This document shows positions 1 through 36,513 of a stretch of DNA of 36,513 nucleotides, one piece after another (position 1 is the stretch's first letter; every line of letters starts with the position of its first letter). A program made the translations under genes and the position numbers. The stretch is from Myxococcales bacterium (lineage in GTDB: Bacteria; Myxococcota_A; Polyangia; Polyangiales; Polyangiaceae). Under the pieces are notes generated by a model, which saw only the letters and a program-made list of their open reading frames with translations, was not told the origin of the DNA and did not search any database. The stretch lies in assembly GCA_030590865.1 (NCBI GenBank), contig JAUVCD010000004.1:1-36513 (forward strand). The letters are read 5' to 3'.

Positions 1-112
1 GGTGTCCATCGTCTACCCCCTCGTGGGGCGCCGGGCCGCGCCGGGGCCCCTCGCCCAGGCGAGGGGCCCCGAAGCGGCCCGACGCGCCACCAGGAGTTAC
101 ACGATGGACACC
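1..112. repeat. 112-bp imperfect, ungapped inverted repeat (56-nt arms, centre 56/57); perfect core stem 43-55/58-70 and perfect outer ends 1-12/101-112
   Basis: Base-by-base comparison of k with the complement of 113-k gives 47 of 56 matches. Core is ggggcccctcgcc-ca-ggcgaggggcccc; ends are ggtgtccatcgt / acgatggacacc. It may continue left of the window. Confidence 0.9.
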
Positions 113-354
113 AGCCCCAGCAGCGTGAGTCCTCTTGCTCACAGCACCGCCGTCCGCCACGAGTCCCCTTCCGCCCCGCGCTCGAACCCCCGCTCGCCCC
201 CGCTTCCCTCACGCTTCCGCCCCCGACCTAGACCAAAACATCGGGCCCGGAACGGGCTCGGGGTAGCGCTCGGGCGCGTGCCCGTGGCGGAAGCGGAAGC
301 GACAATTATCCTGTCACAGGGGGCCACAGTGCTTCCGACCCACACTGCCGCCGT

Positions 355-1704
355 TCAGAAGATGTAGGCGGCGGTCAGGGGGATGGAGATGAGCTGGTCG
401 ATTGCTCCGCCTGCGACGTAGCGATCGCCCGGCTCTGGCGCGAAGGAGGAGAAGAGGCGCAGGTAGCGCACTCCGGTGCGGATCTCGAACCCCGCGCCGA
501 CCGACAGGCCGATCAAGAGGCCCAGATCGATCCCCGCCAGAGAGGGGGCGCGGAAGCGGTCGTAGAGCTCGCCGCCGCTGAGAGGGCCGACGTAGGCGAA
601 GCTCGGTCGCAGCGTGAAAAGGTCACCCATCGGGAGGGTCGCACCCACACCGACGCTCAGAAATACGTATTCGGCTGTTGCGATTTCATCGGCGATCGCG
701 GCGCCAGCATCACTTTCAGGCTCGATGGTGAAGTTCTCAAAACCGAACGCCCCAGTCAGGGCGAGGGTTGCCGGGCGATCTGAGTCGCTGAGCCGTAACC
801 GGTAGACGAGCCCAGCGCTGAAGCGATTCCAGGTGGTGCTGAACCGCATCGAGTCGTCCTCAGTTCGCGAGGCCAGCCCGAGGGCATGCATGGTGGCCAC
901 GCTCAAGCCCAGGTCGCTGGCTACCGGCAGCTGCAAGGTGGCTGCAGGAAACACCACCCCGCTCAGCGACAGCGCTGGGACGCCAAACACCTCGTAGGGA
1001 CGCAGGTTGTTGCCCATGCCGTCGCTGTAGGAGAAGAAGCGGCCACCGATCTCGAGGCCGGCGCTCACATCGAACAGCTCGCGGCCCGCGCGGTGGGTCA
1101 CGAAGGACGGCTTTGGGGGGGGCAGCACGTCGTCCTCAGCCGGCGCCGGAGCCGGCTCGGGCGGCCCTTTGGGTTCCGGCGGAGGCGGTGGGGCGAGGGC
1201 CTCGAGGGTTTCACCGATGGCGGAGGCGATGGCTGCGATCTGATCGTCCTCGCTGCCTGCCAAAGACACCGGCTCGTCGACGACCGCCTCGCCACTGTCG
1301 TTGACCAGCAAGAGCACGAGCTCCAGGTGTCCTCCTCTGGCCCGCAGCCTGCCCAGCACCGCAGCCTCGATGCCCGCCCCTTCGATGGCCTGGTGGATCA
1401 CCTTCAGCAGCGGGCGCCGCTTGCTCGGCGACGTGAGGGCGTAGCCGATCGGGCCGGGCAAGCCTGCGTTGCGGATCGCGCCGGTGAACTGTTCTGGCTC
1501 GATGACCTGGACGCCGGTGGGCACCATCGTGAGTACCAGCTGTCGGGCGTCGTCTGCGCCTCGGCCCTCGATGTGAACAGCGATCCGCGCTTCCTCGGCC
1601 TCAGGCGACTGCGCCGCAGCGGATGCCGCCATGGTGGCGAGGGGCACACAAACTCCGACCGTCATGAGGACGATTCGGAGGAGCAGTACGGCTGACCTCC
1701 GCAC
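355..1704 (-). CDS. Putative secreted/outer-membrane protein: signal peptide, Pro-rich linker, C-terminal beta-barrel-like domain ending in an aromatic residue (AAYIF)
   Basis: 449-aa ORF; N-terminal hydrophobic signal MRRSAVLLLRIVLMTVGVCVPLATMAASAAA; linker PPPPPEPKGPPEPAPAPAEDD; alternating hydrophobic C-terminal half; terminal Phe typical of outer-membrane barrels. Confidence 0.75.
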   Translation of the reverse strand: MRRSAVLLLRIVLMTVGVCVPLATMAASAAAQSPEAEEARIAVHIEGRGADDARQLVLTMVPTGVQVIEPEQFTGAIRNAGLPGPIGYALTSPSKRRPLLKVIHQAIEGAGIEAAVLGRLRARGGHLELVLLLVNDSGEAVVDEPVSLAGSEDDQIAAIASAIGETLEALAPPPPPEPKGPPEPAPAPAEDDVLPPPKPSFVTHRAGRELFDVSAGLEIGGRFFSYSDGMGNNLRPYEVFGVPALSLSGVVFPAATLQLPVASDLGLSVATMHALGLASRTEDDSMRFSTTWNRFSAGLVYRLRLSDSDRPATLALTGAFGFENFTIEPESDAGAAIADEIATAEYVFLSVGVGATLPMGDLFTLRPSFAYVGPLSGGELYDRFRAPSLAGIDLGLLIGLSVGAGFEIRTGVRYLRLFSSFAPEPGDRYVAGGAIDQLISIPLTAAYIF

Positions 1705-1853
1705 TCTGTCACCCTACCACTGGAGCGCGTGGAGCGGGCAGAGCCATCACTGGGGCGCACGACGCCGGCTATCACGACTGCTCGACTGGCTTTCGATGTT
1801 GTCGGGCAAAGCGCCCCCCTGAGGGCCAGCCGGGCCCGCCGGTCGTCCGTTCG

Positions 1854-1880
1854 AGGGGGCCGTTCGTTGAACGGCCCCCT
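1854..1880 (-). terminator. Hairpin just after the stop of the pseudokinase gene; no clear T-tract
   Basis: agggggccgttc-gtt-gaacggccccct is a perfect 12-bp stem with a 3-nt loop, 3 nt beyond the stop codon at 1884-1886. Confidence 0.6.
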
Positions 1881-1883
1881 GGT

Positions 1884-2915
1884 TCAATTGACGGCCGTGG
1901 CAGCGGCTCCGTGCGGGGCCTTGGTGACATGGCCCCCATCCCTCCGGGCAACGCCGTCGATGACCGTCGACTCCACACACGCCTCGAACTGTGTCCAGGT
2001 GTCGAACCCCGCCACGTCTCGCCCACCGATGACTCGAACACCGCTTGCCGGCGGAGCGTCGGCGGCTCCGTATGGCTCGGCGTGCTCGTGGGTCGCTTCG
2101 AGCCACCCAGCGTTCATTTCGGCGATGGTCCTGAAGCGAGCCTTGGGATCCAGCGACAGGGCTTTGCCAAACCACGCGGTGAGAGCGGCATGGGTTTCAG
2201 GTGACAGGCCTGGAAGCTCCAAGGGGGCGACCCTTCCTTCATGGATAGAGACCAGCTGTGCGGCGAGCGACCGGCGCGAGAACGGTAGGCGTCCCGTGAT
2301 TGCCTGGTAGGCGAGCACGGCAAAGGCCCACAAATCGTCCTGCTCGTCCGCCGGAGCTCCTGTGAGCCGCGCTGGCGACATGGTGGTTTGCTCCAAAGAG
2401 GGCACGGTGCCGATCTCCTCGTTGCTAGGCGCGACCTGCGCGAGGCCGACTTCCAGCAGCGTGACGAAGAGCGGTTGCGTTGGCGACAGGAGCACCGAGC
2501 CAGCATGGAGATTGCCGTGGATATGTCCGCGACGATGAAGGGATGCCAGGGTCTTTGCGATTTGCGCAAAGAGCGTGCGGGCTTGCCCCAAGGCCTGTGG
2601 CCCCTTTTCGCTCAACCCATGGGCTAGCGTCTCGCCGTCGCGCCATTCGGTGATCACAAAGGGCGTGTGGGTCGGGGTCAAGCCGTGGTCCAGCGTGCGA
2701 GCAATGTGGGAGCAGCGCGGCATCGTGGTACTCCGCACAAACCGCTTGAAGCGCTCGAAGCGCGCGACGTCGGCTTCGCCAGGTGCGCGATCCACGAACC
2801 TCACGACCACCTGGCGGCCATCCACCACGCCCAACCAGGCGTTGCGACCTCGTGCCGAGAGGGGGCCGACGACCGTCAAGTCTTGGACCATGTCGTGTGG
2901 GGCATGCTGGCTCAT
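1884..2915 (-). CDS. Protein-kinase-fold protein, probable pseudokinase
   Basis: Start reassigned to MSQHAPHDMV, preceded by GGAGG. Kinase-like segments: VVVRFVD (beta-3), HIHGNLHAGSVLL (catalytic loop), LLEVGLAQ (DFG position), SPARLTG, DLWAFAVLAYQAITGRLPF. Confidence 0.8.
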   Translation of the reverse strand: MSQHAPHDMVQDLTVVGPLSARGRNAWLGVVDGRQVVVRFVDRAPGEADVARFERFKRFVRSTTMPRCSHIARTLDHGLTPTHTPFVITEWRDGETLAHGLSEKGPQALGQARTLFAQIAKTLASLHRRGHIHGNLHAGSVLLSPTQPLFVTLLEVGLAQVAPSNEEIGTVPSLEQTTMSPARLTGAPADEQDDLWAFAVLAYQAITGRLPFSRRSLAAQLVSIHEGRVAPLELPGLSPETHAALTAWFGKALSLDPKARFRTIAEMNAGWLEATHEHAEPYGAADAPPASGVRVIGGRDVAGFDTWTQFEACVESTVIDGVARRDGGHVTKAPHGAAATAVN

Positions 2916-3521
2916 GGTGACCTCCGCTTCGTTTTCCACCGTTCGTAGACTGGTAGAAGCAGATTCTGGGCCAGAACCGATGCCCCGGGAATCATTGCTA
3001 TTTGTTGCGCAGATGGCCGATTTTGCTATCGGGAGGCCCGGAACCGAATCGTATCGGGGGGGGTGAAAGCAGCCCAGGAGCAATGAGCGCAACCGTCTGT
3101 CCGCTGGCGACCGATCCAACGGCCAAGCCTGGTTTCCGCCGCTCATGAAGCGGTCCCACCAGCACTCGCCACGGCCGGACGGCGACGGTACTCGTCGGCA
3201 GGTCACCTGCAGCGCAGGCAAGGGCGGGCGGCTGGGGCGTCTCCCCCCCAGCCTGACACCAATTCATGCCATGCGGCCGCCGTGGGGAGATGCATGGCTG
3301 GGTCCCGATGGCCGTCAAGATCACTTCCTGCAATGCTTGCCCAACACTGCCGAGCGGTACCAGCATCGCAGCGGAACCGCTCCGACGACCCACCGCAAGG
3401 GGCGCAGGCCTCGTGACCATGGGGCACCACCCTGCTGCTCCGGGGGGAGGTTTCGGCGCCACGCCAGTTGCTGGCGCGCAATGTGCATCGCATCCTGGAT
3501 CTTTCTGCAATCGAGCGGTTC

Positions 3522-3959
3522 ATGAACGGTCACGAGCACGACGAGCCTCCTGGGGACTCCGAGGAGGGGGGGCGCAACGACGAGGAAAACGCCGAAGCGT
3601 TTCATGAGGCCACGACCAGGGTCATGGACCGAGGCAGACGCGCCGCCGATCCCGCCGACTTGGCGAAGGGCAACACCGGCGTGTTGGATCCCAATGCGGT
3701 GAACCGCCGCGGGCTACCCTTTTCGAAGCTCCGCGGACGTCGCCAGGGAGAGAGGCGGAGCGCAAACAGCGTGTGGAGCAAGGAGCCGTCGATCGACCGA
3801 GATGCGCTGCCGAGCGCTCTGGCGCCGAGCTCGGGCCGAGAGTCGCCGCCACCATCCCCAGCTGCGCCTGCACGAGGCAATGCGGTCTGGATCGTGACGC
3901 TCCTGTTGCTTGCCCTCGTTGCCGGCTTCCTCGGGGTGCTCTTGCTTGCAGGATTGTGA
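3522..3959 (+). CDS. Hypothetical protein with hydrophilic N-terminus and single C-terminal transmembrane helix
   Basis: Likely start MNGHEHDEPP inside the 163-aa ORF; C-terminus AVWIVTLLLLALVAGFLGVLLLAGL. Confidence 0.6.
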   Translation: MNGHEHDEPPGDSEEGGRNDEENAEAFHEATTRVMDRGRRAADPADLAKGNTGVLDPNAVNRRGLPFSKLRGRRQGERRSANSVWSKEPSIDRDALPSALAPSSGRESPPPSPAAPARGNAVWIVTLLLLALVAGFLGVLLLAGL

Positions 3960-3992
3960 GCGGCCTCATTTTCAGAACCCAGCACCGAGCCA

Positions 3993-5387
3993 ATGAAGAA
4001 GATCACCTCGACGACAAACCACATCGGCCGCCCACAATTTGTGAACCGCCTGGTGGTTGCATGGGCCATCACCCAAGGGCTGGCCTGCAGCCCGCAGCCG
4101 CCCTCAGATGACTGGGTGCGCGAGGCAGAACAGGCCATCGTGAACGGATCCCTGGAAGATGGCTGGCCCGGAGTCGGGGCGTTAGTCTTCTCTCACACCT
4201 ACGACGGCTATGGGAGCAAGGGGATCTTCTGCACCGGGACCCTGATCCACCCTCAGTGGGTGCTCACGGCAGCCCATTGCCTCCGAGAGCCTGGGTTCAC
4301 CCCGCCCCCGTACATCATCCACTTCTACGTGGGGCAAGACGCCCGCACATCCGGAGTCGGTCTACCGGCCCAGGGCGAGGTCTTGTCCGTGGATGCCATT
4401 TTTGCCCATCCTGCTTACGCTTCGGACGAGGACGCAGACATCGCTCTGGCTCATTTGGCACAGCCCGCCGCCAACGTTTCCTACTACTCACTCAACCTGT
4501 CCTCCACCCTCGTCGAGTCGGGGCATCCTTCCTTGCTCTACGTCGGATTCGGGGTCGATGACGGCGTGGCGGTGACCGGTCAGGGCATCAAACGATCGAC
4601 GTCGATGACGATCGACTGGTTTGATGCCAAACGCTACTACAGCCTCTATCTGGGAAGCGGCACCTGTTACGGCGATTCGGGCGGTCCTGGACTGTACGGC
4701 GAGGAAGCCAACGGGGTCATCGTCGGCGTCAACTCGAAGCACTACTCCAATGGTGGAGTGGACTGCCAGGACGGCTACGTTGCTCGCACACGAGTGGATA
4801 CCTACCACCCATGGATCGAAGCGACTCTGGCACAACCGATCCCGTCCTGCTCGAGCGATCCGTCGATGTGTTCCTGCTCTGCCGGTTGCCAACCCGATGG
4901 GACGTGTGACTCGACAGCTTGCGCAACGCTGCTGTGCGGGGAGGTTCTGTCTTGTGGCGCTGGATGCGCAGCGGCCCCAAACTGCTTGGTGGCGTGCTAC
5001 GCGAACGGTACTCCGCAGGCACGAGTGCTCTACCAGGAGCTGTTCGAATGTGGACAGGTGAGCTGCGACGGCCTCGGTGGCGCTGCGTGGAATGCCTGCA
5101 TCTCGTCCGCATGCAGTCTGGAGCTCGCCGCCTGCGAAGCCGACGAGGAGTCTGCCCCCCCACCTGACGCCGGTTCACCTGATGCTGCCTCCTCGCCCCC
5201 TGATGACGCACCGGCGACCGATCCCGACGCAGACCACGAGACTCCTGAAGCCGCGAACGACACGCATGGGTGCTCGACAGGTGGCGGATCGTCGGCTCCG
5301 ATTGGTTGGCTCACGATGCTGGGGGCGTGGGTCACGCTCCTGCGGCGCCGTGGGCGGAACCCTGCTGCCCAGTCCACCGGAAGCTAG
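3993..5387 (+). CDS. Trypsin-like (S1 family) serine protease with Cys-rich middle region and MYXO-CTERM-like C-terminal tail
   Basis: IVNG activation-type N-terminus; LTAAHC (His), DADIALAHL (Asp), GTCYGDSGGPGLY (Ser); C-terminus GCSTGGGSSAPIGWLTMLGAWVTLLRRRGRN. Confidence 0.92.
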   Translation: MKKITSTTNHIGRPQFVNRLVVAWAITQGLACSPQPPSDDWVREAEQAIVNGSLEDGWPGVGALVFSHTYDGYGSKGIFCTGTLIHPQWVLTAAHCLREPGFTPPPYIIHFYVGQDARTSGVGLPAQGEVLSVDAIFAHPAYASDEDADIALAHLAQPAANVSYYSLNLSSTLVESGHPSLLYVGFGVDDGVAVTGQGIKRSTSMTIDWFDAKRYYSLYLGSGTCYGDSGGPGLYGEEANGVIVGVNSKHYSNGGVDCQDGYVARTRVDTYHPWIEATLAQPIPSCSSDPSMCSCSAGCQPDGTCDSTACATLLCGEVLSCGAGCAAAPNCLVACYANGTPQARVLYQELFECGQVSCDGLGGAAWNACISSACSLELAACEADEESAPPPDAGSPDAASSPPDDAPATDPDADHETPEAANDTHGCSTGGGSSAPIGWLTMLGAWVTLLRRRGRNPAAQSTGS

Positions 5388-5409
5388 GTCGGGTCGCTGC
5401 GCCGGGGCC

Positions 5410-7596
5410 CTAGTCCTGGGCTTGGGTCCCCAGCGGCTCCGGCGGCGAGAGACCTGTGGACAGCACTTTGCAGGTGACAGCGGACCCATTGCAGCCGCAA
5501 ACGTTCCCGCCCAGGTCCGTCACCGCATAGGGGTCACCGAACCACTCCTCGCCGTTGAGATGGATGACGTTGCAGAAGAACCGATTGCCGCCGATGTGCA
5601 CGCTGGTGCCGAAGACGGTCAGTCCGGCCCGCTCGCTTTGCTCGATGAGGTTGTCGCTCAAGGTCACGGCGGTGACCAAGCCGGCTCCGACAGCCACGAC
5701 GCCGTCGCCGCCGAGCCCATCCGAGAGCTGCGGGTGTGTCGCCCGCACCGTGGTTCGCTCGAGCACCAAGTCTGCTCCGTAAGCGAGCACCCCACTGGTA
5801 TGGCTGCCCGTCACCAGGCAGTCACGCACCGTGGCGCTGGCACCAGCGCCGACCAGCCCGTCGGTGCCCACGTTCTGGGACACGACGCCCGCCCCCTGAC
5901 TTTGGGTTGCATCATCTGGCAACGAGTCTCGGACCGCCGTGCGGTCCAGCACCAAATGGGAGTCGCTCGCGGTCACGCCCGAATCCTGGTTGCGCTCGAT
6001 CCAGCTGTCGCTGATCGTCACGAAAGCTTGGATGCCATCGTCGGAAGGCTGGGCGTTGACGCCCCGGCCGAAATGGCCCTCTGACAGATTCGAGTAGGTG
6101 TCCCGAATGATGCAGTCTTCGATGACGATCTGGCCGCCGGAGGTGCCCACAGCGGAGCTGTAGTTGCGCTCGATGATGCAGTCGCGCAGCGTTAGCTGCG
6201 CGCCAACGGAGCTGAGCGCGCTGTGGCTTGCGCTGACGCCCCGCCCGAAATAGCCGGTGGTCGGGTGAGGAACCGAGTCACGAATGATGGTGGATTCGAT
6301 CACCAGCGAGGCCCCGAACACGACAACGCTCGTCGAGGAATTGCGTTCGAACAAGGCGTTCCGGACGGTCGTTTCTCCTGTTAGCCCCGTCGCATCGTCG
6401 TTGCGAACGAGCAGGCCGCGACCGCCGTCGCCGCTTGGAAGGGGTACGCCATCACGTACCATGGTCGCCTCGATGGTTGCCGAGACCCCCTTCAGGCTGA
6501 TGTTTGCTCCCCCGTTGCGTTCGATCAGACTTCCCTGGATCGTCAGCGTCGAGAGCGAGGCGGTGGGCACATCGACCTGCGCATAGATCCCGTAGCCGAG
6601 ATCCCCAGCGAGCGGCGCGTGGTCGCGAACGATGCTGTCGATGATGGCCGCGCTCGAGCCGTTCACATAGAGTCCGAGCTCTGTGTTGCCTTCGATCAAG
6701 CTGCCCGTGATCGTGACGTTCGAGGCTAGCCCCGATGCGCGATCGATGTCCAAGCCGCGATCGTGGCCGTTGCGAATGACCGTGTCTTCGATATCGATGG
6801 TGGCGCCACGAACGAAGATGGCGGTGCCGCCAGCTCCCTCGATTAGGCTCCCCCGCACCGCCGTGTCGTTGGCGAGCAGCAACCCCGCGAAGCCGGGTTC
6901 GCGGATCCAGACCCGATCCACCAAGCTGCCATCGGCGTCTGTCACCAGGGCTGCTGGCGGCCCGCTGATCGCGAGCCAATGGAGCTGCACGGCAGCGTTC
7001 GCCTCGATGGTGGCCAAGGCGCTGCCGCTGCCGACAATCTCGACTAGCGAGGGGCATCGCCCCCAGATGGCCAGCGATTCGTTCACCACCAGGTTCTCAA
7101 CGTAGCTCCCCTCGGCGATGGCCAGGGTGCCATCGGCCGGTGCAGCTGCGATGGCATCCGCAATGGTCGTCCACGGCTTGGCGCTGGTGCCGTCGCTGTC
7201 GCCGCCGGCATAGCTAGCGTCCACGTAGTGGGTGCCCGGTTCGACGGGAATGTCACCCCAAGGCGGGCTGCCGCAGGGGTGGACCTCCCGACAGCTCGTT
7301 TCGCCGGGCAATGCCATGAGACCCGGCCCGCAGGCTTGGGTCGGCAAGATTGGCTCGCAGCCGTCATCGGCAGGCTCGAAGCCCGCGCCGCACTGCTCTG
7401 GCGGGATGCCGGCGCCCGTGCCGGGCGCCACACAGCTACCGTCCTCCAAGGTGGTTTCACCGATTGCGCAGCCGAGCGGCGGTTGGCCGCCGGAGCCGCC
7501 CTCGCCGGTGGTCGAGCCTCCACCGTCGCTTTCGCCACCGCAGCCGACCATGGCGATCGATACGACTGCCGTCCACGCTCGTAAGTCCATCGGCAC
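5410..7596 (-). CDS. Lipoprotein with right-handed parallel beta-helix repeats
   Basis: Lipobox-like SIAMVGCGG then Gly/Ser linker; YVDASYAGGDSDGTSAKPWTTIADAIAAAPADGTLAIAEGSY typical of pectate-lyase-like entry; many GxxIxDxxIRxN-type coils. Confidence 0.85.
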   Translation of the reverse strand: MPMDLRAWTAVVSIAMVGCGGESDGGGSTTGEGGSGGQPPLGCAIGETTLEDGSCVAPGTGAGIPPEQCGAGFEPADDGCEPILPTQACGPGLMALPGETSCREVHPCGSPPWGDIPVEPGTHYVDASYAGGDSDGTSAKPWTTIADAIAAAPADGTLAIAEGSYVENLVVNESLAIWGRCPSLVEIVGSGSALATIEANAAVQLHWLAISGPPAALVTDADGSLVDRVWIREPGFAGLLLANDTAVRGSLIEGAGGTAIFVRGATIDIEDTVIRNGHDRGLDIDRASGLASNVTITGSLIEGNTELGLYVNGSSAAIIDSIVRDHAPLAGDLGYGIYAQVDVPTASLSTLTIQGSLIERNGGANISLKGVSATIEATMVRDGVPLPSGDGGRGLLVRNDDATGLTGETTVRNALFERNSSTSVVVFGASLVIESTIIRDSVPHPTTGYFGRGVSASHSALSSVGAQLTLRDCIIERNYSSAVGTSGGQIVIEDCIIRDTYSNLSEGHFGRGVNAQPSDDGIQAFVTISDSWIERNQDSGVTASDSHLVLDRTAVRDSLPDDATQSQGAGVVSQNVGTDGLVGAGASATVRDCLVTGSHTSGVLAYGADLVLERTTVRATHPQLSDGLGGDGVVAVGAGLVTAVTLSDNLIEQSERAGLTVFGTSVHIGGNRFFCNVIHLNGEEWFGDPYAVTDLGGNVCGCNGSAVTCKVLSTGLSPPEPLGTQAQD

Positions 7597-7747
7597 CAGC
7601 CTTCAGTCACGATACCACATGAGAATAGGCGGTCCGATTTCGGCCCTAGGGTCCGAGATGAGCGAGGCGACTAGGCAACCCGAACGGTCGGAGACGGCGA
7701 CGACCCGATCCCCTTCCCATGCGAAGCGCCGTGATACTCTGAGGTGG

Positions 7748-8020
7748 ATGTCGTCCTACCGCGCTCCTCTCCGAGGGATGCGATGCTCGTTGTTGCTCGT
7801 CGTTTGGAGTCTCGCCATGGGCGCAGGCTGCACCGACGAATCTGCAGCCGCCGGGCGCGCTCTAGCAGGCTGGTTCCCAGCGCCTGCTGGGCCAAAGTGG
7901 CGGCTGCCATGGCAGCGGTCAGAGCGTGTCTTCCATCGGGCCCTTGACCTTGACCTTCTCCTTCTTCTTCTTGGTCAATGGGGCGACGATACGCCGCTTG
8001 GCCGCCGGTTTTTTCTCTAG
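7748..8020 (+). CDS. Possible short lipoprotein or decayed gene remnant overlapping the kinase 3' end
   Basis: MSSYRAPLRGMRCSLLLVVWSLAMGAGCTDES resembles a lipoprotein signal peptide; GAGG upstream; the body is low-complexity and overlaps 7919-8020 of the opposite-strand kinase. Confidence 0.3.
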   Translation: MSSYRAPLRGMRCSLLLVVWSLAMGAGCTDESAAAGRALAGWFPAPAGPKWRLPWQRSERVFHRALDLDLLLLLLGQWGDDTPLGRRFFL

Positions 8021-9466
8021 GGCCGCGGTGGTTTGCCGCTGACAGTCACGGTCACCTAGTTCCTCACAGAGGGCACGAAGACTGAGCAGCTCCGTTTCGT
8101 CGATGGTTCCGGCGGCCAGCTTGGCGAGCAGCGACTGTTTGATGGCGTCGTCACCATCCGGTTCGTCCCGCGCGGAGCCCGTTGCGGTCGCCGCTTCAGG
8201 GATCACCGTCCCGTGGTCAGTAGCCGTGGCTGTGGCGGTCGGCTGGCCGGACATCGCTGTGCCCGATTCGCTACCGCTGCTCATCCAGAAGCCTGCGACG
8301 AAAGCCAGGCTGACCGCTCCAGCGACGGTCACTGCGATTAGCGCGAGCCTCCCCGGTCGTGGCGGCGGCGGCATGGTGTGGCTCGACGGCGACCAGGTCG
8401 AGGTCGGGGCGTTTTCATCCAGCAACAGCTCGGCCGAGCGACGGGAGGACCCTTCAACCACCGTGGCGACGTCTCGCTGGACCGGGAGCTGGGGCAGGGA
8501 CGGCGCCGAGGCTCCGGCGCTCGTCAAGATGTCCACCGTGCGCGAAGCCCGGACCCCTCCGTCGGGCGGGCCGAAAGGGGCTAGCGCGGTGGCGAGCTGG
8601 CCGACGTCCTGCCAGCGTTCCTCCCGGTCCTTCTCCAAACAGGTCAAGAGAGCCCGCTCGAGCCCGGTGGGCGCTTCGGGTCGAAGAGCGCGTAGCCGGG
8701 TGGGCGGGTCGGCGAGAATCATGGCGAAATGCTCACCTACCGTCGCTGCATCGAATACCGGCTTACCGGTCAGGAGCTTGAACAGGATCATGCCCAGCGA
8801 CCAGATGTCGGTTCGTACATCCACGTTCCGCGAGCTCCGCAGCTGCTCCGGGGACATGTATTGGGGTGAGCCGAGGGTGGTGTCCGTGTCGGTGAGCGAC
8901 AACCCATCGGTGCGCGGGTCGAGCTTCATCGTCGCTTTTGAGATCCCGAAGTCGAGCACCTTGACGACCGCCGAGCCATCTGCGGCGGTCACTCGGAACA
9001 GGTTGCTGGGCTTCAGATCCCGATGGATGATGCCGTTGGCGTGGGCTTCAGCCACCCCTTCACAGGCCTGGAGGATGTAGCCCACTGCGGTGGGAATCGG
9101 CAGCCGGACTGGCTGTTGGACGATCACATCGAGGGCACACCCCTCGAGCAGCTCGAGCACCATATAGGGCAGCCCGGTCTCGAGGCGGCCGAAGTCGAGC
9201 AACCGGTTCACATGGGGGCTGTTCAGTGCTCCCACCGCCCGGGCCTCTCGGAAGAAGCGCTTGGTCGAGTCCTCATATTGGGCTTCTTCCTCGAGCATCA
9301 CCTTGACGGCTACCCGCGCGCCGTCCGAGAGGCGCGTGGCGGCGACCACGGCCCCCATGCCGCCCACGCCGAGGGAATGGCCGACCACGTATTTGCCCGC
9401 CACGGTTTCCCCAGGCAGGGGAACCCCGGCCGGGAGTGAGTCGCGGGAGCTGCGCGGTACGCCCAT
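7919..9466 (-). CDS. Membrane-anchored Ser/Thr protein kinase (Hanks type)
   Basis: GVGGMGAVVAA, VAVKVML, IIHRDLKPSNLF, VLDFGISK, SPQYMSPEQ; TM segment LALIAVTVAGAVSLAFVAGFWM. Confidence 0.95.
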   Translation of the reverse strand: MGVPRSSRDSLPAGVPLPGETVAGKYVVGHSLGVGGMGAVVAATRLSDGARVAVKVMLEEEAQYEDSTKRFFREARAVGALNSPHVNRLLDFGRLETGLPYMVLELLEGCALDVIVQQPVRLPIPTAVGYILQACEGVAEAHANGIIHRDLKPSNLFRVTAADGSAVVKVLDFGISKATMKLDPRTDGLSLTDTDTTLGSPQYMSPEQLRSSRNVDVRTDIWSLGMILFKLLTGKPVFDAATVGEHFAMILADPPTRLRALRPEAPTGLERALLTCLEKDREERWQDVGQLATALAPFGPPDGGVRASRTVDILTSAGASAPSLPQLPVQRDVATVVEGSSRRSAELLLDENAPTSTWSPSSHTMPPPPRPGRLALIAVTVAGAVSLAFVAGFWMSSGSESGTAMSGQPTATATATDHGTVIPEAATATGSARDEPDGDDAIKQSLLAKLAAGTIDETELLSLRALCEELGDRDCQRQTTAALEKKPAAKRRIVAPLTKKKKEKVKVKGPMEDTL

Positions 9467-9499
9467 GTCTACTGTTGAGTCTACCCGACCGACTGGTCA

Positions 9500-10684
9500 T
9501 CACTCCACGCAGAACGGCTCGTCCTGGCAATCATCGCAGCTGCAGCCCTCCACGCCGGACCCGCAGGTGCCGTCGTGGTTGCAGCCGGTGCAGTAGAATT
9601 CGGCGACGCAATCGGGGCAGTAGCACCCTTCGTCCAGGCCACAGTCGTTGTCGTTGAGACACAGACAGGTGGTGGTCAGCAGGCAGTCGACACAGGCGCA
9701 GGTTTCGGTGCCGCTGCAGCTGCCGTCCGGTGTGCCGCCGTCGCATGCGATCAGGTTGTCCTGACATGAGGCATTGGCGGCACAATCGCTGCAGCCACAG
9801 CCTTCGACGATGGGGTCACACTCGCCGTCGTCGTTGCAGCCGACGCAGAAGTAGCTCGCGTCGCATTCGCCGCACGTGCAGGGCGATGAGCTGTAGTCAC
9901 AGCTCGCCGCGCCACAGAGGCAGAGGTCCGCTGCGATGCAGTCGGGACAGGAGCAGCTCTCGACGGGGCCACAGGTGCCGTCTGGTGTGCCGCCGTCGCA
10001 AGACAGGAGGTTGTCCTCGCAGGTCACCATGTCGGCGCAGTCGGCGCAGGCGCACCCCTCTTCTTCGCCGTCGCACCAACCGTCCAGATCGCACTGATAG
10101 GCGCAATAGACCGTCAAATCGCAGTCGTCACAGGCGCAGGGCTCGTAGAAGGCGTCGCAATAGCCATCGTCGCTACACATACAGCTCGGCTCGAGCATGC
10201 AGTCACTGCACTCGCAGCTCTCGGTCAGGTCGCAGAAGCCGTCAGCGCTGCCACCGTCGCAGTCGTAGGCGTTGTCGTCGCAGGTTGCCTCGCCGCTGCA
10301 GTCCGGACAGCCACAGCTTTCGTGGGCTGGGTCACAGTTGCCGTCGAGGTGGCAGCTGGTGCAGCTCACGTCGTGGTCGCAGTCTGAGCAGAGACAGGTG
10401 TCCTCGAAATCGAGCATGCAGAGCTCGTTGGCGACACATCCTCGACCATCGGGCGAGCAACCCGCCGCCACTTTGCATGCATCGCAGACGCAGTCGCTCT
10501 CGTCGTCGCAGGTGCCTTCAGGCGGTGCGCTGCAATGCTCGCCACCGTCTCCTCCGCCGCTCCCTCCGCCAGCGCCCCCCGTTGCGGTCGTGCTGCTGCC
10601 GGTCAGGTCGATGGTTCCAAGACAGGTGGCCGTTACCGCCATCACTAGCAGGGCGCTCAACCTATGGATCAGCGAGGGAACCAT
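9500..10684 (-). CDS. Secreted Cys/Asp-rich tandem-repeat protein
   Basis: Signal peptide MVPSLIHRLSALLVMAVTATCLG; Thr/Gly/Ser linker; repeated modules of the form CDGGTPDGxCxxxExCxCxDCxxxxxCxC. Confidence 0.85.
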   Translation of the reverse strand: MVPSLIHRLSALLVMAVTATCLGTIDLTGSSTTATGGAGGGSGGGDGGEHCSAPPEGTCDDESDCVCDACKVAAGCSPDGRGCVANELCMLDFEDTCLCSDCDHDVSCTSCHLDGNCDPAHESCGCPDCSGEATCDDNAYDCDGGSADGFCDLTESCECSDCMLEPSCMCSDDGYCDAFYEPCACDDCDLTVYCAYQCDLDGWCDGEEEGCACADCADMVTCEDNLLSCDGGTPDGTCGPVESCSCPDCIAADLCLCGAASCDYSSSPCTCGECDASYFCVGCNDDGECDPIVEGCGCSDCAANASCQDNLIACDGGTPDGSCSGTETCACVDCLLTTTCLCLNDNDCGLDEGCYCPDCVAEFYCTGCNHDGTCGSGVEGCSCDDCQDEPFCVE

Positions 10685-10686
10685 GG

Positions 10687-12165
10687 CTACTTTGCCAATC
10701 CGAAGATGCGATCGCTGTAGTCAACCCAGGCGACAATCGTTGGGCTGCTGGTCGCAGCATAGACGTAGTGGGAGCTGGTGAAGGTGGTGGTCTCACCGGT
10801 GTCGAGCGCCACTCGGTACATGCCGACCCGGATGTCGAATACGTTCTCGGTCCAATAGACGTGGGTCGCGTCGGCCTGTACTGCCGCTAGCGGCCGTTTG
10901 GACGCATGCACCAGCTCGACCATCCCGCCGCCTTGCTTGCGGGCGATGATGTAGAGCTCGTCGTCTCGGCCGGTCCAGACCAGGGTGTCGACTGAGGCCG
11001 TCAGGTTGTCGATGCCTTGGCCAAAGGCAAATACCTCAGCCTCTGCTGGTGATTGGGCCGTGGTCGAGGCTCGCAAGATGATGCTGTCGATACCGGTCTC
11101 GTTGCTGATCGAAATCGGCTCTATCCAGAAAGCGTGGTCGCCTACCAGCGCGACGTGATCGACCTCGGCGACGGTGCTCGCCACCTCCTGGGGATCACTG
11201 CCGCCGGCGCTCATGACCGTGAGCACGGCGTTATCAGCGTCGTCAGCCATGGCAACCAAGAGTTGGTCGTCAGTCGCCCAAAGGGCGCGATAGGACAGCT
11301 CGGGAGCGCAACTGCCACATCCCAGGCTGACCACCAGGTCGGTGCACCACGAGTCCCACTCGGTGTCACAGCAATAGCTGTCGTCAGCGCATACGCAGGT
11401 CTCGATGGTGGCGTCTTCAGCGCAACCGGGCCCCCCCTGAGGAAGACAGCAGGGCCCGTCGGCAATCGTCTGGGGCTCGATGATCCAGCTCTGGCCGGTG
11501 TCGAGCGCGAGCGCGTGGAGGCGCTCGCGATAGCCGCTTTCGATCCAGCGACCAGTCGTCCAATAGACGTGTCCACCGCCGGTTGCGATCAGGCCCGCGC
11601 GGAAGTCGTAGTCGAGCCAACCACAGGTCTGATCGATGGCCAAGACCTCGACCCCGCCCTGGTCGAACGGCGCCCGCATGATCGTTCCAGAGATAGTCTC
11701 ACAGAAGTAGAGGTGGGTGTCGTCAGCGGCCAGTGACAAGGGGTAGAAGCCTCGATCGACCAACTCGTAGGGTTCGCAGTGCTTGGCCGCACAGCCTCCG
11801 CCGAGGCAGCTGTGATCGCAGGCGCCGCAATGGTCCACGTCGGTGGCCAGATCAGATTCGCAACCTGGCCCGTCGTGGCAATCGGCGAAGTTCGGGTCGC
11901 AGCCCTCGGTGGCACACTGTCCGTTAGAGCAGTCGGAGTGGCACTCTACGTCGCAGCCGCCACAGTTGTTGCGATCGCTGTTGGTCGGCAGCTCACAGCC
12001 GGTGCTGGGATCGCCGTCGCAATCGGCGAAATTGGCTTCGCAGCGGCACCCGTCGTCGTCGCACTCGAGGTGGATCGCCGTTGGGCGCTCGCCTGGAAAG
12101 CAAGCGCTAGCTAGCACCAAGCCGGTGGCCACCAGGGGGCGTCCGAAGTGTCGCTTGGGGATCAC
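10687..12165 (-). CDS. Lipoprotein with Cys-rich N-terminus and beta-propeller-like body
   Basis: GTG start; lipobox-like LVLASAC; NCGGCxxEC / HCGACDHSC motifs; repeated DDTHLYFCETISGTIMRAP, GGHVYWTT, ATHVYWTENVFDIRVGMYRVALDTGE blades. Confidence 0.8.
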   Translation of the reverse strand: MIPKRHFGRPLVATGLVLASACFPGERPTAIHLECDDDGCRCEANFADCDGDPSTGCELPTNSDRNNCGGCDVECHSDCSNGQCATEGCDPNFADCHDGPGCESDLATDVDHCGACDHSCLGGGCAAKHCEPYELVDRGFYPLSLAADDTHLYFCETISGTIMRAPFDQGGVEVLAIDQTCGWLDYDFRAGLIATGGGHVYWTTGRWIESGYRERLHALALDTGQSWIIEPQTIADGPCCLPQGGPGCAEDATIETCVCADDSYCCDTEWDSWCTDLVVSLGCGSCAPELSYRALWATDDQLLVAMADDADNAVLTVMSAGGSDPQEVASTVAEVDHVALVGDHAFWIEPISISNETGIDSIILRASTTAQSPAEAEVFAFGQGIDNLTASVDTLVWTGRDDELYIIARKQGGGMVELVHASKRPLAAVQADATHVYWTENVFDIRVGMYRVALDTGETTTFTSSHYVYAATSSPTIVAWVDYSDRIFGLAK

Positions 12166-13106
12166 CAGGTCACCATGACGCGCAGCCCGGGGCTCGGGTC
12201 GAGGTTGAGGGTGCCGGTGACCGGATCGTCCTCGGCGGTGAAGGCCAGCGCCAAGCCGGCGACGCCCACGGCGAAGCCGCCGACGAAGGCGATGGTCGCG
12301 GCACCGCCCAGGGTGCGCGCCTGGTCATTCAGGTCTGCGCCTGTGGGGCTGCAATAGCCTGCGAAATGTCCTTCAGTTGCGCAGTGGTCATCCGCCTCGC
12401 TGCGTTTGGCTTGAGCCACCGCACCGACCACGGCGCCGGCCACGATGCCGGCGCCACCTAGTGCGACCAGGCTCCAGCCACCCACCCGGCGCAGGCTGAC
12501 CGGGTCGGGCGGCTCTTCGCCCGGCTCGGCGAGCACCAGGGCCACCGCCACGGTCTCTTGGGCCTCGACGGATAGGTGTCGCACCGTCGGTTGCCGGTTG
12601 GCCTTCTCGGCGACCACCGTGTGCCGCCCCGGATCGACCTGCACGACAGCGCGCCGACCGACGTCGCGAAGCAACTCGCCGTCGAGGCTCACCCGGACAT
12701 CCGACTCGGCGACGGTAATCTCCAGTCGACCGACGAACCGCTCGAGGTCGTTCAGGATCCCCCGTAGCTCGGCCTCCCGGCTCGGATCTGCTTCTGGGTG
12801 CGCGAGGTATCGCTCGTAGGTCACGACCGCCTCGGCATTGCGTCCCACGTAGCGCAGGCTGGTGCCGATGTTGAGCAGGAGCTTGGGGCTGGAATAGAGC
12901 TCGTAGGCGGTTCGGAACTTGAGCAAGGCGGCGCCGAAGTCACCTTCACCCGCTAGCCGGTTGCCCTCGGTCAGCAACTCTTGAGCCTTCTGCTTGAGCG
13001 CATCAGAAGGCGCGGCGGTGCTGATGACCGACAGGAGCATCAGCACCAGTGTCGTCACGGCAACGCTGAGGATCCGGGCAAGCATGTTAGGTCGTTTTTC
13101 CTCCAC
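12162..13106 (-). CDS. TPR / PEGA-like domain membrane protein (start could instead be ATG at 13085)
   Basis: Signal MLARILSVAVTTLVLMLLSVISTAA; GNRLAGEGDFGAALLKFRTAYELYSSPKLLLNIGTSLRYVGRNAEAVVTYERYL (TPR-like); VRVSLDGELLRDVGRRAVVQVDPGRHTVVAEK (PEGA-like); TM near the C-terminus; 4-nt overlap with the next gene. Confidence 0.82.
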   Translation of the reverse strand: MEEKRPNMLARILSVAVTTLVLMLLSVISTAAPSDALKQKAQELLTEGNRLAGEGDFGAALLKFRTAYELYSSPKLLLNIGTSLRYVGRNAEAVVTYERYLAHPEADPSREAELRGILNDLERFVGRLEITVAESDVRVSLDGELLRDVGRRAVVQVDPGRHTVVAEKANRQPTVRHLSVEAQETVAVALVLAEPGEEPPDPVSLRRVGGWSLVALGGAGIVAGAVVGAVAQAKRSEADDHCATEGHFAGYCSPTGADLNDQARTLGGAATIAFVGGFAVGVAGLALAFTAEDDPVTGTLNLDPSPGLRVMVTW

Positions 13107-13166
13107 CGGAGGGTATCACGAAGCGGCGCGGCGGGCCTGGGAGCGGTAGCTCAGGACGGAGGCACA

Positions 13167-16100
13167 GTGGGGCGCGACGGCAGACTTTGGGAGCCGCACC
13201 GCAAAAAAGGCGCTAACGAGGATGACGTGCCATCGGGAGGAGACAAGCTGGCCGACCGGTTGCCTGAAGAGGGGGTCTCGCTCGGTGCGTTCCAGCTGGT
13301 CGAGCCACTGGCGGCTGGCGCCATGGCGCAGGTGTGGCGCGGCCGCCACCGGGGCACCGGGCTGCCGGTGGCGGTGAAGGTGATGACCGGCGCAGTCGCC
13401 AGCGCCCCCGCCTATGTGCTCGCGTTCCGAAACGAGGCCGAAGTGGTGGCGCGGCTGCACCATCACGCCATCGTCCCGATCTACGACTTCGGTGACCTGC
13501 CCGCTGACTGTGCCCAGCAATGCGGGGGCGCGTTCGAAGCTGGTGTCCCCTACATCGTCATGGAGCTGGCGGCTGATGGGTCACTGGACAGAGGCCACCA
13601 CCCCACCCACTGGCAGGCCCTCAAGAGGCTGCTGCTCTCGCTGCTCGAAGGGCTCGGCCACGCTCATGCGCGAGGTGTCATTCACCGCGATTTGAAGCCG
13701 GGAAACGTGCTCGTGGCTCGCGGAGACTCTGGCACAGTGCAGTTCAAGCTCGCTGATTTCGGTCTCGCCCATGGGCAGCGTGACGATGGTGCTGGTGAGC
13801 ATCACGCTTCTTGGGCTGCCAGTGGCACGCCTAGCTTCATGGCGCCCGAGCAATTCAAGGGCGAGTGGCGCGATCAAGGACCCTGGACCGACCTCTACGC
13901 CTTGGGCTGTTTGGCCTATGCGCTGACGGCCGGCCGGCCGCCATTTGAGCAGGACGACCTGCAGTTGCTGGCCCACGCTCACTTGCGTGAGTCACCGCCG
14001 CCGATCAAGCCGCTCTTCCAGGTGGCCCATGGCTTCGAGGGCTGGCTCTCCGTGCTGCTCGCCAAGGCCCGCGAAGACCGCTTCGTTCGAGCGGCGGATG
14101 CGCATTGTGGGTTGTTGGAGTTGAAGGACGGCCACCTGACATCCCCTTGCGAGCTGCCCGGTGGGGCGCAGAGCGGGGGGCTCTCGATGGATAGGACGCC
14201 TTCGGGCACCATCGAGCTACCCGAGGCGGTCGTCACCTCTGCCAGCCAGGCCGGCACGGTGGAGCTGCCCGAAGAAGTCGTCTCGGCCGCGAGCCAGTCT
14301 GGCACGCTGAGCCTGCCGGAAACGGTCGTCTCAGTGGCTAGCCAGTCTGGCCCGGTAGAGCTGCCCGAGGCGGCCGGGTCGGATAGTGGCCATACCAGTC
14401 GGCGGGCCGTATCACCGACGCTAGTGGAGCGACGAGCGCCCCGGTTGCCGGCGGACTGGCGCCGGCGTGAAGTGGCGGACCGAGGGTCGGTCGTCGGGGC
14501 CGGGCTAGGCATCTTTGGGTTGCGCGCCATCCCTCTGGTCGATCGAGATGGGGAGCGTGACACCCTCTGGGCGGCCCTTCGCGCCGTCCATGAGGAGCGG
14601 CGCCCGCGGGCGCTGGTGGTGCGTGGCGCTGCTGGTGTCGGCAAGAGCCGCTTGGTCCGCTGGGTCGCCGAGCGAGCCGACGAGGTCGGAGGGGCAACGG
14701 TTCTGCGAGCCTTTCACAGCGCTCGCGGCGGGCCCGGTGACGGCCTGACCCCGATGGTCGCGCGCCATCTTCGCTGTGATGAGCTGCCGCGGGACCAGGC
14801 GGCAGTTCGCATAGGAGCGCAGCTTCGCGAGCTCGGTGATGACGATGGGCTGCTCGCCGATGCGCTCACCGAATGGTTGGCGCCTCAGTCGAAGGAATCG
14901 GGAGCCCACCTGATGGAGCAGATCCGGGCCAAGGCAGAAGAGCGGCATCGTGTTCTCCTGCGGCTCATCCGCCTGCTTGCTTACGAGCGTCCGCTGGTCC
15001 TGCTAATCGACGATGCGCAATGGGGCATTGATGCGCTGCGCTTCACGCGCATGCTGCTGAGCGACGCAATTGAAGAGACGCCGATTCTCGTTCTGCTCGC
15101 GCTACGGGACGAGGCCTTGCACGGTCAGCTGCTCGAGCAACGGGAGCTCGAGCAGCTGCTGAGTGACCCCAATGCTCAAGTGGTCCCGCTGGGTAAGCTG
15201 TCGCCCACCGATCATCTCGCGCTGGTCGAGCAGCTAGTCGGACTCAGTGGCAAACTGGTGCAGCGGGTTGCCACGCGGACTGATGGTAACCCGCTCTTCG
15301 CGGTGCAGTTGGTCGGTGATTGGGTCACCCGCGGTCTGCTGGTTGCAACCGACACCGGTTTGGTGTTGGCCGATCGCACCGGCGACGATCTCCCAGACGA
15401 CATTTACGCCCTCTGTAAGGCCCGCATTCACCAGGCGCTAGGCGCCCGTTCAGCGGACGATCAGCAGGCTCTCGAGCTCGCTGCGCTGCTCGGTGAGGTC
15501 CACGAAGAAGAGTGGGAGATGGCGTGCCAGGTCGCCAGGATCTCACCGAGCCCGACGTTGCTGGATGGAATGGCTCGTCAAGGTTTGCTCGAGCCGGGCG
15601 TGGGCAGCTGGCGCTTCACCCACGGGATGATTCGCGAGAGCCTGGAACGACAGGCGAAGTCTCAGGATCGCTGGCAAGGCCACAACCAGGTCATCGTGAC
15701 GGTGCTGCGAAGCATCTATCCTCTGCGCACGCCCAATGTGGCCGCGCGCCTGGCGCGCCATTTGGTGGCCGCCGACGCTCTTTACGACGCCCTCCCACAC
15801 CTGCTCGAAGCGGCGCGAACTTTGCGGGTGGAGGGAGACTACGACCGGGCGCTGGCTATGCTCGATGAGCGAGGTGCGGTGCTCAACCGCCTGGGTGTGT
15901 CGGTGGTCGATCCCCAGCGTGCCGAGGGTGACTTGCTTGCCGCACAGGTGCATCTCGACCGGGGGGCATTCGATCACGCCGAGCGAATCTCCGCGCAGGT
16001 GCAGCAGTACAGTCGCAGCGAGGGCTGGCCAGCGCTCGAGGCCCGAGCTGCGCTGCGACTGGGTACCGTTTTCCTCGCACGGGGCGACTACGACTGGGCC

Positions 16101-16925
16101 CTGTCGCTCTTCAGCGGTGCCCTGTCCACCTTGCGTGACTTCGGAGATCGGCAGGGCGCCTTCGAGGCCCGGACTGGCGTGGCCGAAGTGCACTACTACC
16201 AAGGCTCACGGGAGAGCGCCGAGCGCGCCTATCGAGAAAACTTGGCGCTTGCCGAAGAGCTCGGTGACCGGCTGGCCGTCGCCGAAACTCGCTGGGGTTT
16301 GGGCTACGTGGCCATGTGGCAGAGCGACATGGCTGGGGCACGAGAGCACTTCGAGGCCATGCGCGACATCTTGGTTCGTCGGGGCGCTGCCTTCCGTCTC
16401 GCTGACTGTTTCAATGCGCTTGGCGAGCTTGCCCGGCTAGGCGGGCAATATGGGGAAGCGGAGCGCTACTACCGTGAATCGCTTCGTCTCAACGAGGCTA
16501 ACGGTTCGGCGAGTACGCTCGTCAATCGTCTCAACATTGCCATGACACAATTCGCTCGGGGCCAAACCGAGCCCGTCGCCAGCGCGCTCCCTGGCCTCAT
16601 CGTTGCTGCCCAGAAGAGCGGTCGTCACCAGGACGGGGCCATGGCGCTGACGCTGGCCCTGGCGGTGGGCGCCACCGGTCTCCACTGGGAGCAATGGGAT
16701 GCTCAGTTCGTTGCGCTGCACCGGTTCCTCGACGATACGGGCTTCGCAGATGGCGATATCGCCATGCTGCTGGTCCAGGCGGGCACCGCAGCCAAGCAGG
16801 TGGCCCCAGGCCGTGCTCGGCAGGCGCTCGAGCTAGCCCGTGCACAGTGGCAGGCGCTGGGGCGGGCTGATCGAGCCGCCGAAGCCGAGCAAGCGCTCAG
16901 CGGTCTCCGAATTGACGGGGACTAG
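13167..16925 (+). CDS. Ser/Thr protein kinase fused to a predicted ATPase (AAA/STAND-like) and C-terminal TPR array
   Basis: Proposed GTG start with GGAGG at 13158-13162. Kinase: VAVKVMTG, VIHRDLKPGNVL, LADFGLAH, GTPSFMAPEQF. ATPase: Walker A GAAGVGKSRLV, Walker B PLVLLIDDAQW. TPR: ARTGVAEVHYYQGSRESAERAYRENLALAEELGD. Confidence 0.92.
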   Translation: MGRDGRLWEPHRKKGANEDDVPSGGDKLADRLPEEGVSLGAFQLVEPLAAGAMAQVWRGRHRGTGLPVAVKVMTGAVASAPAYVLAFRNEAEVVARLHHHAIVPIYDFGDLPADCAQQCGGAFEAGVPYIVMELAADGSLDRGHHPTHWQALKRLLLSLLEGLGHAHARGVIHRDLKPGNVLVARGDSGTVQFKLADFGLAHGQRDDGAGEHHASWAASGTPSFMAPEQFKGEWRDQGPWTDLYALGCLAYALTAGRPPFEQDDLQLLAHAHLRESPPPIKPLFQVAHGFEGWLSVLLAKAREDRFVRAADAHCGLLELKDGHLTSPCELPGGAQSGGLSMDRTPSGTIELPEAVVTSASQAGTVELPEEVVSAASQSGTLSLPETVVSVASQSGPVELPEAAGSDSGHTSRRAVSPTLVERRAPRLPADWRRREVADRGSVVGAGLGIFGLRAIPLVDRDGERDTLWAALRAVHEERRPRALVVRGAAGVGKSRLVRWVAERADEVGGATVLRAFHSARGGPGDGLTPMVARHLRCDELPRDQAAVRIGAQLRELGDDDGLLADALTEWLAPQSKESGAHLMEQIRAKAEERHRVLLRLIRLLAYERPLVLLIDDAQWGIDALRFTRMLLSDAIEETPILVLLALRDEALHGQLLEQRELEQLLSDPNAQVVPLGKLSPTDHLALVEQLVGLSGKLVQRVATRTDGNPLFAVQLVGDWVTRGLLVATDTGLVLADRTGDDLPDDIYALCKARIHQALGARSADDQQALELAALLGEVHEEEWEMACQVARISPSPTLLDGMARQGLLEPGVGSWRFTHGMIRESLERQAKSQDRWQGHNQVIVTVLRSIYPLRTPNVAARLARHLVAADALYDALPHLLEAARTLRVEGDYDRALAMLDERGAVLNRLGVSVVDPQRAEGDLLAAQVHLDRGAFDHAERISAQVQQYSRSEGWPALEARAALRLGTVFLARGDYDWALSLFSGALSTLRDFGDRQGAFEARTGVAEVHYYQGSRESAERAYRENLALAEELGDRLAVAETRWGLGYVAMWQSDMAGAREHFEAMRDILVRRGAAFRLADCFNALGELARLGGQYGEAERYYRESLRLNEANGSASTLVNRLNIAMTQFARGQTEPVASALPGLIVAAQKSGRHQDGAMALTLALAVGATGLHWEQWDAQFVALHRFLDDTGFADGDIAMLLVQAGTAAKQVAPGRARQALELARAQWQALGRADRAAEAEQALSGLRIDGD
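14202..14384 (+). repeat. Four tandem units (three full, one partial) of 48 bp / 16 aa in the kinase-ATPase linker
   Basis: SGTIELPEAVVTSASQ / AGTVELPEEVVSAASQ / SGTLSLPETVVSVASQ / SGPVELPEAAGSD. Confidence 0.9.
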
Positions 16926-17072
16926 CCAGGAGGTGAGACTCTTTCGACGGCGAGATCGGTCGCCGGACACCAGTCTGCGGCGCGCCAGTATGGACGAAAG
17001 CGAGACAAAAGCCGGGGCGCTGCTCCTGTGGGGGGACGGTGGCGCTTGGCGGCCCGTGGTGGATCGCTCCAG

Positions 17073-20000
17073 TCATCTCGCAGCAGTCTCTGTCCCGTGC
17101 GTGACGGCCACGGCGAGCTCCGACTCGGTCACCCCATAGAGTCGTCTGACCCGCTTGTCGATCTGTGCCTGAATCTTCGCTATCGAAGTCCGGGTCCCGG
17201 CCTGTTGTTGCGCCACCTCCAGGCGCTCCGCTTCGACCTTGCTCAGGGACGTCGCTGCGAGGTCGCCTAGCTGCGACTCTTGGGTGTCCAAGTCTCGCGT
17301 CAGCTCGACCAGCTGGTCTGCCAGGGTCTCCAGCTGGCGGGCGACATCCCCATGGGTCTGTGGGTCGTAGTGGGGGATCGGAAGGCGCTCGACCTGGTTC
17401 TTCGGCAGGAAGTACTTTCGGCCCCGGCGACTTATTTTGAGCGCAAAGTAGGCCGCCATTACCTCGGAATTGAGGAAGCCGAGCAGCACCCGGGGTGACC
17501 AAGATGGTTGCCTTGGCTTGATGAGGTAGACGTTGGCCTCGGCGACCAACCCCCGAGGCGCGTAGGCGAACTCGTTTGATGCCGGCCACTTGGAGCAGGC
17601 GATCAGCTCGCCGTCAAACAAGCTCTCCTCCCGCGGCCAATGCAGAGAGAACCACGGCAGCTTACCCTGTTGGCATTCGCGCTTGTGCTCGAGGATGGGG
17701 CGAAAGCGCTTCAGATGTCGACCTACCGCGGGCAGGCTGTCGAGATCGGTGTCTTTCGTCACGTACAAGAGGTTCGTTGCCGGTTCCTTCGCCACGTACT
17801 TGCGAATGTCCGACGCCTTGACCAGGGGTTTGACGCATCCTCGTTCGGCCTGGGATAGGTCCAGCCCGTCCCGCTCACTGTCGGTCAGACAGAAGATGCC
17901 CTGGCCTAGCCCAATATCCGCTTCCTTGACCTCGACAGCCGAGAGCAGTTTCAGGTTCCGGCTGCTCACCCGGTCTGCGCCGGTGACGATGCCTTGCCGC
18001 ACCGACCAGCTTTCGCCCAGCGGGGGCAACTTGCTCAGGCGCTCGACCAAGGCGGCTGCCTCGCTGTGGAGCCTCAGCGACCAGGGCCCCGCGGCAAGCG
18101 CCTCATTGTCGGTCGCGCTGATGAACACAGAAATGAGCTCGTCGTCGTAGCCCGGTGCATCGGCGTGCTCGCTGATGTGGGCACAAAGCCTGTCGAGGGC
18201 TTGATCGGTGGACCGAGCCTCTGGCGCACCTTTCACGTGCACGACCGTGATCGGGCCTGTGCGAGGCTCCGAGCAGCGCCGCTCGAGCACGAAGACCATG
18301 TTGGTCTGTCCTGGAGCGTGCCGAAATAATCTGACGTCGTCGAAGAACACGACCGACAGAACGACCGCGTGGCTGGCCACGTACTCCCTGAGCGATTGCG
18401 CCCCATCCGCCTCGAGCCAGTAGCTCGTCGTGATGAAACCGAGCCTTCCTCCTTCTTCCAGCTTGCTCAGGCCGAGAATGATGAAGAAGTACAGGTAGTC
18501 CATCTTCCCCCGGTAATACTGTTTCCAGTAGGGGAACCGTTCCAGCGTCTGTCGAAACAACTCTTTGTGGTCGTCCTCGCGGATATAGGGAGGGTTCGCG
18601 CAGCAATAGGAGAACGACGCATCATCATTGAGGTCTCGCAGAAGCTGCTCTTTGCCAACATCTCGTGGGTTGATGGCGTGATCGATGCCGAGACGTGCCT
18701 CCTCGTCCTCACTCAGCGGTGGAGACGCCGGGGTATGCAGGCGCAGCGCATTGCACTGCACCACGCCCATGGTGGTCCGGGTCTCAGGTGCATTGCGATG
18801 ATGGTCCGACCATTGCTTGATGACCGGAGTGAGCTGAATCAGCAGGTTTGCCTCGGTCACGACATAGGCGAACGGGCTGATCTCTGCGCCGCGGAAGCCA
18901 TTGATGACCGCGGTTCTCAACGCCGCGATGTCGTCATGACTATCGTAGTCAATGCCGCCGTGCAGGCGCAGCCTCCGAATGGCTTCTGAAAGGAAGCGCC
19001 CCGAGCCTGTCGCGGGATCGAAGACTTTGCGCACTTGGCGTTTCTCGGACAATCCCTCGTGTTCGAACCGCCACATGGCGCGCGGGTTGTCATAACCGAC
19101 CAAATCCCAAATGAGGCGGACGACTGGGGCCGGACTGTAGTATTGCCCCTTGGTCTTCTTATCGACCCGATCGAGCATCTCTTCGTACACCGTGCCGAGC
19201 ACATCGTGGTCCAGCCGCTGCAATGGAAAGTCAGCGAGAATATGAAGGACCTCGGTGAGCGTGGCTGGCGACGATTGGTACCATGTGTAGTTGTTGGGCG
19301 TGGTGAACAGCCACGCGTGGTGCCGCCCGGCGAGGGAGAAGGCCTCGCGCAGCACTTCTTCGATTCGCTGGTCCCGGCATTCGAGCGAGCGGCGCAGCTC
19401 ATCGCCGTAGAGCACATTGCGCTCCATGAAGCGATGATCCCCCCAGAAGCGCACCAGCAGGATGCGAATGAGCGCGAACCAAGCGACACGATGGTGATAC
19501 GTCCGCAGGGCACGGCGACCGAAAGGAACGGTGGTCGGCGCCGTCAGCAGCGCCTTCAGATCAGCGTCCTTCTCCTGCGGCTGCGGGGCATAGCCGAGCT
19601 CCACGCGGGTGTTGAACAGCTCTGCCTCGATTCGCGCCTGCCTGGCGGTATCGATCCGGCGCTCGACGTCTTTGACAAGTGCAGTCTGATGGGTACGAAC
19701 GTCACGAACGAGCAGCCGCAGAATGCGATGAAGGGCCTGGCGGAGATTCTTCGGCCTGAGTTCCTCCTTGCCCGTCCACGGCGAGAGTTGCGTCAACGCC
19801 TTCAGCTGTTCTTCGGTGCTGAGCTCTCGGTGGGCGAAGGCCGCCACGAAGCGTAGGAAACAGCGGGTGTTTTCTGAGTCGAGGCAACGATCGCCTAGCT
19901 CACGGTACTCTGTGTAGAGCCTGCTGAAGCTGAAATCGTAGCACCCTGTCTCGAGGTCCCTGCCTGCCTCGTAGACCGTGGCCGCCCGCATGTTCAGCAT

Positions 20001-20366
20001 GATCCAATAGCGGTTCTGGACCGAATGGATGGCCCGTTCGCCCTGCGGGCCCGGTTGGACCAGGTCCACAACGTCGCTTCCCTTGGTGTCGAAAACGAAG
20101 GGGTGAGTTTGGCGATCCGCTGGCACGAAGCGTGGGCTGTCGTCGGAGCCGCCACTGAGGTCCCCATAGAGCGTTACACCAGGGTCGAAGCCGAGTACGC
20201 GGGTGGCGAAATTGCGAAACAGTACCGGGCGGATGAGCGCGACTTCATCCGGTCGAGCCCCGGTCATGTAGCTCAAGTAGTCGTAGGCCTTGCCATTGGA
20301 ATGGGCGGCATAGTCCGGCTGATCGAGAATGCTGATCGTGTCCCGGATGGCTCGCTTGTGGTCCAT
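17073..20366 (-). CDS. Type IIG-like restriction-modification enzyme (N6-adenine methyltransferase of Eco57I class with probable N-terminal nuclease domain)
   Basis: ATG at 20366 (ORF track start 20459 is TTG). GQYYSPAPVVRLIWDLV, motif I VFDPATGSGRFLSEAI, motif IV CCANPPYIRED; N-terminal PFVFDTKGSDVVDL resembles a D...(D/E)xK nuclease strand; C-terminal target-recognition-like half. Confidence 0.85.
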   Translation of the reverse strand: MDHKRAIRDTISILDQPDYAAHSNGKAYDYLSYMTGARPDEVALIRPVLFRNFATRVLGFDPGVTLYGDLSGGSDDSPRFVPADRQTHPFVFDTKGSDVVDLVQPGPQGERAIHSVQNRYWIMLNMRAATVYEAGRDLETGCYDFSFSRLYTEYRELGDRCLDSENTRCFLRFVAAFAHRELSTEEQLKALTQLSPWTGKEELRPKNLRQALHRILRLLVRDVRTHQTALVKDVERRIDTARQARIEAELFNTRVELGYAPQPQEKDADLKALLTAPTTVPFGRRALRTYHHRVAWFALIRILLVRFWGDHRFMERNVLYGDELRRSLECRDQRIEEVLREAFSLAGRHHAWLFTTPNNYTWYQSSPATLTEVLHILADFPLQRLDHDVLGTVYEEMLDRVDKKTKGQYYSPAPVVRLIWDLVGYDNPRAMWRFEHEGLSEKRQVRKVFDPATGSGRFLSEAIRRLRLHGGIDYDSHDDIAALRTAVINGFRGAEISPFAYVVTEANLLIQLTPVIKQWSDHHRNAPETRTTMGVVQCNALRLHTPASPPLSEDEEARLGIDHAINPRDVGKEQLLRDLNDDASFSYCCANPPYIREDDHKELFRQTLERFPYWKQYYRGKMDYLYFFIILGLSKLEEGGRLGFITTSYWLEADGAQSLREYVASHAVVLSVVFFDDVRLFRHAPGQTNMVFVLERRCSEPRTGPITVVHVKGAPEARSTDQALDRLCAHISEHADAPGYDDELISVFISATDNEALAAGPWSLRLHSEAAALVERLSKLPPLGESWSVRQGIVTGADRVSSRNLKLLSAVEVKEADIGLGQGIFCLTDSERDGLDLSQAERGCVKPLVKASDIRKYVAKEPATNLLYVTKDTDLDSLPAVGRHLKRFRPILEHKRECQQGKLPWFSLHWPREESLFDGELIACSKWPASNEFAYAPRGLVAEANVYLIKPRQPSWSPRVLLGFLNSEVMAAYFALKISRRGRKYFLPKNQVERLPIPHYDPQTHGDVARQLETLADQLVELTRDLDTQESQLGDLAATSLSKVEAERLEVAQQQAGTRTSIAKIQAQIDKRVRRLYGVTESELAVAVTHGTETAAR

Positions 20367-20688
20367 TGGAGACTGCCAGCCCGCGTTGACCGGACCCGTT
20401 GATTGCCGTAGAGGCCAGGCAATCGAAGCTCGAGTATCAGTTTCTGGTGCAGCTGACAAGCAAGGCCTGAGCCCATCATTTTTCCTCCAATGCCCACCTC
20501 CGGCTGGGCGTGATCAGGTGCCGAGGAAGGTGGCTCGTGGCGGCGGAGGACGAGTTGTCGGGCCGGTAGTCTGGAGAGGGAACCGTGCTTGCATCACTCG
20601 AGCTGTGGCTCCACAATCGGTGGCGCCGGCGGCACCGGACACCGGTGGGTCGGTGGGAGCGGGTGTCGATCTGCAGAGAGACTCGGCG

Positions 20689-21354
20689 ATGAATCTGGAA
20701 GAGCTGTGCCAAGCGGGCGAACAGGCTGACGCCCATCTCGAGGCGGGGCGTCTCGAAGAGGCCGAGGAGGCCTACGTCAATCTGCTGAACCGGATGATCG
20801 ACGATGAGGAGATCCAGGCGTTCGTGCTGGCCAAGCTGACGCTGGGGCTCTTGGTCACCGCGCTGCAGCAGGGGAATATCCCGGCGGCCCATGAGATCTG
20901 GACCGCCAGTGAAGAGAACGACCCGTTCTCATTGGGGATCCAGTGCCTCGAGAACGCTCAGACCGCGGACCACGACTTCATCGTCTACTTGTTTGTTGCT
21001 GCCTTCCTGCACTCACTGGGAACGGAGCCGGCGGAGGCCGAAACGGCAGTCAACGACTACATGTCCAGAATCTGCGGCTACGCAGCCAGCGAGAGTCCTG
21101 AGATGCTCCCGATGGCGGTGAACAACTGGCGCCAGCACTTGATCGAGATCTACGAGGATCGGGAGATCCCTCCGGAGGCGATGGAGCAGGTCGAGCGGGT
21201 GGCCGAGGGGTTGGACGAGCCCGTGGTTTCGGGGCCCATCGGGTTGCCTTTGCCGGCGCCTTGGACCCTCGAGCTCGCCGAGGAGGCCGAGGAGGCCGAG
21301 GAGGCCGAGGAAGCCGAGGAGGCCGAGGGCGACGAGGGCGACGAGGGCGCCTAG
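20689..21354 (+). CDS. Hypothetical alpha-helical (TPR-like) protein with Glu/Ala/Asp/Gly-rich C-terminal tail
   Basis: Start MNLEELCQAGEQADAHLEAGRLEEAEEAYVNLLNRM; tail EEAEEAEEAEEAEEAEGDEGDEGA. Confidence 0.7.
   Translation: MNLEELCQAGEQADAHLEAGRLEEAEEAYVNLLNRMIDDEEIQAFVLAKLTLGLLVTALQQGNIPAAHEIWTASEENDPFSLGIQCLENAQTADHDFIVYLFVAAFLHSLGTEPAEAETAVNDYMSRICGYAASESPEMLPMAVNNWRQHLIEIYEDREIPPEAMEQVERVAEGLDEPVVSGPIGLPLPAPWTLELAEEAEEAEEAEEAEEAEGDEGDEGA
21277..21348 (+). repeat. Short tandem repeat gccgaggag (9 bp) followed by gacgagggc units at the 3' end of a CDS
   Basis: Five near-perfect 9-bp units 21277-21321 then related 9-bp units. Confidence 0.9.
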
Positions 21355-21752
21355 CCCAGCCGAGGAGGACGACCCGTGGGGTTGTGGCGATCGACGGGCG
21401 CGCCAGGCGAGCGGCGGGGCGCAGCCCGAGGCGGCCAGCGAGGCTCAGACGCCCCAGTTGGGGCACCGCGGCCTGCCAGATCGACCAGGCACCCAGTGGC
21501 CATGGCCCCGGCCGAACCATGGGCGTGAGGGGCCGATTTATGGGTGCTGCGGGTGCTAAGTTGCCGATCGTGGTGGGGTCCATGGGGGCCAGCTCGACCC
21601 AGGCCTCGGGGTGACCGTCCCCTAGTTGGCCAGGTGGTTTGTCCGAGAGTGCGAAAACCTGCGCACCGATTAGCAATTTCGGCTACATAAGGTTTGAACG
21701 TCGATCGTTCCCGAGAGGCGGATACTCGTGGGCGCGATGGTCGGAGAAGAAC

Positions 21753-23528
21753 ATGGCAGACTCAACGGCCGCTCGACCCGCGAAGGGGCGGACTGCGCGC
21801 AGCCGCGACTCGAAGCGCGAGTCGTTGGGCTCTGCTGGAGATCAGGAGCTCGAGGATGCTTCTGAGGGGTTAGCCGCAGAGGACATCGCCATCGTCAGTC
21901 CCACCGCCCGCTTCACTAAGGTCTCCGATCGGATTGCCGCCGAGGAGGGGAAACCAGCCAAGAGACTCCCTCCTGGTGGGGCCGAGGCAGCCCGCGCCGC
22001 CGCCGTCGATTTGCGCGCGAGGTCTACGGATCCGGTACGGATGTACCTGCGCCAGATGGGCAGCATGTCTCTGCTCACCCGCCAGGGCGAGGTCGAGCTT
22101 GCCCAGCGGATCGAGGTCGGCCAGCAGCGGGTTGCAGCCGCAACCTCCGCCTCGCCGGTCGCGGTGCGTGCGGTCATCGCGACAGGCGACAAGCTGCGCA
22201 AGCACCAGCTCCGGGTGAAGGATCTGATGCGCGCCGAGGACACCGAAGATCCTGATTTCGATGAGGATGAGGCAGACCGTCGCATGCTGCGGGGCATTGA
22301 CCGGATCAAGCGGGCTGCCAACAAGAAGACCCAGCTGATGGCGGATCATCGAGCCACCCGGGTCAAGGCACGGCGTGGCGAGATCGAAGTCGAGCTGGAC
22401 GCTTACGGGCCGAAGATGGCCGCCATGATCGAGAGATTGCGGCTGAACAAGCAGGCCACCGACACCCTGGTGACGGCGCTCAAGCAGGTCATGTTGCGGG
22501 TGGACGAGCTGGAGGGCGCCTCCCGTGCCTACCAGCAGAGCAGTGGTCTCGAGCGCCCGGACATTCTCCGACTGCTGCGAAAGGTGAAGGGCGACGCTCG
22601 TGCCGAAGGGAGGCTCGCCAAGAAGCTCGGCGTCGTCCGCGCTCAGCTGGGGGATGTCGAATCCGCCGTGAAGCAGACCACCCTGTCGCTACGGGAGATC
22701 GAGGAGGAGCTTGGCTGCGACATCAGCGCGCTCAAGGCGACCCACCGCGAGGTCATGGATGGCGAGCGCATGGCGGAGCAGGCGAAGGCCAAGCTGGTCG
22801 AGGCCAACCTCCGCTTAGTGGTGTCGATTGCCAAGAAGTACACCAACCGAGGCTTGCAGTTTCTGGATCTGATCCAGGAGGGCAATATCGGGCTGATGAG
22901 GGCGGTCGACAAGTTCGAGTACCGCCGTGGCTACAAGTTCTCGACCTATGCCACGTGGTGGATCCGTCAGGCGATCACCCGCGCGGCGGCCGATCAGGCG
23001 CGCACCATTCGCATTCCGGTCCACATGACCGAGGCGATCAACAAGCTGGTTCGCACCTCCCGTTATCTCTTGCAGGAGTTTGGGCGCGAGCCCACACCTG
23101 AGGAGATCGCTGCTGCGATGGACCTGCCGGTGGACAAAGTGCGGCGGGTGCTCAAGGTGGCCAAGGAGCCGATCTCACTGGAGACGCCGATCGGTGCAGA
23201 ACAAGACGCCCACCTCGGCGATTTCATCGAGGACAAGAGCGCGCCATCGCCGGCCGAAGAGGTCGTCCACATGGACCTGGTCGAGCAAACTCACCACTTG
23301 CTCCAGACGTTGACCCCCCGGGAAGAGAAGATCATTCGCATGCGCTTTGGCATTGGCGAAAAGAGCGACCACACCCTCGAGGAGGTGGGGCGGATCTTTG
23401 ACGTGACCCGGGAGCGGATCCGACAGATCGAAGCCAAAGCCTTGAGCAAGCTTCGCCATCCGAGTCGCTCGAGGCAGCTGGCGAGCTTTGGCAGATCATC
23501 CGCCCCTGGCGACCAGACGCCAGAATAG
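21753..23528 (+). CDS. rpoD-like: RNA polymerase sigma-70 family factor, RpoD/SigA group
   Basis: Start [12 protein letters not shown] with upstream ggaga. Region 1.2 [31 protein letters not shown]; region 2 [61 protein letters not shown]; region 3 [13 protein letters not shown]; region 4 [16 protein letters not shown]...[32 protein letters not shown]. Confidence 0.97.
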
Positions 23529-23724
23529 CTGGGTGCCGCCATCGCGACCCTGGGTCTGGTGGCTAGTGCGGGCTAGTTCGTCCCACCGCGGTGACGCTCG
23601 CTAGCGGCGCCCTGGGTCACCAAGGGCAGAGCGTCCGGGCTAGGATGCTGAGTCCTTGCGGGCCATGGTGAACAACGTTCATCATTTTCCTGACGTCGCC
23701 CCTGACGCCGACTATGGTTCCGGC

Positions 23725-24534
23725 ATGAACAAGGTTCACGGTCTTTTTGCGGGTCTCCTGGCGCTGACGTTGGTGGCCAGTGCCGCGTGTGGCGACGATG
23801 CTTCAAACAACCAGACGACCAGCTCGACCAGTAGCACAGGAAGCGGTGGCACCAGTGGCGGCGGGCAGGGACCTGGCGGCAGCACCAGCACTAGCAGCAG
23901 CAGTAGTACGAGCGGTGCCGGGGGAAGCGCCTGTGACACCTGGCTGGTGACCTATGATCTCACCGGTAGCGAATTCGTCATCGATGCCTTCATTGACTTC
24001 ACCATCACCTGCCAAGAGCCCCACAACGAGGACCACAACATGGGGCCTGGCACGCTCACCTTGCGCTTTGCCGACGACGCCGGCGCGCCGGCGGTGGCGG
24101 GCCCGGTGACGATTGTCCACTACCACATGACCCAGAACTTCGTGACCGGCAACAACCTCGCTTCGGTCACCACGGCGCTCGAGACGACCGCCGCCGATGC
24201 TTGCGGTGCGGCGACTGGCGAGCTTACGGGAGCGACCTTGACCTGGAGTCCTGCCACCATGCAGCCCTACTGTCGGGACGGGCAGGTGAGCTGCGAGGGC
24301 GTGGCTTGCGGTACCATGGGATCGCCACCCGCAAACCAGCCGCTGGTGTTCGACAACGACTGCTCCGAGCCCTTGCCGCTCGACGCGTTCGAGTTCACCA
24401 ATGGCGTGGGGGCGTTCACCATGGTCGCGGTGGTCACCTCGCAGGACAGCAATCAGACCACCTCGATGTCCTTAGTGGGAACGCAAACGACCATGGAGCT
24501 CGATCCCGCGACACCCGCTTGCGCTTGTGATTAG
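23725..24534 (+). CDS. Hypothetical lipoprotein
   Basis: MNKVHGLFAGLLALTLVASAACGDD lipobox; Thr/Ser/Gly linker; Cys pairs in body. Confidence 0.75.
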   Translation: MNKVHGLFAGLLALTLVASAACGDDASNNQTTSSTSSTGSGGTSGGGQGPGGSTSTSSSSSTSGAGGSACDTWLVTYDLTGSEFVIDAFIDFTITCQEPHNEDHNMGPGTLTLRFADDAGAPAVAGPVTIVHYHMTQNFVTGNNLASVTTALETTAADACGAATGELTGATLTWSPATMQPYCRDGQVSCEGVACGTMGSPPANQPLVFDNDCSEPLPLDAFEFTNGVGAFTMVAVVTSQDSNQTTSMSLVGTQTTMELDPATPACACD

Positions 24535-24564
24535 CAGCTGCTCCATTAGGGAATGGCAGCTGCT
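24533..24564 (+). terminator. Hairpin overlapping the stop codon of the lipoprotein gene
   Basis: agcagctg(ct)ccatt-aggg-aatggcagctgct: stem of 13 pairs with a 2-nt bulge; no strong T-tract. Confidence 0.5.
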
Positions 24565-24795
24565 GTCAAGAAGCGTGCCATCTGCCGCTGCTACCCCGAG
24601 TTGGCGGCAGGCTGACCCGCCGCCAGGCGGTGCTTGGCGGTCCTGTGCTTGCCGCTCGTGACCCCGGTCGCGGGCCACCATTCACCTCTGATTGACGCGC
24701 GATCCAGGTTGCTGGAGAACTGACTCTAGCGGTCCAGGTCGTGGGTGGCGCGATGCGCTGCTTCGAGGTGTCCACAACAGGTAGGCCAACCAACG

Positions 24796-25743
24796 ATGAG
24801 TAGTATCAGCATCCGCACGGACAAAGACGACTACACTGGCGGAGAACTCGTCATAGGGGCCGTGGTGTTGGAGCTCGATGAGCCGATCCCGGCTCGTGGG
24901 GTGCGCATTCGGTTCTCTGGTTCCGAGCGCGCCCTGTGGTCGGCCGCACCGGGTCGCGACCAATCTAATTACGTGGACGAGCGCAAGCTCTTCGACACTG
25001 AAGAGACGCTGCTCGGCAAGCCAAGCCTGGCCTTCGGTGAGGTGCTCAAAGACGCACTCAAAGGGCTCTTCTCGAAAGACCATTACCAGGTCATCAAAGC
25101 CGGCACCCACGAGTACTCTTTCTCCTTCGAGCTGCCGGAAGGGCTTCCAGGGGATTACGAGTCTCCTCGCGGCTCGTCCATTCGTTACGAGCTCACCGCC
25201 TATGTCGACGTTCCTTTGCGCATCGATTTGGAGGCGTGCAAGCGGCTGACGGTCTACGAGACGGCCGACCAGAGCGATGTCGAGCCGGCTGGGGCAGACC
25301 ACAGCCGAACCTTCATGTTCGAAGCTTCGGCGCCCCTCGATTTGTCGGTCGCACTCGACCGTCAGCATTTTGTTCCCGGGGAGAGCACCAGCTGTCACGT
25401 GACGGTCTGCAACAAGTCGTCCAAGACCATTGAGGCGATCCACCTGTTGGTACGACAGATCGAGGATCTGGTGGTCGATGGCATTGCTCACGAGAACAGC
25501 TTCGACGTGCCAGCGACCAAGGTTCGGGACCGAGAATTTCCGCAGGGCGAGTCGGTCGATTTCGATATCCCGGTCGAGCTACCCAAGCATCTATACGCGT
25601 CGATACCCTCAGGGGTCTTGGTCAAGGTTCGCTACCAGTTGGTGGTCAAGCTCGACATCCCCTGGGCTCGGGACCTCGAGGTCGGCGTGCCGCTGGTTCT
25701 TCACGAGAAGGCGGGCATGCCCAGCGGACCGACCGCTGCCTGA
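24796..25743 (+). CDS. Arrestin-like / Spo0M-like beta-sandwich protein
   Basis: SISIRTDKDDYTGGELVIGAVVLELDEPIPARGVRIRFSGSE; SFSFELPEGLPGDYE; SSIRYELTAYVDVPL; second domain LDLSVALDRQHFVPGESTSCHVTVCNKSSKTIEAIHLLVRQIE. Confidence 0.8.
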   Translation: MSSISIRTDKDDYTGGELVIGAVVLELDEPIPARGVRIRFSGSERALWSAAPGRDQSNYVDERKLFDTEETLLGKPSLAFGEVLKDALKGLFSKDHYQVIKAGTHEYSFSFELPEGLPGDYESPRGSSIRYELTAYVDVPLRIDLEACKRLTVYETADQSDVEPAGADHSRTFMFEASAPLDLSVALDRQHFVPGESTSCHVTVCNKSSKTIEAIHLLVRQIEDLVVDGIAHENSFDVPATKVRDREFPQGESVDFDIPVELPKHLYASIPSGVLVKVRYQLVVKLDIPWARDLEVGVPLVLHEKAGMPSGPTAA

Positions 25744-28353
25744 TCAACCCGCGGTGTCGACGTCGTCGCCGACGAGCTTGCGCAGGTCCTTTTCGATCTT
25801 GGCTCGATAACGTCTCACCAGGGCTCGGTTGGCCATGATCATATCGAGCTGGCGTGTGTGGATGGTCAAATAGCCCAATAGCTTGAGACGGCTCTTCATG
25901 AAATCCGGGCCATAGTTCTCGATGCGTGCCAGCAACGAGTCCTCCTTCACGTCGACGCGGAAACCGAAGGTCTCCAATATCGCCTGAACGAAGAGAACCC
26001 TGTTGAGCCGGCGGTCGTAGTCGGCCGCACCACCTTTGAAATGGAAAGCGACGTAGTTCTCGGTGGGTCGCTCACTGACCAGGGCTTCCACGGTGGAGTA
26101 GTGAAAACCCAGCCTGGAGGTGAAGCTGCAATAGTTCTTGGACACCATGAAGTAGTTCCGGTCGGCGTAGCGCGAGCGCACGCCCAAGGTCAGAGCCGGG
26201 TTCCTGGTGGCCTCGAACATGACGGACATGAACCCGCCGCCATCCATGGCCGGTGGCCCTGCCCAAGGCACGGCGATGACTCCCTCCCAGAGCGCCAACA
26301 TGGGAATCGAGGCGATGTTGTCCAGCTGGACGTATTTGCCCTCCACTTCTTCGTAGAAGCCGTCGTCCAGGTTCAGGACCCACCATTGCATCGCGACCTC
26401 GCCGCGCAGCTGTTTACTGGAGCGCTCTGGAAAGCGATGGTCCTTGCCGAAGCGGAACATCTCCTCTACCGCCTTCTCGTGGCAGAAGCGCGTGAGGTCG
26501 TGCAACGTTCGGCAGTTGTCGGACTTGAATTCCGGGGCGTCGGGGTCCAATAGGTTCAGCGGGACGATGTGATGAGCGGCTCGTTGCAACACCTCGTAGA
26601 CCGGACTTCCCTCCATCCGGTTAGGCGGCTTGGACCCCCGGTGCAGTAGCGCCTCGACCTGTCCGCGAAGTACACGGGAGTTGTCCGCGTCGACGGTAAC
26701 CAGGGCTCCCTGGGAGAGGTCATCGAGCGCCCCGGCGGCACCGAAGATCGCCGGGATATCCAACTCCCTGGCCACACTGGCCAGATGGCTCGCCATGCTG
26801 CCGTGCTCAGTGACGACGGCCGCCGCCCTGGGAAGAAGGGGGGCCCAGCGGGGTAGGGCTTGGGCTGCCACCAGCACGCCCCCCACCGGAAACTGCAGGG
26901 CGTCGGCACCCCGCGCGACCTTGAAGACCGGACCGGAGCCTGCCCCCGGGCTAGCGGTGACGCCTCCCTGCACGATGATGCGGTCCGGCTTCACGGTTAG
27001 CTTTGCAGGAGGCTCACGGGTCACCAGCCCCAGCGGCCGGCATTGGAGCAGCCATAGGTTACCGTCCTCGGCTAATGCCCATTCGATGTCCTGCGGCGCG
27101 TCGTAATGCTCCTCCAGCTGTTGCAATAGCCGACCGACTTCCAGGGCCTGTGCATCGGTCAGGGAGGCTTGGCACTGCTGTTCGGGGGATAGGGCCCGTC
27201 GCGCCACTCCTTCCTTGCCGCGGCATTCGTAAGTCAGCGTCTTACAGGCAATCTCTCGCTGCACAATCACGGCGACGTCATCCCGAGAGATGACGAACAA
27301 ATCGGGGGATACCGAGCCGTCGACCACGCATTTGGGCAAGCCCCAGGCGGCGTTGATCACCATGGTGCGTGCCGTCATGTCCACTGGATTCCGGCTGTAG
27401 CCGACGCCGCCGGATACTGGGTTCACCATGCGCATCACGCCGACACACATGGCCACGTCTCTATCCCGGATGCCGCGACTCCGTCGGTAGCTTATGGCGG
27501 GCAAGCTGTACTTGCTGGCCACAATTTCTTTGTATGCCTCGACAATGCTCGCAGCGCTTACGTGGAGGATGGAACGGTACTGCCCCGCAAAGGACGCGCC
27601 GGGCTGGTCTTCACCCAGTGCGCTGCTGCGCATGGCAACCTCGACACCCTTGCCTTCCGTCTCCTCCAACCGTCGATAGTGCTCAGTGATGGCTCCGGTC
27701 ACGTCGGCAGGCACTTCGGCGTTGATGATCAACTGCTGAAGCGAAGCGCTGAGAGCGAAGCGCTGGTCGAGCCGCTCTACGTTGGTCGCTTGGATGCGGC
27801 GGTCGATCTCCGGTTCCAGGCCGTTTTCCTCCATGAACCGCTGGTAGGCATGAGCCGTGACGACAAAGCCGTTCGGTACCGCCAACTGCACCACATTCTT
27901 CATCTCTCCCAGGTTGGCGACCTTTCCGCCGACCTGGGGGGCTTGGGCTCTGGTGACCTGGGCCAGATCGATGGCCAATGGTCCCTCTGCCGCCAGGCGA
28001 CGCTCTTGGAGAATTGGCGTTATCGCACCCTGGATTGTCTTGAAGCGGTCGTAGAGCTCTTCGTATTTGGCCGGGGCAAGCTCGTTCAGGTGCCGGCAAA
28101 TCTGCCACACATCAGTGGAGATCTTGGTGCATTGGCCCGACACGAAGTCCATCCCGAAGGACCGCGACCCTCGTAGCGCGTCTTCGATCTGCGCCATGAT
28201 CTCCAAGGCATCGTTGTTGGCGTAAAGCAGCAGCTTGAAGTGACGATAGCGGTCCTTGAACGCCAGCCTCAGCTCGTCGGCCTCATGCTCCTCGAGGGGC
28301 TTCGGCCGACCGAACAGATCTCGAAGGAAAGTCCACATTCCGTCGCAAGCCAC
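25744..28353 (-). CDS. PEP synthase / pyruvate phosphate dikinase-like enzyme: N-terminal helical region, PPDK_N ATP-grasp domain, phosphohistidine domain, unfamiliar C-terminal region
   Basis: VGGKVANLGEM, VAMRSSALGEDQPGASFAGQYRSIL, NPVSGGVGYSRNPVD, ASPGAGSGPVFKV, TEHGSMASHLASVARELDIPAIFGA. Confidence 0.88.
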   Translation of the reverse strand: MACDGMWTFLRDLFGRPKPLEEHEADELRLAFKDRYRHFKLLLYANNDALEIMAQIEDALRGSRSFGMDFVSGQCTKISTDVWQICRHLNELAPAKYEELYDRFKTIQGAITPILQERRLAAEGPLAIDLAQVTRAQAPQVGGKVANLGEMKNVVQLAVPNGFVVTAHAYQRFMEENGLEPEIDRRIQATNVERLDQRFALSASLQQLIINAEVPADVTGAITEHYRRLEETEGKGVEVAMRSSALGEDQPGASFAGQYRSILHVSAASIVEAYKEIVASKYSLPAISYRRSRGIRDRDVAMCVGVMRMVNPVSGGVGYSRNPVDMTARTMVINAAWGLPKCVVDGSVSPDLFVISRDDVAVIVQREIACKTLTYECRGKEGVARRALSPEQQCQASLTDAQALEVGRLLQQLEEHYDAPQDIEWALAEDGNLWLLQCRPLGLVTREPPAKLTVKPDRIIVQGGVTASPGAGSGPVFKVARGADALQFPVGGVLVAAQALPRWAPLLPRAAAVVTEHGSMASHLASVARELDIPAIFGAAGALDDLSQGALVTVDADNSRVLRGQVEALLHRGSKPPNRMEGSPVYEVLQRAAHHIVPLNLLDPDAPEFKSDNCRTLHDLTRFCHEKAVEEMFRFGKDHRFPERSSKQLRGEVAMQWWVLNLDDGFYEEVEGKYVQLDNIASIPMLALWEGVIAVPWAGPPAMDGGGFMSVMFEATRNPALTLGVRSRYADRNYFMVSKNYCSFTSRLGFHYSTVEALVSERPTENYVAFHFKGGAADYDRRLNRVLFVQAILETFGFRVDVKEDSLLARIENYGPDFMKSRLKLLGYLTIHTRQLDMIMANRALVRRYRAKIEKDLRKLVGDDVDTAG

Positions 28354-28362
28354 CCCAAGCGG

Positions 28363-28788
28363 CTATTTCCCTGCCTGTTTGGTCGGGCGGCGCCCCTTGC
28401 TGCGCTCTTCCCGGAGGCGCTTTTTCTCACAGGCATCCTGGGCCTTGTAGAGAAGATCGTCGATGTCCGCGGGCTTCAGGAGGTAGTCGAAGGCTCCGAG
28501 CTCCATTCCTTCGAGCGCCACTTCGACGCTGGCGTGGCCGCTCAGCAAGATGACCTCTACCAGGGGATGACGGCGCTTCAGCTCCCGCAAGGTCTCAATG
28601 CCGTCGAGGCCCGGCATCCTGACGTCCAACACCACCACGTCCACCAGCCTCTGGGCTAGGGAGTCCAAGGCTTCCTGCCCGCTGTGGGCCACGGCAGCGT
28701 CCACCCCGCGTTTGCGCATCCGCTTGGCCAGGGTGTCGGTCAGGTCCGCCTCATCATCGACGAGCAGAACGCGAAAGTTGTTCACCAT
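28363..28788 (-). CDS. Single-domain response regulator (receiver only)
   Basis: MVNNFRVLLVDDEADLTDTLAKRM...VVVLDVRMPGLDG...VILLSGHASVEVALEGMELGAFDYLLKPAD; strong SD AAGGAGGTGACC before ATG. Confidence 0.93.
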   Translation of the reverse strand: MVNNFRVLLVDDEADLTDTLAKRMRKRGVDAAVAHSGQEALDSLAQRLVDVVVLDVRMPGLDGIETLRELKRRHPLVEVILLSGHASVEVALEGMELGAFDYLLKPADIDDLLYKAQDACEKKRLREERSKGRRPTKQAGK

Positions 28789-28850
28789 GGTCACCTCCTT
28801 CGTACCGGCGGTGCTCTGACACGACCCACACCACCGTTCGGCTCGCCAGG

Positions 28851-29060
28851 CTACATGTTGCCTGACCGTCGCACCAGCATCCGGGCCTCCGCCAGGCACT
28901 GGCGCTCCTCCTGTTCCCACTTGCGCTGCCGCGCCGCTGCCAGCTTGGCTAGCAGCTCGGTGACGTCAGCCAGCTTGTTCAGATAGTCAATAATGCCGAG
29001 TGTCATGCCCGCGACGGCGGTATCGACGGCGCCGCGACCGGTGAGCAAGAGCAGCTCTAC
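28851..29060 (-). pseudogene. C-terminal remnant of a receiver domain
   Basis: VELLLLTGRGAVDTAVAGMTLGIIDYLNKLADVTELLAKLAAARQRKWEQEER aligns by eye with the second half of the neighbouring receivers; DD and phosphoacceptor D halves absent; KP replaced by KL. Confidence 0.7.
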
Positions 29061-29086
29061 GGTTGGGCTGGACACGTTGCCGCCAC

Positions 29087-29776
29087 TCAATGCTCCAGCC
29101 TGAAGCCCGCTCCCTCGAACATGAACAGGACGGCAAATCCGTACCACACGGTATAGAGGACGTAGAAGGCCAGGGAGGCCACGACGACACCCCAGCGATC
29201 ACCGATGTTCTGCGGCTCGACGCGATAATAGTTGTAGGAGCACTCCACGCCCTTCTTCTTCACCGTGGCCACGAACTTGGCTTCGTCGAACTTCTTGCCG
29301 CGCTTCAGGTCTTTGTCCATGGCATGAAGGATCGTCCACCAGGTGTACTGGGCCAGGCGCTCGCCCATCTGGTGCCGTTTCGAGAGCGCTGCGCCGTCGT
29401 TGTCGAACATCAGCTGCGAGTCAGCCAGGCAGGCTTCGAGAATGACACCGAGATCGCCCTCTAGGGACACCGTGGTCCCTGCGACCGACGTCTTGCCGCC
29501 AGAGAGGGTGAGGATCTTGGCAGCCCGTTCGGCCTCGGCGGCATCCTTCATCGCGAGCGAAAGGCTCACGCTACGTCCGGCGTAGGTCTTGTTCTTCTCT
29601 TTGAGATCCGGGATGTAGTAGGCAGAGCCCTTTGAGATCGAGTTGTAGAGGTTGTCCAAGTAGTCGAGGCCGTTCTGTCCCTCGAAGAGGGGCATGAATA
29701 TTGCGACCATGACTCCAAGAAAGACGGCCATCATGCTGGCGCCGACGGCGAAGCGCTTCTTCGCGATTTGGCTCAT
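29087..29776 (-). CDS. Hypothetical membrane protein with N- and C-terminal TM helices
   Basis: FAVGASMMAVFLGVMVAIFMPLF and WGVVVASLAFYVLYTVWYGFAVLFMF; 4-nt overlap with the upstream TauE gene. Confidence 0.8.
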   Translation of the reverse strand: MSQIAKKRFAVGASMMAVFLGVMVAIFMPLFEGQNGLDYLDNLYNSISKGSAYYIPDLKEKNKTYAGRSVSLSLAMKDAAEAERAAKILTLSGGKTSVAGTTVSLEGDLGVILEACLADSQLMFDNDGAALSKRHQMGERLAQYTWWTILHAMDKDLKRGKKFDEAKFVATVKKKGVECSYNYYRVEPQNIGDRWGVVVASLAFYVLYTVWYGFAVLFMFEGAGFRLEH

Positions 29777-31056
29777 GACGTCACCTCGTTGCCACGGAGC
29801 TTCCCAAGGTTGCGCACAAAGGTCCCGATCACCCAGACGCCGAAGCCGCCGATTACGATGAAGAAGGCCCAGACGCCGATGCTGTCGAGGACAGCGGTGG
29901 TGCCCTTCGATAAGCCGATGACTTCCATTTCGCTGAGCTTCCCAGGCAAGGCGAAGGCCCGGTTCACGAAGCCGGCGAGGACGGCCATGGCATAAAAACC
30001 TCGAATGGTGATGCCTGGCACGACCTTGGTGACCATGGCCCCGATCTGGATGCCGAATAGGGATCCGATGAGCATGCCCATAGCGAGAGTGAAGAAGATG
30101 AAGCCGTAGATGGCGTACTGGCTGATGGCCGCGTAGCCAGCGGTGAAGACGATCTGAAAGATGTCAGTACCGACCGTGGTCATCGACGACACGCCCAGGG
30201 TGTAGACGAAGATGGGGAAGGTCAGAAAGCCGCCGCCGACACCCATGATGGCGGCTGCGAATCCCACCAGAAACCCGGAAAGAACGAGAAAGACGGCCGA
30301 TATGCTGCGTCCCCCTGGCAGCAGGCTCTGGTCAAAGGTGATCATGGGCGGAATTTTCACCGCCTGGAGCTTGGTCGCGACGTTGCCGAGCTCCATGGCG
30401 TCGTCGATGTCATGCCCCGGATCGGCGATGAGCCTCTTTCTCGCTTTCAGAAAATCACCAAGCGCATAGCTGCCCAACCCGCCGAGCATCAGCACGTAGA
30501 TGCCGGTGATGAAGGCGTCGCTCAACACCGGGTTGATTTCGTAGAGCCATCGATTGATGGCGCCGCCGGCGGTGGCCCCACCAATGGCGCCGACCAAGAA
30601 CGTGACCGCCAGAGGCACCGAGACGTTGCCTAGCTTGCGATGCAGCACGGTGCCCATGATGGCTTTGGCAAAGATGTGGAACAGATCGGTGCCCACCGCC
30701 AGGATGCCTTTGATGCCCGCACTCATCAGGGCCGGGGCAATGATGAAGCCGCCGCCGGCGCCAATACAACCTGTGATGAGGCCGGCTGCGAGGCCGATGA
30801 AGATCGAGGCGACGAAGATGTCGAGGTTATAGAACGCCGGGCTGTAGGCCTTCTTCCCGCCGAGGACGTCAGGCAGAACCTCGCCAACCTCATCGGCAAA
30901 TGCCACGCCTCCGAGCAGGACGAACACCAACAAGAGGCAGAGGATGAAAATCCTCTTCCGGTCGCCGAGGATGGTCCTGGACATTTGGACTTCCCAGCGA
31001 GCGTGCGCTCGAGTGGCGACCATGAGGAGGTGGCCACAGTTTCTCAGGAAGGTCAT
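29773..31056 (-). CDS. Sulfite exporter TauE/SafE-family permease (start could be ATG at 30984)
   Basis: GLAAGLITGCIGAGGGFIIAPALMSAGIKGILAVGTDLFHIFAKAIMGTVLHRKLGNV and duplicated GFAAAIMGVGGGFLTFPIFVYTLGVSSMTTVGTDIFQIVFTAGYAAI. Confidence 0.92.
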   Translation of the reverse strand: MTFLRNCGHLLMVATRAHARWEVQMSRTILGDRKRIFILCLLLVFVLLGGVAFADEVGEVLPDVLGGKKAYSPAFYNLDIFVASIFIGLAAGLITGCIGAGGGFIIAPALMSAGIKGILAVGTDLFHIFAKAIMGTVLHRKLGNVSVPLAVTFLVGAIGGATAGGAINRWLYEINPVLSDAFITGIYVLMLGGLGSYALGDFLKARKRLIADPGHDIDDAMELGNVATKLQAVKIPPMITFDQSLLPGGRSISAVFLVLSGFLVGFAAAIMGVGGGFLTFPIFVYTLGVSSMTTVGTDIFQIVFTAGYAAISQYAIYGFIFFTLAMGMLIGSLFGIQIGAMVTKVVPGITIRGFYAMAVLAGFVNRAFALPGKLSEMEVIGLSKGTTAVLDSIGVWAFFIVIGGFGVWVIGTFVRNLGKLRGNEVTS

Positions 31057-31132
31057 AGGGTAGATCTCCAATGATGAAAGCGGTTTGACGCCCCCGCTCG
31101 ATTGAGTCGTGCTCTCCTGGTTGCAGAGAGCC

Positions 31133-31537
31133 CTAGTGTGCCGTCTCCGGCGGTTCGCGGCCGGCGGCCGCATTGATGTGCTTCAGCAGGGTCTCCAGAT
31201 CACAAGGCTTGCTGAGATAGTCGTAGGCTCCCTTGGCGATGCCCTCTTTGGCAGCCTGTGCCGAGCCATGGCCGGTGAGAATGATCACCGCCAGGTCGGG
31301 GTCCATCTTCTTGAAGATCTCCAGAACCTCGATGCCGTCCATGCCTTCCATTCTGAGATCGACGATGGCCACGTCAAAATCGTTCTTTCTCAGGACCTGG
31401 ATGCCATCGTCGCCAGAACGGACCGTGGTGACCTCTATGCCCCGTTTGGTTAACCGCTTGGAGAGGACATCGAGGTATCCGGCCTCGTCATCGACGACCA
31501 GCAAGCGCAGTGCTGCAGGGGGTGTTGGCGTGCTCAT
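31133..31537 (-). CDS. Single-domain response regulator
   Basis: LRLLVVDDEAGYLDVLSKRL...VAIVDLRMEGMDGIEVL...VIILTGHGSAQAAKEGIAKGAYDYLSKPCD. Confidence 0.93.
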   Translation of the reverse strand: MSTPTPPAALRLLVVDDEAGYLDVLSKRLTKRGIEVTTVRSGDDGIQVLRKNDFDVAIVDLRMEGMDGIEVLEIFKKMDPDLAVIILTGHGSAQAAKEGIAKGAYDYLSKPCDLETLLKHINAAAGREPPETAH

Positions 31538-31578
31538 CCTTGTTTTGTTCCTAGCTCCCGATCCCGGGTAGTCGTCGC

Positions 31579-32019
31579 TTAGTCCCCGCGCCGCAAGGCG
31601 ATGCGCATCGCCTTGGCCTCCTCGATCTTGAGCTCCTGCGCCCGCTTCTTGTCGCAAGCATCGCCGATCTTGGACATCATCACGTCCATCGGGGCGGGCT
31701 TCATGAGGTAGTCGAAAGCGCCGGCGCGCATGCCCTCGATCGCCGACTCCACCGTGGCGTGGCCGGTCAGCATGACCACCTCCACCAGGGGGTGCTTGCG
31801 CTTGATGACTGCGAGGACCTCGAGGCCATCCATTCCCGGCATCTTCACGTCCAGGACGACGACGTCGATGGCTTGTTCGGATGTTTGGGCGAGGCGAGCG
31901 AGGGCCTCCTCGCCGCCAAAGGCAGAGAAGACTTTGAGGCCTCGCTTGTTGAGACGTTTGGCCATGGTCTCGACGAAACCGACTTCGTCGTCGACCAGTA
32001 GAATGACGGGATTCTTCAT
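31579..32019 (-). CDS. Single-domain response regulator
   Basis: VILLVDDEVGFVETMAKRL...VVVLDVKMPGMDGLEVL...VVMLTGHATVESAIEGMRAGAFDYLMKPAP; 4-nt overlap with the kinase gene. Confidence 0.95.
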   Translation of the reverse strand: MKNPVILLVDDEVGFVETMAKRLNKRGLKVFSAFGGEEALARLAQTSEQAIDVVVLDVKMPGMDGLEVLAVIKRKHPLVEVVMLTGHATVESAIEGMRAGAFDYLMKPAPMDVMMSKIGDACDKKRAQELKIEEAKAMRIALRRGD

Positions 32020-33788
32020 GACGCGACTCCTGAGTCTGGCGCTGAGTCCAGTCGGAGCTCAGCGCCGGCGGTGGTCGATGGGCGCCTCGCATCCGTCTGC
32101 GGCCGGTCCGCGCCGAGCGGCAGGCGGATGGCGAAAACGGTGCCCCGGAACTTCTCGCTCTCTACGCGGATGGTGCCCCCCAGTTTCTTGATGATGCCGT
32201 AGCAAATGGACAGGCCCAGGCCGGTGCCTTGGCCCACAGCCTTGGTGGTGTAGAAGGGATCGAAGATGCGTGGAAGATTGGCCTTGGCGATGCCTGCGCC
32301 GGTGTCGCGCACGTCCAGCAGCAAGTGGTTTTCCTCCGACTGGGTCGTGATGGTCAAGGTTCCCCCGGTCTTCTCCATGGCATCGACCGCATTGTTGATG
32401 AGGTTGAGGAGCACTTGCTGAAGCTCTGTTGGGGAGGCGGAGAGTCGCGGTAAGCTCGCATCGAGGAGCGTAATGACCTCGATGTTCGAGTAACGGGTCT
32501 TCTGCCCCAGAACGCCGAGCACCTCCTCGATCAGCTCGTTCAGCTGGAAGTCCTTCACGTTGGGATCGGTCTTTCGCGCAAAGGAGAGCAGCTTATGGGT
32601 GATCTCCTTGCAGCGGCCGCCCTGGGTCCCGATCTGCCCGACCGCCCGCGTAATCTCAGCGAGGTTCTCGGGGCTGGTGGCATCGTCGTCGCCGAGGATG
32701 TCCTCTATCCAACCGGCTTCCTCCACCATGATGGCCACTGGGTTGTTGATCTCGTGGGCAATGCCAGCTGCGAGCTCGCCGATCGAGGCGAGTCGACCGG
32801 CCTCGACTACCTCGTCCCTCATGATTTGCTTCTCCGTGTCCGATGTGGCGATGCGGCGGGCCATTCGCCGAATGAGGATGAAGGCGATCCCATTGACGGC
32901 AATGCCGAAGGCAATCAACAAATAGAGCGCGCGGCGCATGGCGTCGTTCAGCGACGCGTAGGCGTCACTGGCTTGCTGGTCGTAGCACAAGAGCCAGCGT
33001 GGCCCGTTGAGCGGCGACACGGCAATGAGAGCGTCATTGCCCAAAGCGTCCTCGCGCTCCTCGATGAGGACCTTGCCCGGTGCGAGTTTCCGTTTGACGA
33101 GCTCGGCATAGGGGCCGCGGCTGACGATGACCTCATGTTGAGGTTTGGTCTGGAGCTCGCCTGAACGGTTCAAGATGAAGGCGAAGCCGGTCTGCCCCAT
33201 TCGGATGTTGGTCACCAATGCACTGAAGGCCTGAAAGTCGATCGTGGACCGGACGATCCAGTCTTTCCCTTGCCAGGGCTTCTTGACGGCGATGATGAAG
33301 TGAGGTGTGCCGCGCAGGCCGGTGAAGACGTCGCTGACGTAGTGGTCACTCTTCTTCACCTCCGAGAACCAAGTCGTGCCGGCATAGTTGGCCTTGGAGA
33401 GGTTGAATGGACCCGAATAGGCCTGCTGGACGCCCTCGGGATCGATGAGTCCGAGATCGACGAAGGCGCCACTGTATTCATCACGCAAGATCGCCAGCTT
33501 CTCACGAAGGAATGACTCGGACGACAGCTCCTCCACCGTGTGCCACCGAGCCAGCGTGCGGATGTTCCCGGACCGGTCGTCGAGAAAGTTGTCGATCCGC
33601 TTGCTGTGATTGCCGACCAGCACGGAGAGATGATCGGCAACCCGGCTTTGGTACGCTCCACCCAGGTCGTGGACCACCAGCGAAGCGACCAAGACGACCG
33701 GTCCGACGGAGAGCGCTACGAAGACCAGCTGGAGCCGCAACGACAGGACGGCAGCCTTCCGCTGGCTAGGGGTCTTGTCGGACAACAT
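32016..33788 (-). CDS. Membrane sensor histidine kinase with periplasmic sensor (Cache-like) region
   Basis: N-terminal TM VALSVGPVVLVASLVV; second TM ALYLLIAFGIAVNGIAFILI; H-box LAAGIAHEINNPVA; N-box LLNLINNAVDAM; G-boxes DVRDTGAGIA and GTGLGLSICYGIIKKLGG. Confidence 0.95.
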   Translation of the reverse strand: MLSDKTPSQRKAAVLSLRLQLVFVALSVGPVVLVASLVVHDLGGAYQSRVADHLSVLVGNHSKRIDNFLDDRSGNIRTLARWHTVEELSSESFLREKLAILRDEYSGAFVDLGLIDPEGVQQAYSGPFNLSKANYAGTTWFSEVKKSDHYVSDVFTGLRGTPHFIIAVKKPWQGKDWIVRSTIDFQAFSALVTNIRMGQTGFAFILNRSGELQTKPQHEVIVSRGPYAELVKRKLAPGKVLIEEREDALGNDALIAVSPLNGPRWLLCYDQQASDAYASLNDAMRRALYLLIAFGIAVNGIAFILIRRMARRIATSDTEKQIMRDEVVEAGRLASIGELAAGIAHEINNPVAIMVEEAGWIEDILGDDDATSPENLAEITRAVGQIGTQGGRCKEITHKLLSFARKTDPNVKDFQLNELIEEVLGVLGQKTRYSNIEVITLLDASLPRLSASPTELQQVLLNLINNAVDAMEKTGGTLTITTQSEENHLLLDVRDTGAGIAKANLPRIFDPFYTTKAVGQGTGLGLSICYGIIKKLGGTIRVESEKFRGTVFAIRLPLGADRPQTDARRPSTTAGAELRLDSAPDSGVAS

Positions 33789-33794
33789 GGTTGC

Positions 33795-33809
33795 GGTGGT
33801 GGTGGTGGT
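33795..33809. repeat. (GGT)5 trinucleotide run immediately upstream of the histidine kinase start ((ACC)5 in the mRNA)
   Basis: Direct read: gcggtggtggtggtggtgcgg. Confidence 0.95.
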
Positions 33810-34166
33810 GCGGTGTCCTGGCGGGTCTGGTGTGGGTCCAGCGAATCGCCTTATCTATAGCATGGAACCTGCGCTCGCGGCATGTCCGGCGGCTCGACAC
33901 TTGGATGGCGAGGCTCCCTTTTTCGCGACCGAGAAAGAGGGTTTATCGGCTGCTCGCTCCAGCCGGTAGGACGCATTCCTCGAGGGCCAAAAACACGGGT
34001 ATTTCACTAATAGGTCGAGCCTGGGAGCGGCGAGTGCTGGGAGCGCCATCAGCGGCGGGGTGGGAGTAGCGGTAACCGCTAGTCGAGAGCGGCAAGAACC
34101 ACTGTCGCAACCGAATCCGGGAACCGTTGAGGGCTATGGTGGGTCACCATCCTTCGCCATCGCGCT

Positions 34167-34194
34167 GCTGGTTGCGGCAGCTCTCGCAACCAGC
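34167..34194 (-). terminator. Hairpin directly after the stop of the ferritin-like gene
   Basis: gctggttgcg-gcagctct-cgcaaccagc, perfect 10-bp stem, 1 nt beyond the stop codon at 34196. Confidence 0.6.
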
Positions 34195-34195
34195 G

Positions 34196-35383
34196 TCACC
34201 TGGTGATCGTTGCGCCGCCCAAGTCCTCGAGCAGCTGTTCACCGCTGAGCTGGGTAGCGGAGGCGTGGCCGAAGTAGCGCATGAGACCGGCCTGCTCGTA
34301 GGCAGGTTGGATGCGCGGGCCGAGCAGCCCGATCTCCCGCAGGTTGGGCACGAGTCGTTTGAACATGACGTGCCGGAACTCCGCCATGCCAGGGGCGGTC
34401 ACGATGAGCTCGCGCCAGTCGGCGCGGGACAGACGCCCCTCGAACCATTCCTCGAATACCTCGTAGGCCATGAAACGATTGCGCATGAGCAACGCCACTT
34501 CGAAAGCCCAATCCTCTCGCTCCCGCCGCTCCGCCTCGCTGAGCTGGTGTCGCAGGTGGTCTCTCAGCGCGAGCACGCCATAGTGGACGTGTCGAGCCTC
34601 ATCCATGATGACCATCTTCAGCATGCTTCGCAGCAGCGGTTCTTCGGTCAGCGAGTAGAGGGTGCTGAAGGCACCGAGCGCCAGCCCTTCGACCATGATT
34701 TGCATACCCAGGAACTTCATGTCCCAGCGACTGTCTCGCATCAGTGCGTCGATGATGACAAACAGGTTGTCATTGATTTGATAGAGCTTGCCGAGCTTGT
34801 CATCGAGGTAGCGGTGGAACACTTCCACGTGGCGCGCTTCGTCCATGACCTGGGTCGCGCCGAAGAGCTTGCCGTCGAACAGCGGAACCGCCTCGGTGAC
34901 CTGCGCAGCGGCCATCAGCGCCCCTTGCTCACCATGAAGAAACTGGCTGAGTAGCCAGCCGACGACGCTGTACAGAAACTCCTGTTTCTCTCGAGCGGTC
35001 AGGTGGATACCGCGCCGATCGAGGAAGTCAAAGTCGATGAATTTTGACGGTACCAGGGGAACTTCAGGATTGAGCGGATCGACGTGGGTGTTCCAGGCGA
35101 GATCGGTCTCGCCGTCCCATTGGCCTCGCTTGGCACGCTGGTAGAGTTGCCGCAGCTCGGCATGGTCCTCCGGGTAGGTCCATTCGAGGAAGGCCTCGTG
35201 GCCTGCCGGAAACCGGGTGGGCACTCCCTGCTTTCCTCGCTTGAGCAACAGTCCGCGCAGGGCGGAGGGGCCGAGAGAGGTCAAGACGCTATGGTGGCGC
35301 GCCTGTAGCGCGAGCTCCAGCATCTCGTGGTAGCTGTCCAGGGCGTTTCGCACTCTGTCAGGTAAGAGGTGGCTTATGTCCAT
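34196..35383 (-). CDS. Ferritin-like di-iron protein (putative oxygenase/oxidase)
   Basis: Two DEARH motifs (ATQVMDEARHVEVFHRYL, VIMDEARHVHYGVLAL), each preceded by a helix Glu (FLHGEQGAL, IMVEGLALGAF). Confidence 0.8.
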   Translation of the reverse strand: MDISHLLPDRVRNALDSYHEMLELALQARHHSVLTSLGPSALRGLLLKRGKQGVPTRFPAGHEAFLEWTYPEDHAELRQLYQRAKRGQWDGETDLAWNTHVDPLNPEVPLVPSKFIDFDFLDRRGIHLTAREKQEFLYSVVGWLLSQFLHGEQGALMAAAQVTEAVPLFDGKLFGATQVMDEARHVEVFHRYLDDKLGKLYQINDNLFVIIDALMRDSRWDMKFLGMQIMVEGLALGAFSTLYSLTEEPLLRSMLKMVIMDEARHVHYGVLALRDHLRHQLSEAERREREDWAFEVALLMRNRFMAYEVFEEWFEGRLSRADWRELIVTAPGMAEFRHVMFKRLVPNLREIGLLGPRIQPAYEQAGLMRYFGHASATQLSGEQLLEDLGGATITR

Positions 35384-35447
35384 GGGGTTGCTCGCGGCAC
35401 GGGAAGGACGGCAGGGGAGTCAGGTTGTTCAGCTGTGGGCGGAGCGC

Positions 35448-35975
35448 TCATCCGCCTACCGCCAGGACCACCGCCTCGAGAGGCCGGCTCACGCAAGGCA
35501 AGACATAGCCCTCGGCGGCCTCCTCATCGGTCAGGCAATTGGGTTGTTTGTGCTTCACCCGCCCATCGAGCAGTTTTGAACGGCAGGTGCCACATCCCCC
35601 CATGGTGCAGGAGAACGCCATCGGGACCTCGGCTGCCAGGCCCGCTTCCAGGAGGGTTTGGCCTGGCTGCACCGTGACGTGGTGCGAACGGCCCTTGGCT
35701 AGCATTTCTGCTGGCAGCGGCTGGTTGGGCATGACCGCTTTGCGAGCGTCGTCGATGACCCACCGATCGTCGGGTGAGGTGGCTGCTGATGCAGGTGTCA
35801 CCCTCTCCTGGCGACCGTGGTCCGTCCCGCTCACCTGGGACGGCGGCACTGTGGTCGGGCGAACCCTGATCAACGGTGGTGGATGTCGCCCGAACACGCC
35901 GGAGAGGACGACTCGGGCGTCGCGACCGAGCTGCTGCCATCGCTCCCGAAATCGCCGAAAGTGGACGTCCAACAT
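35448..35975 (-). CDS. 2Fe-2S plant-type ferredoxin-domain protein with N-terminal extension
   Basis: HVTVQPGQTLLEAGLAAEVPMAFSCTMGGCGTCRSKLLDGRV...EEAAEGYVLPCVSRPLEAVVL; CxxxxCxxC plus distal Cys. Confidence 0.9.
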   Translation of the reverse strand: MLDVHFRRFRERWQQLGRDARVVLSGVFGRHPPPLIRVRPTTVPPSQVSGTDHGRQERVTPASAATSPDDRWVIDDARKAVMPNQPLPAEMLAKGRSHHVTVQPGQTLLEAGLAAEVPMAFSCTMGGCGTCRSKLLDGRVKHKQPNCLTDEEAAEGYVLPCVSRPLEAVVLAVGG

Positions 35976-36160
35976 CCCAAGAACATGATGTGACCCAACA
36001 TTCTGTCAAGTGCCGGTCCGAGGATAGGCTGCACAAATACCCCCTTCGTTGCTCTTTCAGACTTGACGTGATGACACTTCATGCGCAATTCGAAGGTGAG
36101 CTAACCGCGCGACAGCCTGTCTCGTGTCTGCTCGGAGCTTTGTTAGGGGGACGTTGCACG

Positions 36161-36513
36161 ATGGCGGGTGGAGACGAGAGCCTGACGGTCAACGAAGAGC
36201 TGCAGCACGCGCCCAGCTTCGAGGCAGCCAAAGAACTTGCGGCCCAACAAGAAGCCCTGTTGATCGCCGACCATCAGGCGGTCCTGGCGGAATTGGCCGA
36301 GAGCCATGATGAGGCGCTCGCCGTCGTGGCCGCTGAGCGCGACGAGGCTCAAGTCGAGGTTGACGAGCTGGCGGGTCAACACCAGGACGCGCTCGAGACC
36401 ATTGAAGCACTGGCCAGCGAGCTCGGTGAGGAGCGGGAGCGCTCCACCGGGCTCGCCGACGAGCTCGACGAAGCAACCGAAGCGGCGCGCCGCGAGGTGG
36501 TGGAGCTCGCCCG
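36161..36513 (+). CDS. Coiled-coil protein, 3' end beyond the window
   Basis: ATG preceded by AGGGGG; open to the window edge: MAGGDESLTVNEELQHAPSFEAAKELAAQQEALLIADHQAVLAELAESHDEALAVVAAERDEAQVEVDELAGQ...; absent from the supplied ORF track because no stop is reached. Confidence 0.75.
   Translation, partial: MAGGDESLTVNEELQHAPSFEAAKELAAQQEALLIADHQAVLAELAESHDEALAVVAAERDEAQVEVDELAGQHQDALETIEALASELGEERERSTGLADELDEATEAARREVVELA

Follow-up and report, generated by a model that had tools for sequence, protein, structure and literature searches.

Among described systems, the nearest to the locus analysed here is the Desulfovibrio 'nitrate cluster' (DVU0251-DVU0245 / Dde_0597-Dde_0605), in which insertions in the genes for TauE, a receiver, a dikinase and other products lead to nitrate resistance (PMC4001038). 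Its authors suggested a leaky thiosulfate transporter, and the mutants are mildly sick on thiosulfate (PMC4001038). When the literature was searched by text for a single paper covering all of these parts, nothing beyond this report came up. In the sections of a second study that concern TSUP proteins, these are proposed as sulfate transporters or alternative importers in sulfate reducers (PMC5840216). The 'CysZ' clades treated there, including clade B with DVU2958, belong to the same TauE-type superfamily as the permease described below and are abundant in sulfate reducers; unlike the present analysis, those sections offer a transporter phylogeny and describe no TM2, receivers or dikinase (PMC5840216).

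Here we analyse a stretch of 36,513 nucleotides from a Myxococcales bacterium, referred to as the window, which contains a block of eight genes. Like the nitrate cluster, the block unites the parts that define a cluster of this type, namely a TauE permease, a histidine kinase (HK), a receiver-only protein and a dikinase (PPDK_N plus mobile domain), and both include a small uncharacterised protein. The nitrate cluster, however, has one receiver where the window has three, its HK is of the sCache/HAMP/PAS rather than the dCache type, and it adds a phosphonate-binding-type periplasmic protein and a tyrosine phosphatase, both absent from the window's block. One surveyed locus (L163) matches the nitrate cluster in composition and order, and its dikinase aligns with that of the window at 31% identity over 854 aa (E 4e-111), C-terminal domain included. 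The nitrate-cluster TauE is distantly and weakly similar to the window's TauE, and a TM2 profile gave no match to the small protein of L163, leaving their relatedness not detectable; the genetics of the nitrate cluster can therefore be carried over only by way of the dikinase and the shared list of parts.

Organization and conservation of the block

All eight genes share the minus strand, in the order HK, RR1, RR2, TauE, TM2, receiver remnant, RR3 and dikinase. The first-pass annotation had placed eight elements here and reported two ATGA overlaps; Pfam matches and frame coordinates agree for every element, and the overlaps are present at HK/RR1 and TauE/TM2. No DNA-binding output gene lies within the block, and a promoter scan yielded counts no different from those in shuffled sequence.

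Related loci with this arrangement recur in many genomes, which places it beyond chance. The proposal that the genes form one functional block is supported. In 64 of 67 loci the gene immediately upstream of TM2 is TauE, and the window's exact gene order recurs in two. Among the 39 loci with enough flanking sequence, TauE was present in all 39, a close dikinase in 26 and at least one receiver in 31, while 20 further Desulfobacterota loci had TauE adjacent in every case (20/20) and the dikinase or its C-domain nearby in 12. Synteny is conserved mostly in sulfate-reducing Desulfobacterota, as the first-pass annotation had suspected for deltaproteobacterial genomes, the earlier name of that group.

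The TauE-TM2 pair is the invariant core of these loci, around which the regulators vary. At many TM2-TauE pairs, L106, L108 and L109 among them, neither a kinase nor a receiver nor a dikinase is adjacent, and sigma-54-type response regulators occur near many relatives of the locus. Window-type dikinases repeatedly adjoin receivers and kinases, with TM2-free examples in L163 and L171. The dikinase relative of L116 lacks both the ATP-grasp and the mobile domain and that of L009 lacks the ATP-grasp domain, which indicates that phosphotransfer is not universal among these loci.

TauE permease and TM2

The permease (427 aa; 29773..31056, minus strand) belongs to the TauE/SafE (TSUP) family, with 115.7 bits against PF01925 (gathering score 32.6). 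It is 73-77% identical to its syntenic homologues and carries a conserved N-terminal extension; the repeated motifs G-x-GGG and AVGTD/TVGTD are nearly invariant. TM2 (229 aa; 29087..29776, minus strand) has a soluble domain between its two transmembrane helices, and its AlphaFold model reached a pLDDT of 90.9. The window's own protein has no Pfam match, and a Pfam search of 54 TM2 members assigned no family and gave scattered weak matches alone; Foldseek comparison of the model with the PDB gave no fold match at E<=0.001, and a sequence search of the PDB produced chance-level matches alone. No TM2 paralogue was found elsewhere in the window's genome.

Sensor kinase and receivers

The HK (590 aa; 32016..33788, minus strand) combines an extracytoplasmic dCache_1 sensor with HisKA and HATPase_c domains (Pfam), and its best homologues lie in the syntenic loci L124 and L123 (54-56% identity). 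RR1 (146 aa; 31579..32019), RR2 (134 aa; 31133..31537) and RR3 (141 aa; 28363..28788), all on the minus strand, had been described as receivers without DNA-binding output, and PF00072 is indeed the only significant domain in each, being the sole match above cut-off in RR2 and RR3. All three are CheY-like, with the acidic pair, phospho-Asp, Thr/Ser and Lys in place and no output domain; in RR1 the phosphorylation-site residues D-D-D-T-K are intact. In a tree, the receivers form three position-specific clades across loci, matching the three gene positions: RR2 falls inside the second-position clade (support 100/99) and RR3 inside the third-position clade (99/93), while RR1 clusters, at a weakly supported fork (82/84), with receivers that occupy the first position elsewhere.

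RR3 follows TM2 in the window, as a receiver likewise does in L123 and L124, and is preceded by AAGGAGGTGA. The receiver remnant (28851..29087, minus strand) consists of the C-terminal part of the domain alone, with PF00072 matched at positions 68-110 only and the phospho-acceptor half missing. It aligns with the C-terminal half of RR3 at 46% identity over 56 residues (E 2.5e-14).

Dikinase-like enzyme

The dikinase-like enzyme (25744..28338, minus strand; 864 aa from ATG, or 869 aa from GTG at 28353) comprises an N-terminal domain of ~125 aa, an ATP-grasp domain (PPDK_N, 320 bits), a phospho-His mobile domain (PEP-utilizers, 72.9 bits) and a conserved C-terminal domain of ~290 aa. With PEP synthase (pyruvate, water dikinase) it shares the ATP-grasp and the catalytic-His mobile domain (PF01326, PF00391), and the catalytic His 523 (GTG-based numbering) is invariant across 40 aligned sequences. 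The two differ at the C-terminus, where PEP synthase has its TIM barrel and the window's enzyme has the unnamed conserved domain, with no PEP-utilizers_C match in Pfam. Identity as a PEP synthase fails on this missing PEP/pyruvate barrel and on the NCBIfam model PEP_synth TIGR01418, against which the protein scores 340 bits, below the cut-off of 739.75. Rifamycin phosphotransferase was likewise rejected (NF041857, 239.9 bits against a cut-off of 999); its order is ATP-grasp, drug-binding and His domain, whereas the His domain of the window's enzyme lies between the ATP-grasp and C-domains.

Profile matches of the dikinase in the PDB were 2ols and 9dae. The C-domain had no Pfam match in any consistent set of members, and Foldseek against the PDB gave nothing at E<=0.001, a weaker negative than that for TM2 given the moderate model (pLDDT 77). 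No second full-length dikinase was found elsewhere in the window's genome. An apparent receiver-dikinase fusion, an 1833-aa frame in another genome (G379), was discarded, since what makes it so long is sequence antisense to HK and receiver genes.

Association with dissimilatory sulfate reduction

In two phyla the distribution of the gene set follows that of dissimilatory sulfate reduction, in line with the sulfur link suggested by the first-pass annotation. In Desulfobacterota, dsrA was present in 77 of 82 genomes with TM2 and in 86 of 263 without it (Fisher p=1.3e-24; raw counts, kinship ignored), and the dikinase C-domain in 79/82 and 47/263, respectively (again raw counts, kinship ignored). 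The window's own phylum contained three TM2-positive genomes among 284, all three within the seven that carry dsrA (p=9e-6, kinship ignored). Among the 50 genomes holding the TM2 loci, dsrA scored above cut-off in 40.

Five of the 82 TM2-positive Desulfobacterota genomes show no dsrA, and 86 of the 163 dsrA-positive ones (about half) have no TM2, so that sulfate reduction does not require it. Genes for dsrA, dsrB and aprA are present in the window's own genome bin, whose binning was checked via single genes and G+C; for an 84-aa frame after dsrB in this genome, Pfam DsrD was not confirmed.

Proposed mechanism and alternative explanations

We give about an even chance to the reading that the block is a self-contained inorganic anion-transport module of dissimilatory sulfate reducers, controlled by a two-component system and the dikinase. 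While the parts, their conserved order, the co-occurrence of TM2 with dsrA and the dikinase, and the intact catalytic motifs of receivers and dikinase were computed directly, we infer from them transport, its substrate and direction, phosphotransfer and its order, and the transporter as the dikinase's target. As the permease, TauE would carry a sulfate/thiosulfate-type inorganic anion, with TM2 as its putative membrane partner. The dCache kinase would read an external signal and phosphorylate the three stand-alone receivers, which may act not on DNA but through protein contact with the dikinase, the TauE-TM2 complex or both. The dikinase is predicted to move a phosphoryl group from ATP to the mobile-domain His and then to an acceptor, which would be bound by its distinctive C-terminal domain and would set transporter activity. 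The outcome would be regulated anion movement, probably uptake rather than export. The HK-receiver-dikinase-transporter pathway envisaged in the first-pass annotation is plausible in that the dikinase tracks TM2 and a homologous dikinase belongs to the Desulfovibrio cluster in which TauE, receiver and dikinase share a phenotype (PMC4001038).

That annotation had favoured export, a reading in which TauE-TM2 would expel sulfite, sulfide or an organosulfonate, with kinase and receivers turning on efflux under stress. Named members of the TauE Pfam family are sulfite/organosulfonate exporters, and the dsrA association is just as compatible with sulfite or sulfide stress. We nevertheless consider export unlikely: the only genetic evidence, from the related Desulfovibrio cluster, points to anion entry, since the nitrate resistance seen on loss of TauE and the mild sickness of cluster mutants on thiosulfate (PMC4001038) are better explained by uptake than by efflux, and the TSUP sections of PMC5840216 also propose such proteins as sulfate importers. 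Two other readings leave direct control of transport aside, and each appears rather improbable. TauE-TM2 could be a membrane co-sensor, with a phosphorelay made up of kinase, receivers and dikinase that tunes respiration or gene expression elsewhere in the cell, as the three stand-alone receivers, the sigma-54-type regulators near relatives and the TM2-free dikinase loci might suggest; yet it is the transporter pair that is invariant and the regulators that vary, and the block encodes no DNA-binding output. The dikinase could instead have a metabolic role, with pyruvate/PEP or a sulfonate-phosphate, and share its regulation with the transporter; it would then process what is imported and not govern the transporter itself. 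Its conserved ATP-grasp domain and catalytic His and its strong whole-genome co-occurrence with TM2 would fit; the missing TIM barrel, the persistence of relatives without ATP-grasp beside TauE-TM2 (L116, L009) and the recurrent proximity of window-type dikinases to receivers and kinases argue against it.

The analysis gives one TSUP subgroup a constant partner in TM2, links it with a two-component system and a distinctive dikinase, and relates the puzzling Desulfovibrio nitrate-resistance mutants to a wider range of systems. If the anion-transport reading is true, this provides a direct gene list for anion uptake control and nitrate tolerance; nitrate is used against the souring of oil wells. 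A more far-reaching and tentative possibility, which we regard as somewhat doubtful, is that the block exemplifies a widespread, unrecognised principle, in which stand-alone receivers would switch a phosphotransferase of dikinase origin, and this enzyme would in turn gate an anion permease post-translationally, allowing fast control of anion entry in sulfate reducers, with TM2 and the dikinase C-terminal domain representing new families and new folds.

The gene set is rare in the window's own phylum, occurring in 3/284 genomes.

Gene organization of the block

The block occupies positions 25744–33788 of the minus strand. Its first gene to be transcribed encodes a dCache histidine kinase (HK), and after it come genes for two receiver-only proteins (RR1 and RR2), a TauE/SafE (TSUP) permease (TauE), a two-transmembrane protein (TM2; 29087–29776), a truncated receiver, a third receiver-only protein (RR3) and a dikinase-like enzyme, exactly the genes and order described in the first-pass annotation. 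Preferred start codons on this strand lie at 31537 for RR2, 31056 for TauE, 28788 for RR3 and 28338 for the dikinase, and ATGA overlaps join HK to RR1 and TauE to TM2. The truncated receiver lacks the phospho-acceptor half and is similar in sequence to the C-terminal half of RR3 (46% over 56 residues). TauE contains duplicated TSUP motifs; the high-confidence TM2 model (pLDDT 90.9), for which no PDB match was found, comprises two long helices, one at each terminus, with a mixed alpha/beta domain between them.

Conservation and provenance of the gene set

TM2, which belongs to no Pfam family, was used as the marker for the gene set. Scanning genome contigs yielded 158 relatives, of which the best 80 were retrieved, nearly all labelled Desulfobacteraceae, Desulfobacterales or Deltaproteobacteria. 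Among these 80, TauE lies directly upstream of TM2 in 64 of 67 loci, a receiver-only gene upstream in 38 of 54 and a same-strand dikinase gene downstream in 38 of 60; because selection went by similarity to the TM2 of the window and the set contains close relatives, these proportions describe the neighbourhood rather than a random sample. HK-RR1-RR2-RR3-TauE-TM2-dikinase is the most complete repeated order, and a second form pairs TauE-TM2 with a divergent receiver-HK-dikinase set. Another 20 loci, taken from long contigs in an even draw of Desulfobacterota, all showed TauE adjacent, and 12 had the dikinase or its C-terminal domain nearby. In two of these loci (L123 and L124) the gene order is exactly that of the window, a receiver separating TM2 from the dikinase. 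The receivers form three clades that track gene position, the RR1 clade with weak support, and the window contributes one member to each. Given these repeated loci and position-following clades, the block in the window represents a variant that recurs, not a chance cluster, which confirms the first-pass suggestion of similar neighbours in other deltaproteobacterial genomes.

The contig belongs to a 9.5-Mb bin with 7% contamination, whose rpoD is closest, among the relatives searched, to that of a same-genus genome (63%). The block differs little from neighbouring genes in G+C and GC3. It was probably acquired horizontally, as HK, RR1 and RR2 have their best homologues in Desulfobacterota loci.

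Association with sulfate reduction

TM2 occurs in 82 of 345 Desulfobacterota genomes, and dsrA in 77 of these 82 versus 86 of the 263 TM2-negative genomes (Fisher p=1.3e-24, uncorrected for kinship of the genomes). In the window's phylum, TM2 is present in 3 of 284 genomes and dsrA exceeds the curated cut-off in 7, which include all three TM2-positive genomes (p=9e-6, kinship uncorrected, two of the three being of one genus). Among genomes holding TM2 loci, 40 of 50 have dsrA over the cut-off. This co-occurrence supports the sulfur link suggested earlier from sequence.

The window's own bin encodes dsrA and dsrB, adjoining genes for a PRK12771-type oxidoreductase and a CobB-type protein, together with an aprA split across two contigs; these genes lie on contigs C491 (locus L175), C756 (L172) and C479 (L173). 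An 84-aa frame at the expected position of dsrD had no Pfam match. The presence of dsrAB in Myxococcota was already known (PMC10591310); judged by gene content, this is probably the window's phylum.

Dikinase-like enzyme

ATP-grasp motifs and the catalytic histidine are retained in all 40 aligned dikinase sequences. In place of the usual PEP/pyruvate TIM barrel, the enzyme has a strongly conserved C-terminal domain of ~290 residues that matched no Pfam family and, using a model of moderate confidence, no PDB fold at E<=0.001. This domain is present in 79 of 82 TM2-positive versus 47 of 263 TM2-negative Desulfobacterota genomes; for its close form the counts are 71 and 10. Beside TauE-TM2, relatives at L009 (1367–3079; without ATP-grasp) and L116 (8164–9390; without ATP-grasp and mobile domains) keep the N- and C-terminal domains, and this retention suggests that the two have a binding role of their own.

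In a further arrangement of the family, two dikinase homologues form a pair, HK and receiver genes lie between the two or alongside, and TM2 does not adjoin (L159, 4963–12395; L160, 5777–13352; L171, 4439–14689). At L156 (5769–11123), and similarly at L157, L158 and L161, a membrane-anchored protein containing GAFTEA, possibly a sigma-54 activator motif, is encoded directly upstream of a dikinase homologue.

Predicted function and direction of transport

On the best-supported reading, the block encodes an anion permease of sulfate reducers, TauE-TM2, whose activity would be set by HK, the receivers and the dikinase. We infer the substrate and direction, as well as the targets of the receivers and of dikinase phosphorylation. 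The nearest described system is the 'nitrate cluster' of D. vulgaris and D. alaskensis, comprising TauE, a small protein, a PtxB-like protein, a histidine kinase, a receiver-only protein, a dikinase (PPDK_N plus mobile domain) and a phosphatase (PMC4001038). Disruption of its TauE, receiver or dikinase confers nitrate resistance, and its authors proposed a leaky thiosulfate transporter (PMC4001038). For some genes of the cluster, pooled and single-mutant data conflict. Locus L163, from a sampled genome, matches that cluster gene for gene, as identified by composition, order and sizes. The dikinases of L163 and the window are homologous over the whole length, including the C-terminal domain (31% over 854 aa), whereas the L163 TauE is only a distant relative of the window's and the L163 small protein has no detectable relation to TM2. 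Since the nitrate-cluster mutants seem to keep nitrate out and to grow more poorly on thiosulfate, import of an anion resembling sulfate or thiosulfate is more likely than the export proposed in the first-pass annotation, which is disfavoured.

Other genes of the window

Convergent with the block, a plus-strand gene (24745–25743) encodes a bacterial protein that carries the two arrestin domains (Arrestin_N, 79.5 bits; Arrestin_C, 68.2 bits); the gene terminates one base short of the dikinase stop. On the minus strand, 17073–20459 encodes a large Eco57I/MmeI-like DNA methyltransferase (1128 aa) with a TaqI-like specificity domain, likely a restriction-modification or phage-defence protein. A 395-aa protein (34196–35383, minus strand), ferritin-like by eye and without a Pfam match, adjoins a 2Fe-2S ferredoxin-domain protein (35448–35975, minus strand).
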